Positions 1 to 64,000 of a stretch of DNA of 64,000 nt are shown piece after piece. The stretch comes from Sulfurospirillum diekertiae (GTDB taxonomy: Bacteria; Campylobacterota; Campylobacteria; Campylobacterales; Sulfurospirillaceae), in assembly GCF_002162315.1 (NCBI RefSeq), contig NZ_CP021416.1:1314207-1378206 (forward strand), read 5' to 3'. Under the pieces are notes generated by a model. The model ran no database searches, had not been told where the DNA came from, and saw nothing but the letters and a program-made list of their open reading frames with translations. Every line of letters starts with the position of its first letter. Within the stretch, counting starts at the first letter, position 1. Made by a program: the position numbers and the translations under genes.

Positions 1-280
1 CAGGCTTTGTGTGAATCTCTTCTACAATTTTTGTAAAATCAGCACTCAGTGTTAGTGAAGCATGTTGAGTCGTATTTTCTTTGCGTGACTTTGTCCATGG
101 TGCATTGGTTGGATCAACATTAACGATGACAATGGGGAGTGATGCAATACGAAAAGCATGGATGAGGTCTTTTACTTTGGCAAGAAGTTCTTCTCTTGGG
201 TGAATTCGAGGAACATGCACGATACCTTCTTGTAAATCAATTAAAATAAGGGCAGTATGCTTATCAAGAGCTGTTATCAT
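1..280 (-). CDS. Isochorismatase-family cysteine hydrolase (3' end beyond window)
   Basis: The minus-strand frame opens at an ATG at 278-280 and stays open to the window edge, so only about the first 93 residues are visible. The N-terminus reads ALILIDLQEGIVH, the hallmark beta-strand and catalytic Asp (IDLQ) of isochorismatase-like hydrolases (nicotinamidase, YcaC and relatives). A later VDPTNAPW stretch also fits the family. The gene starts 10 bases after the stop of the upstream MarR gene, so the two form an operon, as is common for hydrolases under their own MarR switch. The substrate cannot be inferred because the catalytic Cys and the C-terminus lie outside the window. Confidence 0.8.
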   Translation of the reverse strand, partial: MITALDKHTALILIDLQEGIVHVPRIHPREELLAKVKDLIHAFRIASLPIVIVNVDPTNAPWTKSRKENTTQHASLTLSADFTKIVEEIHTKP

Positions 281-290
281 GGTAATATCC

Positions 291-722
291 TTAGTCTTGT
301 TGATCTATGAGTTTATGCAAAATAGGGAGTGCTTGTTCCAAGAGTAAAACTTCTTGCTTATTCAATAGAGCTTCAATTGTATTTTTTAGCCATTCATTTT
401 TATCTTTTTTCATCTTCTCTAACATTTGTGTGCCATACGCCGTAAGAGAAATATAGATTTTACGTTTATCTTTAGAACAGGGTTTTCGTTGAATCAACGC
501 ATCATTTTCGAGTTTATGCAGTATTTGTGACATGGATTGTGTTTTGACACGTGTTAATGTCGCAAGTTGTGAAGGTAGCAAAGCAGGGTTCTTTGATAAA
601 TGTGCAATGGTTTCTAACTCTGTCATGGAATAGATACTGACCAAGGAGATATGCTTGCGTAACTCTTTATGAAGTGTTGTGATCGTTCTTTGCAGAGAAG
701 AAGAGAGCTCAAAAATATCCAT
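291..722 (-). CDS. MarR-family transcriptional regulator
   Basis: A 143-residue protein of typical MarR size. The winged-helix core spans roughly residues 35-105, with SQLATLTRVKTQSMSQILHKLE as helix-turn-helix and the wing around RKPCSKDKRKIYISLTAYG; amphipathic dimerisation helices flank it. The start has a good ribosome site (AAAGGA about 7 bases upstream). An almost perfect 36-bp dyad lies immediately upstream and could block transcription and the Shine-Dalgarno region, suggesting autorepression. The isochorismatase-like hydrolase follows 10 bases downstream and is probably the regulated partner. Cys residues (for example in KPCSKDK) could allow redox or electrophile sensing, but that is speculation. 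Confidence 0.88.
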   Translation of the reverse strand: MDIFELSSSLQRTITTLHKELRKHISLVSIYSMTELETIAHLSKNPALLPSQLATLTRVKTQSMSQILHKLENDALIQRKPCSKDKRKIYISLTAYGTQMLEKMKKDKNEWLKNTIEALLNKQEVLLLEQALPILHKLIDQQD

Positions 723-731
723 AATGCGTCC

Positions 732-767
732 TTTTGTTCGTTAGACTTGTAAGTTTAACGAACAAAA
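732..767. promoter_or_regulatory. Probable MarR operator (36-bp dyad)
   Basis: TTTTGTTCGTTA at 732-743 is the exact reverse complement of TAACGAACAAAA at 756-767. The 12-base spacer itself contains ACTT-gt-AAGT, so nearly the whole 36 bp is symmetric. It sits just upstream of the MarR start codon at 722, and its near edge reaches the Shine-Dalgarno region. This is the classic place for an autoregulatory MarR site. No other gene is close enough to claim it. Confidence 0.65.
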
Positions 768-1056
768 TTATAACGTTATTTATGCTGATAGTCAATAAAA
801 TGAATTAAAATAAGTATAATTTTATGTAATATTATATGTAAATAATACAAATAGACTTCACAAAATATCTAAGGGCTATGGTATAAAAAGGCTTTACATG
901 TAAACATCAAACAGGCATGCAAACACCAATGCTACGTTTTTGTGGGTTAGAAAAAACCTTGCTAAAAGGCCCATCCTATGGGTGCACTATTTTGAGAAGC
1001 TATACGTATCGTACAAATATCTTTGCTTTTTACCAGCCACTTTTTAATTTGAGGGG
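768..1056. other. Intergenic region with no recognisable gene
   Basis: About 290 bases between the MarR operator and the slyD terminator have no convincing ORF. They contain one exact TTTACATGTAAA palindrome (893-904) and a short hairpin, CCCAT-cct-ATGGG (about 970-982), followed by a mixed-composition stretch to about 1030. A small RNA is possible, but there is no clear promoter and terminator pair on the plus strand to support one. Confidence 0.3.
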
Positions 1057-1097
1057 AAAAGACCGCTAATTGAAGGTTTTATCTGTAGCGGTCTTTT
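1057..1097 (-). terminator. Rho-independent terminator of slyD operon
   Basis: AAAAGACCGCTA (1057-1068) and TAGCGGTCTTTT (1086-1097) form a perfect 12-bp stem with a 17-base loop. Read on the minus strand, the stem ends in a T-rich run just downstream of the slyD stop at 1107. Confidence 0.75.
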
Positions 1098-1106
1098 ACG
1101 TGTTAT

Positions 1107-1580
1107 TTATCTTGCGTGTTCTTCTTTGATCTCTTTTGCAGTGGCTTTACGCACGTCTAATACTTTTGCTGTAAAGATAACATCAATGCCTGCAAGAGGA
1201 TGGTTGCCATCTAAGGTGACATTGTCTTTGGTGATCTCTTTGATGGTGTAAGAGATTTTTTGATCTTCCACGGCATCGTCTTCATCTTCAATGATTTCAA
1301 CAAATTGCTCTCCCACAAAGATTTGGTCATCAAATTCACCACGTTCTTCAATGGTGACTAAGGAGTCATCGTATTCGCCAAAAGACTCTTTAGGAGTGAG
1401 TTGTACCGTGATGCTATCGCCTACTTTTTTGCCATCCAATTCTTTTTCAATTTTAGCAAAAATATCATTGTATCCACCGTGAAGATAGATAAGTGGATCT
1501 GCACCTGAATCAAGTAGATTTTTAGCGGTATCGGTAATGGTATATTCGAGTGTTACCACCGAATTTTTAGAGATGGTCAT
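1107..1580 (-). CDS. slyD: FKBP-type peptidyl-prolyl cis-trans isomerase, SlyD-like
   Basis: 157 residues. The N-terminus (VVTLEYTITDTAKNLLDSG) and the PLIYLHGGYNDIFAKIEKEL segment match the SlyD-type FKBP fold, with an inserted-in-flap chaperone domain around residues 70-130 (KESFGEYDDSLVTIEERGEF and on) and a closing strand DGNHPLAGIDVIFTAKVLDVR. These proteins catalyse proline isomerisation and bind unfolded chains in the cytoplasm. The His/Cys-rich nickel-binding tail of E. coli SlyD is absent; the C-terminus is short and charged (KEIKEEHAR). It is last in a run of minus-strand genes and is followed by a strong terminator. Confidence 0.9.
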   Translation of the reverse strand: MTISKNSVVTLEYTITDTAKNLLDSGADPLIYLHGGYNDIFAKIEKELDGKKVGDSITVQLTPKESFGEYDDSLVTIEERGEFDDQIFVGEQFVEIIEDEDDAVEDQKISYTIKEITKDNVTLDGNHPLAGIDVIFTAKVLDVRKATAKEIKEEHAR

Positions 1581-1599
1581 TCGTTTTCCTTTTTTGGTA

Positions 1600-2013
1600 T
1601 TAATTTATTTTTTGGATAAACCACTCAAATCGTCCTGAGCAGGTTAAAATCTCATTGGTATCTTTTATCTCCACGTCAACGCTGATAGATGCGCGACCTT
1701 TTTTTGCCAATTGCTCTTCAAATTTTTCTTTCGTGACATGATCAATGTGTGCCAAACCATAAATCTCACTCGTCGCTGGTTTCTTGAATTTTATCTCTGA
1801 TTCTCTTAAAATAGGCACTACATGACCTACAAGATGAGGAAATGTCTTCTGTAATGCTTCACCACTAAGGGTTTCAGCAAGTGTAAATTGTGCGCTTGCA
1901 TGAATGGTTTTGATGTGGTTTTCATTACTTTTATCCATAGGTAATATTAACTTGCCTTTTTCATTATGTGTTAAACCTACTTTTTGAACAAATGGTATTT
2001 CTAACACATTCAT
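1600..2013 (-). CDS. Hotdog-fold thioesterase-like protein (DUF4442/YiiD type)
   Basis: 137 residues with no signal peptide or membrane segment. The pattern fits a small hotdog-fold thioesterase: a central helix (HASAQFTLAETLSGEAL), a following strand (VVPILRESEIKFKKPA) and a long strand pair (RASISVDVEIKDTNEILTCSGRFEWFI). Members of this group hydrolyse acyl-CoA or are orphan PaaI-like proteins, and the substrate cannot be told here. Its start overlaps the aminotransferase stop by 4 bases (ATGA), so the two are translationally coupled. slyD follows 19 bases downstream. Confidence 0.65.
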   Translation of the reverse strand: MNVLEIPFVQKVGLTHNEKGKLILPMDKSNENHIKTIHASAQFTLAETLSGEALQKTFPHLVGHVVPILRESEIKFKKPATSEIYGLAHIDHVTKEKFEEQLAKKGRASISVDVEIKDTNEILTCSGRFEWFIQKIN

Positions 2014-3137
2014 CGTAGGGTCTCTCTTTTGGACAAATAATCCCTGAGTCGCTCAATGCCTTCTCGCATATGTTTTATATTGCGTGTGTAGGCAAAGCGG
2101 AGGTAACGGCTTGTGTCATTGCTTCCAAAGTCAATGCCTGGTGTCGTTGCTACATGAATATTTTCTAAAAGTTCTTTCGCAAAAGCAAAGCTGTCATCGG
2201 AGTATTTTGAGATGTTTGCCCAAATGTAAAATGCACCTTCAGGTTTTGCGTCGATCTCAAAAAGTGTGGAGAGTTCGGTGTATAAAAAATCACGGCGGGC
2301 TTTGAATTCGGCTTTGATGGTTGCCAAGTAGGTTTCGTCAAAGGCTTCAAGCGCTCCATATTGGCTCAGTGTTGGGGCGGAGATGAAAAGATTTTGCGCA
2401 ACGATTTCGGCATGGCGAACTTTTTCTTTAGGCACAATCACCCAACCCAAACGCTGTCCAGGCATGCAGTAATACTTGGAAAAGCCATTGATGACCAAGA
2501 CATTTTTGCTAAACTCAAGCGCACTATGGGCATTTTCTTCATAGGTCAAACCATGATACAACTCATCGGAGATAAAGGCAATATTATGGGTTTCACAGTA
2601 TTCAACGAGTGCTTTAAGATTCTCTTTTTTATAAATATTTCCTGTAGGATTGGCAGGTGAAGAGATTTGAAGTGCATCAAGATGATGCGGTGTCAAATCC
2701 TTTACATGTAATTCAAAATCATCCTCTTTACCGATAGGCATAAACAGAGGTTTGATGTCAAGAAGATGCGCAAAATTTTTGTAACAAGGGTAAGAAGGAT
2801 CGCTCAGTCCCAAAGTCGCGCCACCTTTGAGTGTGAGCGCATAAGCGATCAAAAATGCACCGCTGGTTCCGGGCGTTAAAAAGATTTGATCGATGTCAAT
2901 CTTAACGCCATAGGTTGTAGCATAATGTTTGGCTATTTTTTCACGAAGTGCAATAAGTCCATGACTTTGTGTATACGAAAAGCAGTTTTCATCAATGCTT
3001 ACATGTAACGCTTTTTTAACCTTAGGGGAGGGGGGAAGATCGGGCTGACCGATCTCAAAATGGATACTATCTTCAAATTTTTCAGCTTCTTTGACAATGT
3101 CCATGACAATAAAAGAACTCATTTCTTTGCAACGCAT
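2010..3137 (-). CDS. PLP-dependent aminotransferase, class I/II
   Basis: 375 residues with the fold-type I landmarks in order: HFEIGQPDLPP near residue 27, TPGTSGA phosphate-binding turn at 88-94, SSPANPTGNIY with the cofactor Asn near 163, SDELYHGL with the Asp that pairs the pyridine nitrogen at 191, and the PLP lysine K221 in NGFSKYYCMPGQRLGW, with the substrate carboxylate Arg late in the chain (YLRFAYTRN). It transfers amino groups between an amino acid and a keto acid. The exact substrate is unclear: aspartate, alanine and aromatic specificities share these motifs. AAAGG lies 8 bases before the start. It contains two copies of the TTACATGTAA core (LHVK/LHVS in the protein). Confidence 0.88.
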   Translation of the reverse strand: MRCKEMSSFIVMDIVKEAEKFEDSIHFEIGQPDLPPSPKVKKALHVSIDENCFSYTQSHGLIALREKIAKHYATTYGVKIDIDQIFLTPGTSGAFLIAYALTLKGGATLGLSDPSYPCYKNFAHLLDIKPLFMPIGKEDDFELHVKDLTPHHLDALQISSPANPTGNIYKKENLKALVEYCETHNIAFISDELYHGLTYEENAHSALEFSKNVLVINGFSKYYCMPGQRLGWVIVPKEKVRHAEIVAQNLFISAPTLSQYGALEAFDETYLATIKAEFKARRDFLYTELSTLFEIDAKPEGAFYIWANISKYSDDSFAFAKELLENIHVATTPGIDFGSNDTSRYLRFAYTRNIKHMREGIERLRDYLSKRETLR

Positions 3138-3215
3138 ATTATTACCTTTGGATTTTAAAACGGATATTATAGCTCATTTGAAAGCAGAGGGAAGTGAAGG
3201 CTTCCCTGAAAAAGT

Positions 3216-4262
3216 TTACGAAGCTATGGTTTGGAGAAATTCGGTTTTGAGCTTTTCGTAAGGCAGATAACGACCAATGACGACAAGTAAAGATTTGCGC
3301 TCACCCACAAAAGGTGTTCCAAAATCAAAGCCAACGACTTTGTGTACCCCTTGAACAATTAACCGTCGCTCATCGCTAGAAACCGCTAGGACACCTTTGT
3401 AACGTAGCATATCGTTGCCATACGCTTCAACAAGATTTTCCATAAAGGCACCGATTTTTTTGATGTCAAGTTCTCCCGCCTCAAAGACATAGGAAGTGAT
3501 ATCATCATTCCAAGATTGTGTCTGTTTTTGAGCACTAAAACTCTTGAATTGGATGTTTTGGACATCTTTAGCTTGGTAAAAACCTTGGTTTACATGTAAA
3601 GAATCACTGAGATCAAACGCCCCAATACCGATCCAAATCTCTTTGGGTAAAGCACCGTTAAAGGCTTCAAAAATTTCGGCTTTGGAGTTGATAGCATTGA
3701 TACGTGAGAGTACACGCTCTTTGTGTGTTTCATCAACACTGTCCGCTTTGGTAAGAATAATTCTATCAGCAAAACCAATTTGAGAAGCGGCAACTCTATG
3801 TTCATCAAGCTGTTTGATGATATGAATGCTATCGACTAGGGTAATAACCGCATCTAACATGATGCGCTCACGAATAATCTCATCAACAAAAAAAGCTTGA
3901 ACGATGGGTGCTGGATCAGCCAGTCCTGTTGTTTCTAAAAGCAGGCGATCGGCCTTAAAAGCACCAGAGTCTATTTTTGCAAGCAATTCGTGAAGTGCTT
4001 GGGTTAACTCGCCTCTAATGCTACAGCAGACACAGCCGTTGCTGAGTTCAACGATTTCAACATCAGAATCTTTTTTCAACAGTGCACCATCAACATTAAC
4101 AGCGCCAAACTCATTTTCGATAATGGCGATACGCTCACCGTGATTGTGTTCTAAAAGATAATTGATTAGTGTGGTCTTGCCTGCTCCTAAAAACCCCGTA
4201 AGGATTGTCACAGGAAGGGGTGCGGTATAACTTAAATTCTCATCAACAACAGCGTCCGCCAT
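3216..4262 (-). CDS. yjiA: CobW/YjiA-family metal-binding GTPase
   Basis: 348 residues from the chosen ATG. The P-loop GFLGAGKTT is at residues 23-31, the NEFG switch follows near 50, the CxCC metal motif (NGCVCC) is at 77-80, the guanine-specificity motif TKAD lies near residue 178, and a CobW C-terminal domain begins around 240. COG0523 GTPases of this kind insert or traffic metals such as zinc or cobalt. The start at 4262 is preferred over an in-frame ATG at 4286 because GGAGG lies 5-6 bases upstream. It overlaps the end of the ybdD-like gene by 20 bases, the order cstA-ybdD-yjiA known from enterobacteria. One TTTACATGTAAA copy is at 3589-3600. Confidence 0.88.
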
Positions 4263-4440
4263 TTTTGCCTCCATAACGTGCTTCAACTCTTTCTCTGTAA
4301 AACTCTTCGTAACTCATAGGTGTTTGTTCAGGATGCGTTAGACGGATATGTTGTACATACGTGTCATAATCAGGCACTCCCACCATTAAACGTGCGGCTT
4401 GACCCAAATATTTTCCAGCTTTTGCAAGGTTTTCAAACAT
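4243..4440 (-). CDS. YbdD/YjiX family small protein (DUF466)
   Basis: 65 residues, matching the usual length of the family. [34 protein letters not shown] is the conserved core, ending in a Cys pair (GGRCC). Family members always sit beside CstA/BtsT pyruvate or peptide transporters and are needed for their activity in enterobacteria. Here the gene lies 53 bases after cstA and overlaps the yjiA GTPase, so it belongs to the same transcript. Confidence 0.88.
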
Positions 4441-4493
4441 CGTTTTCCTTTAAAGATTATGAAGAGGTGTTACCACCTCTTCATGTTTATAAT

Positions 4494-6617
4494 TTAGTGT
4501 GCAGTACCACTCACAATTGCTTCTGCGTTGGCAGGCATTGGAGCATAAGGAACTTCAACAGCTGTTGGTTTATCAGATGCAAGTGCTTTAAAGCACGCTT
4601 GGAGTGTAAAGCCAATCATGACGACGACAACAACCATAAATCCAATGATCAAAATACCATCCAATTGATTGTTGAAGATAACGCGTTCAACAGCCTCTTG
4701 AGATTTAAAGACAGCATTGGGTTTAAAATTACCACTTGCAAGGAGTGCTTGTAGTTGGTTTGCTTTTGCAAAGAAGCTGATGGCGGGATCAGAACTAAAT
4801 GCTTTCAACCAACCAGCACTCATCGTACAAATCACCAACCAAATCGTTGGCACAATGGAAACCCAAGCAAAGGCTTGTTGTTTCATTTTGAAAAGTACCA
4901 CAGTACACAGCATCAAGGCAATTGCGGCTAGCATTTGGTTGGTAATACCAAAGAGTGGCCATAAGGTGTTAATACCGCCCAATGGATCAACAACACCAAC
5001 ATAGAGGAAGTAACCCCATGAAGCAACAACCAAGGCCGTTGCAAGTAGGTTTGCAAACCATGAGTTCGTACGTTTAAGGTTTGGATTGATGAGTCCGAGT
5101 AAGTCTTGTAACATAAAGCGTGCTGAACGTGTTCCTGCATCAACTGCTGTTAAGATGAAGAGTGCTTCAAACAAAATGGCAAAGTGATACCAGAAAGACA
5201 TAGAGCCAAGTCCACCAAGAGCACCATGAATGATATGCGCCATACCAACAGCGAGTGTCGGTGCACCACCTGCACGAGAGATAATACTTTTCTCACCCAC
5301 GTCGGCAGCAATTTGAGTTAGAATATCAGGAGTGATAACAAATCCCCACGTACTCACAGTTGAAGAAGCTGCAGCTGCAATATCTGCCAATCCAGTTGGA
5401 TTAAGAGCACCCATAGGAGAGTTCATTGCAAAGTAAACACCTGGATCAATGATTGATGCTGAAATCAACGCCATCATTGCAACGAAGGATTCCATAAGCA
5501 TACCACCGTACCCAATCATACGTGCTTGAGTTTCATTTGCAAGCATTTTGGGTGTTGTACCTGATGAAATAAGAGCATGGAAACCAGAAACGGCACCACA
5601 AGCAATCGTAATAAACAAGAATGGGAAGAGTGTTCCTGCCCATACTGGACCATGACTATCAAAAGCGTATTTGGTAACAGAAGGCATTTGCATCATAGGC
5701 ATCATGATGACAATACCAATGGCTAAGCCAACAATAGCACCAATTTTTAAGAAAGTAGAAAGGTAATCGCGAGGGGCTAGGAGTAGCCATACAGGAAGTA
5801 CGGAAGCTACGAAACCATAAATAACCAACGCCCATGTTAAAGTAACACCGCTAAGATCAAAGAAAGGCGACCATGTTGGGCTAACTGCAACTTGTCCTCC
5901 AAGGATAATTCCAAAGATAAGACCTGCAATACCAAACACTGAAGCTTCAAGAATTTTACCTGGACGAATAAAGCGGAGGTAAATACCCATAATGAAAGCA
6001 AGTGGGATTGTAAATGCAACGGTAAAGGTTCCCCAAGGACTGTGTGTAAGAGCTTTAACAACAACCATTGCAAGGACAGCTAAGATAATGATCATGATCA
6101 TGAAACAAGCGATCAAAGCAATAACACCAGGGATTGTTCCCATCTCTTCTTTGACAAGCTCACCGAGTGATCTACCATCGCGTCTTGTGGAAACAAAGAG
6201 AACCATATAGTCTTGTACAGCACCCGCTATAACAACACCAATTAAGATCCAAAGCATACTTGGTAGGTAACCCATTTGTGCCGCTAAAACGGGTCCAACA
6301 AGTGGACCAGCACCTGCGATGGCTGCAAAGTGGTGACCAAAGAGAATGACTTTGTTGGTTGGGACATAATCAAGTCCATCATTATGGCGAAATGCTGGCG
6401 TCATACGTGTCGCATCAACTTTTAAAACCTTGTCCGCGATGTAAAGGCTGTAGAAGCGGTATCCAATTAAATAGACACACACCGATGCGGTCAATACCCA
6501 CATAGCATTAATCGATTCACCTCGATTTAACGCAATATAGCCAAACGCAAAAGCGCCTAAAATGGCTACAAATAACCAAGCGATCTTCGTTGAAGTGCTT
6601 GTACTGTTTGTCGACAT
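4494..6617 (-). CDS. cstA: Carbon starvation protein CstA-family transporter
   Basis: 707 residues with about 16-18 hydrophobic segments. The signature region is intact: YRFYSLYIADKVL near residue 50, FGHHFAAIAGAGPLVGPVLAAQ near 93-114, and GAVQDYMVLFVSTRRDGRSLG near 130-150. Characterised relatives (CstA, BtsT) import pyruvate or peptides in low-nutrient conditions, and Campylobacter CstA supports peptide use. GGAGG lies 6 bases before the start codon. With the ybdD-like and yjiA genes it forms a three-gene operon. Confidence 0.93.
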   Translation of the reverse strand: MSTNSTSTSTKIAWLFVAILGAFAFGYIALNRGESINAMWVLTASVCVYLIGYRFYSLYIADKVLKVDATRMTPAFRHNDGLDYVPTNKVILFGHHFAAIAGAGPLVGPVLAAQMGYLPSMLWILIGVVIAGAVQDYMVLFVSTRRDGRSLGELVKEEMGTIPGVIALIACFMIMIIILAVLAMVVVKALTHSPWGTFTVAFTIPLAFIMGIYLRFIRPGKILEASVFGIAGLIFGIILGGQVAVSPTWSPFFDLSGVTLTWALVIYGFVASVLPVWLLLAPRDYLSTFLKIGAIVGLAIGIVIMMPMMQMPSVTKYAFDSHGPVWAGTLFPFLFITIACGAVSGFHALISSGTTPKMLANETQARMIGYGGMLMESFVAMMALISASIIDPGVYFAMNSPMGALNPTGLADIAAAASSTVSTWGFVITPDILTQIAADVGEKSIISRAGGAPTLAVGMAHIIHGALGGLGSMSFWYHFAILFEALFILTAVDAGTRSARFMLQDLLGLINPNLKRTNSWFANLLATALVVASWGYFLYVGVVDPLGGINTLWPLFGITNQMLAAIALMLCTVVLFKMKQQAFAWVSIVPTIWLVICTMSAGWLKAFSSDPAISFFAKANQLQALLASGNFKPNAVFKSQEAVERVIFNNQLDGILIIGFMVVVVVMIGFTLQACFKALASDKPTAVEVPYAPMPANAEAIVSGTAH

Positions 6618-6966
6618 ATCTTACCTCCATATAAAATTTGCAATCGTAACGCGCTCAAGGTAAACCTGAACATTGTTAAAGTGTCTCTAATAAACGAAAT
6701 ACCTTAACAACGCCAAAAAGTTAGCATATATTTTTTTAGTTTAGCTTTAATTGTACGTATCTTTAATAAAAGATAACGTATTTGCAAGAACAGTGTTTCA
6801 AAAAGTGTTTTTCTCTCAAACTAGGGAGTTTCAGCAAATTTACAATAACCTAAAAATTGTTTTTTATAGGGTTGATTTAAGGTTAAAAGAACTTGCACGG
6901 AACGCTTCTTGTATAATAACAACGAGGGTCTATTATAAAGTAAATTCAATTTATGTGAGGTACACA
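6618..6966. promoter_or_regulatory. Divergent promoter region between cstA and the aldo/keto reductase
   Basis: About 350 bases separate the cstA start from the reductase start. A TATAAT box at 6912-6917, preceded by GT (extended -10), is well placed for the rightward gene, which starts at 6967 after GTGAGG. The rest is AT-rich with no ORF having a ribosome site, and no clear operator was seen. A TTGCACGG stretch just upstream was considered as a sigma54 site but lacks the second half. Confidence 0.45.
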
Positions 6967-8095
6967 ATGCGTTTTTCTCATGCAACTCCTGAAGCGACTT
7001 ATGGTTTTGCCAAACGTTTTGCGCATTACAAAGACTTTTATACAAGGCATGATGGACTTATATTTTCTAAACTTGGCTTTGGAACCTTTAAAAAAGAGCC
7101 TTATAAAGAGGAAAATTATATATTTGACTATAAAGATGCTCTCAAAACAGCCATACACTATGGTGTGAATGTCATCGACACTGCCATCAACTACCGTTAT
7201 CAACAAAGTGAACGCGAGATTGGTGAAGTTTTGGAAGAACTTTTTGAGCGTGGTGACGTGAAGCGTGAAGAGCTTATCATCTGTTCGAAAGGTGGATTTG
7301 TACCGCTTGATTTCCCTTTTCCTGAAAATCCTTATGAGTGGATTAGTGAACATATTCTCCAAAAAGGTTTAGCGACTTCTTCTGATATTGAATTAGATCA
7401 GCACTGTATGACTCCTGCTTTTTTAAATGATTCGCTAGAACGCTCTCTTGTTAATTTACATGTAAAGTGTTTGGACATCTATTTTTTGCACAATCCAGAG
7501 ACACAATTGACTAAAATTGGTTATAACCATTTTTTGAAGCAACTTGAAGAGATTTTTGAAAGTTTTGAAGCGCGTGTGAGAGAAGGTAAGATCAAAGCGT
7601 ATGGCATTGCCGTATGGAATGCTTTTACGTATGAAGAGGGCAACAGCGAGTATATTAATCTTGAAGAAGTCTATGATATTGCACGTAAAGTTGGTGGTGC
7701 TAGCCATCATTTCAAATACATTCAACTTCCTTTTAATATTGCGAAAACGAACGCATACAGTGTCCCTAATCAAAAAAATGTCTGATGGCAAGTATTATAC
7801 GCCACTGCAAGTAGCCCATAAACTAGGGCTTGGCGTGATGAGTAGTTCTTCTCTGTTGCAGATGCATCTTTTTCAAAAGCCTTTTAAGCCTGAAATTGGT
7901 TATTTATTAGATTCTCATATGGAGTTACAAAGTGATATTCAATTGGCGCTTCAATTTGTACGCTCAACAAGAGGCATTGTAACGTCACTGTTTAGTTCTT
8001 CTAAAAGTGAACATGTCAGTAGCAATCTAGAAATTGCCACGACGAATGCTACTAACACTACGAAATACAATCTTCTTTATAAAGTGGAGCGATAA
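6967..8095 (+). pseudogene. Aldo/keto reductase, frameshifted in an A7 run
   Basis: Reading from ATG 6967 (GTGAGG upstream) gives a typical AKR N-terminus: LGFGTFKKEPY, the catalytic Asp in VIDTAINYRYQQSE, and the barrel through KCLDIYFLHNPE and GKIKAYGIAVWNAF. The frame then stops at 7785. The expected C-terminus continues in the next frame (PLQVAHKLGLGVMSSSSLLQ, then RSTRGIVTSLFSSSKSEHV) to the stop at 8093-8095. Removing one A from the A7 run at 7772-7778 restores a 375-residue protein. It may be a sequencing or assembly indel, a phase-variable tract or a real break. The downstream flavoprotein starts 2 bases after the last stop, so it would be co-transcribed. Confidence 0.82.
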
Positions 8096-8096
8096 C

Positions 8097-9734
8097 ATGA
8101 CATATGATGTAGTCGTAATTGGCTCAGGGATCGCAGGTCTCATGGCGGCAATCGAAGCAAAAAGTGAAACGAACAGTGTCGCTATCATTACTAAAAGCAA
8201 TATTTTTAAATCTAATAGTGCCGTTGCCAGTGGCGGTATTAATGCTGTTTTAGATGAAAAAAATGAGGTCGAGATTCAAAAACACATCGATGACACGATG
8301 AAAAGTTCCAAAGAGCTTGGAAACAAAAAAGCGATCAGTTACCTTTGCCATCAAGCACCGTTAATTATCAAAAAATTAGAAGCGTATGGTGTAGCGTTTG
8401 ACCGTGATGAAAATGGGAAAATTTTACAACGCAGTTTTGGTGGTGGAAGTTCTAAACGTACCTGCTTTGTCGGTGATAGCACAGGTTCAGCCATTACTCA
8501 AGCACTCATTAAAAAAGCAAAACTGGTGGGTGTTGATTTCTTAGTCAATCACTTTGTGATGGATATTACCAAAATAGAAGAGTATATCAGTGGTGTAGTT
8601 GCACTTAAAAAACTCGACTCTACCGTAACGGTTTATCCTGCCAAAGCGGTGGTGTTTGCGGGTGGTGGCTATGCTGGAATTTACAGGGGATTTAGCACCA
8701 ATGCACAAGATTGTACAGGAGATCTTTTAAGTATAGCGCTTCGTGCGGGGATGAGTTTAAAAGATATGGAGTTTGTGCAGTTTCATCCGACAGGTTTTGC
8801 AAAGACCAGTTATTTGGTGTCTGAGGCAGCACGCGGGGAAGGTGGGTATTTAGTTAACAGTGAAGGTGAACGCTTCGTCAATGAACTAGGAACACGTGAT
8901 GTACTTGCACGCGCTATTTTTGAACAGATTCGATCCGGTCAAAAAGTCTATCTTGATATGCGTCATATCTCCAAAGATATTTTGGAAACACGCGTTCCTT
9001 CCTTATACAAAAGTGCCTATACCCAAGTTGGCGTCGATTTGTCTTGTGAGCTTTTAGAAATTAAACCTGTTGCACACTACAGTATGGGAGGAATTGCTTC
9101 TTCGTTGACTTCAAGTGAAGTCAAAGGGCTTTTTATTTGTGGTGAATGTGCTGCACTTGGTGTTCATGGTGCCAATCGTTTGGGTGGTAATTCACTCTTA
9201 GAAGGTGCTGTTTTTGGGGAACTCGCAGGTAAAAAAGCGAGGGAGTATGCGTTTAATAAAGAGTTCTTACCCATTGATTACAACGTAGTGATTAAAAATA
9301 TGGATTTGGTACAACGCATTTTTGATGGGGATTGTTCCAAAAACTTCAATGCAATGCGTATCTCTGTGGGGAAAATTATGTTTGATAAAGCAGGAATTTT
9401 CCGTAATGAAAGCTCTTTGCAAGAGGCGTTTGATTATATGAAATACTTACGTCTTGAATCAAATACTCTGCATTGTATTGATAAAGGCAAGCACAATAAC
9501 GTCGAGCTCATCTCCATTTTAGAGCTTAGAAATGCGCTTGAACTCTCTGAAGCTATCATCCTCTCAGCCATGCAACGACGAGAGAGTAGGGGGGCACATT
9601 TTAGAGAAGATTTTGCCTTTACATGTAAAGAGGGAAAAGATCATGTTCTGATTAAAGAACTTCAAAAAGGGTTCTTTAAAGTGCATTATGAAGAAAGCGG
9701 ATTGACCAAATGGTTGAAAAAAATCTTAACATAA
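8097..9734 (+). CDS. FrdA/NadB-type FAD-dependent oxidoreductase
   Basis: 545 residues from ATG 8097 (GGAG 7 bases upstream). The dinucleotide-binding motif VIGSGIAGLMAA is at the N-terminus, SAVASGGINAV follows near residue 42, and the capping domain holds QFHPTGF and SEAARGEGGYLVN with the catalytic-type Arg. HYSMGGI and GVHGANRLGGNSLLEGAVFGE complete the family signature, and a helical C-terminal domain follows. Such proteins oxidise aspartate or succinate or reduce fumarate. No Fe-S or membrane subunit is adjacent, which favours an L-aspartate-oxidase-like or unconventional role. The match to fumarate reductase flavoproteins is equally good, so no symbol is given. One TTTACATGTAAA (FTCK) lies near its end. 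Confidence 0.82.
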   Translation: MTYDVVVIGSGIAGLMAAIEAKSETNSVAIITKSNIFKSNSAVASGGINAVLDEKNEVEIQKHIDDTMKSSKELGNKKAISYLCHQAPLIIKKLEAYGVAFDRDENGKILQRSFGGGSSKRTCFVGDSTGSAITQALIKKAKLVGVDFLVNHFVMDITKIEEYISGVVALKKLDSTVTVYPAKAVVFAGGGYAGIYRGFSTNAQDCTGDLLSIALRAGMSLKDMEFVQFHPTGFAKTSYLVSEAARGEGGYLVNSEGERFVNELGTRDVLARAIFEQIRSGQKVYLDMRHISKDILETRVPSLYKSAYTQVGVDLSCELLEIKPVAHYSMGGIASSLTSSEVKGLFICGECAALGVHGANRLGGNSLLEGAVFGELAGKKAREYAFNKEFLPIDYNVVIKNMDLVQRIFDGDCSKNFNAMRISVGKIMFDKAGIFRNESSLQEAFDYMKYLRLESNTLHCIDKGKHNNVELISILELRNALELSEAIILSAMQRRESRGAHFREDFAFTCKEGKDHVLIKELQKGFFKVHYEESGLTKWLKKILT

Positions 9735-9744
9735 GGAAAAATGA

Positions 9745-9954
9745 ATGGCAAAAGTAATGCTAAGAGAAGAAAATGGGGAAATCTGCTTTTATATCGCAAA
9801 AAAAGATATGGAAGAAACAATTACAAAAATTGAGTTTAGTTCAGAAGAAAATTGGGGTGGCGAAGTCGTGCTAAGTAACGGTGAGACATGGTGGATTCAG
9901 CCAGGTCGTAAGAGTCTTCCAAAAGAGGAAGTCTGCAAGAAATTATCGGATTGA
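9745..9954 (+). CDS. nifT: NifT/FixU-family protein
   Basis: 69 residues. KVMLREENGEICFYIAKKDMEE followed by WGGEVVLSNGE and a C-terminal LPKEEVCKKLSD matches the small NifT/FixU protein found in nitrogen-fixation clusters; its biochemical role is unknown. An ATG 4 bases upstream is in the wrong frame. The chosen start has AAGGA 8-9 bases upstream. It lies 10 bases after the flavoprotein and 83 bases before the NifA-like gene, which makes this a nif-associated locus even though no nifHDK genes are in the window. Confidence 0.82.
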   Translation: MAKVMLREENGEICFYIAKKDMEETITKIEFSSEENWGGEVVLSNGETWWIQPGRKSLPKEEVCKKLSD

Positions 9955-10037
9955 TTTGATTAAAATATAAACATAAAAGGTGAGTACAAATGACTCATCT
10001 TTAACTATAATATTTTAAACAGATGAAGGAGTGCAAA

Positions 10038-11435
10038 ATGGTTCAATTTGATGCTAAGTGTGGAGATTGCCTCACTACCAGAGAACTCATGACACTCTAT
10101 GAGACAGCAACGGTCGTTTCTAACTCATTAGATTTAGTTGCTTCACTCGAAAAAGCATTACTTATTTTAAAAAATAGATTACATTTAGAAAAATGTGTGA
10201 TTCATACGCTGGGTGAAGACAGTCTTTTAACGGTTTATGCTGGTATTGATTTTAGTAAACATCAAAAAGAATTAGCAACCTATAAATTGGGCGAAGGTGT
10301 GACAGGATATGCTGCCGAGAGTAAAGAACCTGTCGTCATAGAAAATTTACATAACGATATGATGTTTCTCAATAAATCAGGTAATCGTGATCAAAATGCC
10401 ATTTCATATATCGCTGTTCCCATGTTAGTTGACCAAGAAGTGATTGGAGTATTGGGTGCAAATATAACCAAAACAACCGCCATTAATTTTGAAAGTACCA
10501 TTCGTGTTTTAACGATTTTAAGTTCAATTTTTGCTCAGTCTATCAGGTCACATGACATCAATCTTAAAGAAAAAGAGCGTTTAAAAGAGCTCAAACTTTA
10601 TTACAAGATGGAATGGGACTCTAAGGTACACAATTTTGGGGATATTATTGGTGAGAGCCCAAAAATGAAGATGGTATACAACGTTGTTGAACGTATTGCT
10701 GAGAGCAATGTGACTGTTTTAGTGCGTGGTGAGACAGGAACAGGAAAAGAGCTTGTTGCCGCTGCTATTCACAAACGTTCTAAACGTCGCGATGAGCCTT
10801 TCGTCAAACTTAATTGTGCTGCTATTACTGATACTCTTATTGAAAGTGAGCTTTTTGGACATGAAAAAGGAGCTTTTACCGATGCGAAAGATGCACGTAA
10901 AGGGCGTTTTGAATTGGCCGATGGTGGAACACTCTTTCTAGATGAAATTGGTGATATTTCTTCTTCGGCTCAAGTGAAGCTTTTACGTGTTTTGCAAGAA
11001 CGTGAGTTTGAGAGGGTAGGTGGCAGTAAAACGATTAAAGTCAATGTGAGACTGGTTGCTGCAACCAATCGAAATCTTGAAGAGATGGTTAAAAATGGTA
11101 CCTTTAGAGAAGATTTATATTATCGTCTGAACGTCATTCCTATTGATTTACCTGCCCTTTGTGAGCGTGGTGATGATATTCCACTTCTAGTCAATTTCTT
11201 TTTGCAAAAATCGATGAGCAACCACAAAAAACGTGTTGTTATTACCGATGAAGCAATGGACATACTCTGCCAATATACATGGCCTGGTAATGTGCGGGAA
11301 CTTGAAAATACCGTTGAGCGAATAGTGCTTATGGGGAGTGAAGATGGCATAACTGCTGATGAGATGTTACTACTACTTCCCGCCTTTAATCAAAAATTGA
11401 TGTGTCAACGAAGGATCATGAGTGAAGAAGAGTGA
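10038..11435 (+). CDS. nifA: NifA-like sigma54 activator lacking a DNA-binding domain
   Basis: 465 residues from ATG 10038, chosen over ATG 10023 because GGAG lies 7 bases before it. A GAF sensor domain spans about residues 25-170. The AAA+ domain holds Walker A GETGTGKE (231-238), Walker [12 protein letters not shown] (296-306) and arginine-finger regions. The sigma54-contact loop reads GAFTDA (278-283) where most activators have GAFTGA. After [15 protein letters not shown] the chain ends within about 50 residues with no Fis-type helix-turn-helix. The nifT gene upstream supports a role in nitrogen-fixation control. Without a DNA-binding domain it may act from solution, as FlgR does in Helicobacter. 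The SIR2-like gene overlaps its end. Confidence 0.85.
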
Positions 11436-12252
11436 ATTAGAAGCACAAATCAAAGAGGGTCGTTTGATTCCATTTATTGGAATGGGTGTCTTTAAAGAGA
11501 CTAAAACAGAAGATGGTGAGCAAATACCATTTGATAGTGATTCAATGATCTTGCGTTTAAATGGTGGTCGCGCAATGTCTCAACGTTTGATGTATGAGTA
11601 TTCTCGTGCAGCGATGAGTTTGGAACAACGCAAAGGGCGACCTTTTATTGAGCAGATGACCAATCATATTTTTACGTTTAAACCTTATCCCCTTCCCGCA
11701 GTCTATACGTGGCTTAAAACATTAATGCCTCGTTATGTGATTGATCTTAATTTAGATGATTCACTTTTGAAGCTTTATGCGGATAGAGACCATTTTTTAG
11801 TGACTGGAGTGAGCCGTATTATGGCAGGGTATGATCGCTTTTTGGTTTACATGTACATGGCTTCAAGTCAAGAGTATAAACGTGTAGATAAAGAGTTACT
11901 AAGCCAAATGTTACCCATTCTCTTTAAGCCTTTGGGTTGCACCGTACCTGAAAAAAGCTTTATTATTAGTGATGCAGACTTTGTGGATTGGCTTACCGAA
12001 GCCATGGGTGGCTATGCTCTTCCTCCTTTTTTAAAAACGTTTAAAAACGACAAAAGTTATCTTTTCTTAGGAATTGATTTTGACCGTGATACCTATAGAA
12101 TGGTGGCAAATGAAGTTACATTAGGATTGAGTGGTGGCTATTTAGTCAATGATAAAGAAGAGATGAGTAAAAAAGAAGAGAAGTTTTTAACATCCCATAA
12201 AATTGAAAAGCTTAACACTTCGCTAGCATCTTTTTTAAAGAGTGATATGTAG
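11422..12252 (+). CDS. SIR2-like protein associated with nif genes
   Basis: 276 residues starting at GTG 11422, with AAGGA about 7 bases upstream; the ATG-like alternatives are out of frame. The N-terminal EGRLIPFIGMGVF resembles the first strand and NAD-binding glycine turn of SIR2-like domains (IPFIGAGxS). The rest is soluble, with no membrane segment, ending in a Lys-rich stretch. Proteins of this type occur in nif clusters of several bacteria without an assigned function. It overlaps the NifA-like gene by 14 bases, so it is translationally coupled, and a terminator follows. Deacetylase or NADase activity cannot be judged from sequence. Confidence 0.6.
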   Translation: MKKSELEAQIKEGRLIPFIGMGVFKETKTEDGEQIPFDSDSMILRLNGGRAMSQRLMYEYSRAAMSLEQRKGRPFIEQMTNHIFTFKPYPLPAVYTWLKTLMPRYVIDLNLDDSLLKLYADRDHFLVTGVSRIMAGYDRFLVYMYMASSQEYKRVDKELLSQMLPILFKPLGCTVPEKSFIISDADFVDWLTEAMGGYALPPFLKTFKNDKSYLFLGIDFDRDTYRMVANEVTLGLSGGYLVNDKEEMSKKEEKFLTSHKIEKLNTSLASFLKSDM

Positions 12253-12277
12253 GTTTTGAGGATTTTTATGAATTCTT

Positions 12278-12310
12278 TGTAGTTCTCCAAGCAAAACTTG
12301 GAAAACTACA
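12278..12310. terminator. Bidirectional terminator between convergent genes
   Basis: TGTAGTTCTCCAAG (12278-12291) pairs with CTTGGAAAACTACA (12297-12310) with a single mismatch around a CAAAA loop. It lies between the SIR2-like stop at 12252 and the superoxide reductase stop at 12328, so it can serve both strands. Confidence 0.6.
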
Positions 12311-12327
12311 CTATTGTTTTAAAAAGA

Positions 12328-12720
12328 TTATTCTTCGACAGTTACTTCGACAGGATCACTTTCCCAAACACCATGTTTTGTACAGTAGCTTTGTGCAACG
12401 AGGTTCAGTTTTTTACCTGTTGGAACGATGGTAAAAGTCACTTCTGCTTGTCCCTTTTTATCTTGTCCACCAAGGGTTCCAGCAATAAAATCAGCACGTG
12501 CTAAAAGTACATCTCCATTGAAAAGTTGTACATTGGCAATGTAATGATCAAAATCATCTGGGTGAGTATAAGCATTTCCAACTTTTACAGTCACTTTAAA
12601 CGGTGAATTTTGTTTAGCTGTTGCAGCAGCTGTGATGAATGGAGAGTGTCTATCGATATAATCTTTACGTGCTTCTCTCTCAACAGTGTCAATATCAACA
12701 TAACGATTGATTTTTGGCAT
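12328..12720 (-). CDS. Superoxide reductase (neelaredoxin type)
   Basis: 130 residues. The iron-centre ligands of the SOR domain are all visible: His25 in RHSPFI, His53 and His59 in THPDDFDHYI, and Cys113 and His116 in CTKHGVWE, giving the Fe(His)4Cys site. There is no N-terminal desulforedoxin domain, so it is of the one-iron class. It reduces superoxide to peroxide in the cytoplasm without making oxygen, which suits an anaerobe or microaerophile and may help protect oxygen-sensitive enzymes such as nitrogenase. It is a single gene with its own upstream region, convergent with the nif-linked genes. Confidence 0.87.
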   Translation of the reverse strand: MPKINRYVDIDTVEREARKDYIDRHSPFITAAATAKQNSPFKVTVKVGNAYTHPDDFDHYIANVQLFNGDVLLARADFIAGTLGGQDKKGQAEVTFTIVPTGKKLNLVAQSYCTKHGVWESDPVEVTVEE

Positions 12721-12853
12721 TTATAACTCCTTTTTAATATTTTGTAATGAAATGATATTACATTTTCATGCAAATGTCTCTTAAAAAAGGGATAAAATAA
12801 GTCTTATTTAGATTTGTTTAAGGAGCAGAAAGTTTCTGCCCCATGAAAAAGTT

Positions 12854-13699
12854 TTAGATAAGTGTAATGGCAACTTTGTGTTGGTCGAGTCCAATACTCT
12901 TTTTATGTGTTTCGCCAAAAGCGAGAAGAAGGAGTTCTGGGAGGCTTAAAACACTCAAGCCGATCTCTCGACCAGCAATTTTTTCAAGCTCTTTTTGATA
13001 GAAATCAAACATGATAAAGCTGCGGGCATCACTCACGAGTACAAAATCAGCAGCATTGTCAAACAGATCAAGCATTACTTTCGAAGCAAGTTTTTTGGCC
13101 AAAAGAGGCGAAGCATCATAGACTTCAAAACCATCGCTTTCAAACGTACTTGCATGTTTAATTTGGTTAAGTTTGATGAGATTAAAGAGTTGGGTGAAAA
13201 GCTCTTCTTTGCGGTATTTTTTTGCACGGCAAGAATTTGAGCCTAAAAAAAGAGCTGTTTGAAAGTTGCTAAATGGTTTTTTGAGCAAACTTGTTAGTTT
13301 TTCAGTGCCAATCTCTTCTATAAGAAGTTCTTCTAGTGAAATGACATTGGCATTGAGGTTGAGAGAAAGATTGTGTTTTTCCAATCGCAATGCAATTTCA
13401 AATTTAAGATTAGGATCATTGAGTAAAATCTCTTTGGTATGGGCATGGCACACAAGAGAGCTTTGTTCAAAACAGAGAATATCACGTTTTTGCTCAGCTG
13501 CCAATGTAAGATTGTACGCATAATGCTCTAAAAACTTGAGACGATCAAGTCCCATATATTCGCTTCCAAGATCATTTTTTGCCCCTTTGAAGGAGATGGC
13601 ATCTATCTCTAAAAATTCGATGAGTTTTTTCGCTGATGTGATCAAGGGTGCAGTTTTTTCACGGTGAATAATAGCATCAAAAAGAAGATAACTTTTCAT
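12854..13699 (-). CDS. HdrB/SdhE-like protein with degenerate cysteine motifs
   Basis: 281 residues from ATG 13699, which has AAGGAA upstream; an in-frame start at 13759 lies inside the preceding gene. The layout follows heterodisulfide reductase subunit B and MfrE/SdhE: KRDILCFEQSSLVCHAH (Cys76, Cys84) stands where a CCG-domain cysteine cluster is expected, and ALFLGSNSCRAKKYRK (Cys157) where the GCH motif sits. The CCG triads are missing, so the Fe-S centre of the family is probably lost. It lies 10 bases downstream of the DUF5644 gene and pairs with it in an operon. Function is unknown. Confidence 0.6.
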   Translation of the reverse strand: MKSYLLFDAIIHREKTAPLITSAKKLIEFLEIDAISFKGAKNDLGSEYMGLDRLKFLEHYAYNLTLAAEQKRDILCFEQSSLVCHAHTKEILLNDPNLKFEIALRLEKHNLSLNLNANVISLEELLIEEIGTEKLTSLLKKPFSNFQTALFLGSNSCRAKKYRKEELFTQLFNLIKLNQIKHASTFESDGFEVYDASPLLAKKLASKVMLDLFDNAADFVLVSDARSFIMFDFYQKELEKIAGREIGLSVLSLPELLLLAFGETHKKSIGLDQHKVAITLI

Positions 13700-13709
13700 A
13701 ATGGTTTCC

Positions 13710-14387
13710 TTACATAAGATCGATGTGATGAGAAAATTTTTCAACGAGAGCATTAGCATAAGGTCGGTGTTTGATCACTTCATTTTTAAGCTCTGTAATT
13801 TTTTTCTCAACATCTGCGCCACAAGGATAAATTTTCTTGCACAATCTTACATGTAAAAAAACACCAGTATGTTCATTGGCAACAATTTCTAAGATTTCAC
13901 GTTTTCGATCAGGATGTTTTTGGATCATATCATAGGCAAACGCAAAAAGGGCATCGCCTTGAAAATCTTCCACAAAGTCAAGGACACTTGAAGCGTAATA
14001 ATAGATGATATACTGCTCATACAGTGCTTTATCTTTTGTATCAACGAAAGCTTCAAGCAATTTAAATTTTTTGTCAAAATTGTCTGTATTGATGATCATA
14101 TCTTTGGTAACATGTTTTGTATTGAGAGGCTCTAATGTCAGTGATTTTCCAAAAGAGTTGATAATGCCATCGATGGAGACATTACTAAAAAGTGCTTTTC
14201 CATTAATTTTAAGGGCAGCCAAGTCGCTTTTTGGGTAGTCAAAGCTACCATCTTCTTCTTTGATTTGCGCTAAAAGATCGTTCACACTCAGACTTCGATC
14301 AATAGTAATAAAATGCTTTTTATAGTAAGGCAAAAAATCCGTTTTAGCGTCAAAGCGAAAGACGCTCAACTCAAGCTTACACTCCAT
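13710..14387 (-). CDS. DUF5644-like protein resembling a cysteine-less SdhB/FrdB N-domain
   Basis: 225 residues. The first 90 look like the 2Fe-2S ferredoxin-like domain of fumarate reductase/succinate dehydrogenase iron-sulfur subunits (LELSVFRFDAKTDFLPYYKKHFI, then SVNDLLAQIKEEDGSFDYP and AALKINGKALF), but the ligand cysteines are absent. A helical domain follows with a few Cys (RLCKKIYPCGAD) that do not form the usual CxxCxxC clusters. The next gene is HdrB-like, mirroring the SdhB-SdhE pair in Campylobacterota fumarate reductases. The pair thus looks like a fumarate reductase module that lost its metal centres. The assignment rests on layout and remembered family resemblance. Confidence 0.6.
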   Translation of the reverse strand: MECKLELSVFRFDAKTDFLPYYKKHFITIDRSLSVNDLLAQIKEEDGSFDYPKSDLAALKINGKALFSNVSIDGIINSFGKSLTLEPLNTKHVTKDMIINTDNFDKKFKLLEAFVDTKDKALYEQYIIYYYASSVLDFVEDFQGDALFAFAYDMIQKHPDRKREILEIVANEHTGVFLHVRLCKKIYPCGADVEKKITELKNEVIKHRPYANALVEKFSHHIDLM

Positions 14388-14541
14388 AATTGAGGACTCC
14401 TTTTAGGTATATAATCTATTTTATCGCATCTTTACTTAAGTATAACTCTAATATTTTAAGTGATTTTCGTGTGATTCAGGAGACTAATGGCTTCTTAATG
14501 CACAACATCTTACAATAGGAGAGTTTAATCAAAGAGGCTCT

Positions 14542-15366
14542 ATGTCAAAAGAGGCGTTTTTTATTTCAGAATTTTCCAGTCAACACATTGGCGATGATGG
14601 TGCCGTTGTTGGGGATTTCGTCTATTCAAAAGATCTGTTTTGCGAAGATATTCACTTTAAACGCTCGTGGATGAGTTTAACGCAGATCGCACAAAAAAGT
14701 ATGCTTGTCAATCTTTCCGATGCAATCGCTATGAATGCAAAACCTAAGTGGATCCTTATTGGTATAGTGATGCCAAAGCATTTTACATACGAACAACTAC
14801 GCGAATTAAGTACAGGGTTTCAAAATGTAGCACGAGCTTATGGAGCTGAGATTATTGGTGGCGATACGACAGCAGGGGATAAGCTGATGATCTCCATCAC
14901 CATCATTGCCAAACGCCCTTCCAAAGTGCTTTACCGCAGTGGTGCAAAGGTTGGAGACTTGGTTGCCTTTACGGGAACATTGGGGCGCTCTTATCACGAA
15001 CTTACACGACTGTTGCGTGGAGGTCATGTAGGCAAAGATTCACGCTTCATGAAGCCTCAGCTAAAAGCAGATTTTCTCTACAAAGCCGCCAAGCATCTTC
15101 ATGCAGGTATGGACATCTCCGATGGACTTTCTAAAGACCTCTCTCGCCTTCTTAAAGCGAGTGGAAATTTAGGTTTACATGTAAAGCGAAAAATGTCCAA
15201 GCGAATTCTGTGTAGTGGGGAAGAGTACGAGATGCTTTTTAGTTTTGATGCGCGTAAAAAAAAGAGCATAGAACGCATTGCCAAACAGACACGCACACCG
15301 ATTACGATTGTAGGCAAAACAGTGCGCAAACAGTATGTTTGCCATTGTAAAGAACACCATTTTTGA
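14542..15366 (+). CDS. thiL: Thiamine-monophosphate kinase
   Basis: 274 residues, a little shorter than typical ThiL (about 310-330). GDDGAVVG near residue 17 and DLFCEDIHFKRSW near 31 are the ATP/metal-binding Asp motifs of the PurM-like kinases. MLVNLSDAIAMNAKPKW, IIGGDTTAGDKLMISITIIA and MDISDGLSKDLSRLL are also conserved. It phosphorylates thiamine monophosphate to thiamine pyrophosphate, the ligand of the riboswitch at 22.1 kb. The start is preceded by AAAGAGG. truD follows about 95 bases downstream. Confidence 0.9.
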   Translation: MSKEAFFISEFSSQHIGDDGAVVGDFVYSKDLFCEDIHFKRSWMSLTQIAQKSMLVNLSDAIAMNAKPKWILIGIVMPKHFTYEQLRELSTGFQNVARAYGAEIIGGDTTAGDKLMISITIIAKRPSKVLYRSGAKVGDLVAFTGTLGRSYHELTRLLRGGHVGKDSRFMKPQLKADFLYKAAKHLHAGMDISDGLSKDLSRLLKASGNLGLHVKRKMSKRILCSGEEYEMLFSFDARKKKSIERIAKQTRTPITIVGKTVRKQYVCHCKEHHF

Positions 15367-15462
15367 TTTTTACACGCTTTGCAAGCCAAGCTTGAAATCT
15401 ACGTTGACCACTAGGGTACTAAAGCTAGCCTCTTTGAGGCAGAAACATTTTAAGGATATTTT

Positions 15463-16548
15463 ATGACTCGACAATTTTTTCTCACCCATTCGCCGATTAA
15501 TGCGATGTTTACCAAAAATAGCAGTGACTTCGTTGTCAGTGAAATTCCTCTTTATCCTTTTAGCGGTGAGGGTGAGCATCTGGTTTTACATGTACGGAAA
15601 AAAGACATGACAACGTGGGATATGTTGCAGTATCTTAGCGAAGTGACAGGATGCAAAGTGCGTGATTTTGGCTATGCGGGTCTGAAAGATAAAGATGGCA
15701 TGACTACGCAGTACATCTCACTGCATAAAAATTTCGAGCCAAAGCTTGCTAACTTTACCCATGAAAAGATCAAAATACTCGACACGACATACCATAACAA
15801 TAAAATTCGCACAGGACATCTCAAAGGCAATCGCTTTTTTGTGCGCCTGAAAAAAGTCAACCCCATTGATGCCAAAAAGCTTCAAGATGGACTTAAAAAG
15901 ATTAGCAAAGAGGGTTTCCCTAACTTCTTTGGGTATCAACGCTTTGGCATCGATGGCGATAACTATGTTAAAGGCAAAGCGATTTTAGAGGGCAAACGCA
16001 AAGAACGTAATCCAAAAATGAAAGAGTTTTACATCAATGCGTATCAGAGTTATCTGTTTAATAACTGGCTTAGTAAGCGCATCGAAATCAGTCGTTTGAT
16101 CGAAGAGTTTAATGTAACGGATGCAACAAGAGCAACCAATTTACCCAAAGAGATGGTCGAAACTCTGAAAAAGCAACCTCAATTCTTTAAACTCCTTCAT
16201 GGCGATGTTCTGCATCACTATCCCGCAGGAAAAGCCTTTATTTGCGAGGATGTTGCAGAGGAATTACCACGCTTTTTAGAACATGGCATTACGATTGCAG
16301 GTTGGTTACTCGGCGGTAAAAATATCCGAGCGGAGTATGAAGCAGGTGTGATTGAAAAACAAATCTTTGAAGAGTGCGAACCTTTTTTAGACAAACTTAA
16401 TGGAAGCAGACGTTTTGCATGGAGCTTTGCGGAAGAAGTTGAAGGTGTTTACAAAGAGGAAGAGGCATGGTTTGAAATGCACTTTTCATTGCCTAAAGGC
16501 TCGTATGCCACTGTTATTATAGAAGAGCTAATAAAAGTTTCGCTATAA
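15463..16548 (+). CDS. truD: tRNA pseudouridine(13) synthase TruD
   Basis: 361 residues. GYAGLKDKDGMTTQYIS near residue 68 contains the catalytic Asp (KDKDG) of TruD enzymes. GNRFFVRLKKVNP, FPNFFGYQRFGIDGDNYVKG and INAYQSYLFNNWLS are further family blocks. It isomerises uridine 13 in tRNA. TTTAAGGAT lies upstream of the ATG. The stop codon lies inside the TATAAT box that probably drives the RNase P RNA immediately downstream, so the two genes are packed without a gap. Confidence 0.93.
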   Translation: MTRQFFLTHSPINAMFTKNSSDFVVSEIPLYPFSGEGEHLVLHVRKKDMTTWDMLQYLSEVTGCKVRDFGYAGLKDKDGMTTQYISLHKNFEPKLANFTHEKIKILDTTYHNNKIRTGHLKGNRFFVRLKKVNPIDAKKLQDGLKKISKEGFPNFFGYQRFGIDGDNYVKGKAILEGKRKERNPKMKEFYINAYQSYLFNNWLSKRIEISRLIEEFNVTDATRATNLPKEMVETLKKQPQFFKLLHGDVLHHYPAGKAFICEDVAEELPRFLEHGITIAGWLLGGKNIRAEYEAGVIEKQIFEECEPFLDKLNGSRRFAWSFAEEVEGVYKEEEAWFEMHFSLPKGSYATVIIEELIKVSL

Positions 16549-16549
16549 T
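16544..16549 (+). promoter_or_regulatory. -10 box of rnpB
   Basis: A perfect TATAAT preceded by GC spans 16544-16549 and overlaps the truD stop codon TAA at 16546-16548. The distance to the mature RNase P RNA 5' end at about 16558-16561 is right for a -10 element. Confidence 0.6.
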
Positions 16550-16560
16550 CTGATCTTCAA

Positions 16561-16915
16561 AAGGTACAGTAGGTGATTGCTTGAGAGTTTCTCTTAAGAG
16601 GAAAGTCCGGGCTGCATATGAGACATGGTTCCGTCTAACGGACGGCTAGGGTAACCTAAGGGATTAGTGCAACAGAAAGTAAACTACCATCATGTCATGC
16701 TTGCTTCGGCTTGTTTGATGTATGGAAAAGGTGAAACGGCGGGGTAAGAGCCCACCAGTGCTTTAAGTAATTAAAGCAGCTATGTAAACCCAACCTGCAG
16801 CAAGAAGGGATGGTTTTGGTCTCATACACGATAAACCCTTCGCTAGAGGTCTACCGTAAGATAGATCGTAGATAAATAATCACCCACGACAGAACCCGGC
16901 TTATCGCTGTACCTT
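16561..16915 (+). ncRNA. rnpB: RNase P RNA (bacterial type A)
   Basis: The conserved cores are all present in order: GAGGAAAGTCCGGGCT near the 5' end (CR-I), GGGTAACCTAAGGG, CAACAGAAAGTAAACTACC, GTGAAACGGCGGGGTAAGAGCCCACC, and ACAGAACCCGGCTTAT near the 3' end (CR-V). The ends AAGGTACAG (16561-16569) and CTGTACCTT (16907-16915) pair to form P1. The length of about 355 nt is normal. It is the catalytic RNA of tRNA 5' processing. Confidence 0.95.
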
Positions 16916-16946
16916 TTGTCAACAAAGCCTAAAAAAAGGATGTTTT

Positions 16947-18134
16947 TTGGAAAACCTTATCTTTTTAGCGCATGTTGTGCTTTTGATGGTACTTTCACCT
17001 ATTATTTCGCGTGTATTTCGTCTTCCTACCCCCGTTGTTGAAATTTTACTAGGCTCTTTTGCTGTATGGGCTGGATTTTTGCCTGTAGATAATGAAGTCT
17101 TCCGCAATCTATCAAAAATCGGTTTTTTTTACTTAATGTTTTTAGCTGGACTAGAAATAGATATTCAGCGTTTTATACGCTATCGCGATCGTTTTTTAAA
17201 AAAAGCTATTCTATACTTTATCTGTTTGTATAGTATCTCTTTTATTTTATACCTTTCATTTGGTCTTTCCCCTGTGTATATTGTTGCAATTCCAATAGTC
17301 TCACTTGGAATGATTATGGCGCTTATCAATGAGCATGGACGTGAGCACAAATGGTTAGAGCTTTCGTTAATTATTGGTGTGATTGGTGAGCTTTTAAGCA
17401 TTGGAGCACTCGTTGTTTTTGATGGCGCCATTACGCATGGTTTGGGATGGAGTTTTTTCAAAAGTATTCTGATGTTAATTGCCGTTCTGATTTCTTCATA
17501 TTTCTTATACCGATTGCTCAAAATTATTTTTTGGTGGTATCCAAATCTTAAACGAATTATTATGCCCAATAACGATACGATGCATCAAAGTTTACGTTTT
17601 AGCATGGCGCTCTTTTTTGTCTTAATTGCTACGATGCAATGGCTTGAAATTGATATGGTCTTAGGCGCTTTTATTGCAGGTATTTTTATTTCTAACTTTT
17701 TTGCCCATAAAAAAGAGCTTCCACATCAACTTTCAATGTTTGGTTTTGGTTTTTTAGTGCCTCTGTTTTTTATTTTTGTTGGGACAACACTTGATCTAAA
17801 TATGGTCTTTACATCACATATCTTAACACATGCAATTTGGATTGTTATTGCAATGGTAAGCGCACGCCTTGCGAGTTCATTTGCTGCTTATTACAGTTAT
17901 TTAGGGCTTCGTAGTACCTTTCTTTTCAGTCTTGGTGACTCAATGCCTTTAACTTTCTTAGTTGCTATTGCAACAATTGCTGTGAAAAATGGTGCGATTG
18001 GAAGTGAAGAGTATGCTTCTTTTATTGTGGCAGCTTTGATGGAAGGTATTATTATTATGACGCTGATTCAGCTTTTGATGTATCTTTTTAAACGCTATGA
18101 TAAACAAAATAAAGAAAAATTTAATGAAGGATAA
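16947..18134 (+). CDS. Kef-type monovalent cation:proton antiporter (CPA2)
   Basis: 395 residues with about 11-12 hydrophobic helices across the whole chain. LPTPVVEILLGSFAVWAG, FFYLMFLAGLEIDI near residue 55 and MVLGAFIAGIFISNFFAHK are typical Na+/H+ exchanger (PF00999) segments. No TrkA-N or other regulatory domain follows, so it resembles the bare Kef/NhaS types. The start is TTG at 16947 with AAGGA 6 bases upstream; the nearby ATG at 16940 is out of frame. It lies 31 bases after the RNase P RNA and overlaps or abuts the next gene, so it may be co-transcribed with the sensor protein. Confidence 0.85.
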   Translation: MENLIFLAHVVLLMVLSPIISRVFRLPTPVVEILLGSFAVWAGFLPVDNEVFRNLSKIGFFYLMFLAGLEIDIQRFIRYRDRFLKKAILYFICLYSISFILYLSFGLSPVYIVAIPIVSLGMIMALINEHGREHKWLELSLIIGVIGELLSIGALVVFDGAITHGLGWSFFKSILMLIAVLISSYFLYRLLKIIFWWYPNLKRIIMPNNDTMHQSLRFSMALFFVLIATMQWLEIDMVLGAFIAGIFISNFFAHKKELPHQLSMFGFGFLVPLFFIFVGTTLDLNMVFTSHILTHAIWIVIAMVSARLASSFAAYYSYLGLRSTFLFSLGDSMPLTFLVAIATIAVKNGAIGSEEYASFIVAALMEGIIIMTLIQLLMYLFKRYDKQNKEKFNEG

Positions 18135-21084
18135 GAAGGTGAAGATACGTCAAAAAATAAGTGTTTTCCGTTATTTTCACATTATCACGCTGGTTCTGTT
18201 TTTAACCTTTGCCATTATATTTTTTGTACTTAATTTTTACAATGCACGCATGGCTTTTGAGCGTGAATCAACCAATTTACAAGAGCACTACATTGAAACC
18301 CAAAAAGGTATTTTAATTGCTCAAGTGGATCAATTTACAGAACACATTATTAATGAACGTAATAAAGCTTATACAAAAAATCAAAAACTGATCCAAACGC
18401 GTGTTAACCGTGCCTATGATATAGCGACACAGATTTATGAAAAATACAAGCAAACACACGATAAAGCGTTTATTCAAGAGAAAATTATAGAAATACTGAG
18501 ATTTTTGCACTATGAAAATGGTTACTATTTTATAACACAATTAGATGGTTTAGAAATTCTCAATGCGGATCAGCCAGAGATGGAAGGTCACAATATGCTT
18601 ACGTTAGAAAATCATGATATGGCTTTAGCGATTCAGCAGATACTCACCATTGCACACAATGATAAAGAAGGTTTTGATGACTATTTTTGGACTAAACCGC
18701 AAAATGATTCTAACGAACTTTTTCGCAAAATTACCTATGTAAAACTTTTTGAACCCTATGAGTGGGTTATTGGAACAGGCATCTATCTTGAAGATATAGA
18801 GCATGATCTTAAAGAAGAACTTGCGAAGGATAAAGAGCGTTTATTGTTTAATGAAGAGAGTGGTAATTATATTTTCATTGGAACATGGGATGGTCTTAGT
18901 ATTGCTGGTCCAAATCAAGGACAAAATACCTACAATCTACGGGATAGTAATGGTAAATATCTGGTTCAAGAGTTGATTCATAAAGCCCAAGATGGAGGTG
19001 GGTTTGTTGAATACGTTACCCCTGATAACAATAAGCAAGATAAGATGAGCTATGTGGTTCCTTTGTATGGCTGGAAGTGGTATGTTGGTTCTGGAATTCA
19101 TCTTAAAAATGTGAATGAAGAGATCGCAAAATTGCGTGATACCATGTCTAAAGAGATGCAACATACTTTTTTTACTATTGTGATATGGCTCATTACTTTG
19201 AGCGTTCTTACATGGATTGCTCACCTTTATATCAGTCGTAAAATTAGTAAAGATTTTGCTGTTTTTATCGATTTTTTCGATTCTCTAGCCAATAAAGACA
19301 AGTATATTGATCTCTCTAAAGTGCGATTTCGTGAGTTTGAAGAGCTTGCAAATCATGCTAATACCATGTTAGAAGCAAAAATTTCCAGCAACAAGCATTT
19401 AGAGCAGTATAAAAAAATTGTTTCAAGTTCAGATGACTTTTTAGCATTAATTGATCGTAACTATATATATCTTGCCATCAGTGAAGCATATCAGAAATTT
19501 TTCAATAAGCAACAAGACGAGATTTTACATCATACTATGGCTGAGTTACATGGGACACAGTATTTTCTTGAAGACTTGAAGCATTTAAGCGATAGAGCAT
19601 TATCAGGTGAAAATTTTGAACATGAAATGTGGGTTCTCTCTTCCTATGGTAAGCGATTTTTACATATTAAGTATTTTCCTTATTTTGAAAAAGATGGCGA
19701 TGCCTTGCCGATTGCCTATGTTGTTTCTGCTCGTGACAATACAGAGAAACAAGCGAATGAAGAGCGATTGTTGGCTTCTGAAAAAGAGCTAGAATTTTTA
19801 GCTCATAACGATGTTCTAACGGGTCTTCCAAATCGATTACTTCTGAGCGATCGTATTGCGCATGCGATTGAAAATAGTAAACGCCAAGGTGGTATGATTG
19901 CGGTCTGTTTTCTTGATCTAGATAACTTTAAAAAGATCAATGATAGTTTTGGACACTCTTATGGTGATGAAATCCTGAAGCAGTTTGCCTTGCGTGTTCG
20001 AGGTAAAATTCGACATTGTGATACATTGGCACGTGTCGGTGGTGATGAGTTTATTTTATTGGTTGAAAATATCAAAGAAAAACATGAAATTGAGATTATT
20101 CTCTCTAAGATTCAAACGATTTTCGAAGAACCATTTGTCAACAAAGATCAAAAATTCTTTCTTTCTGCCAGCATTGGCATTAGTGTCTATCCAGAGCATG
20201 GAACCGAGGGAGAGACGTTGATTAAAAATGCAGATGCGGCCATGTATAAAGCCAAAGATGCAGGTAAAAATACGTATCTCTTTTATACGATGGCGATGAC
20301 GGTAGCATCATACGAGCGTATCGGTATGGAAAATGCCTTACGTGAAGCAATCAAAGAGAATCAATTTATCGTTTATTATCAGCCACAAATTGATCTTAAA
20401 ACGCATGAGCTTATTGGTCTTGAGGCTCTTTTAAGGTGGAACCATCCCTTAGAAGGTATCTTGCCACCAGGGCGTTTTATTGCCTTCACTGAAGAGACAC
20501 GCTTAATCGTTGAAATTGGAGCATGGATTTTGAAACAGACATGCTTTGATGTGGTAGCATTACATGAAGAAGGAATTTTTAAAGGTACCGTTTCCATAAA
20601 TATTTCAGGTGTCCAAATCGAATATAGTGATTTTCTAAGAACGCTTAAAGAGACTTTGAATGAGACAAAAATTGATCCCAAAATCGTTGAAATGGAAGTC
20701 ACAGAATCATTCATCATGCACGACCCCGAACGTTGGATCACGCTTTTAAAAGAGATGCAAAAATTAGGACTTAGCATTGCTATTGATGATTTTGGTACAG
20801 GGTATTCTTCGTTAAGTTATTTGAGAAAACTGCCTATTAACAAGCTTAAAGTCGATATGTCTTTTGTAAAAGATATTCCAAAACAAGAAGATGCCTGCGC
20901 GATTGTAAATTCCATCATTACTTTGGCTCAAAATATGAATATTACGACTCTAGCAGAAGGTATTGAGCATAAAGATCAAGAGGATTATTTAGCGGAACAT
21001 GGATGCAAACAAGGGCAGGGGTATTTGTATTCAAAACCATTAAGCCTTAGTGATCTCAAATCTTGGATTAAAATACATTTTTAG
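18124..21084 (+). CDS. Membrane dCache-PAS-GGDEF-EAL cyclic-di-GMP protein
   Basis: 986 residues. A membrane helix near residues 20-45 (TLVLFLTFAIIFFVLNFY) is followed by a periplasmic double Cache sensor (YYFITQLDGLEILNADQPE; then YIFIGTWDGLSIAGPN and GWKWYVGSGI), a second helix, a PAS domain (SSDDFLALIDRN) and both turnover domains. The cyclase motif is intact (ARVGGDEFILL), as are the phosphodiesterase motifs (LEALLRW, IDDFGTGYSSLSYL, LAEGIE). It may therefore both make and degrade c-di-GMP. Starts at 18097 (ATG), 18124 (ATG) and 18139 (GTG) are possible; the last has the best spacing to AAGG. It overlaps the antiporter gene end and converges with the XRE gene. Confidence 0.92.
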   Translation: MKDKKVKIRQKISVFRYFHIITLVLFLTFAIIFFVLNFYNARMAFERESTNLQEHYIETQKGILIAQVDQFTEHIINERNKAYTKNQKLIQTRVNRAYDIATQIYEKYKQTHDKAFIQEKIIEILRFLHYENGYYFITQLDGLEILNADQPEMEGHNMLTLENHDMALAIQQILTIAHNDKEGFDDYFWTKPQNDSNELFRKITYVKLFEPYEWVIGTGIYLEDIEHDLKEELAKDKERLLFNEESGNYIFIGTWDGLSIAGPNQGQNTYNLRDSNGKYLVQELIHKAQDGGGFVEYVTPDNNKQDKMSYVVPLYGWKWYVGSGIHLKNVNEEIAKLRDTMSKEMQHTFFTIVIWLITLSVLTWIAHLYISRKISKDFAVFIDFFDSLANKDKYIDLSKVRFREFEELANHANTMLEAKISSNKHLEQYKKIVSSSDDFLALIDRNYIYLAISEAYQKFFNKQQDEILHHTMAELHGTQYFLEDLKHLSDRALSGENFEHEMWVLSSYGKRFLHIKYFPYFEKDGDALPIAYVVSARDNTEKQANEERLLASEKELEFLAHNDVLTGLPNRLLLSDRIAHAIENSKRQGGMIAVCFLDLDNFKKINDSFGHSYGDEILKQFALRVRGKIRHCDTLARVGGDEFILLVENIKEKHEIEIILSKIQTIFEEPFVNKDQKFFLSASIGISVYPEHGTEGETLIKNADAAMYKAKDAGKNTYLFYTMAMTVASYERIGMENALREAIKENQFIVYYQPQIDLKTHELIGLEALLRWNHPLEGILPPGRFIAFTEETRLIVEIGAWILKQTCFDVVALHEEGIFKGTVSINISGVQIEYSDFLRTLKETLNETKIDPKIVEMEVTESFIMHDPERWITLLKEMQKLGLSIAIDDFGTGYSSLSYLRKLPINKLKVDMSFVKDIPKQEDACAIVNSIITLAQNMNITTLAEGIEHKDQEDYLAEHGCKQGQGYLYSKPLSLSDLKSWIKIHF

Positions 21085-21341
21085 ATGTGATGCGGTAGAA
21101 AAAATTCACAAATATCGACTTCTAAAACAGCTGCAATTTTATAAAGATGCTCAATGTTATAATGTTTATTTTCCAATCCAGCTTCAATTTTTGCGATTGT
21201 ACTGACAGATTTATGTCCAATCGTGAGCGCTAAGTCTAGTTGTGTAATTTTTTTCATTTTACGTATACGTTGAACATTATGTGCAATGCATCGATAAAAG
21301 TCCTGAATTTCTATTTTAGTAAACTCTTTGTATACCAGCAT
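21081..21341 (-). CDS. XRE-family helix-turn-helix repressor
   Basis: 86 residues. The Cro/CI helix-turn-helix spans about residues 20-75: IRKMKKITQLDLALTIGHKSVSTIAKIEAG then LYKIAAVLEVDICEFF. It has no effector domain. Its stop overlaps the stop of the convergent EAL gene by 4 bases. Two copies of an imperfect palindrome lie in the 102-base gap to the divergent GGDEF gene, one right on its own ribosome site, which suggests autorepression and control of the cyclase. Confidence 0.85.
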   Translation of the reverse strand: MLVYKEFTKIEIQDFYRCIAHNVQRIRKMKKITQLDLALTIGHKSVSTIAKIEAGLENKHYNIEHLYKIAAVLEVDICEFFLPHHI

Positions 21342-21346
21342 TTTAT

Positions 21347-21360
21347 TTCCCTATAGTGAA
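21347..21360. promoter_or_regulatory. Operator-like palindrome, copy 1
   Basis: TTCCCTATAGTGAA is symmetric except for one position per arm. It lies 6 bases upstream of the XRE start codon, over the ribosome-binding region. An identical 14-mer occurs at 21400-21413, 53 bases away, in the same orientation. Confidence 0.6.
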
Positions 21361-21399
21361 GTATTATTTAAGTTTATAATGGTTAGAATCTTTTATAAA

Positions 21400-21413
21400 T
21401 TCCCTATAGTGAA
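21400..21413. promoter_or_regulatory. Operator-like palindrome, copy 2
   Basis: A second exact TTCCCTATAGTGAA lies 31 bases before the GGDEF gene start. Fifty-three bases, about five helical turns, separates equal positions in the two copies, so two dimers would bind the same DNA face. Confidence 0.6.
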
Positions 21414-21443
21414 TATTTAAAATAAATTTTTTGGTACAACTGA

Positions 21444-22043
21444 ATGATGGATACAGAGACGCTTTATGAGCTTGTTATTGTAATATTAGCTATTTTTATG
21501 ACTCTACTCTATTTTTACTATAAAAAGAAGGTATGTGTATTAAAGTTACATAACACGCAATTAGAACAGCTAAGTCAATACGATGACTTAACGCAAATCT
21601 TTAATCGGCGTTACTTTTTAGAGATCGTTAATTATCATTTTAAGATCATTCACCAAAAAAATAGCTCTGCAATTATGATGATTGATATTGACAATTTCAA
21701 ACAAATTAATGATACGTATGGGCATCTTCTCGGTGATGATGTTTTGAAATATACGGTAAAACAAATTAGTGAAAACTTACGCGAAGATGATATATTCGCG
21801 CGCTATGGCGGTGATGAGTTTATAGTCTTTTTCCCTTTTATCTCTAAAAAAGATATTCATACGATTGCTGCACGCATCCAGTCTAAACTTGAAGAACATA
21901 AAACCTATGATTTTCCTGTAACATTGAGTATGGGAATATGTGTTTTTAGCACATTATCACCACTCATCAATATAATTGAATATGCAGATAATGCGCTTTA
22001 CTTAGCAAAAAGCAAGGGACGCAACCGCATCGAGTTTTATTAA
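21444..22043 (+). CDS. Single-span membrane diguanylate cyclase
   Basis: 199 residues. A hydrophobic helix at residues 8-26 (LVIVILAIFMTLLYFYY) anchors a GGDEF domain that fills the rest: LTQIFNRRYFLEI, MIDIDNFKQINDTYGHLLGD, ARYGGDEFIVFF and SMGICVF. The active-site GGDEF is intact, so it should synthesise cyclic-di-GMP. There is no obvious upstream RxxD inhibitory site. It is divergent from the XRE repressor and preceded by its operator-like repeats, so it is probably repressed until that regulator is relieved. Confidence 0.9.
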   Translation: MMDTETLYELVIVILAIFMTLLYFYYKKKVCVLKLHNTQLEQLSQYDDLTQIFNRRYFLEIVNYHFKIIHQKNSSAIMMIDIDNFKQINDTYGHLLGDDVLKYTVKQISENLREDDIFARYGGDEFIVFFPFISKKDIHTIAARIQSKLEEHKTYDFPVTLSMGICVFSTLSPLINIIEYADNALYLAKSKGRNRIEFY

Positions 22044-22084
22044 GCTTGAAAAAAACCATAAATCAGTACAATTGTCCTTAATCG

Positions 22085-22446
22085 TTCGTGCTAGGAGGGC
22101 TGGTAAACCAGCTGAGATAAAGAATGGTGATTCTTTGATCCTTATACCAAGCGCACCTATCTATCGCATCAATAGCTTGTTAAGCACCAAGTATCATGAG
22201 GCGACACTTTGAAAGTGTAGTCAAACTACACTCAAAAGTCTCAACGAAATGAGACGCCGTGTGATTGACAAGCCCTACGGGAACTTTTTTAAAATCATCT
22301 TTGGGGCGTTAAAGATACTTGCTTTGCACTTAGCAAGGTTGCGCATCTTTGCCTACCAAACACAATTTTTAAAAAGTTCTATTGACGTGATAGATAGATG
22401 CGCTTGGTATCTACCTGATCTGGGTAATGCCAGCGTAGGAAAGCTC
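22085..22446 (+). promoter_or_regulatory. TPP riboswitch with large junction insertion
   Basis: The pyrimidine sensor is seen as CTAGGAGGGCTGG-taaa-CCAGCTGAGATAAAG near 22091-22131, with the conserved CTGAGA and a P3a hairpin (AAAGAAT-ggtg-ATTCTTT). The pyrophosphate sensor is TACCTGATCTGGGTAATGCC then AGCGTAGGAAAG at 22412-22443. Normally these halves are contiguous; here about 267 bases are inserted between them. Downstream genes thiD-cytX-thiM are thiamine salvage genes, which confirms the ligand. Thiamine pyrophosphate binding would reduce expression. Confidence 0.9.
22144..22410 (+). other. Structured insertion inside the TPP aptamer
   Basis: The arms at 22144-22165 and 22389-22410 are complementary over 22 bp with one C-A mismatch (ATACCAAGCGCA against TGCGCTTGGTAT outermost), enclosing a 223-base loop. 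Inside are further stems: AGTGTAGT-caa-ACTACACT, GTCTC-aacgaaat-GAGAC within a GGCG/CGCC pair, GAACTTTTT with AAAAAGTTC, and AAAGAT with ATCTTT enclosing CTTGC/GCAAG. It lies where J2-4 of the aptamer should be, so it would make a fourth helix at the three-way junction. No ORF with a ribosome site and no known intron core was recognised. Confidence 0.7.
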
Positions 22447-22553
22447 AATCAAACCAACACACATCCTCTTTTGATACCTTCTCACAACTTTTTTATCTTT
22501 ACATGTAAAGCTTACATGTAAAAGCAATTTATTTTATTTTACGAGGAAAATGT
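22447..22553 (+). promoter_or_regulatory. Leader between TPP aptamer and thiD with twin palindromes
   Basis: About 107 bases lie between the aptamer and the thiD start. They hold TTTACATGTAAA (22498-22509) directly followed by TTACATGTAAA (22512-22522); together the two form a larger palindrome centred on AAGCTT that could fold as a hairpin. AGGA lies 7-9 bases before the thiD ATG. A classic terminator with a U-tract was not seen, so control may be at translation initiation. Confidence 0.45.
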
Positions 22554-23357
22554 ATGAAACATTGTTTAACTATAGCGGGCTCGGACAGCTGTGGCGGAGC
22601 GGGCATCCAAGCCGATCTTAAAGCCTTTAGTGCCAATGGAACGTATGGCATGAGCGTTATCACCGCTATTACGGCGCAAAATACGCAAGGTGTTTTTGAT
22701 GTGCAAGACATTAACCCTTCCGTGATACAGCATCAAATCGAAGCAATTTTTGATGATATACATGTGGACGCTGTTAAAATCGGTATGGTTTCTCGTCCTG
22801 AAACCATTGAGATTATCGCGGCAACCCTTAAAAAATACCCCCTACCACCCCTTGTGATTGACCCTGTGATGATCTCCAAAAGCGGGTATGATCTTTTACA
22901 ACCTGAAGCTAAAAAAGCACTCATCGAAATTCTCTTACCTATGGCTACGCTTATCACCCCAAATCTTCCTGAAGCCGAAGTGATCGTAGGCTATAAGATC
23001 GATACGATAGAACTGATGCAAAAAGCCGCTCTTGATCTGCATAAACTGGGTTGTAAGTATGTACTGGTTAAAGGAGGGCATTTAGAAAACGACGCTACCG
23101 ATATTCTTTACGATGGTGAAGCATTCCATCTTTTACACTCTAAACGATTAAAGACGATTAACACGCATGGAACGGGCTGTACGCTCTCTTCAGCAATTGC
23201 TGCTAACCTCGCAAAGGGTTTACATGTAAAGGCTGCTGTTGAGGAAGCCAAAGCGTATATCACCGAAGCGATTATGCATGGATTTAAACTAGGGCATGGC
23301 GTGGGGCCAGTGCATCATTTTTACGCACTTTACAAAAAAGCAGGGGTTGAGTCATGA
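22554..23357 (+). CDS. thiD: Hydroxymethylpyrimidine/phosphomethylpyrimidine kinase
   Basis: 267 residues. [22 protein letters not shown] near the N-terminus, AVKIGMVS near residue 77, [11 protein letters not shown] near 100, and [23 protein letters not shown] near 205-225 (anion-hole GTGC with the catalytic Asp replaced in register by the usual GTGCT context) are ThiD/PfkB-type ribokinase motifs. It phosphorylates HMP and HMP-P in thiamine salvage and synthesis. It is first in the operon behind the TPP riboswitch and overlaps cytX by 4 bases. Confidence 0.94.
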
Positions 23358-24565
23358 TGGAAGAAAAAACAACGTTAAGCGGTTTTGGATTGTTCACACT
23401 CTGGTTTGGTGCGGCAGTCTCGATGGCAGAGATTTTTACGGGTGGTCTTTTAGCGCCACTGGGGTTTAGTGAAGGTTTAAAAGCGATTCTTTTAGGGCAT
23501 CTTATCGGTGGTTTGATTCTTATTTTGGGTGGCTACATTGGAGCCAAAAGTAAGCTTCCAGCCATCATGTCCACGCGCATCTCCTTTGGGCGTTATGGCT
23601 CCTACCTTTTTTCACTCTTAAATGTGCTTCAACTCATAGGCTGGACAGCCGTGATGATCATCTCGGGCGGGCGTGCTGCGAATGAACTTGGCATTAGTTT
23701 GTTTGGATTTGATAGCATCAATACTTGGGCGATTGCCATTGGTGTTTTTATAGGACTTTGGATTTGGCTTGGAAAAGTAGGCTTTCAAAAGCTCAATGTC
23801 GTGGCGGTTGTTCTTCTGTTTGCGCTCACATTGATTTTGTGTGGCGTGGTTTTTCAGGAGGGAAGCATTTTACATGTAAAACCCACGGGTGAGATGAGTT
23901 TTGGCTCTGCGCTCGAACTCAGCGTCATTATGCCACTTTCGTGGTTACCACTCATTTCTGACTATACACGTTTTTCAAAAAGCAAAAAAAGTGGACTCAT
24001 CGGCAGTTTTACAGGTTATTTTGTAGGAAGTTCTTTGATGTATGCCATTGGTCTAGCCATTGCCCTTTATGCTCAAGATGCCAGTGTGGGAACGATGATG
24101 ATGGCACTGCATTTAGGTTTTGCCGCTCTTGGCATCGTACTTCTCTCCACTATTACCACTACTTTTTTAGATGCTTACTCAGCGGGTGTCACGTTTACCA
24201 ATATTTTTCCAAAAATGAGTGAGCGTAAAATTGCTTTTGTGATGGCACTACTAGGATTGGTCGTGGCGCTTATGATGCCTATTGAGGAGTACGAAACCTT
24301 TTTGTACGCGATAGGTTCTGTGTTTGGACCACTCTTTGCGATACTGTTGAGTGATTATTTTATCTTTAAAAAAATGCAAATTGAGCCCATGTTGGCTTTA
24401 CATGTAGGTGCGTTGATCGTTTGGGTTATAGGCGTTGGCTTGTATTATTGGATGATGACGCTTGATCTTCCATTAGGTTCAACCCTTCCAACGATGCTGG
24501 CAACAAGCATTATTTTTATTATTACGAAAAAGGTTATGGCATCATGGACATTAAAGAGCAACTAA
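23354..24565 (+). CDS. cytX: NCS1-family transporter CytX (probable hydroxymethylpyrimidine permease)
   Basis: 403 residues with about 12 hydrophobic helices. LFTLWFGAAVSMAEIFTGGLLAP at the N-terminus and the MSTRISFGRYGSYLFSLLNVLQLIGWTAVMI region fit the cytosine/purine/hydantoin permease family, in the CytX branch linked to thiamine riboswitches. Its place between thiD and thiM supports uptake of the HMP precursor. ATGATG gives two adjacent possible starts; the first overlaps the thiD stop. Two TTACATGTA elements occur in it, encoding LHVK and LHVG. Confidence 0.88.
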   Translation: MMEEKTTLSGFGLFTLWFGAAVSMAEIFTGGLLAPLGFSEGLKAILLGHLIGGLILILGGYIGAKSKLPAIMSTRISFGRYGSYLFSLLNVLQLIGWTAVMIISGGRAANELGISLFGFDSINTWAIAIGVFIGLWIWLGKVGFQKLNVVAVVLLFALTLILCGVVFQEGSILHVKPTGEMSFGSALELSVIMPLSWLPLISDYTRFSKSKKSGLIGSFTGYFVGSSLMYAIGLAIALYAQDASVGTMMMALHLGFAALGIVLLSTITTTFLDAYSAGVTFTNIFPKMSERKIAFVMALLGLVVALMMPIEEYETFLYAIGSVFGPLFAILLSDYFIFKKMQIEPMLALHVGALIVWVIGVGLYYWMMTLDLPLGSTLPTMLATSIIFIITKKVMASWTLKSN

Positions 24566-25350
24566 ACGAAGTATTTAAAGCACTACAAGCTAAGCGTGCG
24601 CTTATTCATCATATTACCAATTATGTAACAGTCAATGACTGCGCCAATGTTGTTTTAGCCATTGGTGCTTCACCGATTATGGCTGATGAGATCAGCGAAG
24701 TTGAAGAGATGGTGGGCATTTGCGATGCGCTGGTTTTAAACATTGGAACGGCGAATGAGCGTACCATCACTTCCATGTTAAAAGCAGGACGCGCAGCAAA
24801 TACCAAAGGGATTCCCGTTGTGCTTGATCCTGTCGGTGTCGGAGCGACTTCTTTTCGTCATGGGAGTGTCGCTAAACTTATGAAGGCGATCTCTTTTAGC
24901 GTGATTCGGGGCAATATGGCGGAGATCAAAACGATTGCAGGACTTGAAGCGAAGAGTGCAGGGGTTGACTCTCTAGAAGAAGAGAGTGATGGCGCTAAAA
25001 TCGCTTTGAATTTGGCACAAAAACTAAACTGTGTGATTGCGATTACGGGTAAAACTGACATGGTATCCGATGGTAAAGTTTGCTATGCCCTAGACAATGG
25101 CGCTATTGCATTAACGCAACTAACAGGTACGGGTTGCATGAGCACCTCACTCATTGGGAGTTTTATGGGTGCTTCTAAAAATGCCTTAGGTAGTGCTGTT
25201 GCAGGTATTTTAACGATATCTATAGCTGGTGAAGTGGCTGAAAAAAGCAGAGGACTGGGAACATTTCATACGTCATTGATTGATGCCATCAGTCAAATGG
25301 ATGTGAAAACTATTTTTGATAAATGTAATGTAAGCTTGATTAAACAATAA
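24544..25350 (+). CDS. thiM: Hydroxyethylthiazole kinase
   Basis: 268 residues, normal for ThiM. ALIHHITNYVTVNDCANVVLAIGASPIMADE, VLDPVGVGATSFR, VIRGNMAEI and the catalytic region LTGTGCMSTSLIGSFMG (with the active-site Cys) are all intact. It phosphorylates the thiazole moiety so that it can be joined to HMP-PP. It overlaps cytX by 22 bases and ends the riboswitch-controlled salvage operon. Confidence 0.94.
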   Translation: MDIKEQLNEVFKALQAKRALIHHITNYVTVNDCANVVLAIGASPIMADEISEVEEMVGICDALVLNIGTANERTITSMLKAGRAANTKGIPVVLDPVGVGATSFRHGSVAKLMKAISFSVIRGNMAEIKTIAGLEAKSAGVDSLEEESDGAKIALNLAQKLNCVIAITGKTDMVSDGKVCYALDNGAIALTQLTGTGCMSTSLIGSFMGASKNALGSAVAGILTISIAGEVAEKSRGLGTFHTSLIDAISQMDVKTIFDKCNVSLIKQ

Positions 25351-25420
25351 AAATTATTATTTAATATATAGTTTAGTTTTTCTACTGTAAGATTGTTCCA
25401 TTACCTCAAAGGAGTCAGTC

Positions 25421-25936
25421 ATGGCAAGAGTTGGAAATTCAATTATCAAAGGGATCGAGGTTCAAGAGATTATCACAACGCTCAATCGTGCGTATGCGGA
25501 TGAATGGTTGGCATACTATCAGTATTTCATTGAAGCAAAAGTGGTCAAAGGTTTGATGAAAGATGCGGCAATCGCTGAATTAGTACAACATGCTGCTGAT
25601 GAACTTCGTCATGCCACGATGGTAGCTGATCGTATTATTCAGCTTGGAGGATCACCTCTTCTTCATCCTGCAGATTGGCTCAAACAGACGAATTGTGGAT
25701 ACGATGCACCCAATGATTTTGATGTCGTAGCCGTTTTAAATGATGCGATTAAAGGAGAGCAATGCGCCATTGCCACCTATTCAAGTATCGTTGATTTGAC
25801 ACGCAACAAAGACATCGTTACCTACGACATGGTCTCTCAAATCTTAGCAGATGAAGTTATGCACGAAGAAGATCTTCAAAACTTGCACGATGACATTACT
25901 GAATTTATCAGCGATCTTAAAAAATCAATGCAATAG
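25421..25936 (+). CDS. Ferritin-like diiron protein (Dps/bacterioferritin type)
   Basis: 171 residues in a four-helix pattern with two paired metal motifs: DEWLAYYQYF plus DELRHA, and GEQCAIATY plus DEVMHEEDL, giving the E...ExxH repeat of a diiron site. It resembles DPSL or bacterioferritin-like proteins that store iron or remove peroxide. No haem ligand can be assigned. It has AAAGGAG before the ATG, stands alone, and is followed by a strong terminator. It suits the oxidative-stress theme of the nearby superoxide reductase, but is in a separate transcript. Confidence 0.8.
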   Translation: MARVGNSIIKGIEVQEIITTLNRAYADEWLAYYQYFIEAKVVKGLMKDAAIAELVQHAADELRHATMVADRIIQLGGSPLLHPADWLKQTNCGYDAPNDFDVVAVLNDAIKGEQCAIATYSSIVDLTRNKDIVTYDMVSQILADEVMHEEDLQNLHDDITEFISDLKKSMQ

Positions 25937-25968
25937 GCTACTCTTAAAACACTTCTTTAAAGGGTGCA

Positions 25969-26013
25969 GGTATGAATGATTTTAGTTGAAAACTTCATAC
26001 CTCACTTTTTTTT
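25969..26013 (+). terminator. Rho-independent terminator after the ferritin-like gene
   Basis: GGTATGAA (25969-25976) pairs with TTCATACC (25994-26001), and a run of eight T follows at 26006-26013. Confidence 0.7.
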
Positions 26014-26217
26014 ACTTAACGAACACCTCTGCTCTTTACTCTAAAATTATAGTTTCACTGTAAACTTTTTACGTCATTTGGTTACATTATGAATCTTAAT
26101 TTGAATTTTTTTTTGTCACACTGTAAAATCGTGAGAGAGCATGAATAGTATTGTGTTAACATTAGAAGTTTTCTTGATGGAATTTTAGAAAATAACTACA
26201 ATGAATAAGGGGTACTT

Positions 26218-27313
26218 GTGTTTGGAAATAATAGGGCTTTAGAAGATGTCAATAAGAATTTGAATAAAGAAAATGAAAATTTAAAAAGACGAGATTCTTT
26301 CGCTTAAAGCAGAGATCGAAAAATTAACAGAACAAAATGAAAAAAACAAAAGTTTATTACACGGAAATAACCTTTTTCAAGAGTTAAACAGTAGTATGCT
26401 CGGAGGATGTAAAAAAGGTATCAGCGAAATTCAGAAAGATATTGAACAGAATTTAGAGGCATCCAAAGAGATCGTTGGTATGAGTGAAGCGACGGTTTCT
26501 ACCATTTCTACACTTGATTCAACGACTTCTGAGCTCATTGCTTCACTGACACATATCAATGAATCTGCTAGCGAATCAAGGCAACTTGCTGAAAATCTCC
26601 ATCACAGTGTGGATGAAATTTCGAGTGTGATCAATCTTATTAAAGATATTTCTGATCAAACCAATCTTTTAGCGCTTAATGCTGCCATTGAGGCTGCGCG
26701 TGCGGGGGAGCATGGTCGTGGTTTTGCGGTCGTTGCGGATGAAGTCCGAAAACTTGCAGAGCGAACGCAAAAGGCAACTTCAGAAGTTGAGATGAACATC
26801 AATGTTTTGAAACAAAATGCAGGCTCTATGTTTAAGCAAAATGAAGAGGTTGAAAGTGTTGCTTTAGCATCAAATCAGCATATAGAAACGTTTAAACAAG
26901 AGTTACAAAAGATTCAAAGCAGTGCGGTAGATATTCAAAATGACTCTTCCAATATATCGTATGCAATTTTTGTCGCACTTGCTAAGTTAGATCATATGTT
27001 CTTTAAAACTAACGGTTATGGTGCTATTTTTGATGCAGAACACAAGGTTATGTCAGATCATTATAATTGCCGTTTAGGCAAATGGTATGCCGGTATTGGT
27101 AAAGAAAATTTCCAAAATACAGCTGGCTATAAAGGTCTTGATGAACCCCATAAAATCGTTCATGAGTCGGTTAATAAAGCGATTATGTGTGTCAAAGAAG
27201 GGACGTGTTCCAACGATCCTTCTTTGGTTATTAATTATTTTAAAGAGGCTGAAAATGCTTCTGTTAAGCTCTTTGAGTTACTCAATCAAATGCTTTTAGA
27301 AAAGAAACAGTAA
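26218..27313 (+). pseudogene. TlpD-like cytosolic chemoreceptor with CZB domain, frameshifted in an A5 run
   Basis: GTG 26218 is preceded by AAGGGG and opens a short coiled-coil start ([17 protein letters not shown]) that stops at 26308. The coiled coil resumes in the next frame ([20 protein letters not shown]) and runs to 27313. Removing one A from 26283-26287 joins them into a roughly 364-residue protein. The signalling hairpin [38 protein letters not shown] is intact, and the C-terminus ([26 protein letters not shown]) is a zinc-binding CZB domain. No membrane segment is present. Helicobacter TlpD, with the same layout, senses oxidants and energy state. An ATG at 26396 could give a shortened product. 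Confidence 0.8.
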
Positions 27314-27351
27314 TTTTTGTATAATTTCACATTTTTTAATAAGGCAATAAT

Positions 27352-28092
27352 GTGAAATTCGAGTTTCTAGGAACGGCAGATACCGGGGGAATTCCTCTGC
27401 ATCAGTGTCACTGTGAGATGTGCGAGGCAGCAAGGCAAAAAGGGGTGAGCAATCGCTCCACGAGTGCTTATTTAGAACTGGATGATGGCAGTGTTATTTT
27501 GTTTGATGCTGGGTATGACCTCTTATGTGATCGGTTTAATACAACACGTATCAGAGCCGTTTTTCTCACTCATTTTCATGCCGATCACTGTTTAGGGCTC
27601 ATTCGCCTTCGCAAATCAGTCGACACCATTGCGTGCTATATTCCTGATGATACAGAGGGTTTTGGTGATCTTTTTGTTCATAAAGATTCCATTGATTATC
27701 AGGTCATGCAACCGTTTGAAGCCAAAGAGATTGAAGGCGTTAAAATTGTTGCGGTTCCACTGTTGCACTCTAAGCTGACACATGGCTACGTGATCTTTAC
27801 ATGTAAAGGTGTTGTAGCGTATTTGACGGATTGTGCGAGCATTTCCTCGGAATCACTTGCTTATCTAAAAGCTCAAAAAATTGACCATCTTTTTTTAGAT
27901 GCGGCGTATACGCCATGGTTTGCTTCCAATAAACATTTGAATTGGGAAAGTGCAGGGGAATATATTGAGAGTATTAATCCAAAAAACGGCTATCTCATTC
28001 ATGCGAGTTGTAAAACCTTACTCCCTTTACATGTAAAGAAAATAAGGCTGAAATATCCTTATATTGAACAAGGATTTGCGGTCGAGGTGTGA
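27352..28092 (+). CDS. Metallo-beta-lactamase-fold hydrolase (PhnP-like)
   Basis: 246 residues from a GTG start with AAGG about 9 bases upstream. FLGTADTGGIPLHQCHCEMCEAA at the N-terminus carries the extra Cys/His set of PhnP proteins. THFHADHCLGL is the metal motif, with later ligands in LLHS, LTDCAS and LDAAYTPW. PhnP hydrolyses cyclic ribose phosphates; the absence of other phn genes makes the substrate uncertain. Two TTTACATGTAAA copies lie inside it (FTCK and LHVK). It converges with the acidic protein gene 4 bases away. Confidence 0.82.
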   Translation: MKFEFLGTADTGGIPLHQCHCEMCEAARQKGVSNRSTSAYLELDDGSVILFDAGYDLLCDRFNTTRIRAVFLTHFHADHCLGLIRLRKSVDTIACYIPDDTEGFGDLFVHKDSIDYQVMQPFEAKEIEGVKIVAVPLLHSKLTHGYVIFTCKGVVAYLTDCASISSESLAYLKAQKIDHLFLDAAYTPWFASNKHLNWESAGEYIESINPKNGYLIHASCKTLLPLHVKKIRLKYPYIEQGFAVEV

Positions 28093-28095
28093 AGA

Positions 28096-28395
28096 TTATT
28101 CTTCATCCTCATCATCGTCAAAAGCTTCTTCGCCATCTTCATCTTCAAAGTAGATGTTATCTTCATTGCCATCGTAGTTATAGTCGCTTTGATAGATGGG
28201 GTCGTCTTCATCTTCATCCAAATCGTCATCATCCTCTAGGTCTTCTTCGTACTCTTCTTCATTCATTAAAATATCTTCAACTTTGTCGAGGAACGCATCA
28301 ATATCACCGGTAAAGAGGTGTTCAAAACGCATTGCATCAAGAATAAATTCACTCGAACAACCGCTTTCAAGGAGGAGTTCTTTTAAGTCACGCAT
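28096..28395 (-). CDS. Highly acidic protein of unknown function
   Basis: 99 residues. The first 40 form a plausible helical domain (DLKELLLESGCSSEFILDAMRFEHLFTG). The last 50 are almost entirely Asp and Glu with scattered Tyr (EEYEEDLEDDDD and on), giving an extreme negative charge. I do not recognise a family. Acidic tails of this kind occur in DNA mimics, chaperone-like clients and metal binders, but nothing here decides between them. A reading frame on the opposite strand is Ser-rich and is judged a shadow. It lies just upstream of the ABC-F ATPase on the other side of a 39-base gap. Confidence 0.65.
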   Translation of the reverse strand: MRDLKELLLESGCSSEFILDAMRFEHLFTGDIDAFLDKVEDILMNEEEYEEDLEDDDDLDEDEDDPIYQSDYNYDGNEDNIYFEDEDGEEAFDDDEDEE

Positions 28396-28434
28396 ACTTT
28401 TTACCTTTGCTTTTTCTGCAATTCTACACTAATT

Positions 28435-30261
28435 TTAAATGTTTTTCAATTGTATTTCGTAAGTATCAAAAAGGGTATCATGGTTTACATGTAACGTTTC
28501 AAATTGCTCATAAAGTTTTTCAAGTGTCTCTTCAGCACTCTTTATTTCTTTAGAAAGTCGTCCTAGTTCGCCAATATCATTTCCTGAAGAACAAGCAATC
28601 AGTGCATCGTTTTTTACTTTGATGTCCTCTTCAAGTTTCATGATTTTTGCTTCACACTGATCAATCTGTTTTTTGAGAGGCGAAAGTTTGGAACTTCGTT
28701 CTTGAATCAGTTTCGCACGCAGTTTCTTATTTTCATTGTAGTCATTTGAGACTACTTTTTTAGGTGCCACATCGATCTCTTCTTCCCAGCCAATTTTCTC
28801 TAAAAATGCATCATAATTGCCATCAAAAAATTCCGCTTTATCGTGATGAAAAATGATGAGAGCATCGGCGAGTTCTCGAAGCATCATTTCCGAGTGCGTG
28901 ACTAAAATGGTAGAACCTTTAAAGTTTTTGATCGCTTCGCACAGAGAGTCGATGGAGTACATATCAAGGTGGTTGGTTGGTTCATCCAAAAAGAGAAGAT
29001 TCGCCGGTGTTGCGATGATTTTGCCTAGCATTACACGACTGCGTTCGCCTCCAGAGAGAATACTAATCTCTTTTTCTGCCATCTTTCCGCTAAACATCAT
29101 GCCACCACAGATAGCACGAACACGCGTAATGCCTAAGAGTGGATCCACTTCATAAATCTCGTCAATAATGCTATTTTTAAGGTTGAGTCTTTGAATATTG
29201 GTCTGTCCAAAGTGTGCAAAGGTTGTTTCAGGATGAAAGGAAAGAGTGCCTTGTTGGAGCGGTAATTCTCCTGCTATTACGTTAAGAAGCGTTGATTTAC
29301 CTTTACCATTTTTACCAATGATGGCAAGACATTTTCCTTTTTCCAATTTAAAAGAGAGACTTTGAAAAAGAGGGTGGGCAGGATCATACCCAAAGCTGAC
29401 ATCTTTTGCTTCAAGCATGATTTTAGCAGGCGTTTTTTTATAGTTAAACGAAAAGTGAAGGCTACTTTCGACCTCAAGATCATCCATTTCGCCCATTTTT
29501 TCAAGCTGTTTTGCTTTACTTTGTGCCATGACTGCTTTAGATGCCCGTGCTTTCTGCCGTGTCACAAAATCTTCAAGTTCGGCACGTTTTTTATCTAAAT
29601 TGGCTTTGGTTTTAAGATAACGCTCATCGTCTTCTTCTAATTTTGCATAGTATTTTGAGCTGTTGCCCTCAACGATCATCAAGCTTTTTCGCCTCAGTCC
29701 CATAGTATGCGTGGTGACAGCATCCATAAAATCACGATCATGGGTAATCAAAATAATCTCACCTTTAAACTCTTTGAGAAACGTTTGGAGCCAACGCATT
29801 GAAATAATGTCAAGGTAGTTGGTCGGTTCATCTAAAAGGAGTAAAGAGGGGTTTGTGGCAAGTAGTTTGACCAAATTAAGGCGAATTTGGTAGCCGCCTG
29901 AAAAATTCATAGGATCTTTGTCTAAATCTTCTTGCGAAAAACCAAGTCCAAAAAGCATTTTTTCGATCTTATAAAGATCAAACGCTTCATCGCCATGCAG
30001 TGCAGAAGCACACTCTTCACGTACCGTTTTATGGGTAAAAAGAATGTGTTGTCTGAGCGTTCCAATCGTGTAGTTTTTAGGGATAAGAATCTCACCAGAA
30101 TCGGCTTCTTCTTCTCCTAAAAGAATTTTAAAAAGGGTGGATTTTCCTGAACCATTACGCCCAACAAAGCCTATTTTATTGCCATGGGCAAGGGTGAAAC
30201 TGATATTTTCAAAAAGGGTTTGTACACCAAAGTGTTTAGAAAGATTAGTGACTTGAATCAT
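28435..30261 (-). CDS. ABC-F family ATPase
   Basis: 608 residues with two ABC domains in one chain and no membrane segment. Walker A motifs are GRNGSGKST and GKNGKGKST; signatures are FSGGYQIRL and LSGGERSRV; Walker B runs end in LLLLDEPTNYLD and LLFLDEPTNHLD. The linker between them (about residues 210-270) is charged and helical, and a coiled coil fills the C-terminus. ABC-F proteins act on the ribosome, as translation factors or in antibiotic protection. This one resembles the YheS/Uup housekeeping branch. One TTACATGTAA lies near its end. Confidence 0.92.
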   Translation of the reverse strand: MIQVTNLSKHFGVQTLFENISFTLAHGNKIGFVGRNGSGKSTLFKILLGEEEADSGEILIPKNYTIGTLRQHILFTHKTVREECASALHGDEAFDLYKIEKMLFGLGFSQEDLDKDPMNFSGGYQIRLNLVKLLATNPSLLLLDEPTNYLDIISMRWLQTFLKEFKGEIILITHDRDFMDAVTTHTMGLRRKSLMIVEGNSSKYYAKLEEDDERYLKTKANLDKKRAELEDFVTRQKARASKAVMAQSKAKQLEKMGEMDDLEVESSLHFSFNYKKTPAKIMLEAKDVSFGYDPAHPLFQSLSFKLEKGKCLAIIGKNGKGKSTLLNVIAGELPLQQGTLSFHPETTFAHFGQTNIQRLNLKNSIIDEIYEVDPLLGITRVRAICGGMMFSGKMAEKEISILSGGERSRVMLGKIIATPANLLFLDEPTNHLDMYSIDSLCEAIKNFKGSTILVTHSEMMLRELADALIIFHHDKAEFFDGNYDAFLEKIGWEEEIDVAPKKVVSNDYNENKKLRAKLIQERSSKLSPLKKQIDQCEAKIMKLEEDIKVKNDALIACSSGNDIGELGRLSKEIKSAEETLEKLYEQFETLHVNHDTLFDTYEIQLKNI

Positions 30262-30394
30262 AGGTCAAACTCATTACATGTAAAATTTTTTCTTCAAGAA
30301 GAAGTGCGTGGTATTATAAAAAAAAGTTTTGCAAGAACTTGATTAAACGTTATTGTTATTGATGAACGTAGTTTAGAAAGCTTGAAAATAAAAT

Positions 30395-31189
30395 TTATTC
30401 AGCTTTCTTATTGATGGCATTGAGTGTATCTAAGATAGACTCTTTTTTTGTCGAATTATCCGGTCCTGAAATACGCATTGTAAATTCAACGCGACCATTC
30501 TTGTCACGACCTTCCGCCGTATCGTTATTTGTGAGAGGTTTTGTATCTCCATAACCTGCTGAGCTTAAACGATCTTTGGCAATACCATTACGAATGAGAA
30601 CACGGATAACAGCATTGGCACGAGCACTGGAGAGTTCAAGATTGTCTTGGTATTTAGAGCCATGTGGAAGTGCCGTTGCGTCAGTAAATCCCTTGACGAT
30701 GACTTCAACATTTTTAGGAAGCATCGCAATAATGTCAGAAACACGTTTGAGGAAAAGCATGGAGTCACTGTTAACAATCTCAGCAGAACCTGGTGCAAAA
30801 AGAAGTTTAGTAGGGAGTTTTAAAATTGCACCATCAACTTTTTGCTCTAATGATCCTTCTCCAATATTCATTTTCTCAATCATTTGTGCTAAACGAGCAA
30901 TTTCTTCAAGTTGCGCAGAAGTTCCACCCGCATTGCCTTTGTCTTTATCTTTAGCGGCATCTCCCGATTTAATAGACATGCTCATAACAGGGGTTGCTTC
31001 TTCAGGTTTCGCGCTGTAGTCGTAGATTTTGACAAACTCTTCTTTGAGGGCTTTCATTTTTTCAGTGTTAGTAGAGGCAATAGCAAAGAGTGCGATAAAA
31101 AGAGCAAGTAAAAGACTAAAAAAGTCCGCAAAAGGTACGGCCCATTTTTCACCTGCTTCACATTCAACTTTTTTGCATTTTTTACCCAC
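30395..31189 (-). CDS. motB: Flagellar motor stator protein MotB
   Basis: 264 residues. A single membrane helix near residues 17-40 (AVPFADFFSLLLALFIALFAIA) contains the proton-carrying Asp22. A periplasmic linker and an OmpA-like peptidoglycan-binding domain follow (LLFAPGSAEI, VEVIVKGFTDA, ELSSARANAVIRVL, RDKNGRVEFT). It forms the stator with MotA, 10 bases upstream. The length and order are normal. Confidence 0.95.
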   Translation of the reverse strand: MGKKCKKVECEAGEKWAVPFADFFSLLLALFIALFAIASTNTEKMKALKEEFVKIYDYSAKPEEATPVMSMSIKSGDAAKDKDKGNAGGTSAQLEEIARLAQMIEKMNIGEGSLEQKVDGAILKLPTKLLFAPGSAEIVNSDSMLFLKRVSDIIAMLPKNVEVIVKGFTDATALPHGSKYQDNLELSSARANAVIRVLIRNGIAKDRLSSAGYGDTKPLTNNDTAEGRDKNGRVEFTMRISGPDNSTKKESILDTLNAINKKAE

Positions 31190-31199
31190 TTAGTATCCC

Positions 31200-31973
31200 T
31201 TATTTGTCAAATTGGCTTTTTTTCTCTTCAAGAGGAGAAAGATAATTGAGAAGTTTCATTTCAAGCGTACGAGGATTGTCACCATGAGAAATACCTAAAA
31301 TTCCTGCTAAGATGACACGTTTTTCTTTAACAATATCTATTGATTTTCCCTTAAGTTTATGTCCCCATGGGCCTAAGAAGATATAAGAACCTGCAATACC
31401 AAAAACAGTCGCAGTAAAGGCACCACCAATACCCATCGCCATTTCAGCAGGGTTGTCTAATTTTTGAAGTGCCAAGATCAGACCCAAAACAGCGCCAATG
31501 AGTCCCATAACGGGGCAGGTTTCCCCTGCATGTACCCAATAGTGTGCAGAGCCATGATAATACTCTTCCGTCTGTTCAATCAAAATATCGAGTGTCTCTT
31601 CAATCTCATGCGCTTCAACACCATCAACGGCCATACTAAGACCTTTTTTGAAGAACTCATCGTCCATTTGATTGGCATGGGATTCAAGCGCTAAAATGCC
31701 ATCACGCCTTGCAATAATGGCAAAGTCAATAATTTGTTTAATACGTGCATGAAGATCAACCGATGATTTTTTGAAGATAACTTTAAACTCTTTAAAGGCA
31801 CCTCTAACATATTCTTGGGGAGTTGCAGACATCGCTGCTGCCATAGCGGTTGGAATAACGATAATAAATGACGTGATGTGCAAAATATGAAGAGGATTTC
31901 CACCTTCTAATATATCACCGGTAGAAATAGTGGTGATGGCGAGTACCATGCCCAAGATGACGGTTAAGTCCAT
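31200..31973 (-). CDS. motA: Flagellar motor stator protein MotA
   Basis: 257 residues with four hydrophobic helices (about 1-21, 30-48, 155-175 and 185-205) and the cytoplasmic loop between the second and third. CPVMGLIGAVLGLILAL and GGAFTATVFGIAGSYIF are the MotA/TolQ/ExbB proton-channel helices. The initial hydrophobic stretch starts directly after the ATG. With MotB it makes the torque-generating unit. The TTTACATGTAAG element lies 60-70 bases upstream in the otherwise unremarkable leader. Confidence 0.95.
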   Translation of the reverse strand: MDLTVILGMVLAITTISTGDILEGGNPLHILHITSFIIVIPTAMAAAMSATPQEYVRGAFKEFKVIFKKSSVDLHARIKQIIDFAIIARRDGILALESHANQMDDEFFKKGLSMAVDGVEAHEIEETLDILIEQTEEYYHGSAHYWVHAGETCPVMGLIGAVLGLILALQKLDNPAEMAMGIGGAFTATVFGIAGSYIFLGPWGHKLKGKSIDIVKEKRVILAGILGISHGDNPRTLEMKLLNYLSPLEEKKSQFDK

Positions 31974-32160
31974 AAAGTCAGCTCCAAAAAATAGTATAAA
32001 ACGTTTTCAAGCATTATCGGTTAAAATGCAAAAAACTTTACATGTAAGGCAATAATATAACAATCTTCCTTAGATAAGATGCTATTATTGCTACGCTTAA
32101 AGTAGAAAAATTGATTTGTAGTATAATTGCAAAAAGTGTCAAATAAAGGAGTAAGTTAAC

Positions 32161-32824
32161 ATGAGTGAAGAGAAATGCAGATGTTTTATCAGTTCTCTCG
32201 TTGATCGACTCAGTGGTAAAGCTGAATCACGTTGCACGAAAATTATTGATGTGGCGTATCGACTTTTTTTTAGATAACGGCTATGAAAACGTCAGTATGA
32301 ATGATATTGTCAAGCATGCAGGGGGGTCACTCGCGACATTGTATAAGCATTTTGGCAATAAAGAACAACTGTTTATTTACATTTTGGAACAAAAATCAGA
32401 AGAAGTTTTTGGTGAATGGGGTCGTAAAAGTGTCTGTTATGAGGGGCGTATTGAAGAATTTTTAACGGAAACAGGAAGGATGTTTTTAGATTTGGTGACA
32501 ACACCAGATGCCATTTTATTTCACCGTTTACTTATATCAATAGGGTATATTAATGATTCCAGACTCAATAAAACGCAGATCCAGAACCTTATGTCAGTTC
32601 CCGTCATTATTATTGCAAATTATTTAGAAAATGAAAAAGTAAACGGTCATATCGAAGTTGAAGATACCTATTTAGTGGCAGAGCAATTTTTAAATGCTGT
32701 CAAAGGGCCATTTCTTTTTCAGACAATTTTGGGGATTCAAATTGATATCTCTGAAGAAACGCGTTTAAAAGCTTTAAAACAAGTCGTAACCATTTTCTGT
32801 CGCGGCTTACATGTAATACAATAG
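32161..32824 (+). pseudogene. TetR-family repressor (CmeR-like), frameshifted in a T8 run
   Basis: ATG 32161 follows AAAGGAG and gives a start that meets a stop soon after RLFFR. Deleting one T from the T8 run at 32264-32271 continues it as RLFLDNGYENVSMNDIVKHAGGSLATLYKHFGNKE, the TetR helix-turn-helix, and on through a ligand-binding domain to 32824 for about 220 residues. An open frame starting at 32165 bypasses the break but has the wrong N-terminus. It lies 110 bases upstream of cmeABC with a palindrome resembling the CmeR operator between. If the break is real, the pump is probably derepressed. Confidence 0.8.
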
Positions 32825-32895
32825 TTACTTTTTTTTCCGTTAGTGAAATTAGCTTGATTTTTTTACTCTTTTCGGATACAATTTCGCCCATAAAG

Positions 32896-32916
32896 TGTAA
32901 TGTATATTACATTACA
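32896..32916. promoter_or_regulatory. CmeR-type operator upstream of cmeABC
   Basis: TGTAATGTA (32896-32904) and TACATTACA (32908-32916) form a perfect 9-bp inverted repeat with a TAT spacer, 19 bases before the cmeA start. It resembles the TGTAAT-containing inverted repeat bound by CmeR upstream of cmeABC in Campylobacter. Confidence 0.7.
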
Positions 32917-32934
32917 TAAAATTGGGAGCGAAAA

Positions 32935-34095
32935 ATGACTACAAATAGAGTGTATTTAACGTATGCTAGATATGCATTAATAGGTGTTTTGGGAGCTTTT
33001 TTAGTAACAGGATGCTCAAGCCAAGATAAGAAAGCAGCAGGTGGGATGCCCGCGATGCCTCCTTTAAGTGTATCCACCTATAAAGTGATCACTAGTGATG
33101 TTCCTGTTTCTCTCGAATATCCAGCAAAAGTCAAAAGTATGCAACAAGTGAATATTGTTGCGCGTGTGAGTGGTGTTTTAGAAAAGAAACACTTTACCGA
33201 AGGTAGCTTTGTCAAAGCTGGCGATACACTCTACCAAATTGACTCAGACCGTTATGAAGCCTTGATGCAAGAAGCGGTGGCAGATGTAGGAATGAAAGAA
33301 GCAACCCTTAAACAAGCAACGCGTGATTGGGATCGTACTAAAGCTTTGTTTGAGCAAGACGCCGTTTCTCAAAAAGAGCGTGACGCTGCACTCTCTGCGT
33401 ATGAGTCAGCAGGAGCTTCGCTCAAATCTTCACAAGCAGCGCTTAAAAAAGCAACGATTGATTTTAACTATACTAAGGTTAAAGCAACCATTAGTGGTAT
33501 GACTAGCCTTAATGCCCAAGATGTTGGAAGTTATGTAGGCTCTAGTAGCGATACAATGACATTAACAACCATTACTCAAACCGATCCTATCTATGTTGAA
33601 TTCTCTTTGCCCGATATTGAACTTTTGAAAAAACGTTATGTCATGGGAACAGGAAATTGGAATAGTTTAGCTCAAGCCAAACTTCCTATTCAACTCAGCA
33701 CTCCTGATGGTTCAAAATATGCCAAAATGGGAACCTTAGACTTTATTGATAGCTATGTTGATGCTGAAACCTCTACCATTAAAGCAAGAGCCACCTTTGC
33801 AAATCCAAATAATATTTTAATACCCGGTCTTTTTGTGCGTGTGAATGTAGAGGGCTTAGTCTATAAAGATGCGATTAGTATTCCTCAAAAGGCACTCTTA
33901 CAAGAAGCCATTGGATCATTCGTGTATGTGGTAAAAGAGGGTAAAGCGACTAAAGTACCTGTCAAAGCAGGAACCGTTCATAATGACACCTATATCATTG
34001 AAAGCGGTTTGAGTGCAGGAGATGTAGTTATTACAGATAACCTCACTAAACTACGCCCTGGCTCAGCGGTTAATGTTATAGAAGCGAAGGAATAA
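32935..34095 (+). CDS. cmeA: RND efflux periplasmic adaptor (CmeA/AcrA type)
   Basis: 386 residues. A lipoprotein-type signal ends in FLVTGCSSQ, so Cys27 is the probable lipid anchor. The biotinyl-lipoyl motif VARVSGVLEKKHFTEGSFVKAGDTLYQID, an alpha-helical hairpin (about residues 100-175) and the beta-barrel and membrane-proximal domains follow in order. It links the inner-membrane pump to the outer-membrane channel. GGAG precedes the ATG. The pump gene begins 3 bases after its stop, so the two are co-translated. Confidence 0.92.
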   Translation: MTTNRVYLTYARYALIGVLGAFLVTGCSSQDKKAAGGMPAMPPLSVSTYKVITSDVPVSLEYPAKVKSMQQVNIVARVSGVLEKKHFTEGSFVKAGDTLYQIDSDRYEALMQEAVADVGMKEATLKQATRDWDRTKALFEQDAVSQKERDAALSAYESAGASLKSSQAALKKATIDFNYTKVKATISGMTSLNAQDVGSYVGSSSDTMTLTTITQTDPIYVEFSLPDIELLKKRYVMGTGNWNSLAQAKLPIQLSTPDGSKYAKMGTLDFIDSYVDAETSTIKARATFANPNNILIPGLFVRVNVEGLVYKDAISIPQKALLQEAIGSFVYVVKEGKATKVPVKAGTVHNDTYIIESGLSAGDVVITDNLTKLRPGSAVNVIEAKE

Positions 34096-34098
34096 AGT

Positions 34099-37000
34099 AT
34101 GTTTTCTAAATTTTTTATCAACAGGCCTATTTTTGCAACGGTTCTTTCGGTCGTTGTGATTATAGCGGGCTTGATGGGTATTAGAGGCTTGCCTATTGAG
34201 GAATATCCTCAAGTGACACCGCCACAAGTAACCGTTAAAGCAACGTATGCAGGAGCAAGTGCCGATACCATTTCTAAAACGGTTGCTGCACCGATTGAGC
34301 AACAGATTAATGGTGTTGAAAATATGATCTATATGTCTTCAACGGCTTCATCAACAGGTTCTTTATCGATCAATGTCTATTTTAAAATTGGAACCAATGC
34401 TGATCAGGCGACGATTAACGTCAATAACCGTGTTCAAGCAGCTCTCAGCAGTCTTCCAAGTGAAGTACAAGCACAAGGCGTTACGGTACGTAAACAATCC
34501 TCTACGATTTTAAAAGTTATTTCGATTATTTCACCGAACAACAGCTATGATAAAATTTACATGGCGAACTATGCACTTGTCAACGTTATTGATGAACTTA
34601 AGCGCGTTAATGGTGTGGGTGATGCCTCTTTATTTGGTAACCAAGATTACTCTATGCGTATTTGGATGAAGCCTGATCAACTCGCCAAATACAATCTTTC
34701 ACCAACAGATGTTATTAATTCGATCTCAGAACAAAATGCTCAGTTTGCAACAGGACGTTTCAATCAAGCTCCTACGAAAGCGGCTCAAGCCTATACCTAC
34801 ACGGTAACAACACAAGGGCGATTTGATAAAGTCGAAGAGTTTGAAAATATCATCTTAAAATCGAACAAAGATGGTTCAACTTTACGCCTTAAAGATGTTG
34901 CACGTCTTGAACTCGGTGCTGCATCGTATGATGTATCGGCAACGCTTAATGGACAAACGATGGTACCGATTGGCATCTACTTACAATCCGGTGCAAATGC
35001 GTTGGAAACAGCCAAAAAAGTCGATGCGGTCATGGAAAAACTTTCAAAATCTTTTCCTGAAAATATGACCTATGTAACGCCATACGATACAACAAAATTT
35101 ATTCAAATTTCGGTACATGAAGTGGTAAAAACACTCATTGAAGCCCTTCTTTTAGTTGTTATTATTGTTTACATGTTCTTGCAAAATATGCGTGCGACAA
35201 TTATTCCTATTTTAGCAATCCCTGTTTCGATCATTGGCTCATTTGCAGGTATGTATGCACTGGGTTATTCGATTAACCTTTTAACCTTATTTGGTTTGGT
35301 GCTTGCCATTGGTATCGTTGTCGATGATGCTATTATCGTTATTGAAAACGTTGAACGTATCTTGCATTCTGAAAAAGATATTACCGTTAAAGATGCAACG
35401 ATTAAAGCGATGCAAGAAGTAACTGCTCCTGTTGTTGCCATTGTTCTTGTTTTATGTGCTGTTTTTATCCCTGTATCGTTTATGGGTGGTTTTACAGGAC
35501 AAATGTACCAACAATTTGCGATTACAATTGTTATTTCGGTCATTATTTCAGGTATGGTAGCGTTAACCTTGACACCTGCATTGTGCGCCATTTTCCTCAA
35601 GAAAAAAGAGCCAAAACCGTTTTGGTTTGTCAAAAAATTTAATGAGTTCTTTGATGCTTCAACCAACTGGTTTACCAGTGGGGTTAGTTTGGTGGTACGC
35701 CATGGTATCATCAGTATTATCATCTTTGCCGCACTGATGGGCATGACATATGAACTTTTCCAAAAAGTACCTACAAGTCTTGTCCCAATGGAAGACAAAG
35801 GCTTTTTACTTGCCGTGACTGCATTGCCTCCTGCTTCTTCACTCAATCGTACAGAAGGTGTGAGTGCAGAACTCAGTAAGATTACAGCCAATGTGCCTGA
35901 AATCGAATACACTATTGCTATTTCAGGGTTTGATCTTATCAGTGGTGCCGCTAAAACCAATGCCGCAACAGCCTTTATCAATCTAAAAGATTGGAGTGAG
36001 CGAAAAGCAGCAAACCAAAATTCAGAAATACTGAGCGGTGCACTCAACGGTGCCTTCTTCGGTGTACCGGATGCCACCATCTTTGCACTGAATCCTCCAC
36101 CGATTATGGGATTAAGTATCTCAGGTGGTTTTGAGATGTATTTGCAAGATCGAACGGGTGGTTCATTGGAAGAGCTCGGTAGAATTACCAATGCCATTGT
36201 CGCAAAAGCAAGACAAAGACCAGAGCTTACGATGGTGAGAAGTACCTTTGATACGGCTGTACCTCAATTTAGAGTGACATTAGATCGTGAAAAAACGAAA
36301 GCATTGGGTATTTCAATCAAAGATGTCTTTACCACATTGCAATCAACCTTTGGCGCCTACTACGTCAATGACTTTAACCTCTTTGGTCGTACCTATCAAG
36401 TCAATGTTCAATCAGAGGCTGATTTTAGAGAAAAACCTGAGGATATGAAAAATATCTTTGTGAAGTCAAACACAGGAAAATTGATTCCTATCAGTTCATT
36501 GGTGACGTATGAACGTACCATTGGACCAGATATTGTAGATCGTTTTAACATCTTTACAGCCGCAAAAATTGTTGGTGAACCAAAACCGGGTTATACATCA
36601 GGGGATGCGATTAAAGCAATTGAAGAAGTGGTTAAAGAAGTCGCACCTGAGGGTTATACCACAGGATGGGCTGGAACATCATTCCAAGAAAAAGAGATGG
36701 AAGGTAGTGGCTCACAAGCGTTTATCTTCGGACTCGTCTTTATCTTCTTGATTCTATCAGCACAGTATGAGAGGTGGCTCATGCCACTTGCGGTTATTAC
36801 CGCTGTTCCGTTTGCCGTCTTTGGTGCGATTATGGCGGTTTATTTACGAGGACTGAGTAACGACATCTATTTCCAAATCGGTCTTTTGGTACTGATCGCT
36901 TTATCGGCTAAAAATGCGATTTTGATCGTTGAGTTTGCAATGCAAGCCCAAGAAAAAGGTAAGTCAATTTTTGACGCAACCCTTGAAGCGGCACGTTTAC

Positions 37001-37227
37001 GTTTCCGTCCGATTGTTATGACCTCACTTGCCTTTACTATTGGTGTTTTACCGTTGGCGATCAGTTCAGGTGCCGGTGCGGGAAGTCGTCATGCGATAGG
37101 AACGGGTGTTATTGGTGGTATGATTGCCGCAACAACGATTGCGATCTTCTTTATTCCACTCTTTTACAACTGGCTCGCTCAGCTTAATGCGAAGTTTTCA
37201 CGTAAAGGAAAAAAAGATGAAGAATAG
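34099..37227 (+). CDS. cmeB: RND multidrug efflux pump inner-membrane protein (CmeB/AcrB type)
   Basis: 1042 residues with the usual 12 membrane helices and two large periplasmic loops. The N-terminus FFINRPIFATVLSVVVIIAGLMG is typical of the HAE1 group. LAIGIVVDDAIIVIENVER carries the paired proton-relay Asp residues of helix 4. VTPPQVTVKATYAGASA and the late RFRPIVMTSLAF are family blocks. It exports drugs and bile-type compounds using the proton gradient. It is the central gene of the operon and contains no TTTACATGTAAA element. Confidence 0.95.
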   Translation: MFSKFFINRPIFATVLSVVVIIAGLMGIRGLPIEEYPQVTPPQVTVKATYAGASADTISKTVAAPIEQQINGVENMIYMSSTASSTGSLSINVYFKIGTNADQATINVNNRVQAALSSLPSEVQAQGVTVRKQSSTILKVISIISPNNSYDKIYMANYALVNVIDELKRVNGVGDASLFGNQDYSMRIWMKPDQLAKYNLSPTDVINSISEQNAQFATGRFNQAPTKAAQAYTYTVTTQGRFDKVEEFENIILKSNKDGSTLRLKDVARLELGAASYDVSATLNGQTMVPIGIYLQSGANALETAKKVDAVMEKLSKSFPENMTYVTPYDTTKFIQISVHEVVKTLIEALLLVVIIVYMFLQNMRATIIPILAIPVSIIGSFAGMYALGYSINLLTLFGLVLAIGIVVDDAIIVIENVERILHSEKDITVKDATIKAMQEVTAPVVAIVLVLCAVFIPVSFMGGFTGQMYQQFAITIVISVIISGMVALTLTPALCAIFLKKKEPKPFWFVKKFNEFFDASTNWFTSGVSLVVRHGIISIIIFAALMGMTYELFQKVPTSLVPMEDKGFLLAVTALPPASSLNRTEGVSAELSKITANVPEIEYTIAISGFDLISGAAKTNAATAFINLKDWSERKAANQNSEILSGALNGAFFGVPDATIFALNPPPIMGLSISGGFEMYLQDRTGGSLEELGRITNAIVAKARQRPELTMVRSTFDTAVPQFRVTLDREKTKALGISIKDVFTTLQSTFGAYYVNDFNLFGRTYQVNVQSEADFREKPEDMKNIFVKSNTGKLIPISSLVTYERTIGPDIVDRFNIFTAAKIVGEPKPGYTSGDAIKAIEEVVKEVAPEGYTTGWAGTSFQEKEMEGSGSQAFIFGLVFIFLILSAQYERWLMPLAVITAVPFAVFGAIMAVYLRGLSNDIYFQIGLLVLIALSAKNAILIVEFAMQAQEKGKSIFDATLEAARLRFRPIVMTSLAFTIGVLPLAISSGAGAGSRHAIGTGVIGGMIAATTIAIFFIPLFYNWLAQLNAKFSRKGKKDEE

Positions 37228-38641
37228 TCTTTATTACAGTGCTGTACTAGCCTTAATTCTCAGTGGATGTTCGCTCTCTCCAGAGTTGAACGTCCCTACA
37301 ACACAGTTTCCGCAGACGTACCGTGCAGATGTGAAGAGTGAAACACCGTATGTCGATGCGGCATGGTGGAGTAATTACCATGATGCAAAATTAACCGCTT
37401 TAATTGAAGAGGCATTGACAAATAACTATGATCTTCAATCAGCGATGGCCAATATCTCTTTGGCGCGTGCAACGCTTTCACGAAGTACATCGGATCGTTA
37501 CCCAAGTATTGATGTCCAGGGCTCTGGCCAACGTATCAGAAGCAGTGGCGATACGTTTAACTCTAAAGCACATAATACGTACAATGATTTTTCACTCAGT
37601 GCAGTCCTTAGTTATGAGCTTGATCTTTGGGGTAAATACAAAGAAGCTGAAGCTTCCTCTCGTGCTTCTTTGATTGCTACATATGCGGCAAAAGACACGG
37701 TAAAAATCTCTTTAGCTGCCAGTGTTGCCGATAGTTACTTTACACTCATTAGTCTGTATGAGCAGCTCGACATCACCAATGAGACAATCAAAGCAAGAGA
37801 AGAGGGGCTTAAACGCAATGAGGCGAAGTACACTCTTGGTGCTATTTCTAAAGGAACTCTTGCCTCCGATCGTGCAGAGCTGAACAGTGCTCAAATCACT
37901 AAAGATGCGCTAGAGCAAGCGATTTTACTCCAACAAAGTGCGCTGGCTGTTTTAGTGGGTAAATCACCTGAAGCCATAGCGGCGTTTAGCAAAGATGGCT
38001 TACCGCGTGTTTTACCAAGCGATGTCAACGTCCCTGCTAATTTGCCTTCCGAGCTTTTAAGCAAACGCCCCGATATCACCCAAGCCGAAGAGAATTTAAA
38101 AGCGGCCAATGCAAACATCGGTGTGGCACGTGCTGCTTATTTTCCAAGTATTAGCCTCTCAGGTGCACTTGGATTTGAGAGCACACAGCTTTCTAATCTG
38201 ATGAAATCCCAATCAGGCATGAACAGCTTTGGTGGAAGCCTTGCCTCACCACTGTTTAATATGGGAAAAACTAGTTCCAATGTAGAGAGTGCAAAGGCAA
38301 ACAAAGAGCTAGCAGAGATTGCGTATGCAAAGACGGTTCAACAAGCGTTTCAAGATGCCTATGATGCCCTTAACAAACGACATACGCTCACTCAAAAACT
38401 AGAGCATCAGCTCTCCTATGAAAAGAATATTGAGCAAGTATACTTACTGGCTAAAAAACAGTATGAAAATGGCTATGGCGATTATTTAACACTATTAGAT
38501 GCAAAACGTAATCTGCTCTCAGCAAAGCTTGCTACATCCCAAACCAAACAAGCACTGCTTAGTTCGGGTGTCTCTCTTTACAAATCACTCGGCGGTGGTT
38601 GGGATAAAGAGGTGTTTGACAGGCACGCTGATACCCTATAA
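37217..38641 (+). CDS. cmeC: Outer-membrane efflux lipoprotein (CmeC/OprM/NodT type)
   Basis: 474 residues from ATG 37217, preceded by AAAGGA; the longer in-frame start lies inside the pump gene and has no ribosome site. The signal ends in LILSGCSLSPEL, so Cys18 is the probable lipid anchor. The two OEP repeats (WWSNYHDAKLTALIEEAL; RPDITQAEENLKAANANIGVARAAYFPSISL) build the TolC-like barrel and tunnel. It overlaps cmeB by 11 bases and ends the cmeABC operon, with a terminator hairpin downstream. Confidence 0.92.
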   Translation: MKNSLYYSAVLALILSGCSLSPELNVPTTQFPQTYRADVKSETPYVDAAWWSNYHDAKLTALIEEALTNNYDLQSAMANISLARATLSRSTSDRYPSIDVQGSGQRIRSSGDTFNSKAHNTYNDFSLSAVLSYELDLWGKYKEAEASSRASLIATYAAKDTVKISLAASVADSYFTLISLYEQLDITNETIKAREEGLKRNEAKYTLGAISKGTLASDRAELNSAQITKDALEQAILLQQSALAVLVGKSPEAIAAFSKDGLPRVLPSDVNVPANLPSELLSKRPDITQAEENLKAANANIGVARAAYFPSISLSGALGFESTQLSNLMKSQSGMNSFGGSLASPLFNMGKTSSNVESAKANKELAEIAYAKTVQQAFQDAYDALNKRHTLTQKLEHQLSYEKNIEQVYLLAKKQYENGYGDYLTLLDAKRNLLSAKLATSQTKQALLSSGVSLYKSLGGGWDKEVFDRHADTL

Positions 38642-38650
38642 CTGTCTTAC

Positions 38651-38687
38651 ATGTAAACGTCTAAACTTTCTGTTTGGGCGTTTACAT
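38651..38687 (+). terminator. Terminator hairpin after cmeC
   Basis: ATGTAAACG (38651-38659) pairs with CGTTTACAT (38679-38687), and the inner TCTAAAC/GTTTGGG pairs extend the stem. A second arm pair, GTAAACG and CGTTTAC, follows within 50 bases and ends near TTCTTTTT. Both hairpins begin with the TTACATGTAAA palindrome. Confidence 0.55.
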
Positions 38688-38885
38688 CCTTGCTCAAAAC
38701 ATCTTTACATGTAAACGTAAAAAGCGTTTACCTCTTCTTTTTAATCATTCTTTTATGAGCTTTATATAAATAATTATGTTTGCATGAAAACTAAAAAATA
38801 AAAAATGAACAAATATGCAAAAAAGACTCTTTGAAGAACCTTTATTTGATTAGAATTCTTTTGAAAATTCAAATAAGGTTAAAAA

Positions 38886-39041
38886 ATGAAATTCAAGCTT
38901 TTTGTTCTGAGTGTTTTTGCATTATGGTGTTTTACTGTTAATTTTGTTTTTATTGGAAGTTGTCATACATGTAATGAAACAATTCAATTTCATACACAAA
39001 ATTTAATTAGTACAAATGTGATTAGTACCAATATAAATTAG
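38886..39041 (+). CDS. Small secreted or membrane peptide with CxxC
   Basis: A 51-residue frame begins at ATG 38886, with AAGG about 8 bases upstream. The first 24 residues are strongly hydrophobic (FKLFVLSVFALWCFTVNFVFIG), then SCHTCNETIQFH follows and a polar tail rich in Ser, Thr and Asn. It looks like a signal peptide with a short CxxC segment, or a small anchored peptide. I recognise no family. It is isolated between cmeC and the convergent repair genes. Its low GC and short length mean it could also be a chance frame. Confidence 0.4.
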   Translation: MKFKLFVLSVFALWCFTVNFVFIGSCHTCNETIQFHTQNLISTNVISTNIN

Positions 39042-39058
39042 GGAAATCATTCGATATT

Positions 39059-39805
39059 CTATGTGGCGTTTGTGATATTAAATTCGCTCATATACGTTCT
39101 ATAAAGTAGGGGAACCCAGCTTTTTTGGAGCTTTGGATTGTACCTACTTTCTACGGCGGCTGATTTGAAGAACACTTTCCACAGTGCTTTAAATTTTTCT
39201 TCTTCGCTAGAATAGGTTGGAGTATCAAATGTGGCGATTGAGCGAATTTCTCGCAGTTCATCGTTTTTCACAAAGGCAAGAGCACGTTTGACATCGTGGA
39301 TGATAAAAGGGATGTTTCCTAAGCGTTTGCAAAAATGATCCCCTAAAAAAGGGACAATATTAAATTTTGTCTCAATTTTGGCATACAATGTACCATCTTC
39401 CAACTCTTCAAAGCGGGTAAATCCGTACATCTTATGCACCAAACACAACAGCTCTTTTTCGAGATTTTGGATGTAAAAAAGGGAAGCATTAGTAATGTTT
39501 CGAAGCTCTTTAGGGTTTTTAAATCCGATGCGAATATACTCTAACAGTGCCATCTCATAGTTTCGTGTGTCGCATAATACACTATGAAAAATGGTGCGTT
39601 GTTGCTCTTTATTAAAGTGCCTAGTCATGGCATCTAAGACTTTACGCGCTTTTATTTCATCGGAAAAAACTTCATGAAAACGCTCAAACAGAAGTGTTTC
39701 TGGCATTTTTTTGACAATGGCGCTTACCTCTAATTTTTCATAATAAACTTCATACACTAAGCTCAAATACCCTTCAAAACTGCCATCGTACAGCAAAATC
39801 ATCAC
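39059..39805 (-). CDS. Putative DNA repair/metabolism protein (TIGR03915 family)
   Basis: 248 residues, soluble. The N-terminus LLYDGSFEGYLSLVYEVYY, the middle TRFEELEDGTLYAKIETKFNIVPFLGDHF and IPFIIHDVKRALAFV match TIGR03915/DUF4130. These proteins always lie next to the TIGR03916 radical SAM protein, as here with a 4-base overlap. The pair is linked to DNA metabolism by genomic association only, and no activity is established. Confidence 0.85.
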   Translation of the reverse strand: MMILLYDGSFEGYLSLVYEVYYEKLEVSAIVKKMPETLLFERFHEVFSDEIKARKVLDAMTRHFNKEQQRTIFHSVLCDTRNYEMALLEYIRIGFKNPKELRNITNASLFYIQNLEKELLCLVHKMYGFTRFEELEDGTLYAKIETKFNIVPFLGDHFCKRLGNIPFIIHDVKRALAFVKNDELREIRSIATFDTPTYSSEEEKFKALWKVFFKSAAVESRYNPKLQKSWVPLLYRTYMSEFNITNAT

Positions 39806-41034
39806 AGCTCTCCTGTGTAGATGGAGGTATCAAAAAGTGTTGGCTGAATGACGTTTGAGCCTTGGTGTATGAGAGCAAGTTTGATCTTTTCGGTATATAA
39901 GCTTGTGCTTCGATGAAAATCTTTACCAGCGATGATGAAATAACGTGCTTTTTTGAGCGATATTTTAAGATTGACGAGGTCTTCGAAGCTGAGTTTCTTA
40001 AACCGTCTTGCTTGTAAAATTTTTAGTGCACCCCGTATGCCTATACCGGGGATACGCACTAAAATCTCTTGGGGTGCATGGTTGACATCAATCGGGAAAA
40101 GATGCAGGTTGGAAAGTGCCCAAAAGGTTTTTGGGTCAAATTGGATGTCAAGGTTTTGGTTTTCGCTCAAAATTTCATCGTATGAAAAGCCGTAAAAGCG
40201 CAACAACCAATCAGCTTGATAGAGTCTGTGCTCCCGAAGCAAAGGAGGTTTGGAAAGTTCAGGAACGGGCAAGTGCTTATGGTTATTTACCGCAATATAT
40301 GCAGAGTAATAGACCCGTTTGAGCAGTGCCTTTTGATAGAGTGATGATGAGAGTTTTAATATCTCAAAATCGCTCTCGCTCGTTGCTCCTATAATCATTT
40401 GGGTACTCATAGAGATGGGTTTAGCACTTCGTTGCAGTGTAATGTCACGCGCGTGTTTCAGTGGTGAGAGGAGCTTCTCTTTGGTTTTATCGGGTGCGAG
40501 TAGGGCAAGGCTTTTAGCACTTGGAAGTTCGATGTTGGAGCTAACACGATGGGCTAAAAGCGTGGCTTCTTCGATGAGTTCTTTTGAAGCTCCGGGAATA
40601 AGTTTGACATGAATGTAGCCATTAAAGCGATACTCATGGCGCAATATACGCAAGGTTTGAAGGAGCAAGCTCATCGTATGGTCTTCGTTTTTGATGATGC
40701 CAGAGCTTAAAAAAAGTCCTTCGATGTAATTGCGTTTGTAAAAGTTAATCGTCAGATCGGCAAGTTCTCGTGGTGTAAAAGCAGTACGAGGAGTGTCATT
40801 GCTTACACGGTTGATGCAGTAGGCACAGTCGTAAATGCAAACATTTGTCAACAATACTTTCAAAAGTGAAACACACCTGCCATCGCTCGTAAAACTGTGG
40901 CAAATACCACTGTTATGGGCACAGCCAAGCTCGCCTGTTTTGTAGTTGTTCTCACTGCCACTGGAAGAGCATGAGACATCGTACTTGGCACTGCCTGCTA
41001 AGAGGGAGAGTTTATCTTCGGTTGTAAGTTTCAT
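39802..41034 (-). CDS. Putative DNA modification/repair radical SAM protein (TIGR03916 family)
   Basis: 410 residues. The radical SAM cluster CIYDCAYC lies near residue 67, with upstream Cys residues (YDVSCSSSGS, GCAHNSGICHSF) that may bind a second centre. A helix-hairpin-helix DNA-binding motif (HAPQEILVRIPGIGIRGALKIL) lies near residue 320. This agrees with a radical SAM enzyme acting on nucleic acid. It is first in a two-gene operon with the TIGR03915 protein. The photolyase gene at 42 kb is a functional neighbour but not contiguous. Confidence 0.87.
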   Translation of the reverse strand: MKLTTEDKLSLLAGSAKYDVSCSSSGSENNYKTGELGCAHNSGICHSFTSDGRCVSLLKVLLTNVCIYDCAYCINRVSNDTPRTAFTPRELADLTINFYKRNYIEGLFLSSGIIKNEDHTMSLLLQTLRILRHEYRFNGYIHVKLIPGASKELIEEATLLAHRVSSNIELPSAKSLALLAPDKTKEKLLSPLKHARDITLQRSAKPISMSTQMIIGATSESDFEILKLSSSLYQKALLKRVYYSAYIAVNNHKHLPVPELSKPPLLREHRLYQADWLLRFYGFSYDEILSENQNLDIQFDPKTFWALSNLHLFPIDVNHAPQEILVRIPGIGIRGALKILQARRFKKLSFEDLVNLKISLKKARYFIIAGKDFHRSTSLYTEKIKLALIHQGSNVIQPTLFDTSIYTGEL

Positions 41035-41188
41035 GCGAGCATGGTACGATTTTTTTTACATGTAAAGACTAAAATATTTCAAAATGAAATGTGAGAGAGT
41101 TTATTTTTGCCTCGTATGAAGTAAGCTTGAGTGCCATAGTGGCTAATGTAGTCTCTTGAGCTTTGCCCAAGAGACGCGTAAAAATAGA

Positions 41189-41819
41189 TTATTTAATAAA
41201 TTCAACCGCTTCGTTAAACGGTATGCGAAGTTGTGATGATTGTGGGTTGATGCGATATCCAAAAGGAAGTACCATAGAGACTTGGTATTTGCTCGTATCG
41301 AGTCCCAAAACTGCTTCGACTTTCTCTTTTTCATAGCCTTCAATCGGACACGAATCAATACCAATAAATGCCGCTGCGGTCATCATGTTGGAGCACGCAA
41401 TATAGCTTTGTTTTGACGTCCAAGCATAGATGTTTTTATCTGAACTAAGGGTTTCTTTGAGGTGATTGGCGTAAAGATTAATGTAATAATCTTTTTTCTC
41501 TTGAGGCATTTCTCGCCTTGCAAAACGCTTCATAGGAATCCCACTCTCCACTTTGACAGCATCAATTGCCGCTAGAATAATGACAAGATGCGAGCATGTC
41601 GTAATTTGCGGTTGATCCCAGCATACGGGGCGTAGTTTTTCACGAAGTTCATCGTTGGTGACGACTAAAAACTTCCAAGGCTCCATACCAAATGAAGAGG
41701 GTGACTTGCGACCTGCTTCTAGGATAAAGTGCATCTGCTCTTCACTGATTTTTTTTTGTTTCGTCAAATAGTTTGCACGCGTGGCGAAAGTCCATCGCTT
41801 TTGAAAAGTCGTTTTGCAT
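41189..41819 (-). pseudogene. Nitroreductase-family protein, frameshifted in an A9 run
   Basis: The expected start ATG 41819 has GGAGA upstream and gives DFRHACKLFDETK, the classic nitroreductase N-terminus, but the frame soon stops. The rest continues after an A9 run (T9 on the plus strand at 41749-41757): KKISEEQMHFILEAGRKSPSSFGMEPWKF, AFIGIDSCPIEGYEKEKV and a normal C-terminus. Removing one A gives a 209-residue FMN-dependent NAD(P)H oxidoreductase. A frame from TTG 41767 exists but would lack the first helix. It is a single gene. Confidence 0.8.
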
Positions 41820-41901
41820 TGTATGTTCTCCTAATATATTTTCAAAATAATAACGTTAATAAACTTTATTTTCTCTTACATTACTTTTGGTAAGTATTGA
41901 A

Positions 41902-43251
41902 TTAAGAAAAGGTATTTAAAAACCGTTTTCGAGCACTCTCATGCCCTATGATGGGCTTTGGATAACCTGCAATCTCATGGCTCGTCAAGTATGCTTCTTT
42001 GTGCAAACAGGCACTTGGAATATCGTTTAAAATGGGAAGAAACCGTTTGATGTAGCATGCTTCCTTGTCAAACTTCAATGACTGCGCATAGGGATTGAAG
42101 ATGCGAAAATAAGGTTGCGGATCGATCCCCGTTCCTGCGCACCACTGCCACGAGAGCACATTGGCACTCGCGTCATAATCCAAAAGATACTTCGCAAAAA
42201 ATGCCTCTCCCTTTTGCCACGGCAACATCAAATGTTTTGTAAAAAATGAACCTACCACCATACGCGCGCGGTTGTGCATCAGACCTGTTTCTAAAAGCTC
42301 CGTGATCGCCGCATCGACCAGCGGATAGCCCGTTTGTGCCAAGATAAAACGCTCATAGGCTTCTGCATCGTTGGAAATGGGCGGCGTGTATTTGTAATTT
42401 TCCCATGCAAGTCTTGGAAAATGGTAGAGTAAGTAAGCATAAAATTCACGAAAAATCAGCTGTCTAAAAAAAGGCTCTGTGGTGTGGCCTTGCTGTTTGA
42501 GCGCGACCAAATAACGCACCACTTCACGAATGGAGATCGTTCCAAAACGCAAATGCACACTCAAGTGAGAGGTCGCGTCTACGTCTAAAAAGTCGCGCAT
42601 TTGCTCATACGAATCGATTTTACATGTAAAGATTTCCAACGCTTTTTGAGGCTCTATAATGTTTACATGTAAAGGCTCAAAACCGATACTTTCAATCTTT
42701 ACATGTAAAGGCGTTTGAGCGTGCCCTTGAATGCTTAGAAGCTCTTTGTAGTTGAATTGCGCAAGGCTTTGGTTACCTCTTGCGTATTTTAATGCGTAAA
42801 ATTGTGTGTAAAGTGCTTGGCAAGCGTGGTAATATGGGGTGAAAACAAGGTAAGGCGTGCCATCTTTTTTGAGCACTTCATTGGGCTCAAAAAGGTAACA
42901 GTCATTCAAAAAATGAAAACGAAGCATCTCTGCAATTTCGCCATCGCGCTCTTTGGCGTAGTCATCGTAATCCACACTGCTATAAACATCTTCAAAGCCG
43001 AGTGTTTTAAGGTAGGTAAAAACATCAAAAGGCGTGCCATAAAACAAAGCAAGGTCAAGTCCAAGTGCTTTCAGATCGGCTTTGAGTTTAAGCACCTGCT
43101 CAAATATAAACGAGACTCGGCGATCTTTTGTATCAAGACCCCGTAAAATCTTCGTATCGAAGATAAAAATGGGCAAAACCTCGCCATCCTGTGCTAAAAG
43201 CATCGAGTCATGAACACGAAGATCGCGTCTAAACCAAAGGACTTTTTTCAT
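41902..43251 (-). CDS. phrB: Deoxyribodipyrimidine photolyase
   Basis: 449 residues. LWFRRDLRVHDS at the N-terminus and the FAD domain blocks TGYPLVDAAITELLETGLMHNRARMVVGSFFTKHLMLPW and DYDASANVLSWQWCAGTGIDPQPYFRIFNP are diagnostic, with the electron-relay Trp residues in the usual places. It repairs UV-induced cyclobutane dimers using light, using FAD and an antenna. It contains three TTTACATGTAAA copies within 91 bases (42619-42709). It starts 2 bases after the DUF523/DUF1722 gene, forming an operon. Confidence 0.94.
   Translation of the reverse strand: MKKVLWFRRDLRVHDSMLLAQDGEVLPIFIFDTKILRGLDTKDRRVSFIFEQVLKLKADLKALGLDLALFYGTPFDVFTYLKTLGFEDVYSSVDYDDYAKERDGEIAEMLRFHFLNDCYLFEPNEVLKKDGTPYLVFTPYYHACQALYTQFYALKYARGNQSLAQFNYKELLSIQGHAQTPLHVKIESIGFEPLHVNIIEPQKALEIFTCKIDSYEQMRDFLDVDATSHLSVHLRFGTISIREVVRYLVALKQQGHTTEPFFRQLIFREFYAYLLYHFPRLAWENYKYTPPISNDAEAYERFILAQTGYPLVDAAITELLETGLMHNRARMVVGSFFTKHLMLPWQKGEAFFAKYLLDYDASANVLSWQWCAGTGIDPQPYFRIFNPYAQSLKFDKEACYIKRFLPILNDIPSACLHKEAYLTSHEIAGYPKPIIGHESARKRFLNTFS
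42619..42709. repeat. Cluster of three TTTACATGTAAA palindromes
   Basis: Exact 12-mers lie at 42619-42630, 42662-42673 and 42698-42709, inside the photolyase gene, encoding FTCK, LHVN and LHVK on the minus strand. This is the densest cluster in the window. Confidence 0.85.
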
Positions 43252-43253
43252 GC

Positions 43254-44201
43254 TTATTTCCCTTCTTGAATGGTGGAACGCAGCGCCAAATCTTTAGGGT
43301 AGGGGTTTAAAAACTTCTGTCCTAAGAGGTAATGTACTTCATACTTTTTAGCCAAAAATTCGATGGTATTCATCACAGCAATGAGCGGAACGATCTCATC
43401 GCGGAATGCTTCGATCTGAATGTGAAGATCCTGTTTTTCGGCACTTGTTAACTCTTTTTTGAAAAAACCCACCAGATGTTGAAGCACGTTGACCGTTTTG
43501 CCGATGGAACCTTTGTATGCAATCGTCTTTTTAAACAGAGCAAGGTAGTCATGCGTCACGACATGCAGGCTTTTTTTCTCATGGTTGGCGACGATTTTGC
43601 CCAAAAGTCGGTAGTTTGCTTCATGCTTGCTTTGCAGTAAAAACTTATACGCGGTGTGAAAACTCACAAGCTCTTGCATGGTTTGGATGTTGTGTTGAAG
43701 TTGCATTGCCTCTTCGTACGCAAAGAGCTGCATCACAAAGTTTTCCCGTAGCCACGGATCGAGCAAGCGTGCCTCTTCCTCAATGGGAAAATCTTCAAAA
43801 TGCGCTTTACATGTAAACGCAAAAAGCCCATCTTTCTTCCCCTCACTCATCGCATCGCTGTAATACTTAGCACTGCCAAGCCCACAACTTGGTGATTTGG
43901 ACTTAAGAATGATGCCGCAAATTGCTTCGTTTTGGATTTTATGCAGTTCATGCTCCACAGCCTCATTCATCGCTTGGGTAACATCATTTTTAGAAAAGAC
44001 AGTGATGACCTTTTTATGCTCATTGTCAAGCACAATGCGTATCGTCTCACGCGGTGTTCCAAAGGCTAAATGCTCAGGACAAAACGGAATAAATGAAGCG
44101 TATTTACCAAGCTTGTCGGTAATAAAACGATCCCGTTGACCCGTTTTATCGTAACGAATAGGCTCGCCTAGTAAACAGGCAGAAACAGCAATTTTGAGCA
44201 T
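43254..44201 (-). CDS. DUF523 and DUF1722 domain protein (YbgA-like)
   Basis: 315 residues. The first half is DUF523: IAVSACLLGEPIRYDKTGQRD, then FCPEHLAFGTPRE and LKSKSPSCGLGSAKYY. The second half is DUF1722 (YbgA-like; LLGKIVANHEKKSLHVVTHDYLALFKK). The fusion is widespread beside photolyase genes, and the same order is seen here. It is thought to help with DNA repair or cofactor chemistry, but the reaction is unknown. It opens the photolyase operon. Confidence 0.85.
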   Translation of the reverse strand: MLKIAVSACLLGEPIRYDKTGQRDRFITDKLGKYASFIPFCPEHLAFGTPRETIRIVLDNEHKKVITVFSKNDVTQAMNEAVEHELHKIQNEAICGIILKSKSPSCGLGSAKYYSDAMSEGKKDGLFAFTCKAHFEDFPIEEEARLLDPWLRENFVMQLFAYEEAMQLQHNIQTMQELVSFHTAYKFLLQSKHEANYRLLGKIVANHEKKSLHVVTHDYLALFKKTIAYKGSIGKTVNVLQHLVGFFKKELTSAEKQDLHIQIEAFRDEIVPLIAVMNTIEFLAKKYEVHYLLGQKFLNPYPKDLALRSTIQEGK

Positions 44202-44327
44202 GAAATTCCTTTGAAAAGAGCTTTGACTATTATAGCCACTCCTTTTGATAAAAGGCTTAGTGGGGATTTGGTAGACTATGGAGAATTTATAAAAGAAATT
44301 TTTTATTTAAAGAAAAAGGATAGAAAG

Positions 44328-45473
44328 ATGGCAAGAAAGGCTATTCCAGAATATATTCAAAGGCGACTCTACGCAGAGTCTATGGGAAGATGCATGAACC
44401 CTGCTTGTGGAAAAGATTTGTTGTTAACTAATGGTGACATTGTAGAAAAGGCACATATTATTCCTCATTGCGATTCTGCTGATAATTCCTTTGAAAATTT
44501 AATTCTTTTATGCCCAAATTGTCATACAAATTTTGATAAAAATTCAGCTTTTACTGAAGAAGAAGTTCGAATATGGAAACGTGAAAGACAACAACAGGTA
44601 TCACAACTTTTTTCACAAAAATTTGATACATTTGAAAAACTTGAAGAACTTGTTAAACCTCTTCTTACAGAAAATAAAACTATTTATGAAAGCTATTATT
44701 TAAATGACAAGCGAAAATTATGGGAAAAATTTGAAGAAAAGATATTGATTAATAATCAAAAGCTGAGATTTTTGCTAAGTAAAAATAGAGATTTATTTCA
44801 AAAGCATCATGATGAATATTTTTCAAATTTAGCAATCATAGATCAGTTAATTTTACATATTGATGAGTTTAGGGATACTAGAAAAGATGATGAAAAAATA
44901 CGAACAGTTTTATTTCCTGAAGAGGTTAATTCAATATTTGGATTAGAATCATCTTTAGAAGGTATGTTGCCTTCTGTTGAATCATTGGAATGTTTAATTT
45001 GCAAATTACAAAACGAAGATAAATTTGTAGGAATTACCTTAGGAATTGAGGATCCATTTTTAATATACAAAGAACATGATGAGTATGTTCAATTATTTTT
45101 GAGTGATGCTCCAAGAATAAGACAAATGTATTTTTCATATCATTGTCTAAAAAGTGTAGGAATTAGGTTAGGAAGTTTAAATTTTGCCTTAAAATATTTA
45201 GATAATAATCATATTGCATTTAAAATAGAAAATTGCCAGAATTTATCTAATGTAACTGTCAAAGAAAAGTCTTTTAAATTTATTTATGAATATTGTTTAA
45301 GTAAAGCTGAACTTATTTCACTTGCACCTAAAAAAGGTTTGATTATAGTTAATTTGCACAATTGGAATGGTGGGAGTTGTATTTCTAATGAAGCATATGA
45401 ACAAGCAAAAATTATGGGTGTTACATTGTTGACTATGGATGATTTTTATGTGTATATCCAAAATTTAAAATGA
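44328..45473 (+). CDS. HNH endonuclease with a large uncharacterised C-terminal domain
   Basis: 381 residues from ATG 44328 (AAAGGA upstream). The in-frame extension to 44211 lacks a ribosome site. The first 90 residues hold a complete zinc HNH fold: CMNPACGKD, EKAHIIPHCD, and NLILLCPNCHTNFD. The remaining 290 residues are helical and then mixed; no known domain was recognised. Base composition is lower in GC than both flanks, suggesting transfer. It is coupled by a 4-base ATGA overlap to a nucleotidyltransferase gene. A role in phage or plasmid defence, or as a toxin, is inference. Confidence 0.78.
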   Translation: MARKAIPEYIQRRLYAESMGRCMNPACGKDLLLTNGDIVEKAHIIPHCDSADNSFENLILLCPNCHTNFDKNSAFTEEEVRIWKRERQQQVSQLFSQKFDTFEKLEELVKPLLTENKTIYESYYLNDKRKLWEKFEEKILINNQKLRFLLSKNRDLFQKHHDEYFSNLAIIDQLILHIDEFRDTRKDDEKIRTVLFPEEVNSIFGLESSLEGMLPSVESLECLICKLQNEDKFVGITLGIEDPFLIYKEHDEYVQLFLSDAPRIRQMYFSYHCLKSVGIRLGSLNFALKYLDNNHIAFKIENCQNLSNVTVKEKSFKFIYEYCLSKAELISLAPKKGLIIVNLHNWNGGSCISNEAYEQAKIMGVTLLTMDDFYVYIQNLK

Positions 45474-45760
45474 ATAAAATAATCTATTTAATATCTACAC
45501 ATATTAATATATTTGAGTTATTTACAGAGGTCTATATTTTTGGTTCTATCGTAAAAAATAGTGAGTTTCCAAATGATATTGATTTATTGCTTGTATATGA
45601 AGAATATACAAAAGAGATTGAAAATGAAAAAAATATAATAGACGAATTCTTAGCAACATTATTTAAACTAGAGATAGATATTACACTTTTAAGTGAGAAA
45701 GAGTTAATGCAAACTAATTTTTTAGAAAAAATTTCTTTTAACTATCAAAAACTGAAATAA
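45470..45760 (+). CDS. Small nucleotidyltransferase (MNT-like)
   Basis: 96 residues, normal for MNT-type minimal nucleotidyltransferases. YIFGSIVKNSEFPNDIDLLLVYEEY gives the GS and DxD motifs of the polymerase-beta fold, and KLEIDITLLSE the third Asp, so the catalytic set is complete. Such proteins act as antitoxins of HEPN toxins by AMPylation. Here the partner is an HNH-domain protein, with no HEPN gene beside it. It overlaps the nuclease gene by 4 bases and has no ribosome site of its own, so it is translationally coupled. It is followed by the RhuM remnant. Confidence 0.75.
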   Translation: MNKIIYLISTHINIFELFTEVYIFGSIVKNSEFPNDIDLLLVYEEYTKEIENEKNIIDEFLATLFKLEIDITLLSEKELMQTNFLEKISFNYQKLK

Positions 45761-45784
45761 TATATAAAAATTGGGAAAGATAAT

Positions 45785-46024
45785 ATGATCAACACCACAC
45801 CAACATCAAATATTCTTATTTACCCAAATGAAGATGGCAACACAAAAATAGAAACAAGACTTGAAAATGAAACGGTTTTGCTCAATAGAAATCAATTTTC
45901 AGAGCTTTTTGGGCGTGATGTCAAAACGATAGGAAAGCATATCAATAATGTATTTTCAGACGGTGAACTTGAAGGACTTTCAGCTGTCGCAAATTTTGCG
46001 ACAGCTGACGGAGACCAAAATTAA
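45785..46024 (+). pseudogene. Truncated RhuM-family protein
   Basis: 79 residues with a proper ribosome site (GGGAAAG). ILIYPNEDGNTKIETRLENETVLLNRNQFSELFGRDVKTIGKHINNVFSDGELE matches the N-terminus of RhuM/virulence proteins, which are about 300-340 residues long. The frame stops in the ANFA region that normally continues, and no continuation was found in other frames. A second, decayed copy of the ANFAT motif follows at about 46111. It is probably the remnant of a mobile or accessory gene. Confidence 0.7.
45982..46005. repeat. Inverted repeat in the RhuM remnant
   Basis: AGCTGTCGC and GCGACAGCT are exact reverse complements around AAATTT. The stretch encodes the VANFATA end of the RhuM remnant. 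A similar structure with different arms occurs at 46111-46139. Confidence 0.55.
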
Positions 46025-46110
46025 CTACCGTTCAACTATTGCCAAAAAGGAAATAGTTCAAAATAGAAAAAATAGACATATAATTTAAAAAAGCAATAAT
46101 TATTTATAAA

Positions 46111-46139
46111 TTAGTTGTTGCAAATTTTGCAACAACTAA
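46111..46139. repeat. Second inverted repeat, possible decayed RhuM motif
   Basis: TTAGTTGTTGC and GCAACAACTAA flank AAATTTT. One frame reads LVVANFATTN, closely resembling SAVANFATAD of the upstream remnant, so this may be a fragment of a second copy. The same shape could also act as a terminator. Confidence 0.45.
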
Positions 46140-46192
46140 CAAAATCAAAGTAAAACATTATAATCTCATTTTTTTAGAAGGATAGAAAGCGT

Positions 46193-46226
46193 TTTACATG
46201 TAAAGCCAAAAGACTTTACATGTAAA
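46193..46226. repeat. Paired TTTACATGTAAA palindromes downstream of paaK
   Basis: Two exact 12-mers (46193-46204 and 46215-46226) lie 10 bases apart, just after the paaK stop at 46230 on the minus strand. Together they could fold into a long AT-rich hairpin at the 3' end of the operon. Confidence 0.7.
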
Positions 46227-46229
46227 AGA

Positions 46230-47528
46230 TTATTTCGGTCGTTTGTCCACCACGCGCGTCGCTTTTCCCTCGCTTCGTTGAAGTGATTTAGGCGCGACGA
46301 GTTTGACTTCGACGTTGATGTAGAGATTGTTTAAAAGAGAATGTTGGAGCTCTTTTTTGAGGTTTCCGAGGTAGCTGACATCATCGCTGATGAGATGTTC
46401 ATCGAGTTCCACATCGATTTCGAGTTTATCGAGGTAGCCTTTTTTGTCGGCGATGATTTGGTAGTTGAGTGTGATGCCTTCTTGTTTGGAGAGCACGTGC
46501 TCGATTTGCGATGGAAAGACGTTGACGCCGTTGATGAGAAGCATATCGTCACTTCTGCCGACGATACTTTCTATCCTGCCGATGGTTCTGCCACAGCGAC
46601 ACGGAATGCGTGTTAAAGAGGTAATGTCACCCGTTCGGTAACGAATGATCGGCAAGCCTTGTTTGGTGAGCGTCGTGATGACAAGCTCGCCTCGCGTGCC
46701 CTCTGGTAAGACTTCGCCCGTTTTTGGGTCGATGATCTCAGGGTAGAAATGATCTTCATGAATATGCAAAAGATTGGAGTGTTTGCAGTTACACGCTACG
46801 CCCGGTCCGATGATCTCAGATAGTCCATAAATCTCGTGGTAGTCGATGCCCCAGATATGGGCTATCTCGTTTTTAAGCCCTTCACTCGTAGGCTCCGCTC
46901 CGAAAAATCCCACGCGAAGTTTGAAATCTTTTTGGATGTCATAGCCCTCAGCCTTAGCCACTTCTGCCATATGAAGCGCAAAAGAAGGCGTGGCGGTCAG
47001 TACGGTTGCGCCGAAATCTTTTAAAAGAAGGAGTTGGCGAGAGGTAAAGCCTGTGGAGCTTGGAATGACGGCGATTTTCATGCGCTCAGCGGCATTATGA
47101 AAGCCAAGCCCGCCCGTGAAAAGTCCATACCCATGAGAGTTTTGCATGATGTCTTGGCAGGTCACGCCACCCATCGTAAAGGCTCTTCCCATCACTTCCG
47201 CCCAGATGTCCATGTCGTGTTCGGTGTAGCCCACGACGGTGGGCTTTCCCGTGGTTCCGCTACTGCTATGGATGCGCACGATCTGGTCCATATCGACCGA
47301 GAACATGCCAAAAGGGTAGTTGTCTCTAAGGTCATGTTTTTTGGTGAACGGAAGTTTGGCAATATCTTCAAGCGTTTTAATATCTTCAGGTAAAACACCA
47401 TGTTCATCGAACTTTTTCTTGTAAAAAGGCACGAGATGATAGACGCGAAGCAGTGTTTCTTTGAGATGTTTGAGCTGCCAAGCCTGAAGCTCGTCACGGC
47501 TTAGGCTTTCATTTTTACTGAATGTCAT
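46230..47528 (-). CDS. paaK: Phenylacetate-CoA ligase-type enzyme (copy A)
   Basis: 432 residues from ATG 47528; a TTG at 47540 is the longer alternative. The AMP-binding loop [14 protein letters not shown] lies near residue 88, FGAEPTSEGLK near 215, [14 protein letters not shown] near 235 and YRTGDITSL near 298, with a Cys pair (CRCGRT) that may bind metal. It joins arylacetates such as phenylacetate to CoA using ATP, or runs in reverse. It is the last gene of the operon. A second, similar paaK lies two genes upstream with an ACT-domain gene between. One TTTACATGTAAA (47543-47554) lies just upstream. Confidence 0.87.
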   Translation of the reverse strand: MTFSKNESLSRDELQAWQLKHLKETLLRVYHLVPFYKKKFDEHGVLPEDIKTLEDIAKLPFTKKHDLRDNYPFGMFSVDMDQIVRIHSSSGTTGKPTVVGYTEHDMDIWAEVMGRAFTMGGVTCQDIMQNSHGYGLFTGGLGFHNAAERMKIAVIPSSTGFTSRQLLLLKDFGATVLTATPSFALHMAEVAKAEGYDIQKDFKLRVGFFGAEPTSEGLKNEIAHIWGIDYHEIYGLSEIIGPGVACNCKHSNLLHIHEDHFYPEIIDPKTGEVLPEGTRGELVITTLTKQGLPIIRYRTGDITSLTRIPCRCGRTIGRIESIVGRSDDMLLINGVNVFPSQIEHVLSKQEGITLNYQIIADKKGYLDKLEIDVELDEHLISDDVSYLGNLKKELQHSLLNNLYINVEVKLVAPKSLQRSEGKATRVVDKRPK

Positions 47529-47543
47529 GGGTTTTTCCAACCT

Positions 47544-47978
47544 TTACATGTAAAAGTGTTTAGCTTGAACAATCTCAATATTTTGAGCTTGAAGTGCAGC
47601 AATCGCGTCGTCAAATCGGTCTTTATCGACACTGAAAATAAAAATGCCTGTATTGGCTTCATAGAAACTATAGGTATAGAGAATGTTAATGCCTGCCTTT
47701 GAAAGGGCACTCACAGCTTTATCAAAGCTTCCTACGACATCTTCGATCTTGACACCAAAGACATCGGTGAAACGTACGCTAAAGCCTTCATCTTCGAGTA
47801 CCGTTTTAGCTTTTTCAGGATTGTCAACGATGGTGCGAATGAGACCAAAATCGGTTGAATCCGCTAGTAAAATTGACTTTATGGAAATGCCATTTTTTGA
47901 AAGAATTCCCGTAAATTCAGAGAGTTCGCCTGCTTTATTTTCTAAAAAAACCGATAGCTGTTTAATGTTGCATTTCAT
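47544..47978 (-). CDS. Tandem ACT-domain protein
   Basis: 144 residues made of two ACT repeats: [40 protein letters not shown] and, from about residue 70, [37 protein letters not shown]. Small proteins of this kind bind amino acids and lie beside paaK and ior genes. It probably senses an aromatic amino acid and modulates the ligase or the pathway, though no partner is established. It lies between the two paaK genes, overlapping the upstream one by 4 bases. Confidence 0.82.
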
Positions 47979-49276
47979 GAGTTATTCCTTTTGTCGATGA
48001 CGCGCACGGCCTTGCCGACACTGCGTTCTATGGTTCTAGGCTCAACAAGTTTGATCTCTGCGTTAATGTAGAGGTTGTTGAGCAGTTCATGTTGGATTTT
48101 TTTCTTTAAAGCTTCTAAAGAGCCGATGCTATCCAGTGGCATCGCTTCGGTGACTTCGACCATGATTTCGAGTTTATCAAGATAGCCTTTTTTATCGGCG
48201 ATGATTTGGTAATTGAGCGTAATGCCTTCGATGTTGGCAAGAACGTGTTCCACTTGCGATGGGAAGACATTGACACCATTGACGATGAGCATGTCATCCA
48301 CACGTCCCATGACACTTTTCATGCGCACATGCGTTCGTCCACACTTGCATGGCGTGCGATCCAGAGAGGTGATATCGCCTGTGCGGTAACGAATGATGGG
48401 AAAGGCTTGTTTAGTAAGGCTTGTGATGACCAGTTCGCCTTTTTCACCCAATGGCAAGACTTCGAGTGTTTTTGGGTCGATGATTTCTGGATAGAAATGG
48501 TCTTCAAACACATGCAGGTCACTGCTTTCAAAACAATTTGCTGAAACACCCGGTCCGATGATCTCAGAGAGTCCATAAATCTCGCAGTAGTGAATGCCCC
48601 AAACGCGCGCGACTTCTTCTTTGAGCCCAAGACTAGTCGGTTCTGCGCCAAAAATGCCGCATTTGAGTTTGAAATCTTTTTTTATGTCATAGCCCTCAGC
48701 CACCGCGGCTTCTGCCATATGCAGGGCAAAGGAGGGTGTTGATGTAAGTACGGTTGCTTCAAAATCTTTCATGAGCATCAGTTGGCGTGAGGTAAAACCA
48801 CCTGAGCTTGGAACAACCGTTGCACCGACGGTTTCAGCGCCGTAGTGAAGCCCAAGACCCCCTGTGAAAAGACCGTAACCATACGCATTGTGTGAAGTGT
48901 CTTCGCTTGTGACGCCTGCCATTGTAAAGACACGCGCCATGACTTCATTCCATGTATCAAGATCTGCTCGTGTGTAACCAACAACGGTGGGTTTGCCTGT
49001 TGTTCCACTGGAACTATGAATGCGTACAACCGCATCTTTTTTCACGGCAAAAAGCCCAAAAGGGTAGTTGTCACGCAAATCTTTTTTCTTTGTAAATGGA
49101 AGTTTGACAATGTCATCAATAGACGTAATATCAGCAGGCGTAATGCCGAGCTCTTCAAACTTTTTTTGGTAAAACGGTACGTTGGTATACACGCGTGCGA
49201 CGGTGTCTTTGAGTCGTTCTGTTTGAAGTTCAGTAAGTTTATGACGAGGTAATGTCTCTTCTTTTGACCAGATCAT
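47975..49276 (-). CDS. paaK: Phenylacetate-CoA ligase-type enzyme (copy B)
   Basis: 433 residues. [47 protein letters not shown] and [19 protein letters not shown] are the same blocks as in copy A, and identity between the two looks high across the chain. The pair likely arose by duplication and may differ in arylacetate preference (phenyl-, hydroxyphenyl- or indoleacetate). It overlaps iorB by 4 bases and the ACT gene by 4 bases, so the operon is tightly coupled. Confidence 0.9.
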
Positions 49277-49809
49277 TTTTTCGCCTTTGTATCGTTGATA
49301 CCTTGGTGAAGTACAGCGATATTTTTCTCCGCTACTTTCGCGTTCATCATCGTAATCGCCTCTTCAATCTCTTTACATGTAAACGGAAAATGTGCATCAA
49401 GTGCGAGTGTAACGCCTAGCATATAGACGTTGAGTGCATCGATGGGAAACTCTTTAGCTTTCGCTTTTTTAAACGCATCAATGCTGTGGGTTTCAAAGTC
49501 AACTTTGGGAAAGTTCTTCGGTGCATTCATCACTATGACACCTCTTTCTTTACTCAAATACTGAATGTTGCGAAGTGCTTCATTACCCTCAAGTGCGATT
49601 AAAAGATCGGCTTGTCCTTCATCAATCGCAGGAGCGTAAAAATCGCCGATTTTGACATAACACGAAACGGAACCACCCCGTTGGCTCATACCATGATTTT
49701 CAGTTCCTAAACATTTTTGGTTTGTAATTGCAGAAGCGATGCTGAGCACTTTAACCAAAAAGACCGCACCTTGTCCGCCAATTCCTGCGATAACAATTTG
49801 ATACTTCAT
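49273..49809 (-). CDS. iorB: Indolepyruvate ferredoxin oxidoreductase, beta subunit
   Basis: 178 residues. [21 protein letters not shown] near the N-terminus is the gamma-domain motif of 2-oxoacid ferredoxin oxidoreductases, with [21 protein letters not shown] following. It works with IorA to convert aryl pyruvates to arylacetyl-CoA with reduction of ferredoxin. It contains one TTTACATGTAAA encoding FTCK. It starts one base after the iorA stop. Confidence 0.9.
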
Positions 49810-49810
49810 C

Positions 49811-51637
49811 TTACTTCTCCTCTTTTTTCACAAACGCATCGGTCGGACAGATCACGTCAAGGCATGAACCACATCCTGCACATAAGAACGGGTCAATCTC
49901 CATTTTTCCTGCATCGTTGTAGTGCATTGGTGGGCATTTGTAGTTAGTGATGCACGAATCACAGGCGACGCATTTGTCTTCATCAACTTCTACAACTACA
50001 TTGCCAAGGCGTCCTAGCGCATTGTCTTTATCAAGGACACAAAACTCTCGTACGACAGCAACGACAGGTGAAGTGGCTGTTTTGTAGGCTTCTTGGAGTG
50101 ACTTCATGAAGTCAACCGTTTTCGTGAGGTCTTGCTCGTAAACGTATTCGTGACATGCGATGCCACAGCCTTCAATGATGCGTTTGATGTCGATTTGGTT
50201 TGGATTGGTTCGCTCAGGTATCGTTTGACGACCTGTCATTGCGGTGGTGGAGTTGTCTAGGATGATCAGTACAAATTTATGGTTTTGATATACGGCATTA
50301 ATGAGTGGCGCAACACCTGAGTGCATAAAGGTACTATCACCAATGGTGGCAACAACGGTTTTATCAGGATCCGAGATGCTAAAACCACTCGCCATTGAGA
50401 TGCTTGCTCCCATACACAAAATCGTATCGATGGCTGCTTGATTGAGCCCTAACGTGTAACAGCCGATGTCGGATGTGTAGATAGATTTTTTCTTTTTAAA
50501 GACTTTGGTAATGGCGTAATGCACATCACGGTGTGGACAACCTGGGCACATATTGGGTGGACGCTTAGGAAGCTCTTGATCGTACTTTTCACTTTGATAC
50601 GCATGACTTGGCGCTATGACGTCTGCTTTTGCAAGCGCAGCAAGGACTTTATCTTTTGAAAATTCATCGATGAGATGTACGTGTTTGGTTAGTTTCCCGT
50701 AGAGTTTTGGAGAGCTCAACTGCTCTTCAATACAAGGAAAACTCTCTTCAAAAACAATGATTTTGTCGTAATTAACAAAGAGTGCTTCGAGCTTTTCTTT
50801 GGGAAGTGGGTAGGGCATATCAAGTTTTAAAATATCTGCTTTGATCTCTAATTCGCTCATAGCTTCTCGTACATAACCATCACCCGTTCCACTGGTAAGA
50901 CAGAGAATAGTTTCACCTTTGAGTGCATGGGTTTTAGGTTTGATGAGATGATCCCAGTTCCAAGCTTTGATGGCTTCTAAACGATCAATCTGTTCTAAGC
51001 CTTGTCGAAATCTTCCCGCAGGAGGAACAGCGCCCCATCGAGGAATATTGCGCTCAAAATTGCCTTGATTTGCCTTTACATGTAAACCATCGTCAACTTC
51101 ACAAATCTCTCTGGCATGGCTGACGCGCATAACAGGGCGAAGCATGACAATCGATTCAAATTCATGTGAGAATTCAATACCCAGTTTGACCATATCGTAG
51201 GCTTCTTGGGGTGTGCTAGGATCAAGGACAGGAATACGTGCAAATTTAGCGAAACTGCGGCTGTCTTGTTCGGTTTGAGAGGAGTAAAATCCTGGATCAT
51301 CACATGAAATCAACAACATCGCACCTTTAAGTCCAATGTAAGAGGCACTCATCAAAGCGTCACTCGCCACATTGAGTCCTACTTGCTTCATGGTCGCACA
51401 GGTACGTTTACCAGAAATTGCTCCCGCATAAGCAACCTCAAAACCGACCTTTTCATTGGTTGCCCATTGTGCATAGGCTTCTAGTTTGTTTTTATCGCGA
51501 AATTTTTGGAAATTTCCCAAAATCTCACTCGAAGGCGTTCCTGGATAGCCTGAAACCATATCCACACCCGCGTGAATCAATCCCAAGGCAATCGCTTCAT
51601 TCCCCATCAAAATCTGTTTCATATCGTTGTGCTCCAT
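49811..51637 (-). CDS. iorA: Indolepyruvate ferredoxin oxidoreductase, alpha subunit
   Basis: 608 residues. The N-terminal domain (MGNEAIALGLIHAGVDMVSGYPGTPSSEI) and the TPP-binding domain (MCPGCPHRDVHYAI, SDIGCYTLGL, ATIGDSTFMHSGV) are complete. The C-terminus carries an 8-Cys ferredoxin-like domain (CVACDSC, CAGCGSC and CP) for two 4Fe-4S clusters. It oxidatively decarboxylates indolepyruvate and phenylpyruvate from aromatic amino acids. It is first in the operon with iorB and the two paaK genes; the divergent transporter probably supplies or removes substrate. Confidence 0.93.
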   Translation of the reverse strand: MEHNDMKQILMGNEAIALGLIHAGVDMVSGYPGTPSSEILGNFQKFRDKNKLEAYAQWATNEKVGFEVAYAGAISGKRTCATMKQVGLNVASDALMSASYIGLKGAMLLISCDDPGFYSSQTEQDSRSFAKFARIPVLDPSTPQEAYDMVKLGIEFSHEFESIVMLRPVMRVSHAREICEVDDGLHVKANQGNFERNIPRWGAVPPAGRFRQGLEQIDRLEAIKAWNWDHLIKPKTHALKGETILCLTSGTGDGYVREAMSELEIKADILKLDMPYPLPKEKLEALFVNYDKIIVFEESFPCIEEQLSSPKLYGKLTKHVHLIDEFSKDKVLAALAKADVIAPSHAYQSEKYDQELPKRPPNMCPGCPHRDVHYAITKVFKKKKSIYTSDIGCYTLGLNQAAIDTILCMGASISMASGFSISDPDKTVVATIGDSTFMHSGVAPLINAVYQNHKFVLIILDNSTTAMTGRQTIPERTNPNQIDIKRIIEGCGIACHEYVYEQDLTKTVDFMKSLQEAYKTATSPVVAVVREFCVLDKDNALGRLGNVVVEVDEDKCVACDSCITNYKCPPMHYNDAGKMEIDPFLCAGCGSCLDVICPTDAFVKKEEK

Positions 51638-51837
51638 CGCTTTTACGTAGTAATTTTAAAGGGTATTGAAACTTAGTTTATAAAATACTTATCTAAGCCA
51701 TTGTGTCAAAAACGTTACTTATAAAGTGGGCAATTTTGAAACTAATCACTTTTTTTATAATCTATTAATGAAAGAAATAAAGTTTCGTTAAAGCTTTTTA
51801 TATTATTTTAAGGAACTTTTAAAAGGAAAGGGATGGT

Positions 51838-52005
51838 ATGGGAACATTTGATTTAGGTGTTGGGTTAGCCTTCTGGTTAATGAATGCGAGTGCTCTCTTA
51901 TGCGTTGTTTACGGCATTATTTACTGGAACAAAGATAAAGAAGAGAAGGTGCTTGAACGCAAAACGTGGGATAAAAATGAAGCTAAAATCAATAAGGATC
52001 TGTGA
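51838..52005 (+). CDS. Symporter small accessory protein
   Basis: A 55-residue frame from ATG 51838, with AAAGG upstream; a second ATG 5 bases earlier is out of frame. One membrane helix (LGVGLAFWLMNASALLCVVYGIIYW) is followed by a charged tail (NKDKEEKVLERKTWDKNEAKINKDL). Its stop TGA shares its last A with the ATG of the symporter (TGATG), so the two are coupled. Small single-span partners of this type accompany several sodium:solute symporters. The helix and coupling are seen, the function is inferred. Confidence 0.78.
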   Translation: MGTFDLGVGLAFWLMNASALLCVVYGIIYWNKDKEEKVLERKTWDKNEAKINKDL

Positions 52006-53645
52006 TGAATTTAATTGAAAATATTGTCATTATACTTTACCTCGCAGTGCTTGCCTACCTAGGTTTTGTGGGGTATAAGCAGACGAAAAGTTCAGCAGAC
52101 TATCTTATCGCAGGTGGAAATACGCATCCGTTTGTTATGGCACTGAGTTATGGTGCAACCTTTATCTCTACCGCTGCCATCGTGGGGTTTGGTGGTGTCG
52201 CGGCATGGCTTGGAAATTCACTCTTGTGGCTTACGTTTTGTAACATCTTTATCGGTGTCTTTATCGCGTTTGTTTTTTTGGGCAATCCAACGCGAAAAAT
52301 GGGCATTCGACTTAATGCACACACCTTTCCTGAATTATTAGGACGACGTTTTAATTCTAAGTTTATTCAGGTATTTGGTGGCATTCTTATCACAATTTTT
52401 ATGCCACTATACACTTCAGCAGTTTTAATTGGTGGAACAGAATTTTTAGTCGCTTACTTCAAAGTGGACTATCACCTTGCTCTTCTTGTGATGTCAGTGA
52501 TTGTAACGGGTTATGTTTTAGCAGGCGGACTTAAAGGCGTTATGTTAACCGACGCGCTACAAGGGGTCATTATGTTTGTAGCGATGATCATTTTGATGGT
52601 GATGGTGTTTAATGCCATCGGTGGCGTTGACGTGGGACTTTCAAAGTTGGAGATGGTTTGGGATAAAACCGTTGCACCGCTTTCCAACATTTCTATCAAA
52701 GAGCTTGCCGTGGGAAGTCCTGATTTTTTAATGAAACTCTCGATGAACTGGGGATTTCAAGGGTGGAATAAAATGCCTGTTTTCCTTTCAGAGGGATGGC
52801 TTTTTATTATTACAACCATTGCGATGGGTGTGGGTGTAGGTGTTTTGGCACAACCACAACTCGTGGTTCGTTTTATGACCGTTAAAAGTAAAAACGAACT
52901 CAATCGTGCGGTTTTGATTGGCGGTATTTTTATCATTGCTATGACGGGGATCATCTATCTGGTTGGTTCAGTGACCAATGTGTGGTACTATGAGTTTAAT
53001 GAAGGTAAAAATGCACTTCAAAGTACCGATGGTGTGGGAAAAGTGATTCCTCATTTTATCAATGCTGCAATGCCAAGATGGTTTTCATTTATTTTTTTAT
53101 TTGCATTAATATCAGCGGCTATGAGTACACTTTCCAGTCAGTTTCATGCAATGGGGACGGCAATAGGTCGTGATGTTTTTGAACAACTAGCAGGAAAGCA
53201 TAATCCAAATTCACTCCTCATTACACGGGTAGGTATTGTAGTGATGATCGTCATTTCAGTCATATTAGCTTACTTTTTCGATAAACAACCCGCTATTATT
53301 GCCCGCAGTACCGCCATCTTCTTTGCGCTTTGTGCGAGTATATTTTTGCCAACTTATTTTGGTGGACTTTTTTGGAAACGTATGACTAAAAAAGGCGCGA
53401 TTGCTTCGATGTTTGTTGGTACGATTATTACAACATTTTGGTTGGTTTTCGTTCATTTTCAAGAGGCAAAAGAGTTAGGTCTGTGTAAAATGCTTTTTGG
53501 AGTCAATAGCCTTTTAAGCGGAAAAATTACCTTTGTGGATGCAATGATGGTTGCTTTACCTCTTTCGCTTTTAACTGCAGTGGCTGTTTCGCTCATGACA
53601 AAACCAGAGAGTCCAGCATTAATTAAAAAATGTTTTGAAGATTAG
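52005..53645 (+). CDS. Sodium:solute symporter (SSS family)
   Basis: 546 residues from ATG 52005 with about 13 hydrophobic helices. LAYLGFVGYKQTKSSADYLIAGGNTHPFVMALSYGATFISTAAIVGFGG and the MLTDALQGVIMFVAMIILMVM and SAAMSTLSSQFHAMGTAIGRD blocks fit the SSS superfamily. It imports a carboxylate or amino acid with sodium. Its position opposite ior/paaK suggests an aromatic or arylacetate substrate, but this is inference. A hairpin with T-rich flank follows the stop. Confidence 0.88.
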   Translation: MNLIENIVIILYLAVLAYLGFVGYKQTKSSADYLIAGGNTHPFVMALSYGATFISTAAIVGFGGVAAWLGNSLLWLTFCNIFIGVFIAFVFLGNPTRKMGIRLNAHTFPELLGRRFNSKFIQVFGGILITIFMPLYTSAVLIGGTEFLVAYFKVDYHLALLVMSVIVTGYVLAGGLKGVMLTDALQGVIMFVAMIILMVMVFNAIGGVDVGLSKLEMVWDKTVAPLSNISIKELAVGSPDFLMKLSMNWGFQGWNKMPVFLSEGWLFIITTIAMGVGVGVLAQPQLVVRFMTVKSKNELNRAVLIGGIFIIAMTGIIYLVGSVTNVWYYEFNEGKNALQSTDGVGKVIPHFINAAMPRWFSFIFLFALISAAMSTLSSQFHAMGTAIGRDVFEQLAGKHNPNSLLITRVGIVVMIVISVILAYFFDKQPAIIARSTAIFFALCASIFLPTYFGGLFWKRMTKKGAIASMFVGTIITTFWLVFVHFQEAKELGLCKMLFGVNSLLSGKITFVDAMMVALPLSLLTAVAVSLMTKPESPALIKKCFED

Positions 53646-53653
53646 AAAAGAGA

Positions 53654-53677
53654 AGAGGGTAGAGAGTTTTACCCTCT
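53654..53677 (+). terminator. Hairpin after the symporter, overlapping the fliT-like gene end
   Basis: AGAGGGT (53654-53660) pairs with ACCCTCT (53671-53677). It follows the symporter stop at 53645 and covers the 3' end of the convergent fliT-like gene (stop at 53669). Confidence 0.5.
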
Positions 53678-53920
53678 GTACTCTTGTATGTACGATTCTG
53701 TGGATGTATCAATAAACTGACGTGTTTTTTTAAGTTTTTGCATCGCTTCAAAAGTGCTTTCTTTTTCTCTCTGTATAATTATTAAAGCTTCTTGGATCAG
53801 CGCACAAGCGGTGATCGCTTCATCAACCGTTTCAAATTGAGGAACACTTTCAATAAGATCACCAATGTGAGTGTAATTTTCTTCAATAATAGCGATTGTA
53901 AAAGATTCAATCCACGACAT
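53669..53920 (-). CDS. FliT-like flagellar chaperone or protein of the fliS operon
   Basis: 83 residues from ATG 53920, which follows GAGACGG; longer in-frame starts lie inside fliS. The chain is helical: SWIESFTIAIIEENYTHIGDLIESVP, VDEAITACALIQEALIIIQREKES, and EAMQKLKKTRQFID. It overlaps the fliS stop by 14 bases, and the position after fliS is where FliT-type chaperones of the filament cap sit. Sequence alone gives no firm family, so the name is by context. Confidence 0.6.
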   Translation of the reverse strand: MSWIESFTIAIIEENYTHIGDLIESVPQFETVDEAITACALIQEALIIIQREKESTFEAMQKLKKTRQFIDTSTESYIQEYRG

Positions 53921-54284
53921 TGTCCGTCTCATCTTTCCATGCTTGTAATAATTCTTTGGCAACGTTAATAACTTCATCTAATTTAGAGGTATCATTGTTG
54001 AGATTTGCTTCAGCAAGAAGTTTAACTTGGTGAACATAAAGACCACTGAGATAATAAGCAATTTGCCCACCATCGTAATTAAGCGAGTTGATAAGCTCCG
54101 TAAAGATTGCGGACGTACGATTGATCCAATACGTTCGTTTTTCGATGCTACCATCTTCTATGGCTCTTTTAGCTTGTGATGCAAAGCGTAAAACGCCTTC
54201 ATATAGCATCCTAATCAACTTTTCAGAAGATTCAATTGAGGCGTTATTCTGTGAGTAAGTTGAATATGCTAAGTTTGAATACAT
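53907..54284 (-). CDS. fliS: Flagellar export chaperone FliS
   Basis: 125 residues. YSTYSQNNASIESSEKLIRMLYEGVLRFASQAKRAIEDG and LINSLNYDGGQIAYYLSGLYVHQVKLLAEAN match the FliS four-helix bundle that binds flagellin in the cytoplasm before export. It lies 20 bases after fliD and is in the usual order flaG-fliD-fliS. ATTAAAGGAATTAAT upstream gives a good ribosome site. Confidence 0.92.
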   Translation of the reverse strand: MYSNLAYSTYSQNNASIESSEKLIRMLYEGVLRFASQAKRAIEDGSIEKRTYWINRTSAIFTELINSLNYDGGQIAYYLSGLYVHQVKLLAEANLNNDTSKLDEVINVAKELLQAWKDETDNVVD

Positions 54285-54304
54285 TATTAATTCCTTTATT
54301 TTAG

Positions 54305-56029
54305 TTACGATTTAGAGGTAGTGGATTGTTTGATGATAGTAGAAAGACTGCTAAACTCATTGGTTAGTTTGCTAATCATACTGTCATAAGCAGCAAATTT
54401 TGTTGCCATTGCGTTATATTTAGTATCCAAACGTGAAACGGCGGTTGCTCTAGATGTTGTTAAAGCTGTTTTGAGCGTTGTTAAGCTTGTGTTGTACTGA
54501 GTTAGCGTTCCATCCGTGGTATTGACGTAACCATTCATGATGCTATTAAACGTTGAAAAGATACCATCTTTGATAGTCGGGGAAGAGTAAACATTATTTG
54601 CGGCAAGTCCTAAAGAAGCAAGAGCTGTAGTGTCACCCTTAATAACAATATCCGCACCTGCAGTACCTTTTAAAACAATGTTATTATTTGTGCCAATACT
54701 TGCAGTAATGCCTGAAAGTCCAGCATTATTAATGGCTGTTTTAATGGCAGCCAAGTTATCTGCTGTCGTTGCACTAGCACCTGTTGTAAGCGTAATAGCC
54801 TTGCCATTAATTGAAAAGGCACTTGAACCGATACTCAATGCTCCTGCTGCAACAGATGAACCATTGTAAGAAGTGCTACTGTAGGTTGTTGAACCTTGAA
54901 AATAGTCTTTAATATCAGCAGGATTAGCAGCTACTTTAGCATCAAAGGTCGCTGAATTAAATGACAATACGCCTGTACTATCCATGGAGATACCATAATC
55001 ACTCAATCCTCTGCCTTTGCTATCAACACTTAACACTTCTTTACGAATAGCAGAACTCAAAGAACTCACTTGCGTTACTCCTTGAAATGTCCCCGCTGTT
55101 TTTGCAGTTGTATCATAAGTGGTTGTGCTTTTGAGTTTGCTCATCAGATCATTGTACCCAGAGACAAGTGATTTAAGATTGGTCGTTATATTAGTCCAGT
55201 CTTGTGTAACGGCAACTGTTGTATTGGTTGTTGCGTCTGTTTGTTCTTTATTTAAAGTCAGGCTTAGTCCAGAAACAAGATCCGATACTGTGTTGGATGA
55301 ACGATTGATCGTAACGCCATTGTAGACAAAGGAGGCATCTGTTGCCGTTTGAAGATGATTAGCCGCTGTATCCAGACCCAAATCAGTGAGTGCCGTTCCT
55401 GTACCAGTGGAGGATAATGTAATGGCATTATTCGCTCCCGTTGAAGTTGATTTAATGACAAGCTTATAAGGATTAGTTCCACCAACGTTAAGAATAGAAG
55501 CAGTGACTTTTCCGCCAGTCCTATCATTGATCATATCTTTAAGATCAGACAGTGTTGTTGTTGAAGTTATATCAAGAGTATAATTGCTTGTCCCAATTTT
55601 GAGGTTAAGTGTGTCACTTGCTGATGTAAAAGAGCTTGTTTGGCTTGAAAAACTGGTTGATTGATAAATATCTTGTTTGGCTAGTGTATTCACATGCAGT
55701 GTAAAGTTTTCTACCGCTGCACCACCACTTGCGGTGACGGATACTGCATCATTAGAGACGGTTGTCGTTCTTTTGAGATAATTATTCTCATCCGATAGTA
55801 CATTGGTAGACGACTTCAACGCATTTGCGAGTGATAGAATCGATGCCAAATCCGTTTGTTTGGTTGCATTGGCAGTTAATTTATTATCAATAGGTTTTAC
55901 AAGTCCTGATTCGTCAGCGGCACGTAATTTATCCAAAACATCGCTTGTTAATACACCACTACCAAGACCCAATGAACTCAAACTACCGGTCGTACTACTT
56001 GTGGTGGTAGTCGTTGAAGTTGTTGCCAT
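54305..56029 (-). CDS. fliD: Flagellar filament cap protein FliD
   Basis: 574 residues, rich in Thr, Ser and Asn with very few aromatic residues, as for exported filament proteins. The N-terminus SSLGLGSGVLTSDVLDKLRAADESGLVKPID and the C-terminal coiled coil (DTKYNAMATKFAAYDSMISKLTNEFSSLSTII) are the family ends; the middle carries the FliD domains 1-3. It caps the filament and folds flagellin. It starts with a Thr/Ser stretch directly after the Met, rather than a signal peptide, as expected for the type III export path. Confidence 0.93.
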   Translation of the reverse strand: MATTSTTTTTSSTTGSLSSLGLGSGVLTSDVLDKLRAADESGLVKPIDNKLTANATKQTDLASILSLANALKSSTNVLSDENNYLKRTTTVSNDAVSVTASGGAAVENFTLHVNTLAKQDIYQSTSFSSQTSSFTSASDTLNLKIGTSNYTLDITSTTTLSDLKDMINDRTGGKVTASILNVGGTNPYKLVIKSTSTGANNAITLSSTGTGTALTDLGLDTAANHLQTATDASFVYNGVTINRSSNTVSDLVSGLSLTLNKEQTDATTNTTVAVTQDWTNITTNLKSLVSGYNDLMSKLKSTTTYDTTAKTAGTFQGVTQVSSLSSAIRKEVLSVDSKGRGLSDYGISMDSTGVLSFNSATFDAKVAANPADIKDYFQGSTTYSSTSYNGSSVAAGALSIGSSAFSINGKAITLTTGASATTADNLAAIKTAINNAGLSGITASIGTNNNIVLKGTAGADIVIKGDTTALASLGLAANNVYSSPTIKDGIFSTFNSIMNGYVNTTDGTLTQYNTSLTTLKTALTTSRATAVSRLDTKYNAMATKFAAYDSMISKLTNEFSSLSTIIKQSTTSKS

Positions 56030-56032
56030 TAT

Positions 56033-56395
56033 CTATCCTTTTTTATCAAAAATTATCCCTACAATCTCTTTCATTTTTTCAGAAAGTTTCATTGCTTCAT
56101 CGGTAGGAAATTTACGAATGACCTTGCCTGTGCTTTTTTCCATTACATTAACATACATTACATCAATTTTATCATTAAAACCAAAAGTGAGATTGGTATC
56201 AAGCAAATCCATTTGCTTATTAAGTTCTTTAACGGTATCTGTTAAGGTTTTTTTAGTATCAGTATCTTGGCTTTGTTGTTGGTTGACTTTAGTCGTGTCC
56301 GCCGTTTGCTCAACTTGTCTTGTTGGTATAGGATTTGATACCTTGGGAGCGGTTGCTGTTTCGACTTGTTTGCTGGTTGCGCTAAAAATGTCCAT
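56033..56395 (-). CDS. flaG: FlaG family flagellar protein
   Basis: 120 residues from ATG 56395, chosen because AAGGAGGG lies 5-6 bases upstream; the in-frame extension to 56464 lacks a ribosome site. A polar, variable N-terminus is followed by the conserved core LNKQMDLLDTNLTFGFNDKIDVMYVNVMEKSTGKVIRKFPTDEAMKLSEKMKEIVGIIFDKKG. FlaG limits filament length in Campylobacter. It is the first gene of the flaG-fliD-fliS-fliT operon and lies 3 bases before fliD. Confidence 0.88.
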   Translation of the reverse strand: MDIFSATSKQVETATAPKVSNPIPTRQVEQTADTTKVNQQQSQDTDTKKTLTDTVKELNKQMDLLDTNLTFGFNDKIDVMYVNVMEKSTGKVIRKFPTDEAMKLSEKMKEIVGIIFDKKG

Positions 56396-56433
56396 AATTG
56401 CCCTCCTTGACGTTTTATAATTTTCTATTAACC

Positions 56434-56439
56434 AAATCG
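56434..56439 (-). promoter_or_regulatory. Probable sigma28 -10 element for flaG operon
   Basis: CGATTT on the minus strand, 38 bases before the flaG start, fits the CGATWT -10 core of Campylobacter FliA promoters. TTAAA lies about 17 bases further upstream, near the right place for a -35 element. Confidence 0.45.
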
Positions 56440-56514
56440 ACACATAATTGTTTTTGTTTAACAATTAAGACTTAGTGTGTTATATTTCGATATCTTTTAT
56501 CCAAAGGGTTATCT

Positions 56515-56877
56515 ATGAAAGTCGCATTAGTTTGTCAATCGCTATTGCTAAGTCGTGCACTTAAAAGTTTTTTAGGCGATTTAGTCGTTCCTTACAAACA
56601 GTGTGATTTTGTCATTAGTGATAAAAAAATTGAACTTGATAAACCTATTTTTTATATTTCCTCAAACGACGGCAATTTAATCATTCCTTTTTCCAAATCC
56701 TCTTTACTCATTGAGCTTGATAAATTTTTTCAACGCTTGATTATGTTTCAAGGCAATGTGGATGATATGATGCCTCAATCTAAACATGCATTCGATTTAG
56801 AAGAAAAAATTACAGTTTTAACCGAAAAATTTAGAGAAGAACTGATACAAACCATTCGAGGGTATTATGGCAATTAA
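56515..56877 (+). CDS. Conserved-looking protein of unknown function upstream of rsmD
   Basis: 120 residues, soluble. The start VALVCQSLLLSRALKSFLGDLVVPYKQCDFVISDKK and the following strand PIFYISSNDGNLIIPFSKSSLLIELDKFF suggest a Rossmann-like alternation. No catalytic motif was recognised. A helical C-terminus (EEKITVLTEKFREELIQTIRGYYGN) ends 11 bases inside the rsmD start, so it is coupled to rsmD. The divergent flaG operon is close, so a flagellar role is possible but unsupported. Confidence 0.65.
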   Translation: MKVALVCQSLLLSRALKSFLGDLVVPYKQCDFVISDKKIELDKPIFYISSNDGNLIIPFSKSSLLIELDKFFQRLIMFQGNVDDMMPQSKHAFDLEEKITVLTEKFREELIQTIRGYYGN

Positions 56878-57454
56878 GCCTCTATTTACAACCATTAGTG
56901 CGGGTAAATATAAAGGTAAAAAGATTATGCTTCCTTCCCTTGATAGCACACGAAGTACCAAAGCAATTCTGAAAGGTTCTCTTTTTGATAGCCTGCAATA
57001 TGATATTGTGGATGAAGTTTTTGTTGAAGTGTTTGGTGGAAGTGGGTCAATGGGGTTAGAAGCGCTGAGTCGCGGAGCAAAGCAAGCCTATTTTATTGAG
57101 AAAGATAGAGCAGCATTTTCAGTGTTAAAAAATAATTGTAAAGAAATTGATGAAAAACATACAACACCGCTACAGGGTGACAGTTTTTTACTCTTTCCAA
57201 CACTCCTTTCTACGCTTACATGTAAAGCCTATTTTTATTTTGATCCGCCTTTTTCTATTCGTAATGGGATGGAAGATATTTACCAAAAGGTACTCGACCT
57301 TATTGCTTTGATTCCTCCTCAAATGGCTCATTTAATTGTCATTGAACATATGAGTAGTCTCGTCCTTCCAGAAGTGATCGGCGTTTATGCCCTACACAAA
57401 ACTAAAAAATTTGGGAATAGCGCTTTGAGCTATTATCGTTCAAATGAAAACTAA
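56867..57454 (+). CDS. rsmD: 16S rRNA (guanine966-N2)-methyltransferase RsmD
   Basis: 195 residues. GKYKGKKIMLP and RSTKAILKGSLFDSLQ at the N-terminus, EVFGGSGSMGLEALSRGA (SAM-binding loop) near 65, and YFDPPFS near 122 (the DPPY-like catalytic motif) identify the family. It methylates a guanine in the 30S subunit. It overlaps both the preceding gene (11 bases) and the DUF1003 gene (11 bases), so all three are one transcript. One CTTACATGTAAA encodes LTCK. Confidence 0.9.
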   Translation: MAIKPLFTTISAGKYKGKKIMLPSLDSTRSTKAILKGSLFDSLQYDIVDEVFVEVFGGSGSMGLEALSRGAKQAYFIEKDRAAFSVLKNNCKEIDEKHTTPLQGDSFLLFPTLLSTLTCKAYFYFDPPFSIRNGMEDIYQKVLDLIALIPPQMAHLIVIEHMSSLVLPEVIGVYALHKTKKFGNSALSYYRSNEN

Positions 57455-58148
57455 GACATTTATTAGTGATATTTCTGGTAAATCATTTCCGCTAACGGAG
57501 CGGATCTCCTCTAAGGCTATTCGAGGATCCATTTTAAAATACATCCAAGATGCGAATCCCACTTTTAATGAACAAAGTTATTTAGCCAATACCGAACTCA
57601 ATATTTTTCGAGAAAAATATATTACAGATTATTTGACTCAAGAGTTAGGCCAACTTTCTACGTTAGAGCACAAGGTTATTGACTCTTTTCAAAATCACTC
57701 TATCCTGACCGACAATATAGAAGATGATGATAAAACTGTTTTGACTTTCGGGCAAAAAATAGCCGATAAAGTAGCTACTTTTGGTGGCAGTTGGACATTT
57801 ATCCTTTCATTTTGTTCTTTTCTCATTATTTGGATACTCGTCAATGTATATTGGTTTCACAACCAAGGATTTGATCCATATCCTTATATTTTACTCAATT
57901 TGATTTTATCGTGCATTGCTGCATTGCAAGCTCCAGTGATTATGATGAGTCAAAATAGGCAAGAAGAAAAAGACAGAATGCGTGCCAAAAATGATTATAT
58001 GATCAACCTTAAATCCGAACTTGAAATTCGCATGCTTCATGAAAAAATCGACCATCTTATTATGCATCAACAAGAAGAACTCCTTGAAATTCAGAAAGTA
58101 CAAATTGATATGATGGAAGATATTTTACAACGCGTTAATCAAAAATAA
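57444..58148 (+). CDS. DUF1003 membrane protein
   Basis: 234 residues. A soluble N-terminal half (SDISGKSFPLTERISSKAIRGSIL) is followed by the DUF1003 region: FGQKIADKVATFGGSWTFILSFCSFLIIWILVNVYW and DPYPYILLNLILSCIAALQAPVIMMSQNRQEEKDRMRAKNDY, two membrane helices with the conserved MSQNRQ motif. A coiled C-terminal helix follows (LKSELEIRMLHEKIDHLI). The function of the family is unknown. It is the last gene of the rsmD cluster. Confidence 0.85.
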   Translation: MKTKTFISDISGKSFPLTERISSKAIRGSILKYIQDANPTFNEQSYLANTELNIFREKYITDYLTQELGQLSTLEHKVIDSFQNHSILTDNIEDDDKTVLTFGQKIADKVATFGGSWTFILSFCSFLIIWILVNVYWFHNQGFDPYPYILLNLILSCIAALQAPVIMMSQNRQEEKDRMRAKNDYMINLKSELEIRMLHEKIDHLIMHQQEELLEIQKVQIDMMEDILQRVNQK

Positions 58149-58151
58149 CTC

Positions 58152-58169
58152 TTGGAACATTAATTGCTT
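58152..58169 (+). promoter_or_regulatory. Sigma54 promoter upstream of flgI
   Basis: TTGGAACATTAATTGCTTT has GG at 58154-58155 and GC at 58166-58167 separated by exactly 10 bases, matching the -24/-12 consensus. It ends about 37 bases before the flgI start. Rod, ring and hook genes are sigma54-driven in Campylobacterota. Confidence 0.75.
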
Positions 58170-58205
58170 TAGAATTGGCATGAATGTCAAATTTAAAGGA
58201 AATTG

Positions 58206-59258
58206 ATGAAGATCGTCAAACTATCTTTCGTATTAATTTCAGCGCTCAGTACGCTTTATGCCCAAAGAATAGGCGATATTGCTAATGTTATTGGTGTGCG
58301 TGATAACCAATTAATAGGCTATGGTCTTGTCGTTGGACTTAATGGTACGGGTGATGGCTCGTCTTCACAGTTTACTTTGCGTTCACTTTCGAATCTTTTA
58401 CAAACAGTGAATGTCAAAATTGATCCTGCTGATATTAAATCCAAAAACGTTGCCGCTGTTCTTGTTACCGCGAAGCTTCCCGCTTTTGCTAGACAAGGTG
58501 ATAAAGTGGATGTTTCTGTCTCCTCTATTGGAGATGCGAAGTCATTACAAGGTGGCAATTTGATTCTAACACCTCTTAAAGGTGTGGACGGCAAAATTTA
58601 CTCTCTCGCACAAGGTTCACTCACCATTGGTGGTATGAATGGTAAAGAAAAAGGACAACTCAACCATCCTGCTTCTGCCAATATTTTTGGTGGAGCGATT
58701 GTAGAGCGTGAAATCGAAAATAATCTGCATGATCAAGAGTATGTGAACCTCTCACTCAAAGAGGCAAATTTCAACACAGCAGTTTCAATTCAAAATGAAC
58801 TTAACAAAAAATTTGGTAAAAAAGTGGCAGTAGCTACGGATTCAAGAACCATTCGTATGATGCGTCCTGAAAATTTAACAACGGTTGAATTTTTAGCGAA
58901 AACATTGGATGTTGATGTGAAGTATGAAAAAGAGGACAAAATTGTCATTGATGAACGTACTGGAACGATTGTTTCAGGTGTTAACATTAAAGTTGACCCT
59001 GTTGTGGTAACACATGGTGACATTACGATTAAAATTGAAGCCAGTGATGTGCCGCTTGATGATAAGAGTGTGGATATTGGTGGAGATGTACAAATTGCTA
59101 GCACTGAAAATCGCATCAAAATCAAAAAAGAGAGCATGACTGTTGCGAATATTGCACGTGCACTTACAAAGCTTGGAGCAAAGCCAAAAGACATTATTTC
59201 AATTTTGGAAAATATTAAACGCTCTGGTGCTATTACTGCTAGTTTGGAGATCATCTAA
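58206..59258 (+). CDS. flgI: Flagellar P-ring protein FlgI
   Basis: 350 residues from ATG 58206 with AAAGGA upstream; a TTG codon 3 bases earlier is less likely. A signal peptide ends about at ALSTLYAQ. RIGDIANVIGVRDNQLIGYGLVVGLNGTGDGSSSQFTLRSLSNLLQ is the diagnostic N-terminus of the mature protein. It forms the periplasmic ring around the rod. The gene has a sigma54 promoter and shares one base with the flgJ-like gene (TAATG). Confidence 0.94.
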   Translation: MKIVKLSFVLISALSTLYAQRIGDIANVIGVRDNQLIGYGLVVGLNGTGDGSSSQFTLRSLSNLLQTVNVKIDPADIKSKNVAAVLVTAKLPAFARQGDKVDVSVSSIGDAKSLQGGNLILTPLKGVDGKIYSLAQGSLTIGGMNGKEKGQLNHPASANIFGGAIVEREIENNLHDQEYVNLSLKEANFNTAVSIQNELNKKFGKKVAVATDSRTIRMMRPENLTTVEFLAKTLDVDVKYEKEDKIVIDERTGTIVSGVNIKVDPVVVTHGDITIKIEASDVPLDDKSVDIGGDVQIASTENRIKIKKESMTVANIARALTKLGAKPKDIISILENIKRSGAITASLEII

Positions 59259-59566
59259 TGCAAACAACCGATAGCAGTGTAGCGCTTGTCAATGCTAATT
59301 ATAGTGGAGCCATCAAGCATGTAGATACCAATGCTAAAAATGATGCCACCCTCAGAGAACAAACCGATAAATTTGAAGCTTTTTTTGTGAAACAAATTCT
59401 TGATATTGCTATCAACAGTGAGGACAACAATGAAAATAGCCTTTTCCCGAAAGATGCGGGCGATAAGATTTATAAGTCGATGTATAACGATACAATGAGT
59501 AATGCTCTAAGCGGAAAATTAGGATTAAGCGAGATGCTATTTACATATTTAAAAGAAGGTCGTTAA
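59258..59566 (+). CDS. flgJ: FlgJ-like rod-binding protein (muramidase domain absent)
   Basis: 102 residues. DKFEAFFVKQILDIAINSEDNNENSLFPKDAGDKIYKSMYNDTMSNALSGKLGLSEMLF is the rod-binding N-terminal domain of FlgJ, complete. The peptidoglycan hydrolase domain of enteric FlgJ is missing, as in Campylobacterota. It starts on the last base of the flgI stop. A CxxC or signal peptide is not present, agreeing with export by the flagellar apparatus. Confidence 0.87.
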   Translation: MQTTDSSVALVNANYSGAIKHVDTNAKNDATLREQTDKFEAFFVKQILDIAINSEDNNENSLFPKDAGDKIYKSMYNDTMSNALSGKLGLSEMLFTYLKEGR

Positions 59567-59589
59567 AGTTTTATCATTTTGGACGATAT
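59564..59589 (+). promoter_or_regulatory. Probable sigma28 promoter of flgM
   Basis: TAAAGTTT (59564-59571) and CGATAT (59584-59589) match the -35 and -10 of Campylobacter FliA promoters, with 12 bases between. The -10 core is 38 bases before the flgM start. It begins inside the flgJ stop codon. Confidence 0.55.
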
Positions 59590-59627
59590 GGTAGTTAAGA
59601 ACTTCCAAACCAAAAAAAGGGTTTAAA

Positions 59628-59828
59628 ATGATTTCAAAAATTCAGACGTCCAATGTGGCGTATATACAACAAAGTGCCCCCAAAGATGATTCATCTAAAG
59701 GGATAAACAAAACAGAAAAAACTGAAGGTGTAGATAAAGTCTCCGCACTCAAAGAGCAGATCGCAAATGGAACGTATAAAGTCGATCTAGCAAAAACTGC
59801 TCAAGCAGCCGCGGAAGAGTTGATCTAA
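59628..59828 (+). CDS. flgM: Anti-sigma28 factor FlgM
   Basis: 66 residues, short as in epsilonproteobacteria. The disordered N-terminus (TSNVAYIQQSAPKDDSSKG) and the C-terminal VDKVSALKEQIANGTYKVDLAKTAQAAAEELI, which contacts sigma28, are clear. It holds FliA inactive until hook completion. It has its own sigma28-like promoter, giving feedback, and precedes flgN and flgK in the normal order. Confidence 0.92.
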   Translation: MISKIQTSNVAYIQQSAPKDDSSKGINKTEKTEGVDKVSALKEQIANGTYKVDLAKTAQAAAEELI

Positions 59829-59854
59829 ATCCTTACATGTAAAAGGATAATAAG

Positions 59855-60283
59855 ATGTTGACACACTACTTACACAATGCGATTAAAGATATTGAAAACC
59901 TCATTGAACAAACACAAAAAGATATAGCAGCTATTAAAGTCGCAAATCATAGTGAGGTTTTTGAGAGAGCAAAAATTAAAAATGATTTAATTCAGTCTTT
60001 TGAAACAAAAAAGTCTCTTTTGGACAATGAACTCATGAAGATGCTCAAAGTAAGTGGTAAAACATCTCTAGAAGAGTTATTGAGTGTTGAACAAAAAGAG
60101 CTTTTAGCACAAATGAAAGTGAAACTTTCAGAATTAAAAACGTGTAATAAACAGTACGCAAAATACGTTGTTACCATCAGTCAATTTTACAATGTTTTAC
60201 TCGATAGTATCTTTCCAAGAGATATGGAAGGTTATAAAATATCAGATCATCAACCCGCATCTTTACTTAAAGTTAGGGCATAA
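59855..60283 (+). CDS. FlgN-like export chaperone
   Basis: 142 residues, all helical: LTHYLHNAIKDIENLIEQTQKDIAAIK, then AKIKNDLIQSFETKKSLLDNELMKML and ELLAQMKVKLSELKTCNKQYAKYV. Its position between flgM and flgK and its length fit FlgN, the chaperone for hook-filament junction proteins. The sequence itself is not strongly diagnostic. It is preceded by CTTACATGTAAAAGG, in which AAAAGG acts as the Shine-Dalgarno. flgK follows 3 bases downstream. Confidence 0.72.
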   Translation: MLTHYLHNAIKDIENLIEQTQKDIAAIKVANHSEVFERAKIKNDLIQSFETKKSLLDNELMKMLKVSGKTSLEELLSVEQKELLAQMKVKLSELKTCNKQYAKYVVTISQFYNVLLDSIFPRDMEGYKISDHQPASLLKVRA

Positions 60284-60286
60284 GTT

Positions 60287-62134
60287 ATGAGTAACTTATT
60301 TGGGATTTTAAATACAGGTAATTCTGGATTAAATGCTGCTCAAGTAGCGGTGGCAACCACGAGTCAAAATATTGCCAATGCCCAAAATACTTTTTATACA
60401 CGCCAAAGAGTGAGTTTTAGTGCAAGTCCTGCGCTTAGTTCTCAAGGGGTGAGTGTGGGCTCTGGTGTGACTGTCACATCTATTGTACGTATTCATGATG
60501 AATTGGTTTTTTCTAAGCTCAGAAGTGCTGCTACAAGTCTTTCATACGATACAAATTCATCTCAATCACTTCAAGAAGTTGCAAAATATTTTCCAGATTT
60601 AAGTGATGCAGGTATTGCAAAAGATTTAACATCGTACTTTACTGAATGGAATAATCTTGCCTCCAATACCACAGCTGGTTCTCAAAAAATAGCATTAGTA
60701 CAAGCTGCTTCAACTTTAGGAGGAGATATTCAATCAACCAGAGAAACCATTCGAAACCTTCAAGACTCTGTGAATACTCAGCTTAAAAGTACAGTTGATG
60801 AAGTGAATAGTATTGGTCAGCAGATGGCTGACGTTAATAAACAAATTGCCACCATTGAATCTCAAAAAGGTAATTATGCCAATGATCTTCGTGATAAACG
60901 TGACCAATTAGAATTGACACTGTCAAATCTAATTGGTTTTTCTGTTTCAAAAGGTAATCTCATCAGTAATGACAGTGTCGATGCAAATATGACAGATACT
61001 GGGACACAGTATTATCTCAATATTGCAGGAGCAACGCTTGTGGATGGTTCAACGTTCCATCCGCTTGTGATTGACAATAGTTCTAATGGAAGTAGTTATT
61101 ATTCTATTTATTCTGAAATTCAAGATGGAACACGTTATAACTTAACGGAGCAGTTATCGGGTGGTAAGATTGGTTCCATGTTGGATCTTAGAGGTCGCGT
61201 GATTGATCCTTCTGTCAATGGAGGCTATCCTCAAGATGGTACGATTCAAAGTTATATCAATAATCTTGATACCTTCGCTCAAAGTGTTATCACAGAAACG
61301 AACAATATTTATGCAAACAGTGCTCAAAAAAGTATGCAAACACCCAATTTAGACCTTAAAAGTAATACCTCGTTGCAAAATGCCTATAATAACGTTGAAA
61401 ATGGCAGTTTTGATATGATTGTTTATGATAGTGCCGGTAAAGAAGTTGCTCATAAAACGATTACCATTGACAATGCCACAACCATGGGTGATGATACTTT
61501 TTCAAAAAGTATATTAACTCAAATAAATACAAGTACCGATGATAATAAAGATAACAATTCGCTGAATGATGTTGATGACTATTTCAAAGCAACATTTGCA
61601 GACAATGGAGCATTCTCTCTTTCGCCTACAATCAATAATAACGGCTATACAATCGCAATTAAAGATAAAGGAACAAACTTTCCTGGTACTGTGGGTATAA
61701 GTCAATTTTTTACAGGCACAGACGCTTCCAATATTGATGTCAAAGCAGAATATAAAAAAGATTCTTCATTAATACAAGGCTATGGTGCACCAATCAGTGG
61801 TAATCAGGATGTTGCCAATGCTATGTTGCAATTACAATACAATAAAATCAATTTTTATGGGAAAAGTGGATCGGTATCGAGTGATACAATTTCAGGATAT
61901 TACAGCGCTGTTACAACAAAAGTTGCAACAGATGCATCCGCTTCTAAATCAAGTTATGATACCAATGAAGCACTGTATAATACAATTAATACACAATTTC
62001 AATCCATTAGTGGTGTGAATAAAGATGAAGAGTTAGCAAATTTAATACAGTACCAAAAATCATATACCGCAGCAGCAAAAATCATTACAACCATTAATGA
62101 AATGTTAGATACTCTTTTAGGCATTAAACAATAG
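60287..62134 (+). CDS. flgK: Flagellar hook-filament junction protein FlgK
   Basis: 615 residues. LNTGNSGLNAAQVAVATTSQNIANAQNTFYTRQRVSFSASPAL near the N-terminus and the C-terminal DEELANLIQYQKSYTAAAKIITTINEMLDTLLGI are the paired terminal helices of rod, hook and hook-associated proteins. The central domains are Ser, Thr and Asn rich, as for exported filament proteins. It joins hook to filament. The last base of its stop codon is the first base of the GTG start of the permease gene. Confidence 0.93.
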   Translation: MSNLFGILNTGNSGLNAAQVAVATTSQNIANAQNTFYTRQRVSFSASPALSSQGVSVGSGVTVTSIVRIHDELVFSKLRSAATSLSYDTNSSQSLQEVAKYFPDLSDAGIAKDLTSYFTEWNNLASNTTAGSQKIALVQAASTLGGDIQSTRETIRNLQDSVNTQLKSTVDEVNSIGQQMADVNKQIATIESQKGNYANDLRDKRDQLELTLSNLIGFSVSKGNLISNDSVDANMTDTGTQYYLNIAGATLVDGSTFHPLVIDNSSNGSSYYSIYSEIQDGTRYNLTEQLSGGKIGSMLDLRGRVIDPSVNGGYPQDGTIQSYINNLDTFAQSVITETNNIYANSAQKSMQTPNLDLKSNTSLQNAYNNVENGSFDMIVYDSAGKEVAHKTITIDNATTMGDDTFSKSILTQINTSTDDNKDNNSLNDVDDYFKATFADNGAFSLSPTINNNGYTIAIKDKGTNFPGTVGISQFFTGTDASNIDVKAEYKKDSSLIQGYGAPISGNQDVANAMLQLQYNKINFYGKSGSVSSDTISGYYSAVTTKVATDASASKSSYDTNEALYNTINTQFQSISGVNKDEELANLIQYQKSYTAAAKIITTINEMLDTLLGIKQ

Positions 62135-62945
62135 TGAAAAAATTTCCTTTTTTGAGCACTTTCATCTTGGTGCTCATTTTCCTATTCTGTTTTGTATTCC
62201 CTTCTTTCTATACAGGATCAGCTTATGATCTGAATCCTTCCGCAATTTTATTGCCCCCTAGTTTAGAACATTTTTTAGGTACGGATAGATTAGGGCGCGA
62301 TCTTTTTGCTCGCTTGATGATAGGAGGACAAGTCTCTTTGATTATTGGTGTTTTAAGTGCATTGATTTCTAGTTTAGTGGGACTGATGATTGGGATTAGT
62401 GCAGGATTTTTTCAAAAAAATGTCGACAAGTTTATTATTATTGTAATTGATCTTTTTCTAACGTTTCCTACTTTTTTTCTTCTTTTAGCTTTGATTAGTT
62501 ACATGAGTGCTTCTGTATGGGTGCTTATTTTTATTATCTCTATCACAGGATGGATGGGGATGGCAAGGATGATACGCTCTGAAAGTTTTGCTATTTCGAA
62601 TGCTCCATTTATTAAAATTTTAAAACTATCCAATGTGAATATGTTGAAAATTATTTTTAAATACTTCGCTCCTTTGCTTGCACCTATTTTTTTTATTAGT
62701 TTTACCTTTGGTGTCAGTGGAGCAATCTTAGCAGAGAGTGGCCTTAGCTTCTTGGGTATTGGTATTACACCTCCTCAAATGAGCTGGGGTGTGATTATTA
62801 GTGAAGGAAAAGAGGTTATTGACATCGCATGGTGGCTTAGTTTCTTTCCAGGTTTTTGATCTTTTTAGTCACTCTGTCGCTCATTAATCTCTCTGATTAT
62901 TTGCAAAGCAAGAGTAATGAAAAAGATATTTTAAATGACATTTGA
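62134..62945 (+). pseudogene. Dipeptide/oligopeptide ABC transporter permease (DppC/OppC type), frameshifted near its 3' end
   Basis: GTG 62134 overlaps the flgK stop by one base. SAILLPPSLEHFLGTDRLGRDLFARLMIGG and GWMGMARMIRSESFAISNAPF are the DppC/OppC blocks, with about 6 hydrophobic helices; SGLSFLGIGITPPQMSWGVIISEG is the usual C-terminal region. The frame stops at 62859 after SFFPGF. Adding one T to the T5 run at 62853-62857 extends it (LIFLVTLSLINLSDYLQSK) to a 270-residue protein ending at 62945. The partner permease and ATPases are outside this stretch. Confidence 0.8.
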
Positions 62946-63687
62946 TCAAATTGCAAAACGCCTCAAAGAAGAAGCTCTTAAGCGTAATCATATAGAAGAA
63001 ATATCCTTAGATCGCCCTGATCCTTTAATGATTGCTTCTCGTTATAATGATGAATTTAGTGCGTTAATCTGTGCTTTGTTTGCGTATGGTAATGTTCCAG
63101 CAATCATAAAATTTTTGGAAAGTTTAAATTTTTCACTCTTAGATAGTGATGAGACTACAATTCAGGAAACACTAGATCATCATTATTACCGTTTTCAAAA
63201 TTCTCAAGATATTCAAGCCCTTTTTATCACATTGCATCGTCTTAAAAAAGAAGGTTCATTGGAGTCCACTTTTGTTTCAGCGTACCAAAAAAGTGCTAAT
63301 GTTATGGATGGTCTCCGCGCACTAATAGCCATGTTATATGATTTGAATCCTTACCGTTCACGTGGCTATCAGTTTTTATTGGGTACAATACCATCTATAA
63401 ATCCACACTCTCCTTATAAACGATGGCATATGTATCTTAGATGGATGGTGCGTAAAGATCATCTTGACCTTGGTCTTTGGCAGGGCGTTAATACCAAAGA
63501 TTTGCTCGTACCTCTTGATACTCACACCTTTGCATTGGGAAAGAAATTAGGCTTAATTCAGCGAAAAACGTATGATTTTAAAGCTGTTTTAGAGTTGAGT
63601 GAGTCATTTAAAAAGATTGATCCAAGTGATCCTGTCAAATACGATTTTGCACTCTATCGCTTAGGACAAGAGAAAATTTTTCTTTAA
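62935..63687 (+). CDS. TIGR02757 family protein
   Basis: 250 residues. RPDPLMIASRYNDEFSALICALFAYGNVPAIIKFLESL, YLRWMVRKDHLDLGLWQGV and the LVPLDTHTFALGKKLGLI segment, with the spacing of a HhH-type DNA glycosylase-like fold, fit TIGR02757/DUF2400. The function is unknown; the family is widespread in Bacteroidetes and Campylobacterota. Its ATG lies 11 bases inside the repaired end of the permease gene. The SulP gene starts 9 bases after its stop. Confidence 0.8.
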   Translation: MTFDQIAKRLKEEALKRNHIEEISLDRPDPLMIASRYNDEFSALICALFAYGNVPAIIKFLESLNFSLLDSDETTIQETLDHHYYRFQNSQDIQALFITLHRLKKEGSLESTFVSAYQKSANVMDGLRALIAMLYDLNPYRSRGYQFLLGTIPSINPHSPYKRWHMYLRWMVRKDHLDLGLWQGVNTKDLLVPLDTHTFALGKKLGLIQRKTYDFKAVLELSESFKKIDPSDPVKYDFALYRLGQEKIFL

Positions 63688-63695
63688 GGTTCAGA

Positions 63696-64000
63696 ATGAA
63701 TATAAAGTATTGGCTTCCTAGGAGTTTTACTGTTTTAAGGGAGGGGTACTCTGTTGCAAAGTTATCGTCTGATATTGTAGCAGGGTCTACCGTTGCGATT
63801 ATTGCCTTGCCTTTAGCAATGGCATTTGCAATAGCAAGTGGAGTTAGTCCCGAAAAAGGATTGTTTACAGCGGTTGTCGCGGGAATTATCATCTCTCTCT
63901 TTGGTGGGAGTAGGTATCAGATTGGAGGTCCTACAGGGGCTTTTGTTGTGGTACTTTATGCAGTTATTTTAAAACATGGATACGATGGTTTGGTCATTGC
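63696..64000 (+). CDS. SulP-family anion transporter (partial, N-terminus only)
   Basis: About 101 residues from ATG 63696 to the window end. SSDIVAGSTVAIIALPLAMAFAIASGVSPEKGLFTAVVAGIIISLFGGSRYQIGGPTGAFVVVLYAV is the highly conserved SulP (SLC26) N-terminal membrane region. It may carry sulfate, bicarbonate or another anion; the STAS domain lies outside the window. Confidence 0.9.
   Translation, partial: MNIKYWLPRSFTVLREGYSVAKLSSDIVAGSTVAIIALPLAMAFAIASGVSPEKGLFTAVVAGIIISLFGGSRYQIGGPTGAFVVVLYAVILKHGYDGLVI

Follow-up and report, generated by a model that had tools for sequence, protein, structure and literature searches.

A dispersed palindromic element in the J2/4 junction of a Sulfurospirillum TPP riboswitch

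The leader of the thiamine operon of Sulfurospirillum diekertiae raises the question of where a 267-nt insert within a TPP aptamer comes from, and of what becomes of a riboswitch that receives it. We analysed a 64,000-nucleotide stretch of this genome (the window; G000 is the window's own genome, and coordinates are positions within the window) and found both halves of the aptamer ahead of thiD, a cytX-type permease gene and thiM, an operon already named in a sequence-only reading of the same DNA and now backed by a Pfam match for each gene (Table 1). A cmscan search with the TPP model RF00059 returned two half-matches, 25.0 bits at 22083-22166 and 34.8 bits at 22395-22458, which both fall below the gathering cut-off of 54.3 bits because 267 nt separate P2 from P4; the insert-free aptamer of relatives scores 71-74 bits against the same model, above the cut-off. 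The failure of the whole-model score is therefore a search artefact caused by the insert, and no feature of the aptamer is missing. The pyrimidine-sensor arm (CUGAGA, P2, P3) is the same as in plain homologues, the pyrophosphate-sensor arm (P4, P5, GCGUAGG) is the same in ten genomes, and the aptamer bases are identical across all ten aligned Sulfurospirillum genomes, carriers and non-carriers of the insert alike. The -10 box is kept across these ten genomes (as TATAAT in G019), as is the CATCCTC anti-Shine-Dalgarno in most of their leaders, and the thiamine operon downstream and a predicted expression platform complete the features expected of an RF00059 member. By each sequence feature tested, the whole-model score excepted, the thi leader is a TPP riboswitch. 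The earlier proposal of an intact aptamer with a structured insert thus holds, the covariance check suggested with it having recovered both aptamer halves as separate matches.

Table 1. Features of the split TPP aptamer, its insert and the thi operon, with two family members at rRNA loci of genome G109
Feature	Position	Strand	Basis or remark
Putative -10 box (TACAAT), thi operon promoter	22067..22072	+	read from sequence; just upstream of aptamer
TPP aptamer, 5' half	22088..22142	+	partial RF00059 match
P1 5' strand	22088-22092	+	
P2 5' strand	22093-22096	+	
P3	22099-22112	+	
CUGAGA	22112-22117	+	
P3a	22119-22136	+	
P2 3' strand, UCCU	22139-22142	+	
Palindromic element, 267 bp, in J2/4; dispersed-family member	22144..22410	+	absent at same place in G008, G009, G012, G016, G023; full-length structural homologues elsewhere
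Left arm (terminal inverted repeat)	22144..22175	+	32-nt arms, 91% complementary
Module A hairpin, AGGC (22199-22202) opposite AACGAA (22243-22248)	22175..22273	+	consensus fold and covariation
Central CCCUACGGG, kept between the two modules	22273..22281	+	alignments and consensus
Module B, inverted counterpart of module A: CGTT 22307-22310, TTTGCCT 22348-22354	22280..22380	+	consensus
Right arm (terminal inverted repeat)	22379..22410	+	32-nt arms, 91% complementary
TPP aptamer, 3' half	22413..22446	+	RF00059 match, 34.8 bits
P4	22414-22417/22436-22439	+	
P5	22420-22423/22430-22433	+	
GCGUAGG		+	segment of 3' half
P1 3' strand	22442-22446	+	
Predicted anti-Shine-Dalgarno CATCCTC	22462..22468	+	pairs with thiD Shine-Dalgarno once aptamer forced
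thiD Shine-Dalgarno GAGGA	22543..22547	+	sequence
thiD	22554..23357	+	Pfam PF08543, E 3e-102
cytX-type permease	23354..24565	+	Pfam PF02133, E 2e-32
thiM	24544..25350	+	Pfam PF02110, E 8e-78
Family member in 16S rRNA	L284 (G109:C1:1240001-1260000) 19333-19602		intervening sequence
Family member in 23S-5S spacer	L284 (G109:C1:1240001-1260000) 13963-14171		

The insert lies between P2 (AGGA/UCCU) and P4 (CCUG), where it adds a fourth helix as had been proposed, and its length and closing stem of roughly 22 bp were also read correctly from the sequence. The region has a predicted folding energy of -131.6 kcal/mol (z = -8.1), which none of 100 shuffles equalled. Its longest frame corresponds to no protein family, and a small ORF running across the insert (22249-22521) gave no Pfam match in its insert part and, judged by eye, no clear coding pattern in its few changes. 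The size of the insert and its location within a structured RNA would suit a self-splicing group I or II intron or a ribozyme, but the Rfam intron and ribozyme models gave no match in the insert with E relaxed to 10, nor in six further loci of the element with E up to 5, and no splice-site logic was found, so that we regard this reading as hardly credible.

The insert is polymorphic at this site. It is carried by four of the ten aligned Sulfurospirillum genomes (G000, G004, G019 and G020), with 95-97% identity and no indels among the carriers, and an assembly artefact, which the sequence-only reading had raised as a concern, is excluded because three more genomes share the insert at the same place. 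Five others (listed in Table 1) have a plain aptamer with the junction CCTT-GTG-ACCTG at exactly the position of the split one, and not elsewhere in the leader, the arrangement that would have spoken against an inserted aptamer. In G013, a 26-nt mini-hairpin is built from the two ends of the insert and looks like an internal deletion of it. Within the order sample (249 genomes), split TPP matches of this kind occur in just the four carriers. Long, non-conserved and variable stem-loop insertions are known generally in riboswitches (PMC2258182), and short J2/4 hairpins are present in the thiD leaders of G021, G002 and G013 as well as in a second TPP riboswitch of the window's genome (L001), which lies ahead of a gene reading as thiC and has no such insert. 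Insertions thus recur at this junction within the genus, and an ordinary riboswitch stem could conceivably have grown in place. However, full-length homologues of the insert lie away from any riboswitch, and the insert conforms to a family in its length and its arrangement of modules, which largely refutes growth in place and leaves it very unlikely.

This family was revealed only by a covariance model, whereas BLAST alone suggested a unique insert. Plain DNA searches with the insert against its own genome, the genus, the order, plasmids and phages matched only the four carriers, and exact-pattern scans of viral contigs gave zero matches. Weak arm matches in G177 and G374 were set aside as chance; they lie inside coding genes whose translations resemble purF and a histidine kinase. 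A model built from the insert core (R1) found full-length homologues at unrelated loci, and its improved version (R2) matched 15 of the 24 genus genomes and, across Campylobacterota, 66 of 397 genomes belonging to 23 of the 68 genera, with E values down to 1e-40 and frequently several copies in one genome. The search for the insert alone in related genomes, which the sequence-only reading had called for, was thus negative beyond the four carriers by DNA similarity and positive across the phylum by covariance; the nearest copy beyond the carriers is only about 50% identical to the insert. The 38 copies that we extracted are mostly 264-281 bp long (the longest 287), with near-perfect inverted repeats of 24-39 bp as arms, and follow a plan of two inverted modules, each AGGC, a hairpin and AACGAAG, around a GCCC-NNN-GGG centre; copies are matched by the family model on both strands. 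Several unrelated classes of arm sequence occur (ATACCAA.., AAGTACC.., AGACTTCTTGCAT.., GGGCACCTCT..), and a copy from another bacterial family (L211) has ends resembling those of the TPP insert (ATACCAAATCC..). In 23 copies with identities below 80%, canonical pairs fill 92.5% of the cells at 71 paired positions, against 37-46% with the pairing slid, and Watson-Crick changes on both sides are seen at 70 of these 71 pairs, counts that lean in the structure's favour in that the alignment was fitted to the model structure. A pair-shuffling test restricted to the four inserts had given an uninformative 71 of 500, and the wider family settled the matter. All 34 copies checked avoid protein-coding ORFs. 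The element family, absent from Rfam and from the literature searched, is a previously unrecognised, self-folding and phylum-wide one. Outside the phylum, a single-module relative in Photobacterium sp. GJ3 (NZ_CP073579.1, L302 1489-1567) suggests a wider distribution.

Insertion polymorphism extends to other sites. A second copy in G019 faces a clean empty site in G008, with a 3-bp AAT duplication, and a single-module relative in G000 (L227 7331-7424; G000:C1 ~1952331-1952424) is absent from the sister genome G016. At the TPP site, relatives have CCTTGTGACC and carriers CCTTATACC...GGTATCTACC, and a clear target duplication is not visible. Short, non-coding and bounded by terminal inverted repeats, with dispersed copies and empty sites, the element is MITE-like; as a stem-closed insert within a structured RNA, it also has the layout of an rRNA-type intervening sequence (IVS). 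Neither a transposase gene nor a parent insertion sequence was found, and a pattern search with one arm class, which is not that of the TPP insert, gave no IS-sized inverted pair in the 24 genus genomes. Three identical copies in G109 did not lead to a parent insertion sequence because they lie in 16S rRNA operons, each within a 16S rRNA gene, and they became evidence on intervening sequences instead. The G109 16S gene model spans 1806 bases, and in the alignment 272 nt replace 7 model positions at what we take to be the helix-10 region. A G021 copy (L150/L174, G021:C1:2123219-2123427) separates a TPP aptamer from the start of thiC, a second association of the element with a thiamine leader.

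We consider it probable that a complete dispersed palindromic element, with a MITE-like layout and IVS-like behaviour (it has inverted arms and two hairpin modules in inverted orientation and lacks genes), entered J2/4 of the TPP aptamer that precedes thiD, that aptamer and switch were kept, and that the resulting allele spread by recombination. Transposition would be the original cause. Of the earlier suggestion of a decayed mobile element, the mobile part agrees with the dispersed copies and the empty site, while decay conflicts with the length, the intact arms and the fold kept across carriers. As to the spread, carriers and non-carriers are interleaved among the Sulfurospirillum relatives: rpoB is 99.3% identical between G000 and G016, where G000 alone has the insert, and 97.4% identical between G019 and G008, where G019 alone has it. 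The thi operons of the near-identical G000 and G016 are only 82-92% identical from about +250 to +2000 and 95-100% identical farther on, and from this dip it follows that the operon was exchanged by recombination. The insert-bearing allele would thus have moved between Sulfurospirillum species through homologous recombination of the thi leader.

Between carriers, the insert differs by 3-5%, against a synonymous divergence of 0.63-0.82 in thiD, so that the insert is constrained, has spread recently, or both. Natural variants of the insert also preserve the fold better than type-matched random substitutions do, with a summed minimum free energy of -473.1 against -433.8 (sd 9.4), none of 300 simulations being as good, and with 4 broken pairs against 9.8. 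The insert fold is under selection across carriers, which counts against a purely passive passenger. Both the low divergence and the maintained fold could point to an accessory RNA domain serving thiamine control, whether as a second sensor, a protein site or a tuning helix. However, recent spread by recombination can also give low divergence, close relatives lack the insert, and the window's own copy is an exception to the pattern, with two pair-breaking changes and a fold worse than its own simulations. The same element moreover neighbours unrelated genes across dozens of genera, many of these loci having no connection with thiamine; this speaks against the second sensor envisaged by the sequence-only reading, and we judge an accessory role of any of these kinds improbable.

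If a mobile element entered the junction, its arms would zip together in the transcript and keep P2 and P4 adjacent, so that the aptamer core could form around the new fourth helix. Folding predictions agree with such an arrangement. With the native insert, P3, P3a, P4 and P5 have a predicted pairing of 0.91, as compared with 0.95-0.97 in insert-free alleles, while shuffled inserts give a mean of 0.66 and only 3% of them match the native one; these figures are support and not proof, because the energy models form no P2 or P1 without ligand in either allele type. It appears from the predictions that the aptamer survives because the two ends of the element zip together. Downstream, the anti-Shine-Dalgarno/Shine-Dalgarno switch would work as in insert-free relatives: forcing the aptamer lowers the predicted probability that the thiD Shine-Dalgarno is unpaired from 0.80 to 0.27 in G000 and from 0.45 to 0.05 in G016. 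In both allele types the Shine-Dalgarno is thus predicted to be hidden when the aptamer forms, and switching was probably retained.

The arms give a near-continuous double strand and, by analogy with rRNA intervening sequences, RNase III would likely cut this long stem. A processing site, one of the options named in the sequence-only reading, is possible. It is possible, and we hold it tentatively, that cutting goes further and yields a split riboswitch, in which the insert is dropped and two RNA pieces are held by P1 and tertiary contacts. A family member in what we place as the 16S helix-10 region, where intervening sequences occur, adds to the analogy. In other bacteria, RNase III excises rRNA intervening sequences without ligation (PMC4990558), and mobile Correia/NEMIS repeats within mRNA have been proposed as substrates of RNase III (PMC2229807). 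A cut in the 5' leader could, however, make the mRNA less stable or disconnect the switch, and yet the carriers conserve all aptamer bases. If true, splitting would alter the TPP response of the thi operon or the stability of its mRNA. It is more tempting still, and rather doubtful, to suppose that RNase III makes a natural two-piece TPP riboswitch here and that the family is the long-sought source of the rRNA intervening sequences of Campylobacterota.

The reading of a mobile element that leaves the switch in place invites comparison with several known systems. The locus has all core segments of the TPP riboswitch (THI element, RF00059), thiD-cytX-thiM downstream and a predicted platform of the translational type, and differs in that J2/4 is broken by a 267-nt palindrome, so that the model sees two half-matches. 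MITEs such as Chunjie, Correia/NEMIS and BOX share its length below 500 bp, inverted ends, lack of coding sequence, dispersal between genes and empty sites, but the element has a deeply conserved two-module core and several unrelated arm classes, and its parent transposase was not found. Like the rRNA intervening sequences of Campylobacter, Helicobacter and Coxiella, it is a stem-closed insert in a structured RNA, and the G109 16S member sits at a comparable place; the host RNA here is a riboswitch aptamer, and the likeness is one of layout and position. Intervening sequences in Campylobacterota 16S and 23S rRNA (Campylobacter, Helicobacter) are closed by stems of 21-24 bp (PMC3335488). It has been proposed that rRNA intervening sequences derive from transposable elements (summarised in PMC4990558), and the family offers a direct test of this proposal because one of its members is a 16S rRNA intervening sequence. 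A close parallel is the pneumococcal BOX element in a trp leader, a mobile repeat with independently folded parts in a regulatory leader whose flanking T-box riboswitches apparently still work (PMC3049150); BOX lies between two aptamers, whereas the present element lies within one aptamer core. The locus would illustrate an evolutionary route by which an aptamer gains a whole helix beside its ligand-binding core and keeps its own sequence. It also exposes a widespread structured element family missing from Rfam, and riboswitches broken by such inserts are missed by standard covariance searches.

Several minor observations concern the same genomes. The arm class TAGACTTCTTGCATAAC also encloses shorter elements, about 166 bp long, in G012, G004, G020, G021 and G013, where very short arm-only palindromes occur too. 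An arm-like TAGACTTCTTTCATAACCCA directly adjoins the second TPP riboswitch in G016 (G016:C1:610841-610860) and G023 (G023:C1:632227-632246). Elsewhere in the window, 16561-16919 encodes an ordinary RNase P RNA of bacterial class A.
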